DNA from: Peptococcaceae bacterium 1109
GTDB lineage: Bacteria; Bacillota; Limnochordia; Darwinibacteriales; Darwinibacteriaceae
Direction of reading: 5' to 3'
Assembly: GCA_001028815.1 (NCBI GenBank)
Contig: LDJB01000001.1
Location: 639,634 to 703,633, forward strand
Length of the DNA stretch: 64,000 bases
The first letter of the stretch is position 1; each line of letters starts with the position of its first letter. Position numbers and translations under genes: made by a program. Shown here one piece after another: positions 1-64,000 of the stretch. The notes below the pieces were generated by a model. The model saw only the letters and a list, made by a program, of their open reading frames with translations, was not told the origin of the DNA and searched no databases.

Positions 1-910
1 CGAGGCTGGTCCCAGAATACTGCTCCGTAATTGTCTCTTGGCTGCGAACCAGGCCGCCATCGCGGGTGATGGGGGTGAATGTCTCGCTGTACACCTGATG
101 GGAGTCAAAATCTAGGGTAGCACTTACCCGCGCGACTACATTGCCATACCCATAGATTCGCTCAAGCATGGCTACGATGTTATCTTCTAGCTGTTTCTCG
201 TAAGCCCGCTCCAGCTCAAACCGGGCAGCAAACGCCTCACCGTTAAGCTGCTGAGGATCGGGGCTGCTCAACACATTGCCTCGACTGTCTACGATGGTCA
301 CATTATCGCTGGTGAGCCCCTCGACGCTGGCAGCAACTAGGTTGGCGATGGCCCTAACCTGGGAGCTGGTGAGGGTGTTCCCTGGCCGTAGGTGCAGAAG
401 TACTGAGGCACTCGCGGGCCGGGACTCCCTGATAAACAGCGAACGCTGGGGTAGGACGATATGTATGCGGGCATCCTGTACTGCGTTAATCTGGCGAATG
501 GTGCGGGTTAGTTCCCCTTGCAGTGCCCACTGGTAGCGCAGTTGGCGGTCAGCTTCTGTCTCACCGATGCGGGTGCTGTTAAAAATCTCAAAGCCAACCA
601 CCCCTCCTGCAGGAAGCCCCCCGGAAGCCAGGGCGATCCTAGTCTCCAGGACTTGATCAGCAGGAACCAGCACAGCGGTTCCGTTTTCGGCCAACTGATA
701 TGGGGTGCCCCGCTCCTGGAGGGCTGTCACCACAGCCGCGGCATCCTCCGGCTGAAGGTTCGCAAAGAGAACCTCATAATCCACATTGGAAAACAATGTA
801 ATAAAGACCAATAAGGCAAAAACACCGAGAACAAGAGTAATCGCCCCTATCTGCATGGGCCTTGACAGCTTGCCCCAGGTGTCTCTGAGAGATGAGAGAA
901 CTGTGCTCAT
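1..910 (-). CDS. fliF: Flagellar M-ring protein FliF, N-terminal part (runs off window start)
   Basis: Minus-strand translation from CAT at 908-910: MSTVLSSLRDTWGKLSRPMQIGAITLVLGVFALLVFITLFSNVDYEVLFANLQPEDAAAVVTALQERGTPYQL..., typical FliF; upstream of fliE. Confidence 0.9.
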   Translation of the reverse strand, partial: MSTVLSSLRDTWGKLSRPMQIGAITLVLGVFALLVFITLFSNVDYEVLFANLQPEDAAAVVTALQERGTPYQLAENGTAVLVPADQVLETRIALASGGLPAGGVVGFEIFNSTRIGETEADRQLRYQWALQGELTRTIRQINAVQDARIHIVLPQRSLFIRESRPASASVLLHLRPGNTLTSSQVRAIANLVAASVEGLTSDNVTIVDSRGNVLSSPDPQQLNGEAFAARFELERAYEKQLEDNIVAMLERIYGYGNVVARVSATLDFDSHQVYSETFTPITRDGGLVRSQETITEQYSGTSL

Positions 911-923
911 AGTCACCACCTAG

Positions 924-1208
924 CTAAACCTGCATGCGCATGATTTCTTGGTATGCTTCAATGAGTTTACTGCGAATTGCTATGGTAAGCTGTAACGCCA
1001 GGTTTGCTTGTTCGGCGATGATCATGGCATCATGGAACTCCATTTCGCCTGAAATCAGTTGTTGATACGCGACGTCAGACTGAATCTGCATGTCATTAAC
1101 TCGCCTCAGAGCATTGCTGAGGACGTCACGGAACGCCGCCTCACTAGAAGCCGTGCTAGTTGGCTTGGCTTGCGGTCTGGCCAGGGGAGCAGCACCGTCA
1201 ATCCGCAT
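924..1208 (-). CDS. fliE: Flagellar hook-basal body protein FliE
   Basis: ORF with FliE C-terminal pattern (LQLTIAIRSKLIEAYQEIMRMQV); between fliF and flgC. Confidence 0.92.
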   Translation of the reverse strand: MRIDGAAPLARPQAKPTSTASSEAAFRDVLSNALRRVNDMQIQSDVAYQQLISGEMEFHDAMIIAEQANLALQLTIAIRSKLIEAYQEIMRMQV

Positions 1209-1233
1209 TTGGAACCCTCCTTATCACCAATGG

Positions 1234-1665
1234 TTAGCGGCCGATCTCTAAGGCTCTTTGCGCCATCTGCTTGGCGGCGTTTAGAGCAGTGATGTTGGCC
1301 TCATAGGCCCGCGTCGCTGATACTAGGTCTACCATTTCCCGCACCACATTCACATTAGGCATGGCAACATAGCCATCCCCATTTGCATCAGGATGCTGTG
1401 GATCGTAGACCAGGCGTGGCTCAGAATCATCACTGATAATGCCCACAACCCGTACCCCCTGGCCGGCTTGTCCCGTCCGGGAAAAGCCTGGTCGCATTGC
1501 CCCCTCGAGCAGCGGTGCAAAAACTGGTACTTGCCTGCGGTAAGGGCCACCTTCCGGAGTACGCGTCGTTTCCGCATTTGCGAGATTGTTCGCGATGGTG
1601 TCCATTCGCAGGCGCTCAGCGGTTAATCCTGAAGCGCTGATACGAAAAGCCCGAAATGTCGACAT
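1234..1665 (-). CDS. flgC: Flagellar basal-body rod protein FlgC
   Basis: FRISASGLTAERLRMDTIANNLANAETTRTPEGGPYRRQ. Confidence 0.95.
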   Translation of the reverse strand: MSTFRAFRISASGLTAERLRMDTIANNLANAETTRTPEGGPYRRQVPVFAPLLEGAMRPGFSRTGQAGQGVRVVGIISDDSEPRLVYDPQHPDANGDGYVAMPNVNVVREMVDLVSATRAYEANITALNAAKQMAQRALEIGR

Positions 1666-1667
1666 TC

Positions 1668-2066
1668 CTAACCTCTCCCTTCGGTGATGGCACTCCGCAG
1701 CGAACGCAATTTGCGGCTAACAGCTTCAACGAGAGCCTGGTAGTACAGCTGATTTTCCGCAACCAAAGCCATTTCCCGATCGGGATCAACATTGTTCCCA
1801 TCGTTCCGCATGGTTGTGCTGTTATCCTGCACAACTCGCCACGCTACCCCCGTTGTGCGGCGGAACTCCAGGTGTTTTCGGTGGGTGCGCGCTGCCCCGG
1901 GCCGTCGCAGGCGGGCGTTGTACTCGTCCGAGAACGAGGTTGTGATGACAACATCCGAGCGCTTAAAGCCGGGCGTGTTGGCGTTGGCCAAGTTGTTGCT
2001 CAGCACAGCATGGCGCTGGGTAGCTGCACCTAAGGCCTGCTGCAGCTGGTCCACTGTCTTAAACAC
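1668..2066 (-). CDS. flgB: Flagellar basal-body rod protein FlgB (GTG start)
   Basis: LQQALGAATQRHAVLSNNLANANTPGFKRSDV; adjacent to flgC. Confidence 0.93.
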   Translation of the reverse strand: MFKTVDQLQQALGAATQRHAVLSNNLANANTPGFKRSDVVITTSFSDEYNARLRRPGAARTHRKHLEFRRTTGVAWRVVQDNSTTMRNDGNNVDPDREMALVAENQLYYQALVEAVSRKLRSLRSAITEGRG

Positions 2067-2191
2067 GAGGCACCCCCCATTCGACTGATTACTTATCCTG
2101 TCTTGTCTTGTTCATTTCGCTGTAACCCAAGGAATTCCTTTTTTTCCTACAGAATCCGAGGAGTTTTCCGTTGGTTGGCTGGTTCGTGACG

Positions 2192-2232
2192 GAAAAAAGC
2201 CGGCAAGGGTTGTCCACCACTTGCCGACTTGC
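2192..2232 (-). terminator. Intrinsic terminator downstream of codY
   Basis: Minus strand AGTCGGCAAG...CTTGCCGGCTTTTTT hairpin plus T-run. Confidence 0.75.
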
Positions 2233-2233
2233 C

Positions 2234-2977
2234 TCACTTTATGCCAAGCGCTTCCTCTAGCTCTTTCGGCAGCAGTTCATTGAGCAATCGGACGTATGTG
2301 CCTTTCATGCCTAAGGAGTGGGTTTCAATGAGGCCAGCGCTTTCCAGCTTGCGCAGGCCGCTGATGACGACTGAGCGGGTGATACCCACTTCCTCCGCAG
2401 TCTTACTGATGATGATCATGCCGTCAAGCCCATCCAGCTGATTTATGATATGTCGCGCTGCCTGCTGCTCTGAGAAAGACATAGAACCGACAGCCACTTG
2501 GCAGGCGGTGCGCTGCCTGAACATGGCCTGGAGTTCATTCTCCTTCCAGCGGCCCATGAGCATTCCTAGGAGAGCCGCGGCATATTCCGCCATGAACTCC
2601 TCTACCTCGCTGAGTTCCCGGTGGTGGTTTATAATTAACGTTCCGAGGCGATCATCTCCCGCGACAATGGGGCAGAGGACAGCATGTTCTCTGGGGAGAT
2701 CAAGATTCTCCCCTGCTTCCCTGGCCAGGGGGCCTTCCACGTCACTAATCTGCTCCCGCACTATCTGGGGCAGGTCATCGATGTAAGCCCTCTCCCGTGC
2801 TGGAGCAGCGGCCAACAGTTCTCCGTCCCTGGTGAGGGCAGCCACAAGGGCCCCTCCCATTTCCTCAGTGAGGTCCAGCATGATTCCGGTAAAGTCCGGC
2901 TGGAAGCTGGCCAAGCCGCTGACCATGCGGTTCAGCCGGCGGACCCTGGTCAATACTTCCTGCCACTTTTCTGCCAT
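2234..2977 (-). CDS. codY: GTP-sensing transcriptional pleiotropic repressor CodY
   Basis: C-terminal HTH SKTAEEVGITRSVVISGLRKLESAGLIETHSLGMKGTYVRLLN; linked to hslUV/xerC. Confidence 0.95.
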   Translation of the reverse strand: MAEKWQEVLTRVRRLNRMVSGLASFQPDFTGIMLDLTEEMGGALVAALTRDGELLAAAPARERAYIDDLPQIVREQISDVEGPLAREAGENLDLPREHAVLCPIVAGDDRLGTLIINHHRELSEVEEFMAEYAAALLGMLMGRWKENELQAMFRQRTACQVAVGSMSFSEQQAARHIINQLDGLDGMIIISKTAEEVGITRSVVISGLRKLESAGLIETHSLGMKGTYVRLLNELLPKELEEALGIK

Positions 2978-2998
2978 TTGCTCCTCCCCTCCTTTGCG

Positions 2999-4384
2999 CT
3001 AAAGGATGTACCGCGAGAGATCGTCATCCTCGGCGATGGGCTGCAGTTTGCTGCGCACGTAGGGCTCATCGATCACAACTTGCCGGGGATTGCCATCTGC
3101 AGTAAAGCTCACATCTTCCAGGATTTTTTCCATAATCGTATGAAGGCGGCGCGCACCGATGTTCTCCGTCCTACTGTTCACTTCCGCGGCCCACTGGGCG
3201 ATTGCCGAGATGCCATCTTCCGTAAACTGCAGCTGGATGTTCTCCGTGGCCAGCAGGGCGGTGTACTGTTTAGTCAACGAGTTTTGAGGTTCCGTAAGTA
3301 TCCTCGCGAAGTCGCTTGGGCGGAGACTTTCAAGGTTGACTCGAATGGGGAACCGCCCCTGCAGTTCTGGGATGAGGTCGCTGGGCTTGGAAACATGGAA
3401 GGCCCCTGCCGCGATGAACAACATGTGATCAGTACGGACAGGCCCTACCTTTGTTATGACTGTGGACCCCTCAACTATGGGGAGAATGTCCCGCTGCACC
3501 CCTTCCCTGGATACATCGGGGCCCGATCCTCCTGGAGTGCCAACCACTTTATCAATCTCGTCAATGAAGATGATACCTGATTCTTCAGCGCGGCTTATCG
3601 CTTCCCTGGTGATGGCATCCATATCCAAGAGCTTGCCCGCTTCCTCCTGCAGGATAATGTTCCGCGCCTCTGCGACAGTAAGCTTGCGCTTCACCCGCTT
3701 CTTCGGGAGAAAACTTCCCAGCGCTTCATTGAGGCTGGCCCCCAGGTCTTCTAGGCCGCTCCCAGGGAGCAGCTCCATAAAGGGCGACCGTTGCTCCTCT
3801 ATTTCCAGTTCTACCACGTGGTTTTCCAGTTCTCCTAGGCGCAGGAGCTTGCGATAGCGCTCTCGCTCCTCTCGCCGCTTGTCTTCATCCAGCGGTGGTT
3901 GAGGCTCCGCTGCCTTTGGCTCTGCCATTCCCCAGAACAGTGAGAGGGGGTTAGAGGCGCCTGCTCGCTTCGGGGGTGGGACAAACAGATCAATGATCCG
4001 ATCTTCTGCCATCCTTTCCGCTTCGCCCGCCACATCTCGCATCTTCTCTTCCTTGACCATGCGGATGGCAGCATCCACCAGTTCCCGCACTGCCGACTCC
4101 ACATCCCGTCCAACATAGCCCACTTCAGTGAACTTCGTGGCCTCCACCTTGACGAAGGGAGCGCTGGCAAGCCTTGCCAGGCGGCGGGCGATTTCTGTCT
4201 TGCCCACGCCTGTAGGGCCGATCATGAGGATGTTTTTGGGCATGACCTCTTCTCTAAGCTCAGGGGGGAGCTTAGCCCGGCGGTAGCGGTTGCGCAGAGC
4301 AATTGCCACTGCCCGTTTCGCCTCTTCCTGCCCGATAATATATCGGTCTAGTTCTTGCACAATTTCTCGAGGTGTTAGTTCCAC
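2999..4384 (-). CDS. hslU: ATP-dependent protease ATPase subunit HslU (ClpY)
   Basis: [36 protein letters not shown], Walker [16 protein letters not shown]. Confidence 0.97.
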
Positions 4385-4398
4385 GGCGATACCCCCAG

Positions 4399-4953
4399 CT
4401 AATTCTTGAGTTCCAGCACCGCGACGTTATTATTTGTGTACACACAAATGTCCGCGGCAATGAGGATGGACTCCCGCGCTATCTCTCCAGCTGTAAGGCT
4501 TGAATGAGCTGCTAATGCTTTGGCCGCAGCCATCGCGTACGGGCCCCCAGAGCCGATCGCGGTGATGCCATCATCTGGCTCAATGATGTCACCTGAGCCT
4601 GAGATCACCAAGATATGGCTGGCATCAGCGACTACCAGCATCGCTTCTAAGCGGCGCAGGTAGCGATCCTGGCGCCAGTCTTTCGCGAGCTCCACTGCTG
4701 CTCGTACCAGTTGGTTAGAGTGATCCTTGAGCTTATTCTCAAACAGTTCGAACAGGGTAAAGGCATCTGCCGCGGAACCGGCGAACCCCGCGATGATGGA
4801 TCCATCGGCAAGGGACCTGAGTTTCACAGCATTGTGCTTCATGATCGTGTTCTGGCCGAAGGTTACCTGGCCGTCACCGGCCATGGCGGTCTGGCCGCCT
4901 TTCCGCACGGCCACAATGGTAGTGGCTTGGAAGTTCACGGTTTCTCTCCTCAC
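4399..4953 (-). CDS. hslV: ATP-dependent protease peptidase subunit HslV (ClpQ)
   Basis: [24 protein letters not shown] with short N-terminal extension; adjacent to hslU. Confidence 0.96.
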
Positions 4954-5852
4954 TATGCTCGGGGGTGAGCTCTGTTGTACACCGACTTCAACCGGCTCTG
5001 GCTAACCCTCGTATACAGCTGAGTCGCAGATAGATTCGCGTGGCCCAGCATTTCTTGGACGGAGCGTAGATCTGCTCCCCCATCCAGGAGATGAGTGGCG
5101 AAGCTGTGCCGGAAGGTGTGTGGTGAAATGTCTTTGGGGATGCCAGCCTTTTCCACCAGCCGATCCAATATATACTGTACGCCTCGGGTGGTAAGCCTAG
5201 TACCCTGGGAATTGAGAAAAAGAGCAGTTTCTTCCCTGCTCTTTACAAGTTCCGGCCGGTGGCGGAGGTAGCGCTCCACATGAGCTAAGGCGGCCTCGTG
5301 GCAGGGCACAATTCTCTCTTTGCGGCCTTTTCCGAATACCCGGATAAATGAGTTGGTGAAATCAACGTCATGGATATCGAGGTTCACCAGCTCGGCCACC
5401 CTGATGCCCGTAGCGTACAGCACTTCAAACATGGCCCGGTTGCGCAGGGCGAGGACAGGGTTCTCGCTCACCTCAGCCTCAAGGAGGGTATCCACCTCAT
5501 CAACGGTCATGACCGCGGGCAGCCGCTTCCCCTGCCGTGGAGTCTTGATGCCCCGGGCAAAGTCTGTGGGAATCACCGCAGTGCGGGCAAGGTACTTACT
5601 AAAGCCCCGAATGGCTGCTAAGATACGGGCGATGGATGTACGGGAATAGCGGTTTACTGTGAGGTATGTGAGGTAGTCCCGGAGTAGGTGCTTGTCCAAG
5701 GATGTGACCTTCGCTGGTTTCTCCAAGATCTGACATTGCTCCGCCGCAAAAGCCCAAAATTGCTCCAAATCCCGGGTGTATGCCTCCAAGGTGGCAGGTG
5801 CCAAGTTGCGGTTCAACTCTAAGTGCTGAATGTACTCTTGGATGTACTCCAC
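4953..5852 (-). CDS. xerC: Tyrosine recombinase XerC
   Basis: Integrase motifs [50 protein letters not shown]; codY-hslUV-xerC synteny. Confidence 0.94.
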
Positions 5853-7163
5853 TTAGTTCTCCTCCACCGCACTGAGGTAGGTCTCCAAAGACTTGGTGGC
5901 CCGATCCACGTAAGCAACCTTCCGGGCCTGCTTGTCCCTGATGCGCTCAGGGAATGGCGGCAGAATACCGAAATTGGCATTCATGGGTTGGAAGTGCTTG
6001 GGATCAGCCGAGGAAATGTAGCGTGCTAAAGCGCCTGTCATAGTGTCTTCGGGAAGAACCAGGGGTTTACGCCCGTCCGCAAGGCGCGCGGCATTCACCC
6101 CCGCCACCAGGCCGGAGGCGGTGCTTTCCATGTACCCCTCTACCCCAGTCAGCTGGCCGGCTAAGAGAACGTTGGTGAAGTGCCGCATCTGGAATGTGGG
6201 GAGCAGCACTTCTGGGGAGTTAACGAAGGTGTTGCGGTGCATCACGCCGTAGCGCACAAATTCAGCTTCCCTCAAGGCAGGTATCATGCGGAACACACGC
6301 CGTTGTTCCCCCCACTTCAGCCTCGTTTGACAGCCCACTAGGTTAAACAGGGTGGCCTTGGTATTCTCTTTCCGGAGCTGCAGCACCGCATAGGGGCGCC
6401 GGCCGGAAGGGCCGGCCAGGCCAACAGGTTTAAAGGGGCCGTAACGGATGGCATCTTTCCCCCGCTTGGCCAAGACTTCAATGGGCATGCAGCCTTCGAA
6501 GACCGCGAGATCCTCCTCCAACTCACCGTGGACTGGGGCCAGCTCTGCGGTAACTAGCGCTTCCCAGAAGGCTTCGTATTCTTCTTTGTCCATCGGGCAG
6601 TTGAAGTAATCCGCATCGCCGCGGCCGTAGCGCGCGGCCCAAAATCCTGCTTGATAGTGGATGGTAGCTCCATCCACTATGGGAGCAGCCGCATCGTAAA
6701 AGTGCAGGTTTTCACTATCCGTCATCTTCTGCAAGACATCTGTGAGAGGATCGCTCGTTAAGGGGCCAGTGGCGATAACCGTAATACCTTCTGGAATCTC
6801 CGTCCATTCTTCTCTGACCACTGTGATCCTTGGATGGGCGGAGATCCTCTCCGTCACACGGCGAGCAAAAAGATTGCGGTCCACAGCCAAGGCACCGCCC
6901 GCGGGCACCTGCACCTCCTTGGCCGTTTGGAGGATGAGGGAGCCCATGCGCTCTAGTTCCAACTTGAGCAATCCTGGCGCGGTGCTCTCCACTTGCGAGC
7001 CGAGGGAGTTGGAGCACACTAGTTCGGCGAAATCGCCTGTGGTGTGGGCTGGGGTAAGCTTCTCAGGCCGCATTTCCCACAAGCGAACCAGAAAGCCCCG
7101 TTCTGCGATTTGCCACGCCGCTTCACATCCTGCAAGGCCTGCCCCGATTACGTTGATGGTCAT
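5853..7163 (-). CDS. trmFO: Methylenetetrahydrofolate--tRNA-(uracil-5-)-methyltransferase TrmFO
   Basis: INVIGAGLAGCEAAWQIAERGFLVRLWEMRPEKLTPAHTTGDFAELVCSNSL; FAD-binding GidA-like. Confidence 0.96.
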   Translation of the reverse strand: MTINVIGAGLAGCEAAWQIAERGFLVRLWEMRPEKLTPAHTTGDFAELVCSNSLGSQVESTAPGLLKLELERMGSLILQTAKEVQVPAGGALAVDRNLFARRVTERISAHPRITVVREEWTEIPEGITVIATGPLTSDPLTDVLQKMTDSENLHFYDAAAPIVDGATIHYQAGFWAARYGRGDADYFNCPMDKEEYEAFWEALVTAELAPVHGELEEDLAVFEGCMPIEVLAKRGKDAIRYGPFKPVGLAGPSGRRPYAVLQLRKENTKATLFNLVGCQTRLKWGEQRRVFRMIPALREAEFVRYGVMHRNTFVNSPEVLLPTFQMRHFTNVLLAGQLTGVEGYMESTASGLVAGVNAARLADGRKPLVLPEDTMTGALARYISSADPKHFQPMNANFGILPPFPERIRDKQARKVAYVDRATKSLETYLSAVEEN

Positions 7164-7169
7164 GGAACC

Positions 7170-9248
7170 TCAAACCTTTCCTGGACATTCTTTATTCGCG
7201 CAGATCGGCGGGGTGTTTTCCTTTTTCACAACGAGGAGGCTGCCGCAGTGTGGGCACTGTTGGTTAACTGGCCTGTACCAGCTGGTATAATCACAATCGG
7301 GATAATTGCTGCATCCGTAAAACAGCCGTCCCCGGCGGGACCTTCTTTCCACAATCTGTCCCCCTGGGCGGCCTGCGGCTTTGCAGGCAACACACTCAAC
7401 CCCTACTTCATTAAGGATGGGTTTGGTGTTCTTGCACTCTGGATAGCCGGGACAGGCGAGGAATTTCCCGAAGCGGCCCATCTTATAGACCATCTTCCGG
7501 CCGCACTTCTCGCACACTTCATCGCTTTCTTGATCTTGAATCTCGATTTTCTCCAGGTCATGATGGGCCTTTTCCAAATCAGCGGCAAACCCACTGTAGA
7601 AGCCCTTGATCACCTGGTGCCACACCGCTTCCCCTTCTTCAATACGGTCTAGCTCTTCTTCCATGGCCGCGGTAAACCCTGTATCTAGGAGCTTGGCGAA
7701 GTACTCCTTCAAGACATCCACGACTACGTAGCCAAGCTCCGTGGGGACAAAGCGCTTGTCTTCCAGCCTAACATATCCCCGCCGGACAATGGTGTCAATG
7801 ATGGGGGCATAGGTGCTCGGCCGCCCGATACCAAGCTCCTCCAGGGTTTTGACGAGCATGGCCTCGGTAAAGCGGGGCGGTGGTTGGGTGAAGTGCTGGT
7901 CTAGGTTCAAATCCACCAATGAAGCCTGTTCCCCTTCTTGCATGGGGGGCAGCATTCCCTGTTCCCCGTTCTCCCCATCGTCTTTGCCTTCCTCATATAG
8001 CTTAAGGAATCCTGGGAACTTGATAGTGGAGCCGTTAGCCCTAAACTCGTACTCGCCCACGGCAAGGTCCACGGCGACTACATCAAGGACTGCTGAGGCC
8101 ATCTGGCTGGCTACGAACCGTTCCCAAATCAGCTTGTAGAGGCGGAACTGATCCCGGCTGAGGTACTTCTGGACGTACGCTGGAGTGCGCTCTACAGCTG
8201 TAGGCCGGATGGCTTCGTGAGCTTCTTGGGCACCTTTCTTGGCGGTAAAGGTGCGAGGTTTGGCTGGCACATAATCCTTGCCGTATTCCCCTTCAATCAG
8301 CTTACGCACTGCGCTGAGGGCCTCATTGGAGACCCGGGTAGCATCGGTACGCATGTAGGTAATCAAGCCCACGGTGCCTTCATCGCCAACATCTAAGCCC
8401 TCATAGAGCTGTTGGGCAACCTGCATCGTCTTCTTGGCAGTAAAGCCCAGCTTACGCGCGGCTTCTTGCTGCATGGTGCTGGTGGTGAAGGGCGGCGCTG
8501 GGTTGCGTTTGCGCTCTCGGCGCTGCACTGCCTTAACTACCCAGGGAAGGCCTGTGATGTCCGTCTTGACCTTAAGGGCTGATTCTTCATTGGGAAGATC
8601 GATTTTCTTCCCTTGGTACCTGCTAAGCTTTGCGGTAAAAGGCTCCTCGCGAGCGGTGAGGAGCTGGGCAGTTATGGTCCAATATTCCTCCGGGACGAAG
8701 GCGTCGATTTCCCGCTGTCGGTCCACGATGATCCGCACCGCGACCGACTGCACCCGGCCTGCGCTCAGTCCTGGCTTGATCTTGGCCCAGAGCAAGGGGC
8801 TCAGTTGGTAGCCAACGATCCGGTCAAGTACCCGGCGGGCTTGCTGGGCATCAACCAAGTCCTGGCTGATGGGCCGGGGATTCTTGATGGACTGCTTGAC
8901 CGCATCTTTGGTGATTTCCCGAAACTCAATGCGGCAGTTGTCCTCTTGCACATCGAGGGCATGGGCCAGGTGCCACGCGATGGCTTCCCCCTCCCGGTCC
9001 GGGTCTGTTGCTACCAGGACCCGATCTGCCTTTCTTGCAGCATCCCTGAGCTCTTTCAGGACGGGGCCTTTTCCCCGGATGGTGATGTATTTTGGCTCAA
9101 AGTTGTTTTCAATATCTATGCCAAACTGGCTTTTCGGAAGGTCACGCACGTGGCCCATGGAAGCTTTGACCACGTAATTCCGGCCCAGGAATCTCGCAAT
9201 CGTCCGGGCCTTAGCTGGTGACTCCACGATGACAAGTGATTTACCCAA
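7170..9248 (-). CDS. topA: DNA topoisomerase I; probable TTG start at 9246-9248 preceded by GGAGGT
   Basis: GKSLVIVESPAKARTIARFLG; C-terminal zinc-ribbon repeats CEKCGRKM..., CPHCGSLL. ATG at 9332 in the ORF track looks too far upstream. Confidence 0.95.
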   Translation of the reverse strand: MGKSLVIVESPAKARTIARFLGRNYVVKASMGHVRDLPKSQFGIDIENNFEPKYITIRGKGPVLKELRDAARKADRVLVATDPDREGEAIAWHLAHALDVQEDNCRIEFREITKDAVKQSIKNPRPISQDLVDAQQARRVLDRIVGYQLSPLLWAKIKPGLSAGRVQSVAVRIIVDRQREIDAFVPEEYWTITAQLLTAREEPFTAKLSRYQGKKIDLPNEESALKVKTDITGLPWVVKAVQRRERKRNPAPPFTTSTMQQEAARKLGFTAKKTMQVAQQLYEGLDVGDEGTVGLITYMRTDATRVSNEALSAVRKLIEGEYGKDYVPAKPRTFTAKKGAQEAHEAIRPTAVERTPAYVQKYLSRDQFRLYKLIWERFVASQMASAVLDVVAVDLAVGEYEFRANGSTIKFPGFLKLYEEGKDDGENGEQGMLPPMQEGEQASLVDLNLDQHFTQPPPRFTEAMLVKTLEELGIGRPSTYAPIIDTIVRRGYVRLEDKRFVPTELGYVVVDVLKEYFAKLLDTGFTAAMEEELDRIEEGEAVWHQVIKGFYSGFAADLEKAHHDLEKIEIQDQESDEVCEKCGRKMVYKMGRFGKFLACPGYPECKNTKPILNEVGVECVACKAAGRPGGQIVERRSRRGRLFYGCSNYPDCDYTSWYRPVNQQCPHCGSLLVVKKENTPPICANKECPGKV

Positions 9249-9350
9249 TGGGACACCTCCACGCGCACGGAAGGGAGGACCGTGTCCTCCCCAACCCGCT
9301 TGAATACTGACATTATATTGCCTTTGGATCATTTATGCAAGGGGGATGCC

Positions 9351-10373
9351 CTATCCTCGGCCCTTGCTTGCCAGTTCTAGATCGGTAAGGCGAGCTAAAA
9401 CATGGCTGATTGGGATCCTCAATAAGGCACTAATCTCATCTGGGGAAGCCCCTCTGTGGTAGAGCTTTGCCAGCTCATCTAAATGTTCCCCGGAAGCCTC
9501 GCTGACCTCATCAAGCCCTAGGAGGACGTCGCTGGGGTCAGCGGCCAGGCCTGCGCCTTGCTGGATTAGGCGGTTGGTGCCTTCCCGGAGCGGGTCAGCG
9601 ATGGCACCGGGGATGGCCCACACATCCTTGCCGCATTCCGCAGCCCAGTCCGCGGTGTTTAGGGCACCCGACTTCAGGCTAGCCTCCACCACCAGCAGGC
9701 GCTGGGAAAGGCCTGCGATGATCCGGTTCCGCCTAGGGAAGTTTCCGGGGACCGTGGGGTGAGTGCTGGCAAACTCGCTCACCAGCGCCCCTTGTTTAGC
9801 AATCTGCTCTGCCAATCCCCTATGCTCCGCTGGATAGATGCTGCCGATGTGAGAGCCGAGGACAGCCACAGTTTCGCCACCGGCGCGCAGCGCAGCTAAG
9901 TGGGCTTGTTTGTCGATGCCCCGGGCCAGCCCGCTGACTACCGCAAACCCTCTTCGAGCAAACTCCTGGGAGAATACCCAGGCCTGCCGTTGTCCAGCAG
10001 GGGAAGGCCGCCTCGTTCCCACAACCCCAATGCAGTGCTTTCGGGGCGCGTGCCCCACAATGTAGAGCACCGGGGGTGGAACTGCCAGGGAACGGAGCTC
10101 TTGGGGGTAGTTTTGATCCACTATGGTCACAATCCTACCGCCTTGCTTTCTTGCCCATTCCTCTTCTCTTACCGGGTCCACCTTCTCCCGCTGGGTAAGC
10201 AGCTGCTGGGCAATCTTCTCCCCGATCCCTGGAGTTTGCCTGAGGTCCTTCAGGTTAGCCTCCCATGCCTTATCTAGGCCTCCGAAGTGTTCCGCTAGCG
10301 CTCGCAGGCGAAGCCCGCCGATGCCTTGCACCATGTTAAAGGCAATAATGTACAGCCGATCCAGCTTGCCCAA
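9351..10373 (-). CDS. dprA: DNA processing protein DprA/Smf
   Basis: GVVGTRRPSPAGQ, SGLARGIDKQAHLAALRAGGETVAVLGSHIGSIYPAEH. Confidence 0.95.
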   Translation of the reverse strand: MGKLDRLYIIAFNMVQGIGGLRLRALAEHFGGLDKAWEANLKDLRQTPGIGEKIAQQLLTQREKVDPVREEEWARKQGGRIVTIVDQNYPQELRSLAVPPPVLYIVGHAPRKHCIGVVGTRRPSPAGQRQAWVFSQEFARRGFAVVSGLARGIDKQAHLAALRAGGETVAVLGSHIGSIYPAEHRGLAEQIAKQGALVSEFASTHPTVPGNFPRRNRIIAGLSQRLLVVEASLKSGALNTADWAAECGKDVWAIPGAIADPLREGTNRLIQQGAGLAADPSDVLLGLDEVSEASGEHLDELAKLYHRGASPDEISALLRIPISHVLARLTDLELASKGRG

Positions 10374-10385
10374 AGCCCACCCCCC

Positions 10386-10640
10386 TCACTCGTCGTCAAT
10401 TCCCAGGGGATCATCTATGAGGCTGTCCAAGATCGCCTGCAGTTCTTCTTCCCACTTAAGCTGATAAATGCGGAGCTCCACATCGCTCACTACAGAACCA
10501 CAGCGGCAGTTGCTGCAAAGCACACCGTACATGTGGCCGCGCCGCGCCTTAACGTTGTGGGGAGTATCAACACCGCAGATTGGACAGGGGAAAATGCGTG
10601 TCATGCCTACATCAAAGTCCAACTCTCCACCCCCTCCCAC
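10386..10640 (-). CDS. Small zinc-ribbon protein of unknown function (start may be the internal MTRIFPCPICG)
   Basis: CPIC and CSNC cysteine pairs; in line with the dprA operon. Confidence 0.65.
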   Translation of the reverse strand: MGGGGELDFDVGMTRIFPCPICGVDTPHNVKARRGHMYGVLCSNCRCGSVVSDVELRIYQLKWEEELQAILDSLIDDPLGIDDE

Positions 10641-10750
10641 TTGTCCCTGTTTAGCATGCCGAGGGAGGAGAGGTTCTATGTCAGGAAGGAATATTGCGAT
10701 TTTATATATAATATAACACTAATCAGAATTTAATGCAAGGAGGTTTCAGG

Positions 10751-12187
10751 TTGATCAGCGTGCACAGTGGTGGGTTGCTGGGTATTGCCGGTTTTGCTAT
10801 TAGTGTAGAAGTGGATATCAGGCCTGGCCTGCCTGGCTTTGAGATCGTTGGCCTGCCTAGTGCCAGCGTGAAAGAAAGCAGGGCTCGGGTAAGATCTGCT
10901 ATGCGCAACAGCGGGTTTAAGTTTCCCCCTCAAAAAGTGGTTGTGAACCTTGCTCCTGCCGACGCTCGCAAGGATGGCGCTCTGTTTGACTTGGCCATTG
11001 CTCTGGGAATCTTAGCCCATCAAGGGGTTGTTCCCCGGGAAAGGCTGGCAAAAACCCTGATTGTAGGTGAGCTGTCCCTTGGAGGCAGAGTGCGCTCGGT
11101 TCCTGGGGTGCTTGCCCTAGCGGTGCTAGCCCGGGACCGTGGATGCAGCTTGATGTTTCCACAAGAGAACTCTGTGCAGGCTGCGAGCATACCTGGGGTC
11201 GAGTATCTCCCTGTGAGTTCCCTGCAGGAGGCAGTCCACGTTCTCCAAGGTAAGGTAGCTCCTGCCAGACTCCATCCAGCGGCTTACTCAGGCCAGCGTC
11301 ACGGGCCTCCATCAGAGAGAATTATCGGACAGCAGCTGGCAAAGCGGGCCCTGACAGTGGCCGCCGCGGGGCGTCACCACATTCTGCTCATGGGCCCACC
11401 GGGAGTGGGCAAAACGCTCCTAGCTCGAGCAGCGGCCGCCCTACTTCCCCCGCTGACCAAGGAAGAAGCGGTAGATGTGACCTCAGTTTACAGCGCTGCC
11501 GGCCTAGAAACAGCAGGGCTGGTGCGCAAGCGCCCAGTGCGCCAGCCCCATCACAGCATTTCACGCACTGCCCTCATCGGCGGCGGAGCACTGCCCCGTC
11601 CAGGGGAGATCTCCCTTGCCCATCGGGGCCTCTTGATCCTCGACGAACTACCTGAGTTTAGCATAGACGCCCTCCAAGCCTTGCGGGAACCCCTGGATCA
11701 AAAAAGAGTTCACATTGCCAGAGCTGGCTACAATGTGAACTTCCCTGCCGATTGTTGGATCATAGCTACAGCCAATCCCTGCCCCTGCGGTTACCTGGGC
11801 AGCAGTACACGGGAATGTAGGTGTTCAGCTGGGGACCTTGCCCGCTACCACAGAAGGCTGAGGGGACCTCTTATAGATCGCTTTGATATGTTTTGCCGCA
11901 TGGGAGAGGTTTCCCCGGATGAGGCTTCCGGTGAGGATGAGCCGTGGTATGAACACGCTCATCTCCATGGCCAGCTGCCAACCCCTTCCGTTAACCTGCC
12001 CTTAGCTCGGGATGGGGAGGCCCTTCTGGCCCAAGCGCACACCCGCCTTGGCCTGTCCATGCGGAGCTATCACAAAACTATCCGGGTGGCCCGAACCATC
12101 GCTGCCCTGAGCGGCGCCCACAGCGTGGAAGCGCCGCACGTTGCAGAGGCACTGCAGTACCGTTACCAAGGGCGACTGGGTTTTTAG
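10751..12187 (+). CDS. comM: YifB/ComM-family Mg-chelatase-like AAA ATPase; probable TTG start at 10751 with AAGGAGG upstream
   Basis: VEVDIRPGLPGFEIVGLPSASVKESRARVRSA; Walker A GPPGVGKTLLAR; divergent from dprA. Confidence 0.93.
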   Translation: MISVHSGGLLGIAGFAISVEVDIRPGLPGFEIVGLPSASVKESRARVRSAMRNSGFKFPPQKVVVNLAPADARKDGALFDLAIALGILAHQGVVPRERLAKTLIVGELSLGGRVRSVPGVLALAVLARDRGCSLMFPQENSVQAASIPGVEYLPVSSLQEAVHVLQGKVAPARLHPAAYSGQRHGPPSERIIGQQLAKRALTVAAAGRHHILLMGPPGVGKTLLARAAAALLPPLTKEEAVDVTSVYSAAGLETAGLVRKRPVRQPHHSISRTALIGGGALPRPGEISLAHRGLLILDELPEFSIDALQALREPLDQKRVHIARAGYNVNFPADCWIIATANPCPCGYLGSSTRECRCSAGDLARYHRRLRGPLIDRFDMFCRMGEVSPDEASGEDEPWYEHAHLHGQLPTPSVNLPLARDGEALLAQAHTRLGLSMRSYHKTIRVARTIAALSGAHSVEAPHVAEALQYRYQGRLGF

Positions 12188-12642
12188 TTGGCGCCCCAGG
12201 CAAAGTCTTCCTTGGCTACCTTCAGCACCAAGGATGTGCCAGTGTTCAGAATGCCCGGAATATCGCTGAGTTTCCTGATAAGGAATGTGAGGAGTTCGTC
12301 GTTGTTTTTTACGGCTACCTGGATAACAAGATCGAAATTGCCAGTAGAGAGGGCTACAGAGCGTACTTCTGGGAGATCGGCCAAGGCTTGGGCGATATGG
12401 TCGATTTTCCCCCGCTCTACCTTCAGCCCCACGACTGCTACCGTGTACAGCCCAATCTTAAAGGGATCAGTTATGCCTACGATCTTCAGGACCTTTTCTT
12501 CCAAGAGGCGGGCAACCCTGCGTCGCACTGTGCCCTCTGCTAGGCCCAGCTGGTTAGCGATGGTGAGGAACGGCATCCGCCCATCCTCCTGCAACAGCTC
12601 GATTATTTCCCGATCTGTCTCATCCAATACATACTTATCCAT
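12184..12642 (-). CDS. Lrp/AsnC family transcriptional regulator (copy 2)
   Basis: MDKYVLDETDREIIELLQEDGRMPFLTIANQLGLAEGTVRRRVARLLEE plus RAM-type domain. Confidence 0.9.
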   Translation of the reverse strand: MDKYVLDETDREIIELLQEDGRMPFLTIANQLGLAEGTVRRRVARLLEEKVLKIVGITDPFKIGLYTVAVVGLKVERGKIDHIAQALADLPEVRSVALSTGNFDLVIQVAVKNNDELLTFLIRKLSDIPGILNTGTSLVLKVAKEDFAWGAN

Positions 12643-13132
12643 GGGCAGGACGATCCTCCTTGTTGGCAGACTCAAGCACTTTGGGGAAAGGAGCCCAATC
12701 GTAGGTTTGCTTGTGGATCTTCAAGACGATGGAAGTCTGGGTGCTCACAATGCCTGGAATGGCTGACAACTCATCATTGAGCAGACGCACCAGGTCTTCA
12801 CGGCTCGGGACAACCACCATGGCCACAAGGTCATGGCTGCCGGTGGTGACAATCAGGTAGCGCACCTCTTCCAGGAGTTTAAGCCGCTCCATGGCTTCCT
12901 CCAAGTGGTTGCGCTCAATCTCAAACCACACGTAGGCAACCGTATCTAGGCCTACCTTGAGGGGGTCAGTAATGCCGATGATTTTCACGACGTCGTCATT
13001 TTCTAGGCGGCGCACCCGCTTGCGGATCGTTCCTTCTGAAACACCTAGAGCCGATGCTAATGTAACGTACGATGTGCGGCCGTCTTCTTGCAGATAAGCC
13101 AGAATTTGCTGATCTAGCTCATCTAGGTGCAT
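12635..13132 (-). CDS. Lrp/AsnC family transcriptional regulator (copy 1)
   Basis: MHLDELDQQILAYLQEDGRTSYVTLASALGVSEGTIRKRVRRLENDDVVKIIGITDPLKVGL. Confidence 0.9.
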   Translation of the reverse strand: MHLDELDQQILAYLQEDGRTSYVTLASALGVSEGTIRKRVRRLENDDVVKIIGITDPLKVGLDTVAYVWFEIERNHLEEAMERLKLLEEVRYLIVTTGSHDLVAMVVVPSREDLVRLLNDELSAIPGIVSTQTSIVLKIHKQTYDWAPFPKVLESANKEDRPAHG

Positions 13133-13236
13133 CGTATCACTCCTCTTTAAGCCGCCGGTCTAGCCGACAGAACCGGGGGTGTTTTGGCTTACAGCATATA
13201 ATTCTACGATTTACGCAAATTTCCTCTTGGTATTTT

Positions 13237-13266
13237 GAGAAAAGGGAGGCGCCCTCAAGGGCGCCT
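13237..13266 (-). terminator. Intrinsic terminator downstream of dac
   Basis: Minus strand AGGCGCCCTTGAGGGCGCCTCCCTTTTCT. Confidence 0.7.
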
Positions 13267-14412
13267 AATCAGATTCCGTATAAACAAAGCCAAAGAGTCC
13301 CACATTACCCGCCAAAAACCACCCACTGGGACTTCCTCTGCGGCTAAGAGGGGGGTTTGTTTGATCACTTGCCCCTCATACCAAACTGTCAGGGCGCCTA
13401 CGTTTTCACCCTTGGCCACAGGAGCAGTCATGTTCTTAAGCTGCACTGAGACCTCTAGGCCGGTTGCAGTCCCTTGAGGCACCGTGATCAGGGGCTCCGA
13501 CGCGACCACGTTAACTGCCCGTTTTTTCCCTTTGTAGACCTTCACAGCGGTCTCCGCTGTCAGTTTGCGGGTGTCAACCAGATCGAAGTTGCGGAAGCCG
13601 TAGTTGAGGAGTTCAGCGGCCACCGCTTCCCTGCCCTTTTCACTCTTGCCCCCGAGCACAACTGCGATCAAGCGGCGCTCGCCCTGCTTGGCCGTGGCCA
13701 CTAAGTTGTAGCCTGCAGCGCTGAGGTGCCCTGTCTTAAGCCCATCCGCCCCTTCGAAGGAAGAGAGGAGCCCGTTGCGGTTGTACTGGACTATGGGCTT
13801 GTTCTGGGACCGAGGCTGATAGGAAAAGGACTTCTCGTGGTGGTAAGCGAGGGCTTCTGGATGGGTACGGATATAGGCACGGGCCAGATAAGCCATGTCT
13901 TTGGCGGTAACGCTATTCTCTTCTGATAAACCGTGGACATCCACAAACCGCGTCGCCAGGCCTAGTTCTCCGGCTTTCTTGTTCATCCACTGTACAAAAA
14001 CCTCTGCGGAACCTGCCAGTGCTTCCGCAAGGGCTACACAGGCATCATTGCCCGATACAACCGCGATGCCGTACAAGAGCTGTTCGATGGTGACGGTCTC
14101 TCCCACCTCAAGAAACATCTGCGACCCTGTCATCCGCCAGGCGTTTTCGCTTACACGGGTGGTATCGGTCAGGTTGATACGCCCTGCCTTAACGTGATCC
14201 ATAGCAATGAACATGGTCATGACCTTCACGAGGCTAGCTGGGATCCGCTCATCGGAGCCGTTCTTGCTGTAGAGGATTTGGCCCGAGTCGTAGTCCAAGA
14301 GAACGGCCGCGGCGGCATCCACATCAAAAGGGGGGGCTTGGGCTAGAGTTGTTGGAACGGCAGTTAGCAGAAATATGAGAAGTATACTGAAGAATAATTG
14401 CGCAGATTTCAT
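13255..14412 (-). CDS. D-alanyl-D-alanine carboxypeptidase (DacB/DacF type)
   Basis: Signal peptide, SLVK (SxxK), SGN, KTG motifs. Confidence 0.93.
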   Translation of the reverse strand: MKSAQLFFSILLIFLLTAVPTTLAQAPPFDVDAAAAVLLDYDSGQILYSKNGSDERIPASLVKVMTMFIAMDHVKAGRINLTDTTRVSENAWRMTGSQMFLEVGETVTIEQLLYGIAVVSGNDACVALAEALAGSAEVFVQWMNKKAGELGLATRFVDVHGLSEENSVTAKDMAYLARAYIRTHPEALAYHHEKSFSYQPRSQNKPIVQYNRNGLLSSFEGADGLKTGHLSAAGYNLVATAKQGERRLIAVVLGGKSEKGREAVAAELLNYGFRNFDLVDTRKLTAETAVKVYKGKKRAVNVVASEPLITVPQGTATGLEVSVQLKNMTAPVAKGENVGALTVWYEGQVIKQTPLLAAEEVPVGGFWRVMWDSLALFIRNLIRRP

Positions 14413-14753
14413 TCAAATGCTCCCTTCACCCAAAGGAATTTCATGGTTTGTCCCATCTTAGTAATGCCGAGCACGTCAAAGCGTACCGCATCATAACAGC
14501 AGTTCGTCTGGGCTAGATAGAATAAGGCGGTACGTTTGAGTCGCCTTTGCTTGACAGGAGAGACCGCTTCCAGGGGATGGCCGTAAGTTAGGGTGGAGCG
14601 GAACTTCACTTCCACAAAGACTAAAGTGGCGCCATCACGCATCACAAGGTCGATTTCGCCGCCCTGGGTGCGGTAGTTCCGCTCCAGCAGAACCAGGCCC
14701 CGCGCTGTCAAATATTGGCAGGCAGCTTCCTCGTAATACGCGCCTTTGCTCAT
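14409..14753 (-). CDS. YraN/UPF0102 family endonuclease-like protein
   Basis: MSKGAYYEEAACQYLTARGLVLLERNYRTQGGEIDLVMRDGATLVFVEVKFR. Confidence 0.92.
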   Translation of the reverse strand: MSKGAYYEEAACQYLTARGLVLLERNYRTQGGEIDLVMRDGATLVFVEVKFRSTLTYGHPLEAVSPVKQRRLKRTALFYLAQTNCCYDAVRFDVLGITKMGQTMKFLWVKGAFE

Positions 14754-15817
14754 TCCACAACCTCGACGATGGAAAGATGCCTCGTCTTGGCCAAATCCAG
14801 CTCCCAAAACTGCTGCAGCCGCTTGCCCCAGCGGTCATACAGCACCCGGATAATGGGCCGGGCCCGCTCTTGCTGATTGATATCCACCACAATCCCGATC
14901 TCTCGGGAGTTGAGGCGCACCATGCAGCCCACAGGGTATTGGGCCACGCACAGATCTAAGAGGTCAACGATATCAGGTTCAAACTGCACGCCTTTGAGGC
15001 GGTGGATAATCCTTAGAGCTTCATGGGGTAGCATCCCCCGTTGGTAGGCCCGTTCTGAGGTCATCGCATCATAGGCATCTGCCACAGACACTATTTTGGC
15101 GTAAGGGAGGATGCGGTCGCTGGTCAATCCCCGGGGGTATCCCAGGCCCTGGGGCCGCTCGTGGTGTTGATACGCCACGTGGGCACTGCTGAGAGGAACA
15201 TCAGGGTTTTGCCGCAGGATCTGCCAGCCAAAGGTGGTGTGCTGCTGCATAATGGCCATCTCCTCATCGGTGAGCCGCCCCGGCTTGGTCAAGATGTCTT
15301 CCGGAACTTGTGTCTTACCGATGTCATGGAGAATTGCACCTAAGCCCAACTCGTAGAGCTGCTTTTCATTATAGCCCTTCTTGACGCCCAACATGACGGA
15401 TATGACGCACACGTTCACGCTGTGGGAAAAGGTGTAACCGTCATAGGAGCGCACATCGCTTAGGCTTGCCAGCACATTGGGGTTTTGCACAATCTCGTCA
15501 ATGATAGCTTTGACTGACTGGCCCACCTCGTCTAAACGAAACGTCTTGCCCACCCGCACGCTGTCAAAGACCGCCTTAATATTCGCGGTTGCCTCAGTGC
15601 GTGTCCTCTGGCTAATTGTCTCAGGGACCTCTACACCGGGACGGTCTTCGTCGATGACGTACACGCCCGGGATCCCTAGGCCGCGCAGGCGTTCTATGTA
15701 GGTTGTTTCCATTTGTACACCGCTGTTGAGCAGGATTCGTCCATCAGGGGCGAAAATCGGCCGCGCCAATTGCTCGCCACTCCGGAGATTCTCAATATGC
15801 ACAAACCTCATGCGCAA
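14750..15817 (-). CDS. HD-GYP domain protein (putative c-di-GMP phosphodiesterase)
   Basis: LHDIGKTQVPEDILTKPGRLTDEE, HHERPQGLGYPRGL. Confidence 0.92.
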   Translation of the reverse strand: MRMRFVHIENLRSGEQLARPIFAPDGRILLNSGVQMETTYIERLRGLGIPGVYVIDEDRPGVEVPETISQRTRTEATANIKAVFDSVRVGKTFRLDEVGQSVKAIIDEIVQNPNVLASLSDVRSYDGYTFSHSVNVCVISVMLGVKKGYNEKQLYELGLGAILHDIGKTQVPEDILTKPGRLTDEEMAIMQQHTTFGWQILRQNPDVPLSSAHVAYQHHERPQGLGYPRGLTSDRILPYAKIVSVADAYDAMTSERAYQRGMLPHEALRIIHRLKGVQFEPDIVDLLDLCVAQYPVGCMVRLNSREIGIVVDINQQERARPIIRVLYDRWGKRLQQFWELDLAKTRHLSIVEVVE

Positions 15818-15827
15818 TACCCTTTCC

Positions 15828-16418
15828 TTAGACCGCTTTGCCGAACGTTACCCGATGAATTGGGCAGAGGCCGTGCCGTAGGATAGCCTCCCGGTGTTCG
15901 GCAGTAGGATAACCCTTGTTTCGACTAAACCCGTACTCGGGAAACATCTGATGGTAATCTTCCATAAACCGATCCCGTACTACTTTGGCTACAATGCTGG
16001 CTGCGGCGATCAGAAAGCATTGGCTGTCCCCGCGGACAATTGCCTGTTGGGGCACACTCAGCCCTGGCACAGGGCGGTTACCGTCAATCAGGCAGATCTG
16101 AGGGGCAGGTGTAAGCCCCTGGATCGCGCGGCGCATTGCGAGATAAGTGGCATTGAGGATGTTTACACGGTCGATCTCCGCTGAGGTTGCCACTCCCACC
16201 GAAACTTCCCCCCAGCGCAGGATTTCCTGGAAGGCCAGGAGCCGCTGCCTAGGAGTAAGCTTCTTGGAATCTCCAATTCCTTCAAGGTCTATCTCCGGCG
16301 GGATATGCACAGCTGCGGCCACCACCGGGCCTGCCAGCGGGCCGCGCCCCACCTCGTCAACGCCAACAATGCGGCTGAAGCCGCACTGCATGAGTGACTG
16401 CTCAATTTGCCTCACCAA
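15828..16418 (-). CDS. rnhB: Ribonuclease HII
   Basis: [21 protein letters not shown]; rbgA-rnhB synteny. Confidence 0.95.
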
Positions 16419-17223
16419 GCTCGCCTCCCTCGCGGTCGAGGGTGACTCTTCCCAGCCTGCCTGAGCGGAAGTCAGTGAGCACAGCGGCCGCTGCTTGCTC
16501 TACATCTACCAAGCCGCCGCTTCTGAGAAAACCCCGTTTCCGCCCGATTGTCTCGAGGAAATGCTCTTCTTCCCCTGGCTCTCCATAGCGTTCGATGACA
16601 TTTGGCCGATAGTATTCTTGCAGGAAATCTAGGAGCCACTGGGCCATTTCTACCTGATCAAACACCTCATCCCGGATGGCTGCGGTGATGGCAAGCTTCC
16701 GGGCCGCTTCCTGGTCCTCGAACTTGGGCCACAGAATCCCTGGACTGTCCAGGAGCTGCAGCCCAGCGCCCCTTACCCACTGTTTGCCTCGGGTTACCCC
16801 TGGGCGGGCGCCCACCTTTGCTCCCCGGCGGCCCACTATGCGGTTGATCAACGTGGATTTACCCACATTGGGGACTCCTACAACCATGACACGAGGATCT
16901 CGCTTAAGCTGGGGGAACATCTTCTTCACCGCCAGGGCAATTTCTTGCACAGCGGTGCCTTTTGCCAGGTCAACGCCGATTGCTTTTTCACCGCGGCTGC
17001 GGTAAAACTCAATCCACGCATCGGTTAGGGCAGGGTCTGCCAAGTCGCATTTCGTAAGAACCATGAGCCGGGGCTTGTTCACGAGCTCCGCCAAATCCGG
17101 GTTGCGGCTGCTTGCAGGAACCCGGGCATCGATGAGTTCTAGTGCCACATCAACCACCTTGAGCTCCTGCACAAGCATGCGCCTGGTCTTGGCCATGTGC
17201 CCGGGATACCATTGAATAGTCAA
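16402..17223 (-). CDS. rbgA: Ribosome biogenesis GTPase RbgA/YlqF
   Basis: [42 protein letters not shown]; circularly permuted GTPase. Confidence 0.95.
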
Positions 17224-17235
17224 CTACGTTCACTC

Positions 17236-17796
17236 CTACTGGGGATATCCACCGGGGAGGCGCAGGACTTGGATCTGCGTGATGGGCCAGTACACGAACC
17301 GGGCTACGCCTACGATGTCTGAGCGGTGGACAAATCCCACATCCGAATAGCGGCTGTCATCGCTGTTGCGGCGGTTGTCCCCGAGGACGAAGAAGCTGTC
17401 TTCTGGAACCACAACTGGCCCAAAACCTGGTGAACTGTAAGGGCCGTAGGTGGGCCCATTGACAAACGGCTCCTCCACACGCTGTCCATTGATGTAGAGA
17501 AACCCGTTGCGGATCGAGATCTCATCTCCAGGTAAACCAACAATCCTTTTGATGAACTTCCGCCTCCGGTTCGCAGGGTAGCGAAAGACTACCACATCGC
17601 CTCGCCTGGGCTCTACGAACCGGGGAGTCAGCTTGTCCACCAAGAGGCGCTGTCCATCGAGAAGGGACGGCTCCATGGAACTTCCCTGCACTAGAAAGGA
17701 CTGGGCAATGAAGGTAATAATGAATAATGCCAAGACAACGGCAATCACTAATGCCTCGACGTACTCACGAATCGTGGATTTTGCCATGTCCTGCAT
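17236..17796 (-). CDS. lepB: Signal peptidase I
   Basis: VQGSSMEPSLLDGQRLLVDK; KRIVGLPGD; GDNRRNSDDSR. Confidence 0.95.
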   Translation of the reverse strand: MQDMAKSTIREYVEALVIAVVLALFIITFIAQSFLVQGSSMEPSLLDGQRLLVDKLTPRFVEPRRGDVVVFRYPANRRRKFIKRIVGLPGDEISIRNGFLYINGQRVEEPFVNGPTYGPYSSPGFGPVVVPEDSFFVLGDNRRNSDDSRYSDVGFVHRSDIVGVARFVYWPITQIQVLRLPGGYPQ

Positions 17797-17825
17797 CCCC
17801 TCTAGAAATGAGTGCTAATTGCCAA

Positions 17826-17867
17826 AAGGGGAGTGCTCACCTGCATGCACAAGGTGTCCACTCCACC
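17826..17867 (-). terminator. Intrinsic terminator downstream of rplS
   Basis: Minus strand GGAGTG-ga-CACCT-loop-AGGTG-ag-CACTCC followed by CCTTTT. Confidence 0.6.
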
Positions 17868-17873
17868 TTTGAC

Positions 17874-18221
17874 TTAAGGGCGCCGGCGTTCCTTGATCCG
17901 GGCAGCCTTACCAGACCGCTCCCGCAGGTAATAAAGGCGAGCCCGCCGTACCCGGCCATGACGAACAACTTCGATTGCAGCAATCCGGGGCGAATGCACC
18001 GGGAAAGTCCTCTCCACGCCTACGCCTTGGGAGACCTTGCGTACTGTGAAGTACTCTCTTAGGCCTGAGCCCATCCGGCGGAGAACGGTTCCTTCAAACA
18101 CTTGAATGCGCTCGTTGGAACCCTCAACGACCTTCACGTGGACACGGACTGTATCGCCAGGACGAAAGTCAGGAAGATCGGAACGCATTTGCTCTTGCTC
18201 TATTGCACGAATGACATCCAT
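17874..18221 (-). CDS. rplS: 50S ribosomal protein L19
   Basis: [44 protein letters not shown]. Confidence 0.97.
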
Positions 18222-18225
18222 TGCA

Positions 18226-18994
18226 CTACCTCCTCTCACGAGATAATTCAGCTTTAATATCTGCCAGAATTTGCTGTTCTTCTGGGGTTAAGTTGTCTTT
18301 TCCTTGCCGATGGGCAAGCCAAGCTTCCAAAAGGTCTGGACGCCTTTCTCTGGTGCGCTTCAGGGACTCGCGCAGGCGCCAGCGACGGATCTCACCGTGG
18401 TGGCCGCTCACGAGGACCTCAGGCACCGTATGGCCCCGAAACACTGCGGGCCTGGTGTAGTGGGGATGCTCCAAGAGCCCATCTTGGAAGGAATCAGACT
18501 CTGCCGATTCGGCACAGCCCAATACTCCAGGGATCAAGCGGCTCACTGCATCAATTACCACCAGTGCTGGGAGCTCGCCCCCGGTGAGGACATAGTCCCC
18601 AATGGAAATCTCTTGATCCACCCAGTGTTCCCTGACCCTTTCATCAAGCCCTTCGTAATGCCCGCAGAGCAAAATGAGCTCTGGAAATCCCGCGAGTTCC
18701 TGGGCTTTCTCTTGTGTAAACGGGCTTTCCTTGAGGCGTCAGGTAGACCACAGGCGCAGTTCTATCTTGCTTCACATGTTCGATGGCCCGCACAACCACA
18801 TCTGGCTTGAGCACCATACCGGCGCCCCCACCGTAGGGGGTATCATCCACGGTGCGGTGCTTGTCTTCAGCGTAATCTCGGATGTTCCAGACATGCACAC
18901 TGATGAGCTGGTTGGCCTGGGCACGCCCAAGAATGCTGGTTTGGAGCGGGCCAGAGAACATCTCTGGGAAGAGCGTCAAAACATCGATGTGCAT
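18226..18994 (-). CDS. trmD: tRNA (guanine37-N1)-methyltransferase TrmD, interrupted by a one-base frameshift at about 18722-18724
   Basis: N-terminal half [25 protein letters not shown]...[10 protein letters not shown] in one frame; [29 protein letters not shown]... in the other. Joining requires skipping one base at CCC-G. Confidence 0.93.
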
Positions 18995-19013
18995 GTCGAG
19001 CTCACCATTCCAT

Positions 19014-19547
19014 TCATTCCAGCAAACCATCTATCAGTTCGATGAGGACCTGCCCCCGCTCTAGATCTACCTCCAGCACCACATGGGGAAGGACCGGGAT
19101 CAGGATTTCAGCCTGATCAGTCAAACCTGGTGGGGGCTTAACCACATAGACATCATTGGCACCAGTCTGGAGGACTTCAGTAATGCGCCCTAAGCTGAGG
19201 CCGGTTGTGGTAACGCATTCCAACCCAATAAGTTGGAAAATGTAGTAACTGCCTTCGGGCAGCGGCACCACTTCAGCTGTACTCACCTTGATGTGCATCC
19301 CTCTGAGAGCTTGCGCGTTGTCGATGGAATCGACGCCTTCCAGTTTGAGGATGACTGCCCCTTTGTGAAGGCGCGCTTGCTCCAGTCTGCGAACGAGGCG
19401 CGGTTCCTGGTCAGTCTTGCCAAACAGGCGGACTTCACTCATGTCCAGAAACCGTTCGGGGAAATCTGTATGCGGTATGACCTTGATCTCTCCCCGGTTG
19501 CCATGGGATGTGGCAACTTCACCTATTAAAACCCACTTAATCTTCAT
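19014..19547 (-). CDS. rimM: Ribosome maturation factor RimM
   Basis: IGEVATSHGNRGEIKVIPHTDFPERF; between khpA and trmD. Confidence 0.95.
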   Translation of the reverse strand: MKIKWVLIGEVATSHGNRGEIKVIPHTDFPERFLDMSEVRLFGKTDQEPRLVRRLEQARLHKGAVILKLEGVDSIDNAQALRGMHIKVSTAEVVPLPEGSYYIFQLIGLECVTTTGLSLGRITEVLQTGANDVYVVKPPPGLTDQAEILIPVLPHVVLEVDLERGQVLIELIDGLLE

Positions 19548-19785
19548 CGGTGAGGTCATCTGTGATATCCACGTACACCCTTTCCCCCGACTTGATGGCT
19601 GCCGCCTTTACCACTGTGCGGATGGCCTTGGCAATCTTGCCTTGCTTGCCAATGATGCGGCCCATGTCTTCAGGAGCCACGTGGAGCCGATAGACAGTCT
19701 CATGCTCTTTGTTTACTTGCTCCACGCGAATGTTCTCGGGATGCTCCACAAGGGATTTCGCAATAAATTCCACTAACTCCTGCAC
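19537..19785 (-). CDS. khpA: KH-domain RNA-binding protein (YlqC/KhpA)
   Basis: VAPEDMGRIIGKQGKIAKAIRTVVKAAA. Confidence 0.94.
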   Translation of the reverse strand: MQELVEFIAKSLVEHPENIRVEQVNKEHETVYRLHVAPEDMGRIIGKQGKIAKAIRTVVKAAAIKSGERVYVDITDDLTDED

Positions 19786-19796
19786 GGATATACCTC

Positions 19797-20069
19797 CTAT
19801 CCTTGGTTGCGGGAGGCAGCGAACTTATCTAATACTCCGCTTTTGCGCAGAAGCGCTCTGGCGGTATCAGATGGTTGAGCACCCTTCTGCAACCAGTAAA
19901 GTGCCTTTTCCTCATCGACGTTGATTTCCGCGGGATCGGCGATGGGATTGTACCATCCAAGTGTCTCGATGAATCTGCCATCCCGTGCAGCCCGGGAATC
20001 AGCTACGACTAGACGGTAGAACGGACGCTTCTTGGCTCCCATCCTCTTCAGGCGAATTCTTACTGCCAT
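19797..20069 (-). CDS. rpsP: 30S ribosomal protein S16
   Basis: [42 protein letters not shown]. Confidence 0.98.
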
Positions 20070-20125
20070 GCTGTTTCACCTCCTAAACAGGGTCAAGCTA
20101 TTTATTCCACCTCAGTATGAGGGGA

Positions 20126-21466
20126 CTAACGGAATAAAGAGAACAAGCCTTTGCTCTTCCGGCGGCTCTTTTCTCCACCGGTCAGCTGTTTCATCAGTTG
20201 TCGAGTCTGTTCAAACTGCTTCAAGAGGCGGTTGACCTCTTGTACTCGGGTGCCCGAGCCCTGGGCAATGCGCCTGCGGCGGGAGCCGCCGATAATCTGC
20301 GGATTGCGCCGCTCTTCAGGGGTCATGGAGTTGATGATAGCTTCAATGCGCTTGAGATGAGACTCATCTACATCCAAGTTCTTGAGCTGTTTCATGCCTC
20401 CCATGCCTGGGAGCATACCCAAGATCTGATCTAAAGGCCCCATGCGCTTCAGCTGTTCCAGCTGCTCTAGGAAGTCTTCCAGAGTGAACTCTGCTTCCTT
20501 GAGCTTGTGGGCGAGCTGCTTCGCCTTTTCTTCGTCCACAGTGGACACGGCTTTTTCGATGAGGGTGAGGACATCTCCCATACCCAGGATCCTGGAAGCC
20601 ATCCGGTCAGGATGGAAGGGCTCTAACCCATCCATCTTCTCGCTCACGCCAGCGAACTTGATGGGCTTGCCTGTCACCGCTTTTACCGACAGGGCCGCAC
20701 CACCTCTGGCGTCTCCATCGAGCTTGGTTAGGACCACTCCGCCAATATCCAGCCGGGAGTTAAAGGTCTCTGCCACATTAACCGCATCTTGCCCCGTCAT
20801 GGAATCCACGACCAGCAGGATTTCGTGAGGTGAAACCGCTTCTCTGATCTGGACCAATTCTTCCATGAGTGCCTCGTCTACATGCAGGCGCCCCGCGGTG
20901 TCAATGATGATCACATCATTGCTGTGGGCCCCAGCATGGCTCACTGCCGCCTTGGCAATGTCAACGGGGTTTTGCTCTCCCATCGAAAAGACGGGGACTT
21001 GAATCTGCTCACCCAGGACCATCAACTGCTTAATGGCCGCGGGCCGGTAAATGTCTGCAGCAACCAGTAGGGGCCGGTGGCCTTGCCCTTTCAGCAGCCG
21101 GGCCAGCTTGGCCGCGGTAGTGGTCTTCCCCGCCCCCTGCAGGCCCACCATCATAATGATGGACGGTGGCCGAGATGCTAATTGGAGTTTGGCGACTGTG
21201 CCGCCCATGAGGGTAGTGAGTTCGTCGTTGACGATCTTAATAACTTGCTGGCCTGGGGTAAGGCTGGAGAGGACTTCTTCACCGACGGCCCGCTCCTTGA
21301 CTCGCTTGACAAAATCCCGGACAACCTTGTAGTTAACGTCCGCTTCTAGGAGAGCGAGGCGGACTTCCCTAAGGGCTTCGTCCACATCCTTTTCGCTGAG
21401 CCTACCCTTGCCTCGCAGTTTTTTCATGGTTTCCTGCAATCTTGCAGCCAGGTTATCAAACGCCAT
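20126..21466 (-). CDS. ffh: Signal recognition particle protein Ffh
   Basis: GLQGAGKTTTAAKLARLLK; C-terminal M domain GSGTRVQEVNRLLKQF. Confidence 0.97.
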   Translation of the reverse strand: MAFDNLAARLQETMKKLRGKGRLSEKDVDEALREVRLALLEADVNYKVVRDFVKRVKERAVGEEVLSSLTPGQQVIKIVNDELTTLMGGTVAKLQLASRPPSIIMMVGLQGAGKTTTAAKLARLLKGQGHRPLLVAADIYRPAAIKQLMVLGEQIQVPVFSMGEQNPVDIAKAAVSHAGAHSNDVIIIDTAGRLHVDEALMEELVQIREAVSPHEILLVVDSMTGQDAVNVAETFNSRLDIGGVVLTKLDGDARGGAALSVKAVTGKPIKFAGVSEKMDGLEPFHPDRMASRILGMGDVLTLIEKAVSTVDEEKAKQLAHKLKEAEFTLEDFLEQLEQLKRMGPLDQILGMLPGMGGMKQLKNLDVDESHLKRIEAIINSMTPEERRNPQIIGGSRRRRIAQGSGTRVQEVNRLLKQFEQTRQLMKQLTGGEKSRRKSKGLFSLFR

Positions 21467-21477
21467 GCATCTGCCTC

Positions 21478-21843
21478 CTAACTGTTTGTGAGATCCTGCA
21501 GCTGTCCGCGGGCTTCACGGAGCAGCTCCCGCTCTTCCTCGCAGCCTTCCCACTTGTTGAGGCGGGCATCGAGCTCATCGAGGGCAACCATCAACCGCTC
21601 TAGGCGGGCAGTGCGTTCCAAGTGCTTGGTAACCAGAGCAAGCTTGGCCTCATAGTCCTCTACGATGGCTGCGGAACGCCGCAAGATATCGTATACTGCC
21701 TGGCGGGACACACCTAACTGTTCACCGATTTCGCCCAAGGATAAATCTTCGTGGAAGTACATCTCGTATACCTCTCGTTGGCGCTCGGTCAGCAGGGGGC
21801 CGTAGAAATCAAACAGCAGGCTCATGCGCAGCGTTTTTTCCAT
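21478..21843 (-). CDS. ylxM: YlxM family DNA-binding protein
   Basis: MEKTLRMSLLFDFYGPLLTERQREVYEMYFHEDLSLGEIGEQLGVSRQAVYDILRR; upstream of ffh. Confidence 0.92.
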   Translation of the reverse strand: MEKTLRMSLLFDFYGPLLTERQREVYEMYFHEDLSLGEIGEQLGVSRQAVYDILRRSAAIVEDYEAKLALVTKHLERTARLERLMVALDELDARLNKWEGCEEERELLREARGQLQDLTNS

Positions 21844-21922
21844 CTCACTACCTCTGTTAACCAAAATTGCTTTACACTGAAATAGTATATCCCCGGGCAC
21901 TGATGTCTGTCAAGCACTTTTC

Positions 21923-22972
21923 CTAGTCAAAGAGTGCTTGGGCAAACTCTGCAGGGTCAAAGTCCCTAAGGTCGGTGTATTTCTCTCCAACACCGATGAG
22001 TTTGACAGGTAGTTTGAGCTCGTTGCCGAGGGCGAGGATAATTCCTCCCTTGGCTGTACCATCGAGTTTGGTAAGGGCAATCCCAGTCAGGGGTACGGCC
22101 TCACCAAAGAGTTTCCCTTGGGAGAGGGCGTTTTGCCCGGTAGTGGCATCCACAACTAAGAGGATCTCATCGAGTTCCCGGCCCAGCTCCCGCTCTACCA
22201 CCCGGTAGACCTTGCCCAGTTCTGCCATGAGGTTGGCCTTAGTCTGCAAGCGCCCCGCCGTATCAAGGATTAACACATCTGCTCCTCTGGCCCGTGCCGC
22301 GTTGACTGCATCATAGGCTACCGCTGCGGGATCAGCCCCCTCCTGGTGGCTGATAAACGATGCGCCCACCCGATCAGCCCAGATTTTCAGCTGATCAATG
22401 GCTGCTGCCCGGAAGGTGTCTCCTGCAGCCAGGAGGACTTTTGCCCCTTCCTGTTTAAAGCGGTACGCCAGCTTGCCAATGGTGGTGGTCTTGCCCGCAC
22501 CGTTTACGCCTACCACCATAATCACATAGGGCGTGGCAGAGGACTCCTTTAAGGGTTGAGCATACTGCTCCAACATTTCCCTGATCTCCTGCTTCAGCAG
22601 TAGCTTTAGCTCATCCCCTTCGGTGATTTTTTCTGCCTTTGCCCGGTCCCGTAAGCCGTCCACTAGTTCCATGGCTGTTGGCACTCCACAGTCTGCCTGG
22701 ATGAGCAGTTCCTCCAGATCCTCAAATAGCTCTTCGTCCACCTTGCGCCCTGAGACCAGCTGTTCCACCCGGTCCACAAAGCCCTGCCTGGTCTTGGACA
22801 AGCCCGCCTTCAGGCGCTGGAAGAAGTTTTGCGGTGCTTCTTCACCATTTGCCTGCTCTGGCTTGGGCGGCTCTTCTGGCTCAGAGCTCTTCGGGTCAGG
22901 TTGAACCGCTGCCTTCTCCTCAGTTACTTCCTTGTTCTCATCTTTCCTCTTGAAAATCTTCTTCCAGAACAC
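21923..22972 (-). CDS. ftsY: Signal recognition particle receptor FtsY
   Basis: GVNGAGKTTTIGKLAYRFKQEGAKVLLAAGDTFRAAAIDQL; acidic N-terminus. Confidence 0.97.
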   Translation of the reverse strand: MFWKKIFKRKDENKEVTEEKAAVQPDPKSSEPEEPPKPEQANGEEAPQNFFQRLKAGLSKTRQGFVDRVEQLVSGRKVDEELFEDLEELLIQADCGVPTAMELVDGLRDRAKAEKITEGDELKLLLKQEIREMLEQYAQPLKESSATPYVIMVVGVNGAGKTTTIGKLAYRFKQEGAKVLLAAGDTFRAAAIDQLKIWADRVGASFISHQEGADPAAVAYDAVNAARARGADVLILDTAGRLQTKANLMAELGKVYRVVERELGRELDEILLVVDATTGQNALSQGKLFGEAVPLTGIALTKLDGTAKGGIILALGNELKLPVKLIGVGEKYTDLRDFDPAEFAQALFD

Positions 22973-22977
22973 GACTA

Positions 22978-25900
22978 TTACCCCTCCTGTTTCATACGCA
23001 CCGAGATAATCTGGGAAACTGCTTCATCCGTCATGGTGACTCCGTAGAGCGCATCAGCGGACTCCATAGTAGCTTGCCGGTGAGTAATGGTGAGCAGCTG
23101 TGTTGTTTCTGAAAACTCCCGCATCAGCCTTGCGAAGCGGTTGAGGTTTGCCTCGTCAAGGGCTGCATCTATCTCATCTAGTATGCAAAACGGCGTGGGC
23201 TTGACTCGCCGAATAGCGAAGAGCAGGGCAATGGCGGTTAGGGCCCGTTCGCCCCCTGAGAGCAAGAGCAAGTTTTGCAGTTTCTTGCCGGGGGGCTGCG
23301 CCACAACTTCAATACCGGTGGTGAGAGGAGAATCTGGCTCTGTCAGGCACAGGTCTGCTTTACCCCCCGTGAAAGAGTTCAGTAAACAACGTGCTGAACT
23401 CTGCCCGCACCTGAGCGAAGGTTTCCTGAAACTTCGCCCGGCAAATCTCGTCCATCTCGGCAATAGCCTTGTGGAGCTGAGCCTTGGCTCCGTTCAGGTC
23501 GTCCATTTGCATAGTGAGGAAGTGGTGCCGTTCCTTAACCTGTTCGTATTCTTCCGCGGCTCCGGGGTTTACCATACCCAGGCTGCGGATTTCCTCTCTC
23601 AACTCGTCGATGGCTTTCTTCAACTCACCTTTGGGGCGAGTGACCTCCCTGGCCCTCACCTCCGCAGGCCGAAGGTTTCGCTCTTCCAAAAGCTCAGAAA
23701 TGCGTTCCTCCTCCCCAGCCTTGAGCTTAAGCTCGCTTTCGTTGCGGTATAGCTTCCGCTCGATTTGGGTAAGTTCGCTGCTTACCTGTTTGAGGCGGTT
23801 GTTATGCGCTTTCAGCTGGTCTTGGATTTGGTCCCGTTCTTGCCTTAGGCACTCGATTTTGGCGCTTAGGTCAGCCCGGCTTTTTTTGCTTAGCTCCAAG
23901 TCTGTTTGGGCCGCCTCAATTTCCTTAGCAAGGGTAGCTTGGGCGAGGTGCAGTTCCTCTATCTCCCGCTTTGCCTCTGAAAGGGCCGCCTCTGCCTCGT
24001 CCACCTGCCGGTCGATGGCGGTGAGCTGCATGCGGAAGTTCTCAGCGATACCTTTCGCCGCCTCGAGCTTCACCTTGACTTGGGTCAGCTGGTCCTGGGC
24101 TGCTTCGATCTCCATTTCCAGCTCCTGCAGTTCCTCTTCTAGCTCCTGGATGGCCCTCCGATGCTCTCCTTCAGCGGCTTCTTCTCGCTCCACCTGTGCC
24201 GCGGCGGTTTCCGCTTGAGCAAGCAAGGCCTCCCGGGCTTGGTCCAGCTGGCTTGCTTCTTGGAGGAGCCCAGAGTGCTGCTGTTCTTCCCTGGCGATGT
24301 CCCTTGAGAGCTGCTCCAAGACTTGAGTAAGGCGCTGGATCTCCATTTGCCCAGCAACTTGCTGCTCCGAAAGCTCCTGGAGGCGTTTCCCAATACTGCT
24401 TAAAGCTGTTTCTAGTTCTTCAATGGCCTGCAGTTGTTCTTTCTCTGCCTTGGCTTGCGCCTCAAGTGCTTCTTCTAGCTTGCTGATCTCGGTCTTCCTG
24501 CTCAACAGCCCTGAGGTACGGGTAGTCTGGCTTCCCCCGGTCATTGCCCCACTGGGATACACCACAGAGCCGTCTCGGGTCACAATCCGGCTGAACTGCT
24601 GGAGACGGCGGCGGAGAGCCACTGCCGAATTCAAGTCCTCCGCAATGACCGTCCGCCCTAAGAGGGATTGAATTACCGGGCGGAAGCGCTCTTCACATTC
24701 TGCCAGGTCATCTCCTGTTCCCAACACTCCCGGCATTCTTAAAGCCCCCTGCTGGGCAGGGGTAAACCGGCTAGGCCGCATGGCATCTAGGGGCAGGAAC
24801 GTGGCCCGCCCAGCATTTTTGTCTTTCAACCATTGGATTAAGGTTTCGGCCGCTCCTTCACTGGGAGTGATGATGTTTTGGAGGGCGGACCCTAAAGCGA
24901 CTTCAAAGGCGAGCTCTAGCCCTTGAGGAACCTTAAGCACATCGGCAACAGTCCCGAGGATGAGTTCCCGGTGCCTGCCCTCTTGCATAAGCCGCTTCAC
25001 ACTAGCGGAATATCCCTCGTAATCCCCGTCCAATTCCCGCAAAGTGGTGAGGCGGGCATGGATCTGGGTACTCTTGGCTTGGATGTGCCGCAGCTTTTCC
25101 TTTTCCCCTTCCGTCCGCTGGCGAAGGTCGTAGGCTTTCTGGCGAAGGGCTACTTCCTCTGCCTTGGCCCCAGCCTTCTTTTCCTCCTCTGCTTTTTGGA
25201 GAGCCTTGATCTCCTCCACTTGTGCCTTAAGCTGTTTTACAGCCACGGCACATGCAGAGGCTTCTTCTTCTTTACCCTTAATCTGCCTGGTGAGCGCTTG
25301 TTCATCTTTGTCGAAGTTGCGCTGGAAGTTGCGGAGCTCCGTCAAAGAGCGCATAAACTCAAAGAATTCGTCTTTGGCTTCTTCCAGCTGATTGCGGAGG
25401 CGCTGGCGTGCATCTTGCCTTTCTTTGAGCCTGTGCGCGGCCTGATCAGCTGCCCCCGCTGCCTCTTCGCACTTTTCCAAGGCGCGCTCAAGCTGCGCCA
25501 GGACCGTTTGCCGCTGCCCTTGAAGGTCTTCCAGCTGGGCATCCTTGCTGGCGCTGAGGCTTGCTAGGCTCTGGAGGCGCTGGGCATTGTTGCGCTGGCG
25601 CTCAGCTTTGACGTTCACGGTGTTCTCTAGAGCATTCTGGCCCTCCGCGAGCTGAAACTGGCGCGCTTGTCCAGCCTCTAGGTCTGTGGTTACTTGGTGC
25701 AGCCTTTGGTCTAGGCGGGCTATAGCCTCTTCCAGCTGCCCTTGCTCTTGGGCAAGTGTTCCCGCTACCCCCTGAAGCTCTGCCTGCTCTTCTTCTAACT
25801 GGGCGCGGCTTCTTGCCAGGCGCTGCAGTTCCAAGCCATAGTAGTCTTGCTCTAAAAGGAGCAATCTTTCCCCAAGAGCCTGATAGCGCCTGGTTTTTTC

Positions 25901-26527
25901 CGCTTCCTTTTGGAGCGGGCCCAGGCGTTGATCTAGTTCACCGAGGATATCTGCTACCCGTACCAAATCTTGGTTGGTCTGCTCGATCTTCTGCAGAGCT
26001 GCTTCTTTACGCAGGCGGTACTTGATGATTCCCGCAGTCTCTTCCAGTACAACTCGGCGGTCTTGCGACCGGACGCTGAGGACTGCATCAATCTGCCCCT
26101 GGCCGATGATGGCATAGCCTTCCCTGCCAAGGCCTGTATCGGTAAAAAGATCTTGAATGTCTCTAAGCCGGCACTGCTTGCCGTTGATTAAGAACTCGCT
26201 TTCGCCGGAGCGGTATACCCTTCTCGTGACCGTTACTTCGGAAAAATCGATGGGCAGGAAGCCCTCGCTGTTATCTAGAGTGAGCTGGACTTCAGCCATG
26301 CCCAGAGGTTTCTTCCCATCGCTTCCTGAGAAGATCACATCTTCCATTTTTTGTCCCCTCAGGGTACGGGCGCTCTGTTCCCCCAGTACCCATCGGACAG
26401 CATCGGATATATTGCTCTTGCCACTGCCGTTTGGCCCTACGATGGCAGTGATGCCGCGGCCAAACTCCAAGCATACACGATTGGCGAAAGATTTAAACCC
26501 TACTAGTTCTAAACGCTTTAGCCGCAT
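22978..26527 (-). CDS. smc: Chromosome segregation protein SMC, interrupted by a one-base frameshift in a G6 run (23363-23368)
   Basis: N-terminal ORF 23360-26527 (MRLKRLELVGFKSFANRVCLEFGRGITAIVGPNGSGKSN); C-terminal ORF carries GGKADLCL...LSGGERALTAIALLFAIRRVKPTPFCILDEIDAALDEANLNRF. Confidence 0.95.
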
Positions 26528-26601
26528 TGTGCTCCTCCATAGCGGAATTATCCCCGCCTATTGTACCATAACCTGGAGGAAAAAAGAACCGCGGCGTGCT
26601 T

Positions 26602-27291
26602 CTAGCTTTGGATCGGGAGGTCTAGGTAGAGGTCTTCCCGGCGGCGGACTTCTGTGGGCACATCGGGGCTTAAGAGAGAGCCGTATTCACCCAACAAACG
26701 CCTTAGTTTGGCCTTGACTCTGGTGCGGGCGTTGTCAATCACCTTTGGCCCTACCCCGATCTCTGCCTGAATCTCGCTGCACGTGTAGCCTTTGATAAGC
26801 CTCACAATCACTGCATATTCCAGCACAGAGAGATGGTTCTTGAGGACCTGATCCAGGAGGCTGTTGACGATTTTCTCCTCAATTAGGTGTTGGGGGTCAA
26901 TGTCCTCCGGTTCCGCGGGGATTAAGTCCAGCACGGTACGGTTTTCATCCAGGCCGATGGCAGACTGCAGGGAGATGGCTTCGTTGAGGAGGCGGTGTTT
27001 GTTGCCATTGGTTTGCTTGATCACGTTGTATACTCGCCGGATGATGCATATGTATGCGAAAGAGCTGAACTTCACATCGAACTTATCCGGTTTGTACTCT
27101 TCGATTGCGTTGAGAAGGCCGATGAGCCCTTCCTGCAGTAGGTCATCGAAGTCCAGGAAGCTCGCGTAATAGTTCCGGATAATGTACTTGACCATGGGGA
27201 CATACTTCGTCACTAGCTTGTCTTTTGCCCCCTGGTCGCCCGCGCGAATCCGTTGGATCAGCTCTAGATCGATGCTCTGATTCACACCCAT
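26602..27291 (-). CDS. Sigma-70 family RNA polymerase sigma factor (SigH-like; start uncertain, 27291 or GTG at 27285)
   Basis: DFDDLLQEGLIGLLNAIEEYKPDKFDVKFSSFAYICIIRRVYNVIKQ region 2 and region 4 HTH CSEIQAEIGVGPKVIDNARTRVKAKLRR. Confidence 0.88.
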   Translation of the reverse strand: MGVNQSIDLELIQRIRAGDQGAKDKLVTKYVPMVKYIIRNYYASFLDFDDLLQEGLIGLLNAIEEYKPDKFDVKFSSFAYICIIRRVYNVIKQTNGNKHRLLNEAISLQSAIGLDENRTVLDLIPAEPEDIDPQHLIEEKIVNSLLDQVLKNHLSVLEYAVIVRLIKGYTCSEIQAEIGVGPKVIDNARTRVKAKLRRLLGEYGSLLSPDVPTEVRRREDLYLDLPIQS

Positions 27292-27367
27292 CCCTCCCGT
27301 CCTTCGTCCCTGGGGTACATGCTCTTTCACTAGCATGTATATGCGGGATGGGATAACCTATGACTGG

Positions 27368-27390
27368 TCACTAGCCAACTTGGCCGGTGA
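27368..27390. promoter_or_regulatory. Operator-like palindrome TCACTAGCCAACTTGGCCGGTGA in a divergent intergenic region
   Basis: 9 of 11 symmetric pairs complementary around C27379. Confidence 0.5.
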
Positions 27391-27524
27391 TAACCATGTG
27401 TTATGGTAGAGATAGGGAGCAAAGAGCCTGCTTAACCCGTTTTCCGCCATGATTTATGTAAAGGTATTTGTGACTTATTTCCTAATTCATGTAACATCTA
27501 TTCGGACTAGGGTGGGAAACATCG

Positions 27525-28103
27525 GTGCAGTCTCAAGATTACCTCGCGCAAATGGCCAATTTAATACGGAGGAATCCGAGCATCACAGTGCGAGAGATTG
27601 CCCGTGAACTACAGTTTGCTGATAATAAGTCAGTCTATTACTGGCTGGACAAGCATAACTTCCACGGCATTAATGATTTCAAGCGTATGGTGCTCTCAGA
27701 CAGGAGCCCCTTTACCGACGGCTTGGCGGTTAAGCAAGGCAGTGCTCAGCGCTATCTTGCGAGGGCACCGCTGTTTTCTTGGAATCCCAAAGAAAAAGAC
27801 CCCGTTGGGGAGTGGTGTTTCTTAGACGACCACCCCAATCCTCGGGGGCTCTATGCAGTACAAGTTGGGGACCAGAGCTTCAGTCCCTGGCTGATGCAAG
27901 GCGATGTGCTGATAATCCAGGGAACCTCAGGTGAAACGAGCTGCTGGGTTCTCTTGGCTGGGGCCGGCAAGTACCACCTCGGCTTGCGTATCAGCGATGG
28001 GAGCATCATCGACCCTCGCACGGGCCAAAGAGTGCCCCGCGACTGTGAAGCTGTGGGCGTAATCCTAAGGCAGGAACGGATTTTTTCCCATAGTCCTAAA
28101 TGA
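27525..28103 (+). CDS. HTH protein with LexA/S24-peptidase-like C-terminal fold, unknown function (GTG start)
   Basis: N-terminal HTH ITVREIARELQFADNKSVYYWLDKH; C-terminal YAVQVGDQSFSPWLMQGDVLIIQG resembles the S24 VGDSMSPxxxxGDxxxV motif. Confidence 0.6.
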   Translation: MQSQDYLAQMANLIRRNPSITVREIARELQFADNKSVYYWLDKHNFHGINDFKRMVLSDRSPFTDGLAVKQGSAQRYLARAPLFSWNPKEKDPVGEWCFLDDHPNPRGLYAVQVGDQSFSPWLMQGDVLIIQGTSGETSCWVLLAGAGKYHLGLRISDGSIIDPRTGQRVPRDCEAVGVILRQERIFSHSPK

Positions 28104-28764
28104 GATCGAGATTGGCCAATGCTGCTCGTGCTGCTGCTTGAGCAGCTTCTTTTTTGCTCCTGCCGAAGCCCCGGCCTAGGAGCTCGTCCTCAAACCACAC
28201 CTCCACAGTGAACTGCTTGTTGTGGGGCGGCCCCTCTTCCCCAGCAAGGGTGTAGGTGGGGGTTTTTTGTGTGCGCTGTTGGAAGTGCTCCTGCAGGGTG
28301 GTTTTCGCATCGATAATAGGCAGCTGGTCTTGATCCCATTCGGGAAGGTGGCTCAAGATGACGGGCTGAGCCGCCTCCAATCCACCATCTAGGAAAATTG
28401 CGCCGTAAACAGCTTCCACAACGTCGCAGAGGACAGAATCCCGCTGGCGCACCCCAGTGAGTTCTTCACCTTTACCCACTTTGAGAAAAGTGTCCAGCTT
28501 CAGGCGCCTCCCGAGATCTGCAAGGGTGGGCTGGCTCACTAGGAGTGCCCTGATCTTCGCAAGTTGGCCTTCAGGCAGGTGGGGGAACTTCTTGTAGAGG
28601 TGGGTGCTCACTACAAGCTGCAGCACGGCATCTCCCAAGAACTCCAGGCGCTCGTTATTGGGGCTGCCCGTTGAGGGCGCATGGGAACGGTGGGTCAAGG
28701 CTTGCTCAAGGAGTTCCATCCGCTGGAACTTGTAACCCAGGGCGTTCTCTAGTGGCTCGTACAT
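28096..28764 (-). CDS. rnc: Ribonuclease III
   Basis: NERLEFLGDAVLQLVVS signature; C-terminal dsRBD. Confidence 0.96.
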   Translation of the reverse strand: MYEPLENALGYKFQRMELLEQALTHRSHAPSTGSPNNERLEFLGDAVLQLVVSTHLYKKFPHLPEGQLAKIRALLVSQPTLADLGRRLKLDTFLKVGKGEELTGVRQRDSVLCDVVEAVYGAIFLDGGLEAAQPVILSHLPEWDQDQLPIIDAKTTLQEHFQQRTQKTPTYTLAGEEGPPHNKQFTVEVWFEDELLGRGFGRSKKEAAQAAARAALANLDLI

Positions 28765-28766
28765 CT

Positions 28767-30005
28767 CTAACCCTCCCACCTTTTCATGATTAGTACCCCA
28801 TTGTGCCCCCCAAACCCGAAGGAGTTGGACATTGCGTATCTAAGCTCCATGGGCCGGGCCGCATTGGGGACGTAGTCTAGATCACACTCTGGATCGGGGA
28901 ACTCATAGTTATACGTGCCAGGCACAATCTGGTTTTCCAAAGCCATGAGGCAGATCCCTGCCTCCACCGCGCCCGCGGCTCCCAACAGATGGCCTGTGAG
29001 CGATTTCGTTGAGCTTACAGCAACCGTTTCCGCATGTTCCTGGAACACTGCGCGGATGGCTTGCGATTCATACTTATCGTTATACAGAGTGGAAGTGCCA
29101 TGGGCATTGATGTATTGGATGTCTCCCGGGTCGATCCCCGCATCCTTCATCGCCTCACGCATGGCCCGTTGAGCCCCCTCCCCTCCAGGGGCAGGCTGAG
29201 TGATGTGATATGCATCAGAGGTGGCTCCATAGCCTACGATTTCGCCGTAGATATGGGCTCCTCTGGCCAGGGCATGGTCCAGGCTTTCCAGGACCAATAC
29301 GCCGGCCCCCTCGCCCATAACGAACCCGTCCCGCTCCCGGTCAAAAGGCCGGGAAGCCTTGTGCGGTGCGTCGTTCCGCGTAGATAGTGCCCGGGCCGAT
29401 ATAAAGCCGCTGACGCCCAGTGGGCTCAGAGCTGCTTCTGCTCCCCCAGCAAGCATCACATCGGCACCGCCTCTGGCCACAATGCGGAAGGCATCCCCAA
29501 CAGCGTGGGTACCGGTTGCACAAGCGGTGACGGTGCAGGAGTTCGGGCCTCTCGCTCCAGTTATGATTGCAATCATGCCGCTGGCAATATCAGGGATGAG
29601 CATAGGGACGAAGAATGGGCTTACGCGGTCAACGCCCTTTTCCATAAGGACTTTGGCCTGCTGTTCGAGGGTGCCGATCCCGCCGATGCCAGAGCCCACC
29701 AGAACCCCTACCCGATCTCGGTTGGAATCGTCAATCTCCAGCCCTGCATCTGTCAAACTCTCCTGAGCCGCAGCCACCGCGAGCTGGCAGAAGCGGTCCA
29801 TGCGCCGGGCCTCTCTTCTGTCCATGTACTTAGTGGGGTCGAAGTCTTTCACTTCGCACCCAATCTGAACTGGGAACTCACTGGCATCAAAGTGGGTGAT
29901 GGGTCCAGCTCCGGAAACCCCGGCCAGCACATTTTCCCACAGCTCCTGTTTATTCCCCAACGGGGTAACGGCGCCAATGCCTGTAACCACAACGCGCCTT
30001 GTCAC
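28767..30005 (-). CDS. fabF: Beta-ketoacyl-ACP synthase II FabF (GTG start at 30003-30005)
   Basis: [32 protein letters not shown] active site. Confidence 0.96.
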
Positions 30006-30052
30006 TGTTTGTACCCCCTTAATAAAGGGGGGCCGAAATCGGCCCCACCTCA

Positions 30053-30298
30053 TCAGCCTTGCTGATTGGCAATGTATTCTACTGCGTCGCGCACAGTAAC
30101 GATCTTCTCTGCATCCTCATCAGAAATCTTCAGGTCAAACTCCTCTTCGAGAGCCATCACCAGCTCCACCACGTCGAGGGAATCTGCGCCCAAATCTTCT
30201 ACAAATGAGGCGTCCTCAGTGATATCTTCGTGGCTGACGCCCAGTTGCTCAACAAGGATTTTCTGTACTTTTTCAAAGATTGCTTGATCCAGCTCCAT
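30053..30298 (-). CDS. acpP: Acyl carrier protein
   Basis: [35 protein letters not shown]. Confidence 0.98.
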
Positions 30299-30326
30299 TT
30301 GCAGGTCACCTCCTTTTCTGCTTATG

Positions 30327-31049
30327 CTATATCATTAGGCCGCCGTCACATCGAATGACCTGGCCTGTAATATACTGATTGTCCTCGGACACCAGGAAAC
30401 CCACCAACTTGGCTACATCCTCAGGCTTCCCTGTGCGCTGCAAGGGAATGTGCTGCAGCATCAGTTGGCGCTGTTCAGCGGTGAGGGCCCGGGTCATATC
30501 AGTATCGATATAGCCTGGTGCAACGGCATTTACTAAGATATTGCGGGATGCCACTTCTTTGGCGAGGCTCTTGGTGAGCCCGATGATCCCCGCTTTAGAG
30601 GCGGCGTAGTTGACTTGGCCTGCATTCCCGCTGATGCCCACCACAGATGCCACATTGACAATCTTACCACTGCGCTGTTTGAGCATTGGGCGGACCACCG
30701 CCCGGCAGACATTGAACACTCCAGTGAGGTTAGTGTTAAGTACGCTTTCCCAATCGTCATCAGTCATGCGCATGAGGAGTCCGTCCCGGGTTATGCCGGC
30801 GTTGTTCACCACCGCATCAATCCGTCCGTAATGCTCCAGCACCATTTTGACTGCCTGATCCACTTGGGAAGCATCCCCCACATCTGCTGGGAGAGCCAAA
30901 ACCCCTTGCGCTTTCCACTCCTCCAGAAGGTCGGCGTTCCTGCCTATTACGGCGAGCTGAAAGCCTTGGTTGAGGAGATGCTGGGCAGTGGCACGGCCGA
31001 TTCCCCTGGTGGCACCTGTGACCAGCCCAACTTTGCTTAGCATATTCAT
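30327..31049 (-). CDS. fabG: 3-oxoacyl-ACP reductase FabG
   Basis: [43 protein letters not shown]. Confidence 0.95.
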
Positions 31050-31053
31050 GCTA

Positions 31054-31935
31054 CTACATCCCTCCAGGTGAGGCAAGTGTAACTTTGAGCGTGCTAACCG
31101 TGCGCCTGGCCAATGGCCCCACAACTGGGCTGGGGCTTACTTCTATCAGAGAATCCACGCCGAGTTTGGCGAGGGCTTGGCAGTTCTCTGTAAAGCGTAC
31201 GGGCCTTGTGAGCTGGTCAACGAGTTCCGCCCTAATCTGTTCCCCGCTAGATAGGAGCTCGCTGGTATGGTTGCTCACCACAGGGACAGTAACGTCCTGA
31301 ATGCGGAGCTGGGCGACGTACCGGCCAAAGGCCTCTGCCGCTGGAGCCATGAGCTGTGAATGGAACGGCCCAGAAACCTTGAGGGGCACCACTCGCCGGG
31401 CTCCTCGCTCCTTTGCGAGACCAGCTACTACAGCTAAGCCCTCCTCCTTGCCGCTGACCACAATTTGGCCTGGGGCGTTGATGTTTGCCACCTGCACCCA
31501 GTGCTCTTCCTGTACTTGACTGCACAGGGATTCAAGCTCCTCTACCTCGAGGCCTAAGATGGCAAGCATACCTCCCCGCGGCTCAGCCATGCATTCGCTC
31601 CGCTTTGCCACGAGCTCTACGCCCTGGGCAAAGGTAAAGGCACCGGCCGCGGCCAAAGCTGTCACTTCACCTAGGCTGTGGCCCACGTATGCCGCGGGCT
31701 CTTCTCCAGCACAGCACAGCTGCCACAGGGCGAAGCAAGTCACAAACACCGCAGGCTGAGCGTACTGAGTTTGCTGCAGCTTGTCCTCTGGGCCTTCTGC
31801 CATGAGTCTTGCCAGATCAAAGCCAAGAATGTCACTTGCTTCAGCTACCCGTTCCCAGGCGGACGTCCCCCGGATAAGCCTATCCATGCCCACGGCCTGC
31901 ACACCCTGGCCGGGGAAAGCAATGGCTTTAGCCAT
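31054..31935 (-). CDS. fabD: Malonyl-CoA-ACP transacylase FabD
   Basis: AIAFPGQGVQAVGM; VGHSLGEVTALAAAGA. Confidence 0.96.
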   Translation of the reverse strand: MAKAIAFPGQGVQAVGMDRLIRGTSAWERVAEASDILGFDLARLMAEGPEDKLQQTQYAQPAVFVTCFALWQLCCAGEEPAAYVGHSLGEVTALAAAGAFTFAQGVELVAKRSECMAEPRGGMLAILGLEVEELESLCSQVQEEHWVQVANINAPGQIVVSGKEEGLAVVAGLAKERGARRVVPLKVSGPFHSQLMAPAAEAFGRYVAQLRIQDVTVPVVSNHTSELLSSGEQIRAELVDQLTRPVRFTENCQALAKLGVDSLIEVSPSPVVGPLARRTVSTLKVTLASPGGM

Positions 31936-32935
31936 GTGTTTCACCCCGTTCCCACCAGCGGAGGGCAACAGCTGCCCAGGTTAGCCCGGCGCCAAACCCG
32001 ACCGTGACTACATTTTGACCGTGGTGGAGCTCGCCGCTCCTCGCTAGTTCATCGAGGGCTATGGCGATGCTGGCCGCAGAGGTGTTCCCGTAGCGGTCAA
32101 CATTAACGAAGAAGCGCTCCAAGGGAACCTCAAGGCGCGCCGCGGCGGCTTGGATGATCCGTACATTTGCCTGATGGGGCACAAACCATGCCACATCATC
32201 TGGAGCAAGCTGAGCCTTTTCTAGGACGGCTCCCGCTGCCCTGTCCATGATGCGTACTGCGAACTTAAACACTTCATTACCGGCCATTTTGATAAAGTGC
32301 TCCCCTTGGCCCACTGAATCCACGGAGGCAGGCTTCAAAGAGCCTCCCGCAGGGAGCTTAAGCAGATCTCCACCACCGCCATCCGCGCCTAGCTCTGCAG
32401 CTAAGATGCCGTAGCCTTCTGGGACAGGCCCCAAAACTGCGGCGCCCGCACCATCGCCAAACAGTACGCAGGTGGATCGATCGGTGTAATCTGTGATTTT
32501 GCTCAGGACATCTACCCCTACAACCAAAACGTAGCGGTAAGCCTCTTGGGCGAGCTGCGCCCCCACTGCAAGAGCGTACGTAAATCCGCTGCAGCCTGCG
32601 GACAGGTCAAAGGCAGGGGCGTTTTTGATCCCCAGCTTGGCCTGGATCAGGCAGGCGGTTGAGGGGAACATCATATCTGGGGTGACAGTGGCACAGATGA
32701 TGAGCTCAATCTGGCTGGGCGTAAGCCCTGCCCTGGAGATGGCTCTCTCAGCAGCCCTCACCGCGAGATCGGATGCCGCATCCCCCTGCGCGGCAATGCG
32801 CCGCTCCTTGATCCCCGTGCGGGACACGATCCATTCGTCGGAGGTTTCCACCATCTGTTCCAGGTCCTTATTTGTCAATATCCTTTCCGGTGCATAAGCA
32901 CCGGTCCCCAGGATTCCTATGGCTTTCTTGGGCAC
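31928..32935 (-). CDS. fabH: 3-oxoacyl-ACP synthase III FabH
   Basis: GILGTGAYAPERILTNKDLEQMVETSDEWIVSRTGIKERRIA; active site AFDLSAGCSGF. Confidence 0.96.
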   Translation of the reverse strand: MPKKAIGILGTGAYAPERILTNKDLEQMVETSDEWIVSRTGIKERRIAAQGDAASDLAVRAAERAISRAGLTPSQIELIICATVTPDMMFPSTACLIQAKLGIKNAPAFDLSAGCSGFTYALAVGAQLAQEAYRYVLVVGVDVLSKITDYTDRSTCVLFGDGAGAAVLGPVPEGYGILAAELGADGGGGDLLKLPAGGSLKPASVDSVGQGEHFIKMAGNEVFKFAVRIMDRAAGAVLEKAQLAPDDVAWFVPHQANVRIIQAAAARLEVPLERFFVNVDRYGNTSAASIAIALDELARSGELHHGQNVVTVGFGAGLTWAAVALRWWERGETHG

Positions 32936-32943
32936 TGCTTCAC

Positions 32944-33939
32944 CTACTTCGATTCCGCGGCCAACATTGCTTCAATGGTAGCCACTATGTTGTTTTCCGC
33001 GGCGTCCCGGGCCACTCGAATGGCATTGCGAATGGCTTTAGCATTCGAACTGCCATGAGATACAATTACAGGCCCTTTCACCCCCAAGAGGGGCGCTCCG
33101 CCGTACTCTGTATAGTCCATGCGTTTCTTAATCCGCCGCAGGCCAGGCTTGAGCATTAGAGCTCCCAGAGAGGCGGCCAGGTTGGCGGTAAACTCTTCTT
33201 TTAGCATGTCAAACAGGGCGCCTCCTAAGCCTTCTGCGAACTTGAGGACAACGTTTCCCACGAAGCCATCGCAGATCACCACATCGGCATGGCCTCGGGG
33301 GATATCCCTGCCTTCAATGTTCCCTATAAAGTTCAAAGGCCCACCTGTGAGCTGTTCATATACTTCCTTAACAAGAGCGTTGCCCTTGCCTGGCTCTTCG
33401 CCGATGTTCAAGAGCCCCACTTTGGGTTGATGGATCCCAAGGACATGTTCCGCATAGATAGCTGCCATATGTGCGAACTGCACTAGATGGCTGGGGCGGC
33501 AGTCCACATTCGCTCCCACATCGGCGATGAGGGACACCCCTTGGAGGGTTGGCATGAGCGAGGTGATGGCGGGCCGCTCAACACCTTTGATGCGCCCGAT
33601 GACAAACAGGGCTGCCGCGAGGGTTGCCCCTGTACTGCCTGCGCTCACCAAGGCGGAGGCCTGCCCTTCCTTGACCAGCCGAGCTGCGGCAACTAGGGAC
33701 GAGTCTTTCTTGCGGCGCACCGCTTCCACAGGCGACTCATGCATGCCGATGGCTTCAGGCGCATGTACTATCTCCAGGAGGCTTCCTCCCGGCCTGTCTC
33801 CAATGAGCTCCTTCAGCCGCCGTTCGTCGCCGGTGAGAACTGAGGCGATCCCGTGCAGTTCCGCTGCTTGCAGGGCACCTTCCACAATCTGCTCTGGAGC
33901 ATAATCCCCACCTAAGGTGTCAACCGCGATCTTGACCAT
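32944..33939 (-). CDS. plsX: Phosphate acyltransferase PlsX
   Basis: MVKIAVDTLGGDYAPEQIVEGALQAAE. Confidence 0.96.
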   Translation of the reverse strand: MVKIAVDTLGGDYAPEQIVEGALQAAELHGIASVLTGDERRLKELIGDRPGGSLLEIVHAPEAIGMHESPVEAVRRKKDSSLVAAARLVKEGQASALVSAGSTGATLAAALFVIGRIKGVERPAITSLMPTLQGVSLIADVGANVDCRPSHLVQFAHMAAIYAEHVLGIHQPKVGLLNIGEEPGKGNALVKEVYEQLTGGPLNFIGNIEGRDIPRGHADVVICDGFVGNVVLKFAEGLGGALFDMLKEEFTANLAASLGALMLKPGLRRIKKRMDYTEYGGAPLLGVKGPVIVSHGSSNAKAIRNAIRVARDAAENNIVATIEAMLAAESK

Positions 33940-34507
33940 GCCGCGCTCCTCCTTTGCTCTCCACATCGACTACCGTATACTCACCACTAAATACCAGTTC
34001 ATCATCGACCTTGCTTTCCACGTGGATGAGATACTGGACACCTTCCACTTCTGCCACCTGTGCCTTGGCCACAACTCTCTGGCCGAGGTAGACTGGCTTG
34101 TGGTACCGCACAGCCGCACTCTTTGTGAGGGCCAGCTCGGAGTTGACCACGGCCACCGCCAGGGAGTTCCCTTGGGCAAAGAGGTAGTGGCCCCGGGCGA
34201 TCCCCGTTCGCTCAAAGACCATGCGAGGCGTGATGGCCAAGATGGAAATCCCCTGCTTACCCAGCTCGATGTCAATGGGGTCGCCGATGAGCTCTTCGCT
34301 TGAAAGGGCTTTCACATGGGAATATGTTTCCGCGGCGATGTTCCTGGCCCGCTCTCTGAGTTCAGGGATGTTCAAGGCCATGCGGTCCAACCGGATGGTG
34401 GCAACGCTTACCTCGAATTCCTCTGCCAGCTGAGCATCGGTGAGGAACGGGTCCTCCGCGAGCCGTTGCTTAAGTTGGTTTCTCCGCTCTTTTCGGTTCA
34501 GTGCCAT
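33920..34507 (-). CDS. fapR: Fatty acid biosynthesis transcriptional regulator FapR
   Basis: RKERRNQLKQRLAEDPFLTDAQLAEEFEVSVATIRLDRMALNIPELRER plus hotdog domain; upstream of plsX. Confidence 0.95.
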   Translation of the reverse strand: MALNRKERRNQLKQRLAEDPFLTDAQLAEEFEVSVATIRLDRMALNIPELRERARNIAAETYSHVKALSSEELIGDPIDIELGKQGISILAITPRMVFERTGIARGHYLFAQGNSLAVAVVNSELALTKSAAVRYHKPVYLGQRVVAKAQVAEVEGVQYLIHVESKVDDELVFSGEYTVVDVESKGGARHGQDRG

Positions 34508-34539
34508 CGCTTGGGTTCTCCTTCTTTCACCCACATCAT

Positions 34540-34556
34540 ATTACCAGGTCCTAATT
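34540..34556 (-). promoter_or_regulatory. Candidate FapR operator just downstream of the fapR promoter
   Basis: Minus-strand ATTAGGACCTGGTAAT, dyad-symmetric ATTA...TAAT, resembling FapR boxes; 10-26 bp downstream of the -10. Confidence 0.6.
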
Positions 34557-34565
34557 CATATGCAC

Positions 34566-34594
34566 AGTATACCCCATCTGGGGCTTCCTGTAAA
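34566..34594 (-). promoter_or_regulatory. SigA-type promoter of the fapR-plsX-fab operon
   Basis: TTTACA-17 bp-TATACT. Confidence 0.7.
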
Positions 34595-34624
34595 GAAAAA
34601 AAGATGTCCGGCGGACATCTTTAT
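34595..34624 (-). terminator. Intrinsic terminator downstream of rpmF
   Basis: AAAGATGTCCGCCGGACATCTTTTTTT. Confidence 0.85.
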
Positions 34625-34637
34625 GCTTAGAGAAGGA

Positions 34638-34820
34638 TTAATTGGCTTCCACTTGAAGGACCTCGCGTCCTCTGTACGTACCGCAGTTAGGACATGCGCG
34701 GTGCGGCAGTTTGGGCTCACGGCAGTGCGAGCAAACGTGGGTTGATACAGCAGACATCTTCCATTGAGCACGGCGCTTCCTAGTTCTTGCCTTCGAGTGT
34801 CTCCGCTTTGGTACTGCCAT
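34638..34820 (-). CDS. rpmF: 50S ribosomal protein L32
   Basis: MAVPKRRHSKARTRKRRAQWKMS...CSHCREPKLPHRACPNCGTYRGREV. Confidence 0.97.
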   Translation of the reverse strand: MAVPKRRHSKARTRKRRAQWKMSAVSTHVCSHCREPKLPHRACPNCGTYRGREVLQVEAN

Positions 34821-35376
34821 CGTCTTTCCCCCTCTCCTGTTTCTTCTCCTGTGTCTTAAATAAGTCCAACAATGGTGCAAATCGCAGATCGGTATCCAGC
34901 GCTTCGCAGCCGCACGCCTCAGTTGCCAGGGGCTTGCCGCATTGGGGGCAGAGTCCGGGGCAGTCTTCCGAGCAGAGGATCTTCATAGGGATAGCCAACA
35001 GCAGGGCTTCCCGGATCGGGCCGGTGAGGTCAATTTCGTCGCCCATCAAGACTGGGGCTTCATCTGGGAAGAAGTCATCTTCTTCTTCGAAAACGTCTTC
35101 CTCTTGGCCTGTGCCGTAAAACTCCTCTAGATCTCCCGCAAGCTTGCTGGGGAACTCCTGTAAACAGCGAGTACACTGGAACCGTACATCGCAAGCAACG
35201 GTGCCTTTAACCAGCAGTCCCTTGCCTGTATTACTCACAATCACATCCACCGCGATGGGCGACACAATTTCCACATCGACGGGGAGATCTACCTCCACAA
35301 CATCTCCTGGCAGTGCCTTGGCCCACTGCAAGGAAGCTCCTGGCTGCCCCTTAAGGGAGCCGATTTTGATTCGCAT
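34780..35376 (-). CDS. YceD/DUF177 family protein
   Basis: MRIKIGSLKGQPG...CTRCLQEF...CPQCGKPLATEACGCE; upstream of rpmF. Confidence 0.9.
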   Translation of the reverse strand: MRIKIGSLKGQPGASLQWAKALPGDVVEVDLPVDVEIVSPIAVDVIVSNTGKGLLVKGTVACDVRFQCTRCLQEFPSKLAGDLEEFYGTGQEEDVFEEEDDFFPDEAPVLMGDEIDLTGPIREALLLAIPMKILCSEDCPGLCPQCGKPLATEACGCEALDTDLRFAPLLDLFKTQEKKQERGKDDGSTKAETLEGKN

Positions 35377-35436
35377 CCTGTTCACCTCATAAATTATACA
35401 AAGATTACCTTGGGGTGTCAAGCATAACTCCTTCAC

Positions 35437-36228
35437 TCAGTTTGCCTGCTGTTGCACACCCCTAAGGGCGGATATAACCTCGTCGAGCTGGGCTTCCGCA
35501 GCAGCCCGGCCCGCTTCGATAATCTCAGCGGCCCGGTTCAGTTGTGTGGAAGTGACATTGTAAAGCTCCGGCTTGATGACTACATCTGCCTGAATGGGCC
35601 GGTACTTGGCGTTCTCTCGATCGAGAATTTCAATGGTGCGCAAGATTACATGGGCTAGGTTTTTCACTTTCTTTCCCACAGGGGGCAAGCCAACATCCAC
35701 AGCAATGACGATATCCGCGCCCAACTCTCGGCACACATCTGCGGGAACGCGGTTTACCAAGGCACCATCAACTAGAAGGCGCCCACCTAGCTCTACGGGG
35801 ACGAAAATCCCTGGTATGCTGAAACTTGCCCTCACCCCATCAGCGATCCGGCCCGACTTAATGACCACTCCTTCACCGGTCTGGATATCTGTAGCCACTA
35901 CCGCGGTGGGGATGGAAAGATTCTCAAAGGCCTGATCCCTGGTGAACAGGCGCATGAGCTGGTACATCGGCTCTGATGAGACGAGCCCCAGGTGGGGCAC
36001 GGTAATGTTCACCAGCTTATTCCAATTCAGCTCTTGGGCGAAGTTTGCCAAGGTGTCCAGGTCAGTCCCAGCGGCGTAGAGGCTCCCTACAATTGCTCCC
36101 GCACTGGTCCCCGCGATCACATCTACGGGGATGCCGTGTTCTCGGAAAACCTGGAGCACTCCAATGTGTGCCAGGCCCCGGGCCGCGCCGGCGCTTAAAG
36201 CCAAACCAACTTTCCGCGGCAAACTCAC
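35437..36228 (-). CDS. Patatin-like phospholipase family protein (RssA-like)
   Basis: VGLALSAGAARGLAHIGVLQVFREHGIPVDVIAGTSAGAIVGSLYAAG. Confidence 0.92.
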   Translation of the reverse strand: MSLPRKVGLALSAGAARGLAHIGVLQVFREHGIPVDVIAGTSAGAIVGSLYAAGTDLDTLANFAQELNWNKLVNITVPHLGLVSSEPMYQLMRLFTRDQAFENLSIPTAVVATDIQTGEGVVIKSGRIADGVRASFSIPGIFVPVELGGRLLVDGALVNRVPADVCRELGADIVIAVDVGLPPVGKKVKNLAHVILRTIEILDRENAKYRPIQADVVIKPELYNVTSTQLNRAAEIIEAGRAAAEAQLDEVISALRGVQQQAN

Positions 36229-36313
36229 ACCTCCCGTCCCTACCTTCGTAATATTCCCCTGGTACTAGCAATATACATTAGCGAATGAACCACGCTGAAA
36301 GGATGAGCAGCAA

Positions 36314-37540
36314 ATGGGCAAAGGCAGGCTCACTGCCCTCATCGCGGCTTTGATTACCATTTTAATGCTTGCATTCCCTGACGAGTCTTTCAAGGCATCC
36401 CTTGCGGGGCTAAAGCTCTGGTTTGACATCGTCCTCCCCGCACTGCTGCCGTTTTTTGCTATGGCAGACATCCTCATGGGGTTGGGAGTAGTCCACTTTA
36501 TGGGAGCACTCCTTGAGCCCTTTATGCGGCCTGCGTTCCGCATCCCCGGCGTTGGCGGTTTTGCAGTTGCCATGGGGCTTGCGGGCGGATACCCCATTGG
36601 GGCCCGCATTACAGGGGAGCTGTACCGTAAGGGCCTGTGCAACCGGGTGGAAGCAGAGCGCCTGTTGGCCTTTGCCAACACGGCCGATCCCCTTTTTATT
36701 GTGGGCGCCGTAGCGGTGGGCATGTTTGGGATGCCGGAAATCGGTGCAGCCCTTATTATCGGCCACTACCTAGGGGCGGTAATCGTAGGCATCTTGATGC
36801 GGTTCTACGGCACAGGCGAACCAGAATCCCCACCGCAGGCAAAAAGGGGCACCCCAGGCTTCCTGGGTTACCTTAGGCGGGCAGTCAACGAGCTGGACCG
36901 GGCCCGGCAAGCTGATGGCCGCACCTTCGGCCAACTTTTTGGCGATACGATCCGCGACACCTTCGCAGCAATGCTGTTTATCGGAGGGTGTATCATGATG
37001 TTCGCGGTGCTTTCTGCCATCCTAGACAGGGCGGGCATCATGGGCTACCTGACCGTTCCTCTGGGCCGAATCTTGGGCTTTTTCGGCGTGGATCCTGATC
37101 TGACCATTCCCATCATCCACGGTTTTTTTGAAACGACGTTGGGATCCCAATCAGCCAGCACTGCTGCGGCCCCGTTGGCTCAACGGGCTATGGCAGCGAG
37201 CCTGGTCATCGGTTGGAGTGGCCTGTCCGTACACAGCCAGGTTTCCGTGATGATCCTGGGAACTCCAATCCGCATGGGCCCCTACATGTTAGCCCGCATT
37301 GGGCACGGCGTTGCCGCCGCAGTTATCACCTTGGCCCTCTTAGGGCCGGGGGCGGCCTTCACTAGCTGGCTTGCAGGGGCCGTCCCTGTGTTTTCACCCA
37401 GTACTGGAGCAGCCCTAAGCTTCGCTGGGCGGCTCGCTTTGTCAGCGCAATGGGCAGGCGTGTTAGGCTTGAGCACTGCCTTACTGAGTTTACTGGCCCG
37501 GTTTATGGGAAGGGTCGTGTTTATTGGTCCGAAGCGGTAG
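36314..37540 (+). CDS. ylbJ: Sporulation integral membrane protein YlbJ
   Basis: Multi-TM, LKLWFDIVLPALLPFFAMADILMGLGVVHFMG; LAGGYPIGARITGELYRKG. Confidence 0.92.
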   Translation: MGKGRLTALIAALITILMLAFPDESFKASLAGLKLWFDIVLPALLPFFAMADILMGLGVVHFMGALLEPFMRPAFRIPGVGGFAVAMGLAGGYPIGARITGELYRKGLCNRVEAERLLAFANTADPLFIVGAVAVGMFGMPEIGAALIIGHYLGAVIVGILMRFYGTGEPESPPQAKRGTPGFLGYLRRAVNELDRARQADGRTFGQLFGDTIRDTFAAMLFIGGCIMMFAVLSAILDRAGIMGYLTVPLGRILGFFGVDPDLTIPIIHGFFETTLGSQSASTAAAPLAQRAMAASLVIGWSGLSVHSQVSVMILGTPIRMGPYMLARIGHGVAAAVITLALLGPGAAFTSWLAGAVPVFSPSTGAALSFAGRLALSAQWAGVLGLSTALLSLLARFMGRVVFIGPKR

Positions 37541-37991
37541 TGCGGTTTGCCAGTTCTTCCCGGCCTTTAGATACAACGGAGATGGTCTTTTCCAGTGCGC
37601 TTTGCAGGTTGCTGAGGATCTGGTCCGCATAGTCCTCCGCGCCACGGGTAATCTCCTGGGCTCTTTGGGAGGCTTCATCCAGGATGCGCCGAGCTTCCTG
37701 TTCCGCTTGACGATGGATCTCACTTTCCCGAATCAGCCTGGCAGCGTACTCTTCGGCCTGGGCGATGATCCGCTCCGCCTTCTGCTGGCCTTCCGCGATC
37801 ACCCTGTCCTTTTCCACAGAGACAGCTTCCGCGCGCCGCACTTCTTCTGGAACAGAGCTCCGGATCTGGTCGATTAGCTCAAGGAGCTCATCTGCGTCCA
37901 GCAGCACTCTGCCGGTTAGGGGAATCTCTGGTGCTTTTTCCACAAGCTCTTCCAGCTGCTCCAGTAGAACCACAAGATTAATCCGATTCAT
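37521..37991 (-). CDS. Coiled-coil protein (ATP synthase subunit B/DivIVA-like), function unknown
   Basis: MNRINLVVLLEQLEELVEKAPEIPLTGRVLLDADELLELIDQIRSSVPEEVRRAE...; downstream of coaD. Confidence 0.8.
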   Translation of the reverse strand: MNRINLVVLLEQLEELVEKAPEIPLTGRVLLDADELLELIDQIRSSVPEEVRRAEAVSVEKDRVIAEGQQKAERIIAQAEEYAARLIRESEIHRQAEQEARRILDEASQRAQEITRGAEDYADQILSNLQSALEKTISVVSKGREELANRTTASDQ

Positions 37992-38484
37992 GGTGGTCAC
38001 CGTCCATTTCCCTGAATTTATCGTAGAGCTGTGCCGCAACTGGCGGCGACACCCATTTTGACACGTCCCCACCAAGGCTGGCAACTTCCTTGATGGCTGA
38101 GGAGCTGATGAAGGAATACTCACTGCTGGTCATCATGAAGACTGTTTCCACATCGTCGGCCAAGTTGCGGTTCATAGCTGCCAGTTTGAATTCAAACTCG
38201 AAGTCCGTTACCGCGCGCAGCCCTCGTACGATGGCCAGTGCGCCCTTTTCATGGGCGTACTCCACGGCCAGGCCCGCAAATGATTCCACGGTAACGTTAG
38301 GCAAGTGCGCAAGCTGCGCCTGGAGCATGCTGATGCGCTCTGTTACGGTAAACAGGGGCTTCTTCTCCGGATTGCGCATTACTGCTACGTATACATGGTC
38401 AAATAATCTGCTGGCCCGTTGGATAATATCCACGTGCCCGTAAGTAACTGGGTCAAATGTTCCGGGACAGACGCTTATTCGCAC
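37978..38484 (-). CDS. coaD: Phosphopantetheine adenylyltransferase
   Basis: MRISVCPGTFDPVTYGHVDIIQRASRLFD. Confidence 0.97.
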   Translation of the reverse strand: MRISVCPGTFDPVTYGHVDIIQRASRLFDHVYVAVMRNPEKKPLFTVTERISMLQAQLAHLPNVTVESFAGLAVEYAHEKGALAIVRGLRAVTDFEFEFKLAAMNRNLADDVETVFMMTSSEYSFISSSAIKEVASLGGDVSKWVSPPVAAQLYDKFREMDGDHHESD

Positions 38485-39044
38485 TCACGCTCATCCTCTC
38501 GTAAAGTAAAAAAGCCGAGCGCAGTGTCGCCATATTTTTCTTGGCGCACACGCTCAAATTTCGACGTTCCGAGATCGATCTCCTCTTTGGCCCCATACTC
38601 TGCCACCACGAGCCCCCCAGGCCGCAGCAGGTCATACCCCTCTAAGGCGGCCAAGGTCTTTCCCACCAGTTGGCGCCCGTACGGAGGATCAAGGAAGATA
38701 ATATCAAACTGAGACCCTGCCTTGGCAAGGCGTTCTAAGGCACGCTCCACAGGCATGGTTAAGACTTGGGCGCCATCTACTTTGGCTGCTTGGAGATTGG
38801 CACGAATCATCCTGGTACACTGGGGCTTAAGGTCCACAAATACCGCATGGCGCGCACCTCTACTGAGGGCTTCAATGCCAATCCCGCCATTACCTGCAAA
38901 AAGATCCAGAAAATCTGATCCTGGGACCCAGGTTTGGAGAATATTAAACAGGGCTTCTTTCACCCGGTCTAGTGTAGGCCGAGTGTCGGTGCCAGGCACA
39001 CTGCTGAGGCGCACGCCTCTCGCCTTCCCGGCAATCACTCGCAT
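38475..39044 (-). CDS. rsmD: 16S rRNA (guanine966-N2)-methyltransferase RsmD
   Basis: MRVIAGKARGVRLSSVPGTDTRPTLDRVKEALFNIL; IIFLDPPYG. Confidence 0.95.
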   Translation of the reverse strand: MRVIAGKARGVRLSSVPGTDTRPTLDRVKEALFNILQTWVPGSDFLDLFAGNGGIGIEALSRGARHAVFVDLKPQCTRMIRANLQAAKVDGAQVLTMPVERALERLAKAGSQFDIIFLDPPYGRQLVGKTLAALEGYDLLRPGGLVVAEYGAKEEIDLGTSKFERVRQEKYGDTALGFFTLREDERECE

Positions 39045-39116
39045 GGGAATCACCCCGTTGATTGGTGTTAATTACCAAGATCTTGGGCGCATAAGAGTTA
39101 GCAAGCCTGCCACATA

Positions 39117-39206
39117 CTAGCAACTGAAGAGATTGACCTCCCCATAAGGCACAGGAACTGACTGGATTGGCATCTCCCAGTCTTCCTCCGGTTTCTCCTC
39201 TCCCAT
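39117..39206 (-). CDS. Possible 29-aa small ORF between recG and rsmD
   Basis: Direct translation MGEEKPEEDWEMPIQSVPVPYGEVNLFSC*; below the ORF-track cutoff; only a weak SD (AGGCGG). Confidence 0.25.
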   Translation of the reverse strand: MGEEKPEEDWEMPIQSVPVPYGEVNLFSC

Positions 39207-39220
39207 AGACAGCGGCCCGC

Positions 39221-41254
39221 CTAGACAGCAGGCCGCTGTCTATTTAGTTCCTCCTTGAGAGTGGGGTACTCATCTAGCTCTGGGTCTTGCCCCAGGAGTG
39301 CTTTGGCCGCTTCCGCTGCAATGATCAAGAGTTCTTGGTCAGCTACAATGTCGCCCAGCAAGAACATGGGTTGCCCCGATTGGCGCAGGCCCAGGAGATC
39401 GCCGGGGCCCCTAAGCTTTAGATCTTCTTCCGCAATCAAGAACCCGTCGTTGGAGTTGCGGATGGCGTTTAGCCTGGCTCTCACTGTATCCGTCTTCAGG
39501 TCCGCAATGAGGAAGCAGTAGCCCTGCTTGTCCCCCCTGCCTACCCGACCTCGGAGCTGGTGGAGCTGGGCAAGGCCGAAACGGTCAGCATTCTCGATCA
39601 CCATCACCGTAGCCCGGGGGATGTTCATCCCCACCTCAATCACTGTTGTGGCCACCAAGACGTCAAGTTCGTGTCTGTAGAAGGCCTGGAGGATTTCATC
39701 TTTCTCCTTACCCATCTGGCCGTGGACCAGGCCCACTCGTACGCCGCGCAGCGGGCCCGCTTTGAGCCTTTCCATTTCCTGAACTGCCGCTTTAAGGTCT
39801 AGTTTATCAGATTCTTCCACTAAGGGAAACACCACAAAGGCCTGTTCTCCCTGCTTTACACGGCTTGTTACGAACGTGTACACCCTCTCCCGCTGGCTCG
39901 GGTGAATTAGGCGCGTGTCCACGGGCTTCCGCCCCCGGGGAAGCTCCCGGATTGTGCTAACATCCAGATCGCCGTACATGGTAAGAGCAAGGGACCTAGG
40001 GATTGGGGTGGCGCTCATTACGAGCATGTCGGCGCCCGATGACGCGCCGAGGGCTTGCCGCTGTTCCACGCCAAAGCGGTGCTGTTCGTCCACTATGGCC
40101 AGGGTGAGCTTTTTAAACTCCACCCCTTCCGTGATCAGGGCATGTGTCCCCACAACCACCTGCAGTTCGCCGTTTTGCAGCCGCTTCAGCACCTCTTCCC
40201 GGTTCTTCTTCGTAAGGCTCCCCACAAGGAGATCCACCTCAATTCCAAGGTGCTGAAAGGCATCGCGAAAGCGGTCTGCCATCTGGCGTGCTAAGACTTC
40301 TGTGGGTACCATGATTGCCACTTGTCCGCCTGATTCCACCGCTTTTACCGCGGCATACTGGGCGACAACGGTCTTCCCTGAACCAACTTCCCCTTGAATC
40401 AACCGGCCCATCCGAGCAGTGCTTTCCATATCCGCGCGCACATCAGCAATGGACTGGGCTTGGCCAACTGTGAGCCTAAAGGGCAATCCCTCAAGAAACC
40501 GTTTTACCAGGGGCCCATCGACTTTGTGGGGCCAGCCATCTGCTTGGGCCACTCCACTTTGGAGGCCCAGGTGAAAGAGGAAGAACTCCTCGAACACCAG
40601 GCGTGTACGAGCCTTTTTTTGCGCGGCCCAGCTTCCGGGGAAGTGCATGTCCCGTATAGCAGTATGACGATCTCCGTACTTAGCCGTTAAGTGGCTGGGA
40701 AGGCACTCATAGAGTTCATCAAGGTGCTCTAGGGCAAACTGAGCCCAACTAATGCGCATCTTGTTTGTGATCCCTGCTACCAGTGGATAGACAGGAGTGA
40801 GGCCTAGCTTGGGCTGGCGCAGGAAAAACTCGGGGGAGTTCATCTCCCATTCCACCAGGGCTCGTTTGGCATGGCCGTAGGCCCACAGGCGCTTTGCCCC
40901 CTTAAGGCGATTGTAGATGTAAGTATACCCTCTCCCGCGGTGAACGAGGAACCACGTCAGCCTGAGGTAGCTCCCGTCCATGTGCAGGCTGGCTTGCACA
41001 AGGCGGCGGCCCCCCGAAATGGGCCGTTCTGTAAGCTCAACCAGCTCTCCTGTAACCAGGTATTCCCCTTCCTCACGGAGCTCGTCTGGCGACCATACTC
41101 TCGTGAAATCCTGATACGTCCTGGGAAAGCCGTAGAGCACATCCCTGAGGGTATATAAGCCGAGTTTTGCCAAGAGCTGGCGGCGGTTTGCACCAACGCC
41201 GGGCAGGACTGTAACCTCTTTGTCCAGCCATTTACTTGTTCCCATGGCTTTCAC
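39221..41254 (-). CDS. recG: ATP-dependent DNA helicase RecG
   Basis: LIQGEVGSGKTVVAQYAA; DEQHRFGVEQRQ; LRGRVGRGDKQGYCFL. Confidence 0.96.
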   Translation of the reverse strand: MKAMGTSKWLDKEVTVLPGVGANRRQLLAKLGLYTLRDVLYGFPRTYQDFTRVWSPDELREEGEYLVTGELVELTERPISGGRRLVQASLHMDGSYLRLTWFLVHRGRGYTYIYNRLKGAKRLWAYGHAKRALVEWEMNSPEFFLRQPKLGLTPVYPLVAGITNKMRISWAQFALEHLDELYECLPSHLTAKYGDRHTAIRDMHFPGSWAAQKKARTRLVFEEFFLFHLGLQSGVAQADGWPHKVDGPLVKRFLEGLPFRLTVGQAQSIADVRADMESTARMGRLIQGEVGSGKTVVAQYAAVKAVESGGQVAIMVPTEVLARQMADRFRDAFQHLGIEVDLLVGSLTKKNREEVLKRLQNGELQVVVGTHALITEGVEFKKLTLAIVDEQHRFGVEQRQALGASSGADMLVMSATPIPRSLALTMYGDLDVSTIRELPRGRKPVDTRLIHPSQRERVYTFVTSRVKQGEQAFVVFPLVEESDKLDLKAAVQEMERLKAGPLRGVRVGLVHGQMGKEKDEILQAFYRHELDVLVATTVIEVGMNIPRATVMVIENADRFGLAQLHQLRGRVGRGDKQGYCFLIADLKTDTVRARLNAIRNSNDGFLIAEEDLKLRGPGDLLGLRQSGQPMFLLGDIVADQELLIIAAEAAKALLGQDPELDEYPTLKEELNRQRPAV

Positions 41255-41294
41255 CTCAAAAAAAGGGCCCCTAGCATCTAGGGGCGCAGCTTGC

Positions 41295-42176
41295 TTAGTA
41301 TTTGGGGTGGAGCAGTACAGCCAGTGTCCCCTTCCCTACGTGAACGCCGATTGTGGGGCCGATGAGGCCGGTAATCACGCTATCCTTCAGCTCCAGGTCC
41401 CGTTCAAAGGCTTCTGCCAAGGACTGGGCTTCCGCGGGCGCCATGGCGTGGGTTAGCCCTACCGCCAGGTCTTTGTTGGGATACTTTGCTCTCACCTGCC
41501 CAACAAGTTCGTGGATCCGCTTCAAGGCTTTCCCTTTCCCCCGGGCTTTCTCCAAGGGGCTCACAACGCCATCCTGCAAAGTCAGGATGGGTTTGATGTT
41601 CAGAAGGGTTCCCAGAAGGGCCTGGGCGTTCCCAATGCGGCCGTTGCGCCGCAGGTACTCCAGGGTATCTACTACGAAGAAAACGTGCATTTCTGAAACA
41701 GCGTAGTTAACTCGTTCCAGGATTTCCTCAAGGGAGAGGCCTGCTCTGACTCCCTGCGCGGCAACCACTGCCACCAGCCCGATGCCAATAGAGGCAGACT
41801 TGGTATCCACCGTCACAACCTTAATGCCTTCCTCCGCTACCATGTTGGAAGCAATCACTGCCGATTGATAGGTTCCGCTCAGGCGGCTGCTCATATGCAC
41901 GGAGATCACTGTATCGCCAGGCTCAGCAACTTCCAGGTATTTCTGCTCAAAGTCTGCTGGGGACGGCTGGCAAGTGCTGGGCATAATGTCCCCTTCCAAA
42001 CGAGCGTAGAAGTCGCTGACGCTCAGATCCACACCGTCCCGGTAAATATCATCGCCGAATTGAATACTAAGGGGAACGACGTGGATCCCCAATTGATCCC
42101 TGACCTCTTGTGGCAGATCACTGCCGCTGTCCGTCACAACATGGATGCGTGCCATGGGATGCCTCCTATTAGTCAA
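41295..42176 (-). CDS. DegV family fatty-acid-binding protein
   Basis: IHVVTDSGSDLPQEVRDQLGIHVVPLSIQFGDDIYRDGVDLS. Confidence 0.94.
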   Translation of the reverse strand: MTNRRHPMARIHVVTDSGSDLPQEVRDQLGIHVVPLSIQFGDDIYRDGVDLSVSDFYARLEGDIMPSTCQPSPADFEQKYLEVAEPGDTVISVHMSSRLSGTYQSAVIASNMVAEEGIKVVTVDTKSASIGIGLVAVVAAQGVRAGLSLEEILERVNYAVSEMHVFFVVDTLEYLRRNGRIGNAQALLGTLLNIKPILTLQDGVVSPLEKARGKGKALKRIHELVGQVRAKYPNKDLAVGLTHAMAPAEAQSLAEAFERDLELKDSVITGLIGPTIGVHVGKGTLAVLLHPKY

Positions 42177-42181
42177 TTTCC

Positions 42182-43837
42182 TTACTCAACGGAGATAATG
42201 TAGTAGTACAAGGGTTGGCCGCCGCTGTGCACCTCAACTTCACAGTGGGGGTACTTCTCACTGAGCTCTTGATGGAGCTGAGCGGCTTCCTCAGCGGCTT
42301 GATCTTCCCCATAGTACAGGCTTATTACAGAAGAGTCTTCGTCCACCATGGCCTCTATGAGTCGGTGGGCCACATCAGCAACCGATTGTCCTACAACAGC
42401 GATCTTGCCGTCGGTAAGGCCGATGATGTCTTTTTCGTCGATCTGCAGGTCTCCTGCGACAGTGGCCCGGACCGCATAAGTGATCTCACCTGTTTTCACT
42501 TCCCGCTTATGCTCGTCCATTGCTTCCAGATTTTCCTCAAGAGACGCCTCTGGTTCAAAGTACATTAGAGCAGTGATGCCTTGAGGGACAGAGCGGGTGG
42601 CTACTACCCCCACTGGCTTTTCGCACAGCTCACGGACCTGATTGGCCGAGAAAATCACGTTTTTGTTGTTCGGCAAGATAATCACTGCATCCGCGTTGAC
42701 GCTTTCCACTGCCTTGAGAAGGTCCTCAGTACTGGGGTTCATGGTCTGCCCGCCCAGGACCACAGAGTCCGCTCCTAGGCTCATGAAGATCTCTGCCAGC
42801 CCTTTACCTGGCACGACCGCCACAACGCCAATGTCTTTCCGCTCTCCGTTGCTTTGTTTGGGGAATTCCACCACGTTGCCGAAAAAGTCATGGTTGTGCG
42901 CATCTGTATACGCTTCGTTTTGGAGCTGCATATTGTCGATTTTAATGTCAGACAGATCACCAAGGGATCCGCAAAACTCCAGCACTTTTCCAGGGTGATC
43001 GGTGTGGATATGCACTTTCACTACCCGCTCATCCCCGACCACCAGCATGGATTCGCCATGCTCCTCCAAGGTGTCGCGGATGTGGTCAGGATCGAGGCTT
43101 TGCCCTAGCACCAAGAACTCGGTACAGTACTTGTTGACCAGAACCCCGTTGATGCGGGTGATCCCTTCTTGCCGTGCTGGCTCTGGAGCGGCTTCGACGG
43201 GCTCGCTGATGTACTCTGCAGGCTCCCCGTCCATACCTCTCAAGAGCCCTTCAAAGATGCACAATAGGCCCTGCCCACCAGCATCCACTACCCCTGCCTC
43301 TTTAAGGACCGGCAGAAACTTGGGGCTGTCAAGAACGGCCTGTGAAGCTGCATCAAAGGCTGCCTTGAGCACCACCGCCGCGGACTCGTTTTCTTCCGCT
43401 GTGGCAAGCGCGGCGGTTGCCGCTTCCCGGCCCACTGTGAGCATGGTGCCCTCTACAGGCTTCATCACCGCGCGATATGTGGTTTGGGATGCCTTTTCAA
43501 AAGCCCGGGCAAGGTCCCGGCCTGTAGCAGCCTCTACCACCTCGCTGAGGCCATCGGCAAATCCTCTAAAAAACTGGGATAAAATAACGCCGCTGTTTCC
43601 CCTCGCACCCATGAGTGACCCACGGGCCAGCGCAGCGGTGATGCGGTTTACTTCCGTTGATTCCACTTTCTCTACTTCTTTTAACGCTGCATTGAGCGTT
43701 AATGACATGTTTGTCCCTGTATCACCGTCGGGTACAGGAAAGACATTGAGGCTGTTCACTCGATCCTTCTCTTGATTCAGAATTGCCCCTGCGTACAGCA
43801 GCATGTTTCGCAATATATTCCCGGTAATTACGTCCAA
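42182..43837 (-). CDS. yloV: DAK2/DegV-associated kinase domain protein (YloV/FakA-like)
   Basis: LNVFPVPDGDTGTNMSLTLNAALKEV; GARGNSGVILSQFFRGFA. Confidence 0.94.
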   Translation of the reverse strand: MDVITGNILRNMLLYAGAILNQEKDRVNSLNVFPVPDGDTGTNMSLTLNAALKEVEKVESTEVNRITAALARGSLMGARGNSGVILSQFFRGFADGLSEVVEAATGRDLARAFEKASQTTYRAVMKPVEGTMLTVGREAATAALATAEENESAAVVLKAAFDAASQAVLDSPKFLPVLKEAGVVDAGGQGLLCIFEGLLRGMDGEPAEYISEPVEAAPEPARQEGITRINGVLVNKYCTEFLVLGQSLDPDHIRDTLEEHGESMLVVGDERVVKVHIHTDHPGKVLEFCGSLGDLSDIKIDNMQLQNEAYTDAHNHDFFGNVVEFPKQSNGERKDIGVVAVVPGKGLAEIFMSLGADSVVLGGQTMNPSTEDLLKAVESVNADAVIILPNNKNVIFSANQVRELCEKPVGVVATRSVPQGITALMYFEPEASLEENLEAMDEHKREVKTGEITYAVRATVAGDLQIDEKDIIGLTDGKIAVVGQSVADVAHRLIEAMVDEDSSVISLYYGEDQAAEEAAQLHQELSEKYPHCEVEVHSGGQPLYYYIISVE

Positions 43838-43853
43838 AGATACTTCCTCCCGA

Positions 43854-44222
43854 TTATCTTCTGCCCGGCTGCGTTACGCGCACGCCCTGCACCCGAACGT
43901 TGATGCGGTTCACTTTCAAACCAAGGGTGTTTTCGATTGCGTATTTGACTCGCTCTTGCACGATGCGTGCCACTTCCGAAATCTTCACGCCGTATTCCAC
44001 CACAATGTACAGCTGGACACTGATGCTGTCCTCGTGGAACTGGATGTCAACGCCACGCTCATAGTTCTCCCGCCGTAAAAGATCGGTGAGGCCTTCTCCC
44101 ACGTTTCGGGGAGCCATGCCCACCAAGCCATAGCATTCCATTGCGGCAACACCACAGATGGTGGCAATCACTTGCTCGGTAATATTGATAGTACCCAGGT
44201 CCGAATGGATTTCTTGGGCCAT
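43854..44222 (-). CDS. yloU: Asp23/Gls24 family envelope stress protein (YloU)
   Basis: LGTINITEQVIATICGVAAMECYGLVGMAPRNVGEGL; adjacent to yloV. Confidence 0.93.
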   Translation of the reverse strand: MAQEIHSDLGTINITEQVIATICGVAAMECYGLVGMAPRNVGEGLTDLLRRENYERGVDIQFHEDSISVQLYIVVEYGVKISEVARIVQERVKYAIENTLGLKVNRINVRVQGVRVTQPGRR

Positions 44223-44335
44223 TACTTTCCCTCCCTTAAGGAGATAGCTGCAACACTGGCTTAGCTTGTGCAGTCCTTATGTTTTGTCAGATATCATTTT
44301 ATCCATTCCACTGGCAAATGTAAAGGATTTTCACC

Positions 44336-44364
44336 TTGCAATCTCAAGTTGCCTGTGCTACAAT
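44336..44364 (+). promoter_or_regulatory. SigA-type promoter of rpmB
   Basis: TTGCAA-17 bp-TACAAT. Confidence 0.65.
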
Positions 44365-44408
44365 GAATAACGGTTATTAGGAGACGTTGCATAAAGGGGG
44401 TTAGATCT

Positions 44409-44600
44409 ATGGCCAGAAGGTGCATTATCTGCGACAAGGGCACAGTGACCGGAAACAACCGCAGCCACGCTGAGAACAAAACTCGCCGCACATGGAAACC
44501 GAATCTGCAAAAAGTCCGGGTGATTGTCAAAGGCAGCCCACGTCGCGCATATGTGTGTACCACTTGCTTGAAAAGCGGAAGGGCACAGCGGGCGATCTAA
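44409..44600 (+). CDS. rpmB: 50S ribosomal protein L28 (zinc-type, C+)
   Basis: MARRCIICDKGTVTGNNRSHAENKTRRTWKPNLQKVRV...VCTTCLKSG. Confidence 0.97.
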   Translation: MARRCIICDKGTVTGNNRSHAENKTRRTWKPNLQKVRVIVKGSPRRAYVCTTCLKSGRAQRAI

Positions 44601-44639
44601 CCTACCTAGCAGTTTATTGTGACAACATATCAGAGAGCA

Positions 44640-44672
44640 ACCCCAGGCGAACCTGGGGTTATTTTTTTGGCA
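44640..44672 (+). terminator. Intrinsic terminator of rpmB, overlapping the 3' end of thiN
   Basis: AACCCCAGGCGAACCTGGGGTTATTTTTTT. Confidence 0.85.
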
Positions 44673-45297
44673 CTACCACAAGGAGTATACCTGTGGAGCA
44701 CGCTATTTCTATGCTCTCTGAGACAGTTTTATTACTGATGCCCAAGGTTGAGCCCTTGTGCAGGGAAGCGTTGCACAAGGGGTAGTACAAGCCCTTGGTA
44801 GTGACGCCATCGCACCTTTCGGAAAGGGGAATAAGAGAGACTGTCTTCCCCACTCCTGACGTAAGGGCGAGCTTGCCCGTAAGGGTCATCAGGCGGGCAT
44901 TTCCAGTGAGGATTTCCCCTGTGATGCCCTCCTGGGCAAGGCGGTACAACAGATCCAAGTTTGCCAGGGAATGGTCGAGGCGGTTTCCCCACACTCCCAC
45001 CATGGTAATATGGGTAACGCCTCGCGCGAGGGCCGCGTCGATTGCCAGCTCGCCATCGGTTTTATCCTTCTCTACTGGGAAGCGCAAGAACTCCACGCTG
45101 TGTTCTCGGCACCAGGCCTCCACATCTCCCGTGGATGAATCGAGGTCCCCTACCACTAGATGGGGCATGATGCCCCACCTTTGCGCATGCTGCAGACCGC
45201 CATCTGCGCAGATCACTATGGATTGGGACACTTCCGGCGCCTTGTCCGGGATATCCTCCCCTGCGCCGATAATCAAGGCCTTATTGGCCAGGTTCAA
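44659..45297 (-). CDS. thiN: Thiamine pyrophosphokinase
   Basis: ICADGGLQHAQRWGIMPHLVVGDLDS; downstream of a TPP riboswitch. Confidence 0.93.
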   Translation of the reverse strand: MNLANKALIIGAGEDIPDKAPEVSQSIVICADGGLQHAQRWGIMPHLVVGDLDSSTGDVEAWCREHSVEFLRFPVEKDKTDGELAIDAALARGVTHITMVGVWGNRLDHSLANLDLLYRLAQEGITGEILTGNARLMTLTGKLALTSGVGKTVSLIPLSERCDGVTTKGLYYPLCNASLHKGSTLGISNKTVSESIEIACSTGILLVVVPKK

Positions 45298-45799
45298 AAA
45301 TATCCCTCCTTACCCTCAAGAGGTACAGGATTGCCCCAACCAAGACCGCCTCCGGCAAGAGGTACGACCCGTTGTAGAGCAGTGAGTACAAAAGAACAGG
45401 GGTCCCCTCTGGGGCATAGTCAGCGAAGAACACTACTCCTGAAATCACATGTACCATGTACCGCGAGATCGTACCCACTGTTACTCCTGTTAGGATATCC
45501 TTTTTGAAAAACCCGGCTATCCCTAGTACCGCAAAGGGAATTGGATAGTCCAAGAGAACTTGGACGGGATGGACGAAAAAGGGGTCGGTGATCAGCTTCA
45601 ACAGCCCGTAGAGCAAACCTCCCACCAAGCCTACTTTTCCTCCCCGGCGAAAGGCTAGTAGGAAGATGGGCAGCATGTCCAAGCCAATGGAGCCCCCTTG
45701 GGGCAACCTAATTAGGCGGATCATGGACAGTGCCAAGGCTGCCCCCACCAACACTGCGGTCTCCACCATGATGACAATGTCTGTGCTTTGCTTTCTCAT
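45281..45799 (-). CDS. thiT: Thiamine ECF transporter S component ThiT
   Basis: Multi-TM; LPQGGSIGLDMLPIFLLAFRRGGKVGLVGGLLYGLLKLI; TPP riboswitch upstream. Confidence 0.92.
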   Translation of the reverse strand: MRKQSTDIVIMVETAVLVGAALALSMIRLIRLPQGGSIGLDMLPIFLLAFRRGGKVGLVGGLLYGLLKLITDPFFVHPVQVLLDYPIPFAVLGIAGFFKKDILTGVTVGTISRYMVHVISGVVFFADYAPEGTPVLLYSLLYNGSYLLPEAVLVGAILYLLRVRRDIFEPGQ

Positions 45800-45814
45800 A
45801 GGATCCCCTCCCAC

Positions 45815-45847
45815 AAAAAATGGCTGTGGAAACAAGTTCCACAGCCT
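45815..45847 (-). terminator. Riboswitch expression-platform terminator
   Basis: GGCTGTGGAACTTGTTTCCACAGCCATTTTTTG between aptamer and thiT start. Confidence 0.85.
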
Positions 45848-45858
45848 GCAAAAGCCAT

Positions 45859-45942
45859 CCGCTTCCCTACGCTGGCATTACCCAACAGGTTCAAAGGGTC
45901 AGGACTCAACCTATCTCAGCCTTACGGCACCCCTAGCGGAAC
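45859..45942 (-). promoter_or_regulatory. TPP (THI-box) riboswitch aptamer
   Basis: CCGCTAGGGGTGCCGTAAGGCTGAGATAGGTTGAGTCCTGACCCTTTGAACCTGTTGGGTAATGCCAGCGTAGGGAAGCGG; CTGAGA and ACCCTTTGAACCTG...GGGTAATGCCAGCGTAGGGA motifs. Confidence 0.97.
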
Positions 45943-45971
45943 TCGTCACCACTATTCAATTAGGCAAATTT

Positions 45972-46000
45972 ATTATACCCGTATCTTGGAAAGAAGGCAA
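45972..46000 (-). promoter_or_regulatory. SigA-type promoter of the TPP riboswitch-thiT-thiN unit
   Basis: TTGCCT-17 bp-TATAAT. Confidence 0.75.
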
Positions 46001-46001
46001 G

Positions 46002-46028
46002 AAAAATCGGCACCCGAGAGGGGTGCCG
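46002..46028 (-). terminator. Intrinsic terminator of the candidate ncRNA unit
   Basis: CGGCACCCCTCTCGGGTGCCGATTTTTC. Confidence 0.85.
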
Positions 46029-46039
46029 GGAGGTGCAGC

Positions 46040-46250
46040 GGCGGGAGGCCGTCGTTCAGATAGCTCATCACAAGGGGAAAAGGGTTTTAGGTAGTTACTT
46101 GTTACGCGCCCAAGGGAGTCGTTTTTATTTTTGATCGAGATTGTTTGCCTGAGATCACAAGGTACTTACATCCCGAGTGCAGTCAAGACCTAAACACGCA
46201 AGGAACTTCGCCTATCGCCCCCCTTCTATGTAGACTTGCCTCCCGCCTGT
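46040..46250 (-). ncRNA. Candidate structured ncRNA, 6S-RNA-like architecture
   Basis: Own promoter and terminator; perfect 10-bp closing stem GGCGGGAGGC/GCCTCCCGCC; nested helices AAGGGG/CCCCTT, GTTTAGGT/ACCTAAAAC, TGATC/GATCA; no ORF. Confidence 0.6.
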
Positions 46251-46254
46251 CTTA

Positions 46255-46283
46255 AGTATAGGCAAAATTGTCAGACTTGTCAA
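46255..46283 (-). promoter_or_regulatory. Near-consensus SigA promoter of the candidate ncRNA
   Basis: TTGACA-17 bp-TATACT. Confidence 0.8.
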
Positions 46284-46329
46284 CAGCCCAAGAGTACTTT
46301 TGCGATAATTTGTTTTAAAAAAGGGGAGG

Positions 46330-46983
46330 TTACTCCCCTTGGGTGCGCATGGTGTTGATGTAAGCCTCTGGATCGGCGCTTTTGAAGATGGCTGAGCCTG
46401 CCACTAAAATGTCTACGCCCGCTTCCACCAGTTCTCGGGCGTTGGCACTGGTCACTCCCCCATCCACCTGAATCTTGATAGGATATCCTTGACAGAGCTC
46501 CCGGCAGGCACGAATCTTATCGAGCATGGCAGGGATGAAAGGCTGGCCGCCGTAGCCTGGGTTGACGGTCATGATAAGGACCAGGTCCAAATCTGCCAGT
46601 ATGTATTCTAAACCTGTGAGGGGCGTGTGGGGGTTTAGGGCTACCCCAGCCCCTACCCCTAGCTCCCGGATATAGCTCAAGGTTCGCTGGAGGTGGGTGA
46701 CGGCCTCATAGTGGACGGTGATGTACGCAGGTTTGAGTTCGGCAAAACTAGGAATAAACCGATCCGGTTCTTCCACCATGAGGTGGACATCGAGGGGGAT
46801 ACTCGAGGCGCGCTTCACTGCTTGGGCAACAGGCATCCCATAGCTTATATTCGGCACAAAGTGGCCGTCCATCACATCAAAGTGGATGAGGTCTGCCCCC
46901 TTCACCCGGGCGAGTTCCTCTCCCAAGCGGGCAAGATCCGCTGACAGAATTGAGGGTGCAATCAAAGGCCTGATCTTTTCCAC
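46330..46983 (-). CDS. rpe: Ribulose-phosphate 3-epimerase
   Basis: LIAPSILSADLARLGEEL; HFDVMDGHFVPNISYG; VNPGYGGQPFIP. Confidence 0.97.
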   Translation of the reverse strand: MEKIRPLIAPSILSADLARLGEELARVKGADLIHFDVMDGHFVPNISYGMPVAQAVKRASSIPLDVHLMVEEPDRFIPSFAELKPAYITVHYEAVTHLQRTLSYIRELGVGAGVALNPHTPLTGLEYILADLDLVLIMTVNPGYGGQPFIPAMLDKIRACRELCQGYPIKIQVDGGVTSANARELVEAGVDILVAGSAIFKSADPEAYINTMRTQGE

Positions 46984-46994
46984 TTCCTTTCAAG

Positions 46995-47867
46995 TTAGTA
47001 CCGCTGATTTGCCTCGATTTCGTTGAGGAAAATCAGGTAATGGCTGTAGCGGGAAGGGGCAATCTTCCCTACCGCGGCAGCCTCTTTCACTCCGCAGCGG
47101 GGTTCATCCCTGTGGCGGCAGCTCCTAAACTGGCAGTCATCTACATAGGCTGCGAACTCCGGGAACAAGTGCTGCAGCTCTTCTGGTTCCCCCTCGGCCA
47201 TGTCCAAGCGGGAGAAACCAGGGGTATCAGCGATTAGGCCCCCGGAAGATAGGGGCAAAAGGCTCACGCTGCGGGTGGTGTGCCGCCCTCTTCCTAGCTT
47301 GTCGCTTATGTCACCTGTTTTCAGGGCATAGCCTGGCTCCAATGCGTTAATCAGTGACGACTTCCCTACGCCGCTTGGCCCTGCCAAGGTGCTCACCCGT
47401 CCTGCAAGCTTCTCTTGGATTTCCCCAAGGCCTGTCCCAGACTTAGCGCTGGCCAAGATCACTGGATAGCCCGTTTTGCGGTAGAGTTCTTGCAGTGCTT
47501 GTGCCCCTGCCGGGTCAGCATCGCACTTATTGATTACAACCACCGCTTCGAGGCCAGCAAGTTCAGCATGTACTAGGATGCGGTCTAGTAGGATGAGATC
47601 AGGGTCAGGGTTCGCAGCGGCCATCACCACTAAGACCTGCTCCACATTGGCAATGGGCGGGCGCGGGAGGAACGTAGTGCGGGGCAAGATTTCTTCCACA
47701 ACACCTTCCTGTGCATTCGTCCGGCTGACCTTTACCCGGTCGCCTACGAGCACTCTTTCCCCTTCCAGGCGCAGCCTGCCTCTGAGCCGGCAGGTGATGG
47801 TATCCTGCCCTTCAGTGAGTACCTCGTAAAAGCCGCCCATGCCCTGGATAATAATCCCTTTCTCCAT
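46995..47867 (-). CDS. rsgA: Ribosome small-subunit-dependent GTPase A
   Basis: GPSGVGKSSLINAL permuted GTPase, Zn motif CRHRDEPRCGVKEA. Confidence 0.96.
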   Translation of the reverse strand: MEKGIIIQGMGGFYEVLTEGQDTITCRLRGRLRLEGERVLVGDRVKVSRTNAQEGVVEEILPRTTFLPRPPIANVEQVLVVMAAANPDPDLILLDRILVHAELAGLEAVVVINKCDADPAGAQALQELYRKTGYPVILASAKSGTGLGEIQEKLAGRVSTLAGPSGVGKSSLINALEPGYALKTGDISDKLGRGRHTTRSVSLLPLSSGGLIADTPGFSRLDMAEGEPEELQHLFPEFAAYVDDCQFRSCRHRDEPRCGVKEAAAVGKIAPSRYSHYLIFLNEIEANQRY

Positions 47868-47870
47868 AAA

Positions 47871-49814
47871 CTACTCCTTAAACAGCCTGTTTTCAAACAT
47901 CCGGCCGCCAATGTAGACTTGGAGCACTGCACCATCGCCCCGGCCTTGGATGATGCGCTCGACTCGCTCCCCGCCGGGATGTGTTTCTCTGTATACCTCT
48001 CTGGCGCCAAAGTCATCGATAACCAAGATGGTTACTTCTTGAGGCGGACCCTCAGGCACGGTGATCTGAACCCGCAAGCTGGTCCACTGATCTTGCGGGG
48101 GCTGCTGCTGTGACTCAGCCTGGGGAGTGCTTGGCACCCGCACTGGCTGTCTGGGGGCTCCTTGGGAATAGACGAAGTCGATGGGCCAACCCACTTCTAC
48201 TCGCTCTCCAGGGGAGGGGTTCTGTTCAATGACTTGCCCTTCGCTGTACTCCGTACTGTACTCCTGCCACAAGTTACCTACGGTGAGCCCGTGGGCTGCA
48301 AGGCTTCCCTGCACATCCCTGAGCATCTGGCCGCGGAAATCAGGCACAACCACATAGGGGAGCACTTCTTGCCCGCGGTTGATAACCAGATCCACTGGAG
48401 TGCCCATCTCCACTGTGATGCCTGGCTCAGGGTGCTGTTCCACAACGGCGTTAACGGGAGACTCTGGGTCAAACACTTCCCGCTCCTCCCCTAAGACAAA
48501 CCCTGCCTGTGTCAGGGCTAGGCGCGCTTCCCGGGGAGTCATGCCTGAGACATCAGGCACCTCTAGAATCTGCCGTCCCATGCTGATCCGGACTTCGATG
48601 GGCCGGCCTTGCTTAACCATTCGGCCAGCTACCGGCTCTTGGGTCACGATGTGCCCTGCGGGGATGTTGTTGTCGTAGACTTCTTGTTCCACGCTGAGCA
48701 AAAGCCCAGCGGCCTGCAGAAGCCGCTCTGCCTCCGCAGTGCTTAAGCCTACAATAGCTGGCACCTGTACATCTTCTCCGAAGAGGATCATGGGCACAAT
48801 CTTCATCATGCCCCAGCCAAACCCGATCAGTAAAGCTAGTACCAGAATAATAGTCCCACCACGGCGGGGTTTGGCCTTCTTTCTCCTCCTGCCCTTGCCT
48901 TTTTTGCCTGCCACCTCATCAACCTCCTTGTCTGGTGCATCTATTGCTTCGAGCACCACCGTGTGCTCTTGAAGACTATCTGCATCTAGTTCCCGCTCGA
49001 TTCTCTGGAGGGCACGCGCCACTTCATCTGCATCCTGGGGACGCTGGCTGGGTTCCTTGGCCATCAGCTGCATCACCAGCTGTTCCAAGCTGCGGTTTAG
49101 TTCTGGCAGGTGCTGACGGAGGGGAACAGGGTTCTCCTGAATCTGCTTTAGCGCGATGGCAATGGGGGTATCCCCTCGGAAAGGCTGCCTGCCAGTGAGC
49201 ATCTCGTACATTACTACTCCCAGGGAATAAAGGTCGCTAGAACTGGTCACATTCACACCCCGGGCTTGCTCTGGGGAGAAGTAGTGTACCGATCCTAGCA
49301 CTACCCCAGTTTGGGTAAGGTTTGCAGCAGACATGGCTTGGGCGATACCGAAGTCTGTAACTTTTACTTGCCCTTCCTGGGTGATGAGGATGTTGTGGGG
49401 TTTGATGTCTCGGTGGACAATGCCGTGCTGATGGGCGTGGGAAAGGGCCCTGGCAATCTGCAGGGACACGCTCACTACAAAGTGTTCCGAAAGGGCACCT
49501 TTTTCGCGGATGACAGCACTGAGGTTTTCCCCTTGAACATATTCCATCACAATGAAGTGGGCTGTGTCGGTTTGACCCACATCGTAGATGTTCACCACAT
49601 TGGGATGGGATAGGCTAGCCGCGGATTGGGCCTCCCGGCGAAAGCGCTCCACAAACTCCATGTCCGTGGAAAATTGGTCTCTAAGCACCTTTACAGCAAC
49701 GATGCGGTTCAGCAGGGTGTCCTTGGCTCGATAGACCAAGGCCATCCCCCCGTCGCCCACTTTTTCTAAGATCTCATAGCGGTTAACTAACTTCTCACCA
49801 ATCATGGCAGTCAC
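47871..49814 (-). CDS. prkC: Ser/Thr protein kinase with C-terminal PASTA repeats
   Basis: Kinase HRDIKPHNILIT, DFGIAQ; TM; repeated PASTA VPxxxGxxxxxAxxxLxxxGL. Confidence 0.96.
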   Translation of the reverse strand: MTAMIGEKLVNRYEILEKVGDGGMALVYRAKDTLLNRIVAVKVLRDQFSTDMEFVERFRREAQSAASLSHPNVVNIYDVGQTDTAHFIVMEYVQGENLSAVIREKGALSEHFVVSVSLQIARALSHAHQHGIVHRDIKPHNILITQEGQVKVTDFGIAQAMSAANLTQTGVVLGSVHYFSPEQARGVNVTSSSDLYSLGVVMYEMLTGRQPFRGDTPIAIALKQIQENPVPLRQHLPELNRSLEQLVMQLMAKEPSQRPQDADEVARALQRIERELDADSLQEHTVVLEAIDAPDKEVDEVAGKKGKGRRRKKAKPRRGGTIILVLALLIGFGWGMMKIVPMILFGEDVQVPAIVGLSTAEAERLLQAAGLLLSVEQEVYDNNIPAGHIVTQEPVAGRMVKQGRPIEVRISMGRQILEVPDVSGMTPREARLALTQAGFVLGEEREVFDPESPVNAVVEQHPEPGITVEMGTPVDLVINRGQEVLPYVVVPDFRGQMLRDVQGSLAAHGLTVGNLWQEYSTEYSEGQVIEQNPSPGERVEVGWPIDFVYSQGAPRQPVRVPSTPQAESQQQPPQDQWTSLRVQITVPEGPPQEVTILVIDDFGAREVYRETHPGGERVERIIQGRGDGAVLQVYIGGRMFENRLFKE

Positions 49815-49822
49815 CTTTCAAT

Positions 49823-51199
49823 TCACATGCCTTGGGGCGTGCAGGCTGCCAAGGCTGCCTGCAGTACTGCGCCGCCTAAGGGCGCTGCAGTTTGGGAAGC
49901 TATGCCCCCGTGTTCCAGGACCACTACAACCGCAACCTCCGGATCGTAAGCAGGGGCAAAGCCCACAAACCAGCTGTGGTCCTGTCCTGCCCCAGTCTGA
50001 GCCGTGCCAGTTTTCCCCGCTGTAGGAATCCCTGGCAAGGCTGCCTCCCGGGCTGTGCCCCGTTCCACTGCTAAGACCATTCCATCTCTGACAGCGGCCG
50101 CGGCCCATTCAGGGATTACCTGGGTGTATGCCGCGGGCAGCTGCACTCGAGGCAACCGCCAGCCCCCCCGAACCTCCTGGACGAGGAGCGGCCGCATCAG
50201 CTTCCCCCCATTGGCGATGGCGGACACGGCTGAGGCCATTTGCAGGGGGGTGACCAAGAGATCCCCATGGCCGATGCCGATCTGCCCCCATCCGTAGTCT
50301 GATTGCTCGGGAGAGGGCAGGCGCCCCCGACTCATAGGTAGGGGCAAGGGCGGAATCTCCCCAAGGCCGAACTGGCTGAGGGCAGTGAGAAGCTTAGGGC
50401 CTAGTTCCGCGGCTAACAGCGCGAAAACCACGTTAGATGAATGGGCCAAGGCTTCCAAGGTTGTGATCCTGCCCAAGGCTTGGCCTTGGAAGTTCTTTAT
50501 CGCGCGGCCCTCAAGTTCCACTGCGCCCCGATCCACCCAGGGCTGCTCAGGGTAAGCAGCCCGCTCAGCGAAGGCAGCGCCTAATACCAAGGGCTTAATG
50601 GCAGAACCAGGGGGATATTGGCCCTGAACTGCCCGGTTTACAAAAGGACTTCGCTCATCTTGCAGATAATCTGACCAGCTCTCATCGAGGCGGTTGCCGT
50701 CCACGTACGGATAAGACACGAGGGCTAGGACCGCGCCTGTCTTGGGGTCCATAGCCACAGCGGCACCGACCTTTCCTGCCATGAGCTCTTCCATATGCTT
50801 TTGCAGGGGCAAGGCGATAGTGGTACGCACAGTCTGGCCTTGGCTTAGGCTGGAATTATACGCCTTTTCCAGCCCTGTCATGCCATAGCGCTGGTGGAAG
50901 TACCCGGTGATATGGCTTACAGACGGGCTGGCGTACACCCTGCGATACCCCACATCAGTGCTCACACTTTCCGCGAGGGGCTTCCCGTCCCTGTCCACGA
51001 TGGCTCCCCTCGGCTGGCGGAACACAGCGTAGCCCGTGGGATTTAGGGGATGGCCCTCTAGGTCCGCGATGGCCTGCCAGTACACCAAACCCCCGATGAG
51101 CAGAGCATAAGTGCACAAGATGAATAGGAAGCTTTTCCTGAAAAGTGCCTTCACTTCCCCCTCACCCTTCCTGTACTTGCCAGGATGCCCAGCATCCAC
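49823..51199 (-). CDS. Class B penicillin-binding protein (FtsI/PbpA-like)
   Basis: AIKPLVLGAAF (SxxK), SSN, KTGTAQT motifs. Confidence 0.93.
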   Translation of the reverse strand: MDAGHPGKYRKGEGEVKALFRKSFLFILCTYALLIGGLVYWQAIADLEGHPLNPTGYAVFRQPRGAIVDRDGKPLAESVSTDVGYRRVYASPSVSHITGYFHQRYGMTGLEKAYNSSLSQGQTVRTTIALPLQKHMEELMAGKVGAAVAMDPKTGAVLALVSYPYVDGNRLDESWSDYLQDERSPFVNRAVQGQYPPGSAIKPLVLGAAFAERAAYPEQPWVDRGAVELEGRAIKNFQGQALGRITTLEALAHSSNVVFALLAAELGPKLLTALSQFGLGEIPPLPLPMSRGRLPSPEQSDYGWGQIGIGHGDLLVTPLQMASAVSAIANGGKLMRPLLVQEVRGGWRLPRVQLPAAYTQVIPEWAAAAVRDGMVLAVERGTAREAALPGIPTAGKTGTAQTGAGQDHSWFVGFAPAYDPEVAVVVVLEHGGIASQTAAPLGGAVLQAALAACTPQGM

Positions 51200-52353
51200 A
51201 TATGGGCCGCCAGGGAACTGGAGCCGTAGCTGAGCAAGGGTAAAGTCATCCCGGTAAGGGGGAGCAAGCGCAGGATTCCCCCTACCACCAGGAACACTTG
51301 TGCCGAGAAAAGCAGGACTATTCCTAAAGCGGTGGATTGCTCCACCGGATCAGTGCTTCGGCTCGCGAGCCTCAGCCCGATAAAAGCGATGATAAGGTAC
51401 AGGCTTATCACCGACACTGTTCCAACTAATCCCAATTCTTCACCGATAAGGGCAAAAATAAAGTCGGTGTGCACCTCAGGGATTAATTCGCCTGCGCCGG
51501 CACCAATCCCTTTTCCCAGCACTTTCCCGTTGTTGAGGGCGAAAAGGCCTTGCAGGATCTGGTAACCTGCCCCCTCTGCGTGTTCCCAAGGGCTGATCCA
51601 AGCAGCGGCCCTGGTGCGCAGATGGGGAAACAGAAGCAGCGCCCCGGTAAATCCAGAAATTGTGAGCACGCCGTAGGCAGCCAGAAGCTTCCACGAACCA
51701 ACTATGAGGCTGGATAAAGCGCAGTATACCAGAAACACCAGCAGTGCAGGCCCCAGGTCCCGTTGCACCGCGAGGAGCATAAACACGCTGCCCAGAAACA
51801 GGAGCAACGGCCCCCAATAGGCTGCCCCTGCCCAACCCTGCTTGAGGGTCAGAAGGGGCCGGTTTTCCACGAGGTAGCGGGCAATAAACAGCACCAGCAG
51901 CACCTTTGCAAACTCCACCGGTTGAAAGCGGATGGGGCCCACAGCCAGCCAGGCCTTGGCCCCGCCAGACCACTGGCCAAAGATCAATGTAAGGGCGAGG
52001 AGTGCGGCAGCACTTACCCCAAAGACGTACTTAGCCCTGCTCGTGGCCCAGTTTCCCGCGAACCCGATGCAATATGCCCCCAGGCCAACCATGGCCCCGG
52101 TGAACATGTGCGCTGCCCACTCAGCCCGCAAGCGGTAGAGGAAAACCCACCCTAAACCTACTAACAACGCCGCAGGCAACAGCAGGGTATGTGTGCCGCC
52201 CCACTGCCGGGAAAGGAGGGCTAGCCCTGCAAACCCGCCCCAAATGGCCAGAAGCTGCCACCACAGGGCAAGGTTTTGACGTTGGCTTAGGGCTGCTAGG
52301 GCAAGCCCAAGCCATCCTGCAAGTTCTATCCACGGGAGAATCCAGCGGCGCAA
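51151..52353 (-). CDS. FtsW/RodA/SpoVE family SEDS protein
   Basis: Polytopic; FQPVEFAKVLLVLFIARYL; HTDFIFALIGEELGLVG. Confidence 0.94.
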   Translation of the reverse strand: MRRWILPWIELAGWLGLALAALSQRQNLALWWQLLAIWGGFAGLALLSRQWGGTHTLLLPAALLVGLGWVFLYRLRAEWAAHMFTGAMVGLGAYCIGFAGNWATSRAKYVFGVSAAALLALTLIFGQWSGGAKAWLAVGPIRFQPVEFAKVLLVLFIARYLVENRPLLTLKQGWAGAAYWGPLLLFLGSVFMLLAVQRDLGPALLVFLVYCALSSLIVGSWKLLAAYGVLTISGFTGALLLFPHLRTRAAAWISPWEHAEGAGYQILQGLFALNNGKVLGKGIGAGAGELIPEVHTDFIFALIGEELGLVGTVSVISLYLIIAFIGLRLASRSTDPVEQSTALGIVLLFSAQVFLVVGGILRLLPLTGMTLPLLSYGSSSLAAHMWMLGILASTGRVRGK

Positions 52354-52364
52354 TTCTCTGCCTC

Positions 52365-53078
52365 CTAAGGCACCTGGGCGACTATTACTGTAATATTATC
52401 TCGGCCTCCCAGGGCGTTGGCTAGGGCAACTAGCTCTTGGGCCGTTTCTTGCGGAGGCGACTTGGCGATGTGTTCCTTGATCTGTTCATCACTGAGCACA
52501 TCGGTTAAGCCATCGGTACAGATGAGGAGGCGGGCTCCAGAGGGTAGGAGCAGGCGGTGGAGTTCTACTTCCACTCGGCCAATGCCCAGTGCTTGAGAGA
52601 GGACGTGGCGCTGCGGGTGCAGCACTGCCTCTTCCGGTGAGAGGGTGCCTTGCCGGGTGAGCTCACCGACGACTGAATGGTCATTGGTAATGCGGTAAAG
52701 GTCCCCGTCAGCATAGTAATAGGCGCGGCTATCCCCCACATGCCCCACAGTCACGTCCGCCCCTTCCTCCACCAAGCGGCACAGGGCCATGGTGATGGTA
52801 GTGCCCATGCCCTGCATGGCAGGGTCACTTGAGGATGCTTGCGCAATCTCAGCATGTGCCCTCAAAATGGCCTCCTTGACCTCTTCCAGGGGATGCTCAA
52901 ACTGGAAGGGAAAACGGCGAATGGCCTCCACAGCCATGGCTGATGCCACCTCTCCCGCTTGATGCCCTCCCATACCATCGCAGACAACTAAGAGGCCCTT
53001 GTCTGTCCAAAAGGCATCCTCGTTAGTCTGGCGTACCCTGCCGATACTTGTTTCCGCCCCCACGTTCATCCTCAACAC
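52365..53078 (-). CDS. prpC: PP2C-family Ser/Thr phosphatase (PrpC/Stp)
   Basis: GRVRQTNEDAFW; VCDGMGGHQAGEVAS; GHVGDSRAYYY; GGRDNITVIV. Start 53078 (GTG) or 53069 (ATG). Confidence 0.95.
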   Translation of the reverse strand: MLRMNVGAETSIGRVRQTNEDAFWTDKGLLVVCDGMGGHQAGEVASAMAVEAIRRFPFQFEHPLEEVKEAILRAHAEIAQASSSDPAMQGMGTTITMALCRLVEEGADVTVGHVGDSRAYYYADGDLYRITNDHSVVGELTRQGTLSPEEAVLHPQRHVLSQALGIGRVEVELHRLLLPSGARLLICTDGLTDVLSDEQIKEHIAKSPPQETAQELVALANALGGRDNITVIVAQVP

Positions 53079-53080
53079 CC

Positions 53081-53182
53081 CTACTTAAACTCGTTCAGCA
53101 TCAGGCGAGCCATCTCCCACACCAAGCGCAGCAGCCACAGGACCAATGCCAGTCGTACTGCAAGGTAGAGGATAGCCATCAT
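53081..53182 (-). CDS. 33-aa membrane microprotein between FHA and PP2C genes
   Basis: MMAILYLAVRLALVLWLLRLVWEMARLMLNEFK*; AAGGAG 5 nt upstream of ATG; ATGA overlap with the FHA stop codon. Confidence 0.65.
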   Translation of the reverse strand: MMAILYLAVRLALVLWLLRLVWEMARLMLNEFK

Positions 53183-53907
53183 ATAGACTCCTTGTATGTA
53201 AGTACAGCTGTCCCCACCTGGATTTGATCCCCGGGCTTCAAGGGCACTGCCGTCACCCGGGTTCCGTTTACGAACAGGCCATTGGTGCTGTTGCTGTCCT
53301 CAATAACCCATTCGCCGTCCCGCTTGGAAATCCGGGCATGGATGCGGCTCACATTAGGCTCATCTAGGACCAGGTCGCACTGGGAACTCCGCCCGATGGC
53401 CATGCCGTCCTTGAGTGGTATCGGGGAACTTGCCCCTCGCCCAACCTCAACGATCAGGCACCCTCCGAGAATCTGCTGCCTGCGAAAGACCTGGGTGTCC
53501 ACGTTGGGCTCTTCTTGAGAAGGCAGCTCTTCACACTGCCCTTCGCAAAACTCCGCCCTAACTTGGAGCTGGCCTGATGTGAGCTCCGGATCGGCTGCAA
53601 AGGCCACAGAAAGCGGCCCGATAAATCGCAATTGATCCTTTTCTGCTTTTTCTTGCAAAACTCCTTTCAGCTCGCCCTCCAAAGTTCGAGCCAGGGAGCT
53701 CATGTCCTCAAGATCCCCCTGGCTGAGGATAATGGTGAACTTGTTAGGGGCATAAACGCAAGCCATGCTCACCCGCTTGTGCCTGTCCACCGCGGATAGT
53801 AGAGCTCTTCCTACTTCCAGAGGTTCAACCCGCCTGGGAATCCGGCGGCGGAAGGCACCCTCGATCCAGCTGCTAAGGCGGTGTTCGATTCGCTCTAGGA
53901 GGCTCAC
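53179..53907 (-). CDS. DUF3662 + FHA domain protein (FhaA-like)
   Basis: N-terminal RIEHRLSSWIEGAFRRRIPRRVEPLEVGRALL; C-terminal FHA IGRSSQCDLVLDEPNVSRIHARISKRDGEWVIEDSNSTNGLFVNG. Confidence 0.93.
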   Translation of the reverse strand: MSLLERIEHRLSSWIEGAFRRRIPRRVEPLEVGRALLSAVDRHKRVSMACVYAPNKFTIILSQGDLEDMSSLARTLEGELKGVLQEKAEKDQLRFIGPLSVAFAADPELTSGQLQVRAEFCEGQCEELPSQEEPNVDTQVFRRQQILGGCLIVEVGRGASSPIPLKDGMAIGRSSQCDLVLDEPNVSRIHARISKRDGEWVIEDSNSTNGLFVNGTRVTAVPLKPGDQIQVGTAVLTYKESI

Positions 53908-54965
53908 TCCCCCCTCCTCCTTTCACCTTTGTGTACTTGGCGGAGTTGGCCGCAAGCTGCTTCAATATCTGTCCCTCGCTCCTTGCGGATCGAAGCTGGT
54001 ATGCCCTGCCGTTCCAGGATCTCCTTAAACAGCTTCACTTCATCACTCCTGGGGCGCTGAAAGCCCTCCACGGGGTTCACTGGGATTAGGTTGACGTGGC
54101 ACAGCATGTCTTTAAGTAGGCCAGCCAGCATATGGGCATCGTGTGGTGCATCATTAAACCCTGCCATCAGGGCATACTCAAAAGAGATACGCCGATTGGT
54201 TTTGGCGGTATACACGCGGCAGGCCTCAAGCAGTTCCTCAATGGGATATCGCCGGTTGATAGGCATTACTTGGGAGCGCCGGGCGTTATCTGGTGCGTGG
54301 AGGGAGACCGCTAGGTTGATCTGGGTGTTCAAATCGGCGAACTGCAGGATTTCAGGGACCAGCCCGCACGTTGAGATGGTGATTCTGCGCTGGCCCAGGT
54401 TCATCCCGGCTTTGTCTTGCATGACAGCCGCGGCGGCCATAACCTCAGTGAAGTTGGCAAAGGGTTCTCCCATCCCCATGAACACGATGTTCGTCACTCC
54501 TGGCGCACCTGGGGGCAGCGCCCCCCGGACAGCGTTCACCTGGCTGACGATCTCCGCCCGAGAGAGGTTGCGCACAAACCCGCTTCGGCCTGTGGCGCAA
54601 AACGAACAGTTCATGGCACACCCCACCTGCGCGGAGATGCATAGTGTCCCCCGCCCTGGTTCGGGAATGTACACCGCTTCAATAGTACTGTGATCAAATA
54701 GTTCGAACAGATACTTGATGGTGCCATCCTGAGATTCCCGGGTTAGGATAATCCGGCAGGCAGAGGGAGTCCGGTACTTCTCCTCCAGGTGCTCCACCAC
54801 TTCTTGCGGGAGGTTGTGCATCTCCTCAAAGCTCGAGGAAGCTTTCTGGTGCACCCAGCGAAACACTTGGTCTGCCCGGAACCTAGGCCAGCCTTGCTCC
54901 GCCATAAGCTGGGCCAGTTCTTCTTTATGTAGCCCCGCCACATGTAGTTTATCCATATTTTCCAT
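53904..54965 (-). CDS. rlmN: Dual-specificity RNA methyltransferase RlmN
   Basis: CISAQVGCAMNCSFCATGRSGFVRNL radical SAM CxxxCxxC. Confidence 0.96.
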   Translation of the reverse strand: MENMDKLHVAGLHKEELAQLMAEQGWPRFRADQVFRWVHQKASSSFEEMHNLPQEVVEHLEEKYRTPSACRIILTRESQDGTIKYLFELFDHSTIEAVYIPEPGRGTLCISAQVGCAMNCSFCATGRSGFVRNLSRAEIVSQVNAVRGALPPGAPGVTNIVFMGMGEPFANFTEVMAAAAVMQDKAGMNLGQRRITISTCGLVPEILQFADLNTQINLAVSLHAPDNARRSQVMPINRRYPIEELLEACRVYTAKTNRRISFEYALMAGFNDAPHDAHMLAGLLKDMLCHVNLIPVNPVEGFQRPRSDEVKLFKEILERQGIPASIRKERGTDIEAACGQLRQVHKGERRRGE

Positions 54966-55008
54966 ATATTACTTACCTCCAAGAACCGCTAAACAGAGGG
55001 TGATCACG

Positions 55009-55302
55009 GTGAAAACTCATAATAAAATATACTTTCTGACCAGTTATGTGGAATACCTCTTAGAAAGGGGCATCCGGTCTGAAGAATATTATCTCGGGGA
55101 TGCCTCTCGGTTTATCCGTTTTCTCTTAGCCAACTCCACAGAAGAAGATGTGCGCCGCTTTATCGAGGAGTCTGCGGTATCCGGCACGTACCGTCAGCGC
55201 CTGGAGAAGACTTTGCGCCGGTTTTTCACCTTTTGCAGCGAACACCTGGCAATAGAATGTCCCCAAAAAACAAAAAAACCAGACACACGCCAATTAGGGT
55301 AA
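55009..55302 (+). pseudogene. Standalone phage-integrase-like N-terminal (SAM/core-binding) domain; probable truncated tyrosine recombinase remnant
   Basis: FLTSYVEYLLERGIRSEEYYLGDASRFIRFLL...YRQRLEKTLRRFFTFCSEH matches the core-binding pattern, but no catalytic domain; C-terminus runs into the tRNA terminator. Confidence 0.5.
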
Positions 55303-55320
55303 AAGCAAGCGCTTGTGTCT
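55262..55320 (-). terminator. Probable terminator of tRNA-Pro
   Basis: Minus strand AGACACAAGCGC...GCGTGTGTCT hairpin followed by GGTTTTTTTGTTTTTT. Confidence 0.6.
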
Positions 55321-55334
55321 AGTTCTATACAAAG

Positions 55335-55411
<77 letters not shown>

Positions 55412-55498
55412 CATTAGTAAGTATACACTTTCAGGCAGGACTTTGTCAATGTAGATAGAATACCCTCTTGGAGTAAATTCAGAGAAGGAGCTTGACTA

Positions 55499-56554
55499 AT
55501 GGACCAGTTAAAAGTAGCTGTGATCGGTTGCGGTAATGTCTCCAGCGTGCACTTGGCAGCGGTAGTGAACAATCCCCGTGCCCAACTTGTAGCCGTCTGC
55601 GATATTAAGCCAGAACGGGCTCAGGCAGCGGGGGAAGCGTACTCTGTCCCCTACTTCACTGATTACCACGATGTCCTTGCCCTAAAACCGGATGTGGTAC
55701 ACATCTGCACTCCCCACCACACCCATGCGGAGCTCACCATCGCCGCTTGTGAAAAGGGTATTCACGTCCTTACAGAAAAGCCAATGGCAGTGAGCCTCCA
55801 CGATGCTGACCGCATGATCACTGCTGCGGCAGAACATAACGTCACCCTAGGCGTGATCTTTCAAAACCGCTACAACCCTGCCTCCCTTGCTGTAAAGCAG
55901 GCGGTGGAATCAGGGCGTTTGGGGAAAATCAAAGGAGCACGGATGTTCGTCACATGGTATCGGCCTGATGAGTATTACTCCAAGAGCGACTGGAAGGGCA
56001 CCTGGGACAAAGAAGGGGGCGGGGTCCTCATCGACCAGGCGATCCATACCATGGACCTCATGCAGTGGATTGTAGGGGAGATTGATTACCTTAAGTCTGC
56101 CATGGCCAACCGTACCCATGACATTATTGATGTGGAAGATGTGGCGGAAGCCACCATTCACTTTAAGAACGGCGCTATTGGCAGCCTCTATGCCTGCAAC
56201 TTCTATACATATGATGCAGAGGTTTTCCTTGAGGTCCACGGCGAGCTGGGCACCGCGGTTATTGAGAAGGACAAGGCCCGCATCCGCATTCAAGGGCAGC
56301 CTGAAGAACGGGTCTACGCGGAGGGCGATCACGAAGTGGTGGGCAAATCCTACTGGGGTGTCAGCCACAAAGTGCAGATTGATGAGTTCTACCAGGATAT
56401 CCTAAATGGGCGGCGCCCACAGATCGATGGCGATGAAGGGCGCAAAGCTCTAGAGTTTGTCCGAGCATGCTACTACAGTGCTACCACCGGCGAGGCGGTA
56501 CACTTCCCCTTTAACGAGCCCCTGGGCTTTACTCCACCTTCCCTCACAAAATAG
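55499..56554 (+). CDS. Gfo/Idh/MocA family oxidoreductase
   Basis: LKVAVIGCGNVSSVHLAAV Rossmann; VHICTPHHTHAELTIAACEKGIHVLTEKPMA. Confidence 0.94.
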   Translation: MDQLKVAVIGCGNVSSVHLAAVVNNPRAQLVAVCDIKPERAQAAGEAYSVPYFTDYHDVLALKPDVVHICTPHHTHAELTIAACEKGIHVLTEKPMAVSLHDADRMITAAAEHNVTLGVIFQNRYNPASLAVKQAVESGRLGKIKGARMFVTWYRPDEYYSKSDWKGTWDKEGGGVLIDQAIHTMDLMQWIVGEIDYLKSAMANRTHDIIDVEDVAEATIHFKNGAIGSLYACNFYTYDAEVFLEVHGELGTAVIEKDKARIRIQGQPEERVYAEGDHEVVGKSYWGVSHKVQIDEFYQDILNGRRPQIDGDEGRKALEFVRACYYSATTGEAVHFPFNEPLGFTPPSLTK

Positions 56555-56566
56555 CGGCGAAATAGA

Positions 56567-56612
56567 CACGGAGCCTCTTTGGTGCTAAACAGCACCGAAG
56601 GGGCTCCGTTTT
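56567..56612 (+). terminator. Strong hairpin terminator between convergent Gfo/Idh gene and spo0A
   Basis: ACGGAGCCTCTTTGGTGCTAAACAGCACCGAAGGGGCTCCGTTTT. Confidence 0.8.
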
Positions 56613-56617
56613 GTACC

Positions 56618-57373
56618 CTATTTGTGCAGCGCGTGGGCTTCTTCGGCCAATTTGGCGATAAACAGAGAGTTTGTTGGGACCCGTTCTCCCCCGAGCTGGC
56701 TGCAGAGCTCCTTGATACCGTCCCGGTTGCCATTTTCCCAAGCGGCAACAATGGCGTTGCGAATTGCAGCCTCCACTCCTCCAGGAGTGGTATTATACTT
56801 ATGGGCCAGGGCGGGATAGAGCTCCTTGGTAAGGGTCCCACTGAGATAACCGGTTGCAGCACACATCATCACAGCTTCTCTGATGTATGCGAAACCTTTG
56901 TAATGAGGGGGGACCCCTAGCTTATGTAAGATCCTGGTGATCGCGGCTTCCAGGTTCCCCGGCGCCCCGCCGTGGACAGCTGCGGCTTCTTGCCCTATGG
57001 CCACACGGGGTTGGGTGAACTGCCGGATCCGATCTGTCAAGACCTGCAAACTGAAGGGTTTGAGCATGAAATAATCCACGCCTAACTCTGTGAATCGGGC
57101 AATGAGATCGTCCCGGCCGAACGCGGTTAAGACAATAATCCGGGGCCTGCGCGCTAGGCTTAGTGAGTCTAAGCGCTCCAACACCCCTATGCCGTCCAGG
57201 TGGGGCATGGTGATGTCCAGGATAACCACGTCGGGCGCCAGTTCCCCGATGAGGGCCAGAGCTTGTTCCCCATCGTGGGCTTCTCCCACCATGGTTAAGT
57301 CTTCTTGGGTGGCAAAGTATTCGCGCAAAAGTCGGCACAATTCGACATTATTGTCCACAACCAGAATTCTCAT
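56618..57373 (-). CDS. spo0A: Sporulation transcription factor Spo0A
   Basis: Receiver VVILDITMPHLDGIGVLERL; effector GVPPHYKGFAYIREAVMM...LTKELYPALAHKYNTTPGGVEAAIRNAI. Confidence 0.95.
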   Translation of the reverse strand: MRILVVDNNVELCRLLREYFATQEDLTMVGEAHDGEQALALIGELAPDVVILDITMPHLDGIGVLERLDSLSLARRPRIIVLTAFGRDDLIARFTELGVDYFMLKPFSLQVLTDRIRQFTQPRVAIGQEAAAVHGGAPGNLEAAITRILHKLGVPPHYKGFAYIREAVMMCAATGYLSGTLTKELYPALAHKYNTTPGGVEAAIRNAIVAAWENGNRDGIKELCSQLGGERVPTNSLFIAKLAEEAHALHK

Positions 57374-57396
57374 ATTCTCCCTCCTTCTCCACGTTC

Positions 57397-57412
57397 TTTG
57401 ACAAAAGACAAA
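57397..57412 (-). promoter_or_regulatory. Tandem 0A-box-like sequence upstream of spo0A
   Basis: Minus strand TTTGTCTTTTGTCAAA; TTTGTCAAA matches the 0A-box TTTGTCRAA. Confidence 0.5.
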
Positions 57413-57431
57413 CAGTTCCTTCTAGTGTCTT

Positions 57432-58769
57432 TTATTTCTTCCTGGAAAAGGCGGCGACAAAGAACCCATCGATGCGGTGGATGTGGGGCAAAAACAGGCG
57501 CATATGCGGCTCACTGCCTAGGGGTTCGGGGAACCACTCTGGCAAGGCCGCGGCTGAGAATTCCGGGTGTGTCTTGAGAAACCAATGGGCTATGCCTTCA
57601 CCCTCTTCCATGGTGATGGTACAGACGGAATAGACGAGCTTCCCGCCAGGTTTGACGAGCCTCGCAGCGCTTTCCATAATCTTCCGCTGAAGCTGGGCCA
57701 GGTCCTGAACCTCTTCTGGCCTGCGCCTCCAGCGGATGTCAGGGCGGTGGCCCAAGGTGCCAAGCCCAGAACACGGTGCATCCACCAAGATGCGGTCTCC
57801 AGGCGGGGCATCCAAGGGCTGAGAAGCGTCCCCCGGCACGGCCTTGATGATGCTAAACCCTTGCCGGCGGGCATTTTCTTCCACTTTCGCCAGGCGCTCT
57901 CCGCTGATATCCCACGCCCAGATTTCCCCTTGATCGTCCATCAGTTGGGCCATATGGGTGGCCTTGCCCCCTGGGGCACTGCACAGGTCGTGAATCACCT
58001 CTCCCGGCTGAGGGTTAACTGCATGGGCTACCAGGGCACTACCTTCGTCTTGGATGTAATAGGCGCCCTGATGGAACAGGGCGTCATCGACCCCGAGATG
58101 CCCGGGGAAAACGGTGATCACATCAGGGGCATAGCGGCCAGCTTGGACAGCTGCTCCCCGGGATTGGAAATGCTCCCTTACCTCTTCAACAGAACGGTTA
58201 CAGGTGTTTACCCGGAGTGTGGTTTGGGGCGGCGCGTTAAAGGCCTGGCACAGCTCTTCAGCACCGGTAAAGCCGAAGCGGGCGGCCCAGTCTGCTACCA
58301 TCCACTCTGGGAAAGAATAGCGCAGGGACAGGTAAGCTGTGGGGCGCGACGCTGGGTCAGGATACTGCACCCTGGCCTTACCCCTGAGAACCCCTCGGAG
58401 AATCCCGTTAACGAAGCCCTCTGCCCCCTTGCGGCCGAGCCTTCGGGCGCAGTTCACCGCTTCATGGACTGCAGCCCGGGCTGGGATGCGGTCGAGATAA
58501 AACAGCTGGTAAACCCCAACTCGCAGCACCTGGAGGATTTTCGGCTCAATATCCCTGAGCTTTCTGGAGCTGAACTGTTGGATGATGTGATCCAGGTTGA
58601 GTTTCATGCGCACAGTGCCGTACACCAGCTCGGTGAAGAGGCCCCGGTCTAAGGGAGAGAGGCTGGCTTGTTGGATAAAAGAATCGAGGATTTCGCCAAG
58701 GAAATCCCCTGATTCTTCAAACGTTTGCACCGCTAGCGCGGCTAAGAGGCGCGGATTCTGCTTTTCCAT
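57432..58769 (-). CDS. rsmB: 16S rRNA (cytosine967-C5)-methyltransferase RsmB
   Basis: DLCSAPGGKATHMAQLM; DAPCSGLGTLGHRPDIRWRR; N-terminal NusB-like domain. Confidence 0.95.
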   Translation of the reverse strand: MEKQNPRLLAALAVQTFEESGDFLGEILDSFIQQASLSPLDRGLFTELVYGTVRMKLNLDHIIQQFSSRKLRDIEPKILQVLRVGVYQLFYLDRIPARAAVHEAVNCARRLGRKGAEGFVNGILRGVLRGKARVQYPDPASRPTAYLSLRYSFPEWMVADWAARFGFTGAEELCQAFNAPPQTTLRVNTCNRSVEEVREHFQSRGAAVQAGRYAPDVITVFPGHLGVDDALFHQGAYYIQDEGSALVAHAVNPQPGEVIHDLCSAPGGKATHMAQLMDDQGEIWAWDISGERLAKVEENARRQGFSIIKAVPGDASQPLDAPPGDRILVDAPCSGLGTLGHRPDIRWRRRPEEVQDLAQLQRKIMESAARLVKPGGKLVYSVCTITMEEGEGIAHWFLKTHPEFSAAALPEWFPEPLGSEPHMRLFLPHIHRIDGFFVAAFSRKK

Positions 58770-58771
58770 GA

Positions 58772-59464
58772 CTAGCGCCTTCTTGAATTCCTCAGGATCA
58801 GCAAGCGGAAGAGCTGGCTGGCGGCCATGGCCGCTGCTGCAACGTAAGTTAAGGCTGCGGCACTCAGCACTGCCTTGGCGTGAGGCGCTTCATTGGGGGC
58901 AATGTAACCGCCGTTGGTCAACAGCGCGATTGCTCGCCGGGACGCATCAAACTCCACTGGCAAAGTGACAACCTGAAACGCCAGGGCAGCGATGAAGAAC
59001 CAGATCCCTACGAGCATCAAGACATCCCACTGGAACACAAAGCCCATGATAAACAAAGGAAAGGCCATCTGCGACCCAATGCTTGCGATGGGGAACAAGT
59101 TGTTCCTGATACCCAAGGGCACGTAGTTGCGCGCGTGCTGGATGGCATGGCCCGTCTCGTGGGCCGCCACTCCTAGCGCAGCCACGCTGGTACTGCCGTA
59201 CACGGGGGCAGAAAGGCGCAGTACTTTGCGGCGGGGATCGTAGTGGTCTGTGAGGTGCCCTCCCACTTGCTCAACGGCAACATCGTAGAGGCCGTTGCTG
59301 TCCAGAATCCTTCTGGCCACCTGGGCCCCTGTGAGGCCGCTGGATGAGGCCACCCTCAGGTAACGCTGAAAGGTGCTGCTCACCTTGCTTTGGGCATAGA
59401 GGGCGAAGATCAAGGCTGGAATGAGCAGTAAGTAGGTTGGATCATACCAAAAGAACATAACCAT
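58772..59464 (-). CDS. YugP family zinc metallopeptidase
   Basis: GVAAHETGHAIQHARNYVPLGIRNNL (HExxH-like). Confidence 0.93.
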   Translation of the reverse strand: MVMFFWYDPTYLLLIPALIFALYAQSKVSSTFQRYLRVASSSGLTGAQVARRILDSNGLYDVAVEQVGGHLTDHYDPRRKVLRLSAPVYGSTSVAALGVAAHETGHAIQHARNYVPLGIRNNLFPIASIGSQMAFPLFIMGFVFQWDVLMLVGIWFFIAALAFQVVTLPVEFDASRRAIALLTNGGYIAPNEAPHAKAVLSAAALTYVAAAAMAASQLFRLLILRNSRRR

Positions 59465-59474
59465 ACCTCCCTAG

Positions 59475-60398
59475 CTAATCCATAATGTTCTGGCCGGCTT
59501 TTAGGCGAAGGCCATTTGCGAGGTCTCGCCCGGAAATGACTTTCCGGCCCGGCCGCTGAACCTTTTCCAGTGCCAGTAAACCGCTGCCGCACCCCACCAC
59601 CAGGGCTGTTTCAGTGAGGCTCTCGATTTGCCCGGGGGGTGCCTGCCCCGGCAGGGGAACGGCTTCCCAGACTTTGATGCTTTCCCCCTGGATGTTTGTG
59701 TGGGCAGTGGGCCACGGATTCATGGCCCGCACTAAGCGGCTCAGTTTTTCCGCATCTTCTCTAAAGTCTAGATAGGCATCGTCTTTCGTCAGTTTGAAAG
59801 CGTACGTGGCCTGGCTGTGGTCCTGGGGGGTCCGGGGCGCGGTACCAGCGGCAATCTGCCGCACTGTCTCGGCTAAAAGATCGGCCCCTTTTACCATCAA
59901 GCGGTCGTGGAGCGTGCCCGCGGTATCTTCGGGCAAAATGGGCTCTTCCGCCTGGAGGATGATGTCCCCTGCATCCCACTCTGAGCTGAGGTACATGGTG
60001 GTTACACCTGTAACCCCATCCCCTTCAGCAATGGCTTTGTTGATGGGCGCAGCTCCCCTGTACTTGGGTAAGAGGGACGAGTGCAGGTTGATACACCCAA
60101 AGGGGGGCAGTTCGAGGAGAGTGTCGGGGATTTTCTGGCCGAAAGCCACCACTACGCACAAGTCTGGCCGGAGGTCTTGCATGAGCTTGATGAACTGCGG
60201 ATCTGCAACCCGCCGAGGCTGCAAAACGGGGATCCCCAGCCCTAAAGCAAGCTTCTTAACTGGGGACATGCCGATTTTCTGGCCTCTTCCTTGGGCTTTA
60301 TCTGGCTGGGTGACAACAGCCACCACGTGCTGCTGCTCCGCAAGGATCTCCAGGCTAGGTACGGCAAAGCTGGGCGTTCCCATAAAGACAATCCGCAT
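59475..60398 (-). CDS. fmt: Methionyl-tRNA formyltransferase
   Basis: MRIVFMGTPSFAVPSLEIL; LHSSLLPKYRGAAPINKAI. Confidence 0.97.
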   Translation of the reverse strand: MRIVFMGTPSFAVPSLEILAEQQHVVAVVTQPDKAQGRGQKIGMSPVKKLALGLGIPVLQPRRVADPQFIKLMQDLRPDLCVVVAFGQKIPDTLLELPPFGCINLHSSLLPKYRGAAPINKAIAEGDGVTGVTTMYLSSEWDAGDIILQAEEPILPEDTAGTLHDRLMVKGADLLAETVRQIAAGTAPRTPQDHSQATYAFKLTKDDAYLDFREDAEKLSRLVRAMNPWPTAHTNIQGESIKVWEAVPLPGQAPPGQIESLTETALVVGCGSGLLALEKVQRPGRKVISGRDLANGLRLKAGQNIMD

Positions 60399-60401
60399 GT
60401 A

Positions 60402-60890
60402 TTACTCACCCGCCTCTTGCTGCACTTCCTCCTGGGGAACCACATCGATCATGCGGTCTGTCATCAGCACTCCGTTCAGGTGATCGATTTCGTGCTGGAG
60501 CGCACGGGCCAAGAGGCCGTCGCCAGTGACCCTGATGGGCCTGCCCTTCTCGTCTAGGGCCTTCACAATCACGGAAGTGCTCCGCTTAACGTATGCCCGA
60601 AGGCCAGGGATGCTCAAGCACCCTTCCACATCGATCTCTTCCCCTTCGCTGTGGACAATTTCGGGGTTGATCAGGCAGATGGGCCCTTCCCCCACATCAA
60701 TGACGGCAATCTGCTTGCTCACACCGATCTGTGGTGCTGCAAGCCCGGCCCCATCGGCCACATACATGGTCTCCACCATATCCTTAATCAGTTTACGCAC
60801 TTTATTCGTGATCTGGGTAACGGGCTCTGCTTTTTGCCGCAGGACTTCCGCTCCCGGTTCATCTATTACCACGATTTTGTGTACAGCCAT
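60402..60890 (-). CDS. def: Peptide deformylase
   Basis: GAGLAAPQIGVSKQ; EGCLSIPG; LQHEIDHLNGVL. Confidence 0.97.
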   Translation of the reverse strand: MAVHKIVVIDEPGAEVLRQKAEPVTQITNKVRKLIKDMVETMYVADGAGLAAPQIGVSKQIAVIDVGEGPICLINPEIVHSEGEEIDVEGCLSIPGLRAYVKRSTSVIVKALDEKGRPIRVTGDGLLARALQHEIDHLNGVLMTDRMIDVVPQEEVQQEAGE

Positions 60891-60942
60891 TGATAGCCTC
60901 CATTCTATGACAAAGAAACGCCTTTACTTCATTATACCACAT

Positions 60943-63130
60943 TTATAGTAGAAACAGGGGGTCCACGTCAATGGCTACGTGTACATTATTACCAGGAACC
61001 GGCAAATTTGGCAGAAGATGGTGGACGTCCCCTTTCAACACGATCTGCCAGCGGTGCCGGCCCTTAATCTTCCCAATCGGTGCTGGCGCGGGGCCGTAGA
61101 GCTGGTCTTGGGTTACACCGTTGTCCTTGAGGAACTTCCCAATCTGTCGAATGTGCTTTTCCGCCGCGCCTTCAGGGCCTGTGCAAAGGATCCGCACCAG
61201 TTCGGCGAAGGGCGGATAGCCCATCTGGCGGCGGAAGGAGATCTCCTGGCGGAAGAAGCGCCTGTAGTCGTGTTCCTTGGCCGCTTGGATGGCAAAATGG
61301 GCAGGATCGTAGCACTGGATGATCACCCGCCCTGGCCTGTCTCCCCGCCCGGCCCTTCCTGCCACTTGGGTGAGGAGCTGGAAAGTGCGTTCCGAGGCCC
61401 GGATATCCGGGAGGTTAAGGCTTAAGTCCGCACTAAGTACTCCCACTAAGGTGACATTGGGGAAGTCCAGCCCTTTGGCCACCATCTGGGTGCCGATGAG
61501 GATATGGGTGCGGCCAGCGGCGAAACTCTTCAAAATGGCTCGGTGTGCCCCTTTACGGCGGGTCGTATCCGCGTCCATCCGCTTAATCTCCGCTTGGGGA
61601 AACATCTTTTTGAGGACTTCTTGTACTTGCTCTGTCCCTACTCCAAACTGCCTCAGGTAGCGCGATGCGCAGTTTGGGCACTTTTCAGGCAGTTCTTGCC
61701 TGGCAGTACAGTAGTGGCAGTGCATCTTGCCATCTGCCTTGTGGTAGGTCATGCTCACGCTGCAGTTCTCGCACTGCAGGACGTGGCCGCACTCCCTGCA
61801 CAGGACAAAAGCGGAAAAACCCCTGCGGTTCAGGAGGATAATGGCCTGCTCTTGCCTTTGCAGGACGTGCTGCAAGGCTTGGTGGAGGCTTCTGCTCAGC
61901 ATGCTGCGGTTCCCCGCCTCAAACTCTACCCGCATGTCCACCAGTTCTACCTTGGGAAGGGGGCGCTGTTCGACCCGTTCTGGCAGGGACACCAAACGGT
62001 ATGTTCCAGCGATCGCCCGGTGATAGCTCTCAACAGACGGTGTCGCGCTCCCCAGAACCACCAGGGCACCTGCGAGTTCTGCTCGCTTTTCCGCGACCGC
62101 GCGGGTATGGTAGCGAATGGAACCCTCGCTTTGCTTATATGTCCCTTCATGCTCCTCATCTATAACGATCAGCCCCAAGCGCTTGAGGGGAGCGAATACC
62201 GCGGAGCGGGCGCCGATGACTACCTCTGCTTCTCCCCGGAAGATGCGCCACCACTCATCGTGGCGTTCACCATCAGAGAGGCCGCTGTGAAGCACTGCGA
62301 TGCTCTCTCCGAAACGGCTGCCAAAGCGGCTCACCGTCTGAGGGGTTAAGGCGATCTCAGGCACCAGGACGAGGGCCTGCTTGCCCTGGTCCAATACGCG
62401 CTTGATGATCTGGAGGTAAACCTCGGTCTTGCCGCTGCCCGTGACTCCGTGCAGAAGCACAGGCCGGCCCTCTCCCGCCAGTTCAGCGAGGATATCTGCG
62501 CAAGCTTGGGTTTGGGCGGGGGTGAGGGCCGGGGCAGGAAAAGCGATCTCATCCCACTCTGCCCGGCGCTCCACCTGTTCGTGGGAGATGGCCACCACGC
62601 CGTTTTTTTTCCAGCGCCTGCAAGGCCTGGTAGCTTCCTCCAGCGCCTTTAACTAGCTCCGCAGCCTCCATGGGGCCTGAGGTTCGCAGCATCTCCACCA
62701 TGCGCCGCTGGGCTGTGGCCCTGGGGGAGAGCTCAGGGTTGGGAGAAAGGAGCCGGACAACTTGCTTAACCTTTACTCCCACCCTCTCCCTGCCGAAGCG
62801 GACGCCTGGGGGAAGCATGTACTGCAGGGCTTCGGAGAGAAGGCCGTGATAGGCGCCGCGCATCCATAGAGCAAGCTCCATGAGGCTGGGCAAGATGACT
62901 GGCTCAGAGTCCAGGACGCGCGCAATATCCCGGATTTTGTCCGGGGAAATGCTTGGGTTTTCAGTTAGGTTAATCACATATCCTTCTAGGCGCCGGGGGC
63001 CGAAGGGGACAAGCACCCTGTGCCCCACTTCTACGTTCAGGTGCGGGGGTATGCGGTATGTAAAGATGCGGTCAACTGCTTCCGCCTTCACATCCACAAT
63101 TACCCCAGCATACAGCTGCTTACTGCTCAA
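60943..63130 (-). CDS. priA: Primosomal protein N' (PriA), interrupted by a one-base frameshift in an A8 run (62603-62610); TTG start likely
   Basis: N-terminal ORF MSSKQLYAGVIVDVKAEAVDRIFTYRIPPHL; C-terminal ORF HGVTGSGKTEVYLQIIKRVL, CRECGHVLQCENCSVSMTYHKADGKMHCHYC, DEEHEGTYKQSE. Confidence 0.95.
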
Positions 63131-63192
63131 CTGCTCAGCTTCTCCTCCCAGTAAGACAAAAATACCTGTGGCGTTATGCCCACAGGCTTGTG

Positions 63193-63399
63193 TTACTTAA
63201 TACCTTCCTTGGTGTAAACCCACTTCACCTTGCCGCTGTTGATTTCCTCGAGGGCAATGGTTACAGGCTTTACAGATGCGTGGTCCACTAATGGTTGAGC
63301 TCCTTCCAGCAGTTGACGGGCACGTTTTGCAGCTGCTACAATCACTGTATAGCGGCTTGCACCCTGCATTTCCATATCTCCAGCGCTGATTACTCGCAT
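63193..63399 (-). CDS. rpoZ: DNA-directed RNA polymerase subunit omega
   Basis: SRYTVIVAAAKRARQLLEG...KPVTIALEEINSGKV; gmk-rpoZ-priA synteny. Confidence 0.93.
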   Translation of the reverse strand: MRVISAGDMEMQGASRYTVIVAAAKRARQLLEGAQPLVDHASVKPVTIALEEINSGKVKWVYTKEGIK

Positions 63400-63401
63400 A
63401 C

Positions 63402-64000
63402 CTATCCCCTTCCTTCCCAAAGTGATTGCAGTTCGGCCAGGTCAATTCGGCTCACTTTCGAACTCTCGCTTAAGATGATATTCCTGAGCTGTTCTGCTGC
63501 CCTGCTTAGCTCATCGTTGATAATAAAATAGTCGTAGTGCACTACGTGCTGCAGCTCTTCCCAGGACTTCTGCAAGCGCTTTGCGATTTCCCCTTGGGCG
63601 TCAGAACCCCTGAGTGTGAGGCGCTTCTCCAGTTCGGCCCTGGTTGGGGGCAAGAGAAACACAAAGACTGCTTCGGGCATCTTCTGCCGAATTTGACTGG
63701 CCCCTTGAATATCTATGTCCATAATGACAGTGTTGCCATTAGCGATTTGCTCCATTACGAAATCTTTAGGAGTCCCGTAGCGGTATCCCACAAACGTGGC
63801 ATATTCCAAGAGCTTATCTTGTTGGATGAGTTCATCAAATTCTTCTTCCGTGCGGAAGAAGTAATCTACGCCATCCACCTCTCCCTTGCGGGGCGGCCGG
63901 GTGGTAACACTCACAGAATATTTGAGATTAGGGATAGTGGGAAATACTGCGTTCATGACTGAGTTCTTGCCAGCACCGCTTGGCCCTGACAGTACTATCA
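63402..64000 (-). CDS. gmk: Guanylate kinase (partial, start beyond window end)
   Basis: IVLSGPSGAGKNSVMNAVFPTIPNLKYSVSVTTRPPRKGEVDGVDYFF. Confidence 0.96.
   Translation of the reverse strand, partial: IVLSGPSGAGKNSVMNAVFPTIPNLKYSVSVTTRPPRKGEVDGVDYFFRTEEEFDELIQQDKLLEYATFVGYRYGTPKDFVMEQIANGNTVIMDIDIQGASQIRQKMPEAVFVFLLPPTRAELEKRLTLRGSDAQGEIAKRLQKSWEELQHVVHYDYFIINDELSRAAEQLRNIILSESSKVSRIDLAELQSLWEGRG

Follow-up and report, generated by a model that had tools for sequence, protein, structure and literature searches.

A 64,000-nt stretch of contig LDJB01000001.1 of Peptococcaceae bacterium 1109 (hereafter the window) encodes a membrane microprotein between fhaA and prpC that is very probably the N-terminal transmembrane (TM) helix of FhaB, retained without the FHA domain, and that adds an unannotated microprotein family. 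Taken as a whole, the explanation towards which we lean is that this helix relic serves the neighbouring RodA-PbpA synthase as an accessory subunit or as a regulator.

The ORF translates as MMAILYLAVRLALVLWLLRLVWEMARLMLNEFK and lies in a minus-strand operon with the order rlmN - fhaA - 33-aa ORF - prpC - rodA - pbpA - prkC - rsgA (Table 1). The initial annotation had described a 33-aa membrane ORF that is preceded by an AAGGAG Shine-Dalgarno (SD) sequence and overlaps the fhaA stop codon, and this was confirmed: in families f1, f3, and f4 of the window's order, all 32 genomes with an assembled site have a homologue of 31 to 36 aa directly upstream of prpC. Its account of the ORF ends stood in part. 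The product is probably 32 aa with the start at 53179, because most relatives align to, or start at, the second methionine; this start gives a TGATG overlap and an SD spacing of 8 nt. The GTG at 53078, 2 bp past the ORF and formerly taken as the start of prpC, is probably not that start, since it lies inside an AGGGGTG SD sequence and relatives point to the ATG at 53069. With this ATG, the gap between the microprotein and prpC is 11 nt, and the microprotein stop codon overlaps the prpC SD. The tight, translation-coupled arrangement holds after both corrections.

Table 1. Features of the fhaA-prpC-rodA-pbpA-prkC cluster in the window (positions are those of the window).
Feature	Position	Strand	Size or domains	Remark
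Microprotein ORF	53081..53182	minus	33 aa, probably 32 aa with start at 53179	single-helix membrane microprotein; very probably a TM-only FhaB relic
Microprotein SD, AAGGAG	53188..53193	minus		within the 3' end of fhaA; assigned from the sequence; GAGGAG-like in relatives
fhaA	53179..53907	minus	FhaA_N (PF12401, DUF3662) and FHA (PF00498)	sole FHA domain found in the window's genome
prpC	52365..53069	minus	PP2C-type Ser/Thr phosphatase	ATG 53069, as supported by starts of relatives; GTG 53078 within the SD
rodA-like	51151..52353	minus	SEDS polymerase (FTSW_RODA_SPOVE)	proposed partner, by co-occurrence
pbpA-like	49823..51199	minus	class B PBP (Transpeptidase and PBP_dimer_2)	proposed partner
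prkC	47871..49814	minus	Ser/Thr kinase, three PASTA domains	
rlmN	53904..54965	minus		precedes fhaA in the conserved cluster

A profile of the microprotein recovers its homologues in 31 genomes at E-values of 1e-10 to 1e-16; a further one lies at a contig end. Four residues, W16, L17, R19, and M28, hardly vary among 28 aligned microproteins, all of which have a basic residue (R, K, or H) at position 10. A codon model gives an omega of 0.227 (lnL -2052.3 with omega free versus -2127.5 at omega = 1), an estimate of limited power that rests on about 30 codons, with some close pairs reaching 0.7. Selection on the microprotein is purifying. Two outcomes that the initial annotation had named as speaking against a gene, an ORF unconserved in relatives and a dN/dS near 1, were both looked for, and what we found was conservation and an omega well away from 1. 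Conservation and omega together reject a chance ORF, and the microprotein is almost certainly a real translated gene. The window peptide has no Pfam or NCBIfam match above the curated cut-off, and the 28 members yield isolated weak matches only.

An ORF that fills the gap, overlaps the fhaA stop, and has its own stop within the prpC SD could also be a cis-acting leader that couples fhaA to prpC and whose peptide has no function. The codon analysis contradicts a leader peptide alone, as it reveals constraint at the amino-acid level, to which the near-invariant residues and the basic position 10 also testify. The peptide moreover has homology to a protein domain, and in one genome (G003) it is present without fhaA, which together make a pure leader very improbable.

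Structure prediction returned one continuous helix (residues 2 to 32, mean pLDDT 92), whose first half is hydrophobic and whose second half is strongly amphipathic. The basic residues toward the C-terminus suggest an N-out/C-in orientation, the topology that would also place the FHA domain of FhaB in the cytoplasm.

FhaB (FipA, Rv0019c-type) is the protein with an N-terminal TM segment and a C-terminal FHA domain that is encoded in the fhaA-fhaB-pstP-rodA-pbpA-pkn operon. The initial annotation had placed the microprotein at the FhaB position and likened it to an FhaB TM segment that lacks the FHA domain; the comparison with relatives bears this out. Sister families of the class have a full FhaB, helix and FHA domain, in the same slot. 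An hhalign comparison of the microprotein with FhaB helices is ungapped, runs from the first residues of FhaB (probability 91.5), and matches the polar mid-helix column. The score is 21.1 versus 13.3 for the best of 37 hydrophobic decoy windows from RodA, PbpA, and PrkC, and none of 200 column shuffles reaches the real score. As in the FhaB/FipA operon, the microprotein gene lies between fhaA and a PP2C gene and has rodA-pbpA downstream, the same neighbours; like the FhaB/FipA TM segment, the microprotein has a polar or basic residue in mid-helix, a hydrophobic core, and a basic juxtamembrane end. Unlike FhaB/FipA, it has 32 aa rather than about 150 and no FHA domain (the window ORF ends after 33 aa, and the genome's one FHA domain belongs to FhaA), which makes it a helix relic and not an FhaB. 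Descent from the FhaB helix is thus very probable. An fhaB with an N-terminal TM helix and a cytoplasmic FHA domain would have lost the latter in an ancestor of f1, f3, and f4, and the helix itself is the part under selection.

Reduction of FhaB to its helix is not confined to the window's order. In the class family f16, only the helix remains and there is no FHA gene; f36 has a helix-only form of 50 to 58 aa in seven genomes, with FhaA kept; and f76/f87 have a helix-only form of about 42 to 64 aa in six genomes, with no FHA gene at the locus. The helices of f16, f36, and f76/f87 match the FhaB helix at 94% to 97% probability. A search of 399 genomes of the phylum with the microprotein profile gave no convincing match outside the window's order; this profile does not reach the more diverged helix-only forms elsewhere, which came to light only through inspection of the syntenic slot. 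Families with full FhaB stand between the helix-only lineages, so FhaB has been cut to its helix independently at least four times, as judged on a rough phylogeny.

FhaA (DUF3662-FHA) is encoded by the adjoining gene of the same operon, but it is a two-domain FHA protein without the helix and is dispensable for helix retention. It has shrunk to an FHA-only protein of 137 to 157 aa in genera g2, g4, g8, and g9 of f1 (L049, L051, L053, L064, and others), where FhaA_N (DUF3662) is lost save for a short N-terminal stretch.

The helix might be the split-off membrane half of FhaB that binds FhaA non-covalently and recruits it to the membrane. Most f1 and f3 genomes have the FHA gene directly upstream, often overlapping, and a FhaA of about 140 aa consisting of the FHA domain only, as in several f1 genera, would suit such an arrangement. 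Yet G003 has lost the FHA gene and kept the helix; there is no FHA domain anywhere in the genomes G003, G069, G184, and G243, all of which have the helix, and f5 has FhaA without the helix. These cases contradict a FhaA partner as a general rule and with it a role as an anchor for the FHA protein. We consider recruitment of FhaA decidedly improbable for the family, and it could hold in individual lineages.

The distribution of the helix follows that of RodA-PbpA. Counting a helix whether it is part of FhaB or alone, 135 clusters comprise 79 with helix and RodA, none with helix but without RodA, three with RodA but without helix, and 53 with neither; members of one family are not independent observations, which makes these raw counts an overstatement of the evidence, and changes shared by helix and RodA are a better gauge. 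Such joint changes account for about 19 of the 23 edges with a change of state on a two-marker tree (topology and counts are approximate). Within the order, RodA follows prpC in all 29 helix-bearing genomes checked. Families f5 and f2 of the same order have no RodA-PbpA between prpC and prkC and no helix, and they keep PrpC and PrkC; genome-wide, the RodA orthologue is absent from both (SEDS paralogues elsewhere are distant), and the microprotein profile finds no helix anywhere. In trees of rlmN, prpC, and prkC, f5 and f2 branch with the other families of the order or adjacent to them.

The same pattern extends through the phylum, where 80 further genomes were sampled, three of them uninformative. 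The helix, either within FhaB or by itself, is present in all 32 RodA-bearing clusters and in none of the 45 PrpC-PrkC clusters without RodA; a helix HMM likewise places the hydrophobic helix in RodA-bearing clusters of the phylum and in no cluster without RodA. For 20 genomes of the class, the presence of RodA was predicted before the downstream DNA was fetched, and 17 predictions were correct: helix implied RodA in 13/13, and absence of the helix implied absence of RodA in 4/7. The latter prediction failed in G044, G066, and G067, in whose clusters we detected no helix despite a RodA-like gene. The SEDS proteins of these clusters (L243, L250, and L251, respectively) are the most divergent of the sample and the weakest against the RodA model, and perhaps represent a replaced synthase. 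In f3, RodA and PbpA can form one continuous ORF of 825 to 845 aa (L148 in G024, L149 in G027, and L152 in G036), and open RodA-PbpA frames also occur in L244, L245, and L257-L259; these are natural SEDS-class B PBP fusions, and the separate helix is kept in all of them.

From this distribution, the helix is likely tied functionally to RodA-PbpA. The initial annotation had offered an anchor or regulator of the kinase/phosphatase/SEDS-PBP module, and co-occurrence singles out RodA-PbpA among these three candidates, so that the SEDS-PBP part of the proposal survives and the PrkC/PrpC part is set aside by f5 and f2. An anchor or regulator of the PrkC kinase or the PrpC phosphatase in the membrane would fit a gene that overlaps fhaA, is coupled to prpC through a stop codon within the prpC SD, and always lies directly upstream of prpC. 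PrpC-PrkC clusters without the helix, however, occur in four genomes of the order, four of the class, and 45 of the phylum sample, and the helix tracks RodA-PbpA and not PrkC, which leaves this role improbable.

The link to RodA could instead be a by-product of long and short cluster types that are inherited or exchanged as blocks, with another envelope protein as the true partner, for example FtsZ/FtsQ as proposed for FipA. Long and short clusters do alternate over the whole phylum, genes of one operon can co-occur because a whole cluster type was adopted rather than through contact of their products, and binding of FtsZ by FipA has been reported for mycobacteria (PMC3989709). Against this, the f5 cluster is intermediate: FhaA is kept, and the helix and RodA-PbpA are gone on either side of the retained prpC, two separate losses that do not fit block exchange. 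The f5 PrpC, PrkC, and RlmN moreover group with the order in their trees, and the joint changes recur about 19 times. We regard a by-product of this kind as unlikely.

FhaB is usually seen as a phosphothreonine reader that acts on FtsZ, and its helix is usually treated as a mere anchor. The lineages described here are a natural experiment that splits the two halves of FhaB: the FHA domain is repeatedly expendable, and the helix is kept almost wherever RodA-PbpA is kept, which points to the helix as a functional contact with the SEDS-PBP synthase. More specifically, the microprotein, a single helix, may belong to RodA-PbpA as an accessory subunit or act as its regulator, a role to which we give slightly less than an even chance on the present sequence comparisons. 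It would sit in the membrane N-out/C-in beside the synthase, and its contact features would probably be the buried basic position 10 with the W16-L17-x-R19 patch and, secondly, on the cytoplasmic side, the amphipathic C-terminal half. Within a full FhaB, the same helix would bring to the synthase an FHA domain that reads phosphothreonine; the window's lineage would have given up phospho-reading or left it to FhaA, while retaining what the helix contributes. A broader and more tentative reading is that the 32-residue helix is a conserved RodA-PbpA subunit of PASTA-kinase bacteria, that FhaB is this subunit plus a phospho-reader that several lineages dropped, and that the helix of actinobacterial FhaB does the same job.

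There is a precedent for action on RodA through a single TM segment and its flanking region in RagB (YrrS), a booster of Bacillus subtilis RodA and likewise a single-pass membrane protein, in which the TM segment and a disordered region, and not the folded domain, act on RodA, being necessary to bind it and sufficient for function (PMC12457691). Unlike the microprotein, RagB has a large extracellular part, the opposite topology, and a different locus, and for the microprotein the link to RodA is deduced. Mycobacterial fhaB shares its operon with rodA and pbpA (PMC11898655), and its product, FhaB/FipA, has FtsZ and PknA rather than RodA as published partners (PMC3989709). Our search of the accessible literature (small membrane proteins with RodA; FhaB with RodA) found no earlier helix-only form or helix-RodA link.

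Two other features lie near the PrkC cluster in the window. A complete Spo0A (Response_reg and Spo0A_C) is encoded at 56618-57373 on the minus strand, between rsmB and an ORF for a Gfo/Idh-like oxidoreductase. Divergent from rlmN, a 162-aa ORF at 54814-55302 on the plus strand gives the impression, by its sequence, of a tyrosine integrase that has the N-terminal SAM-like domain and lacks the catalytic one.
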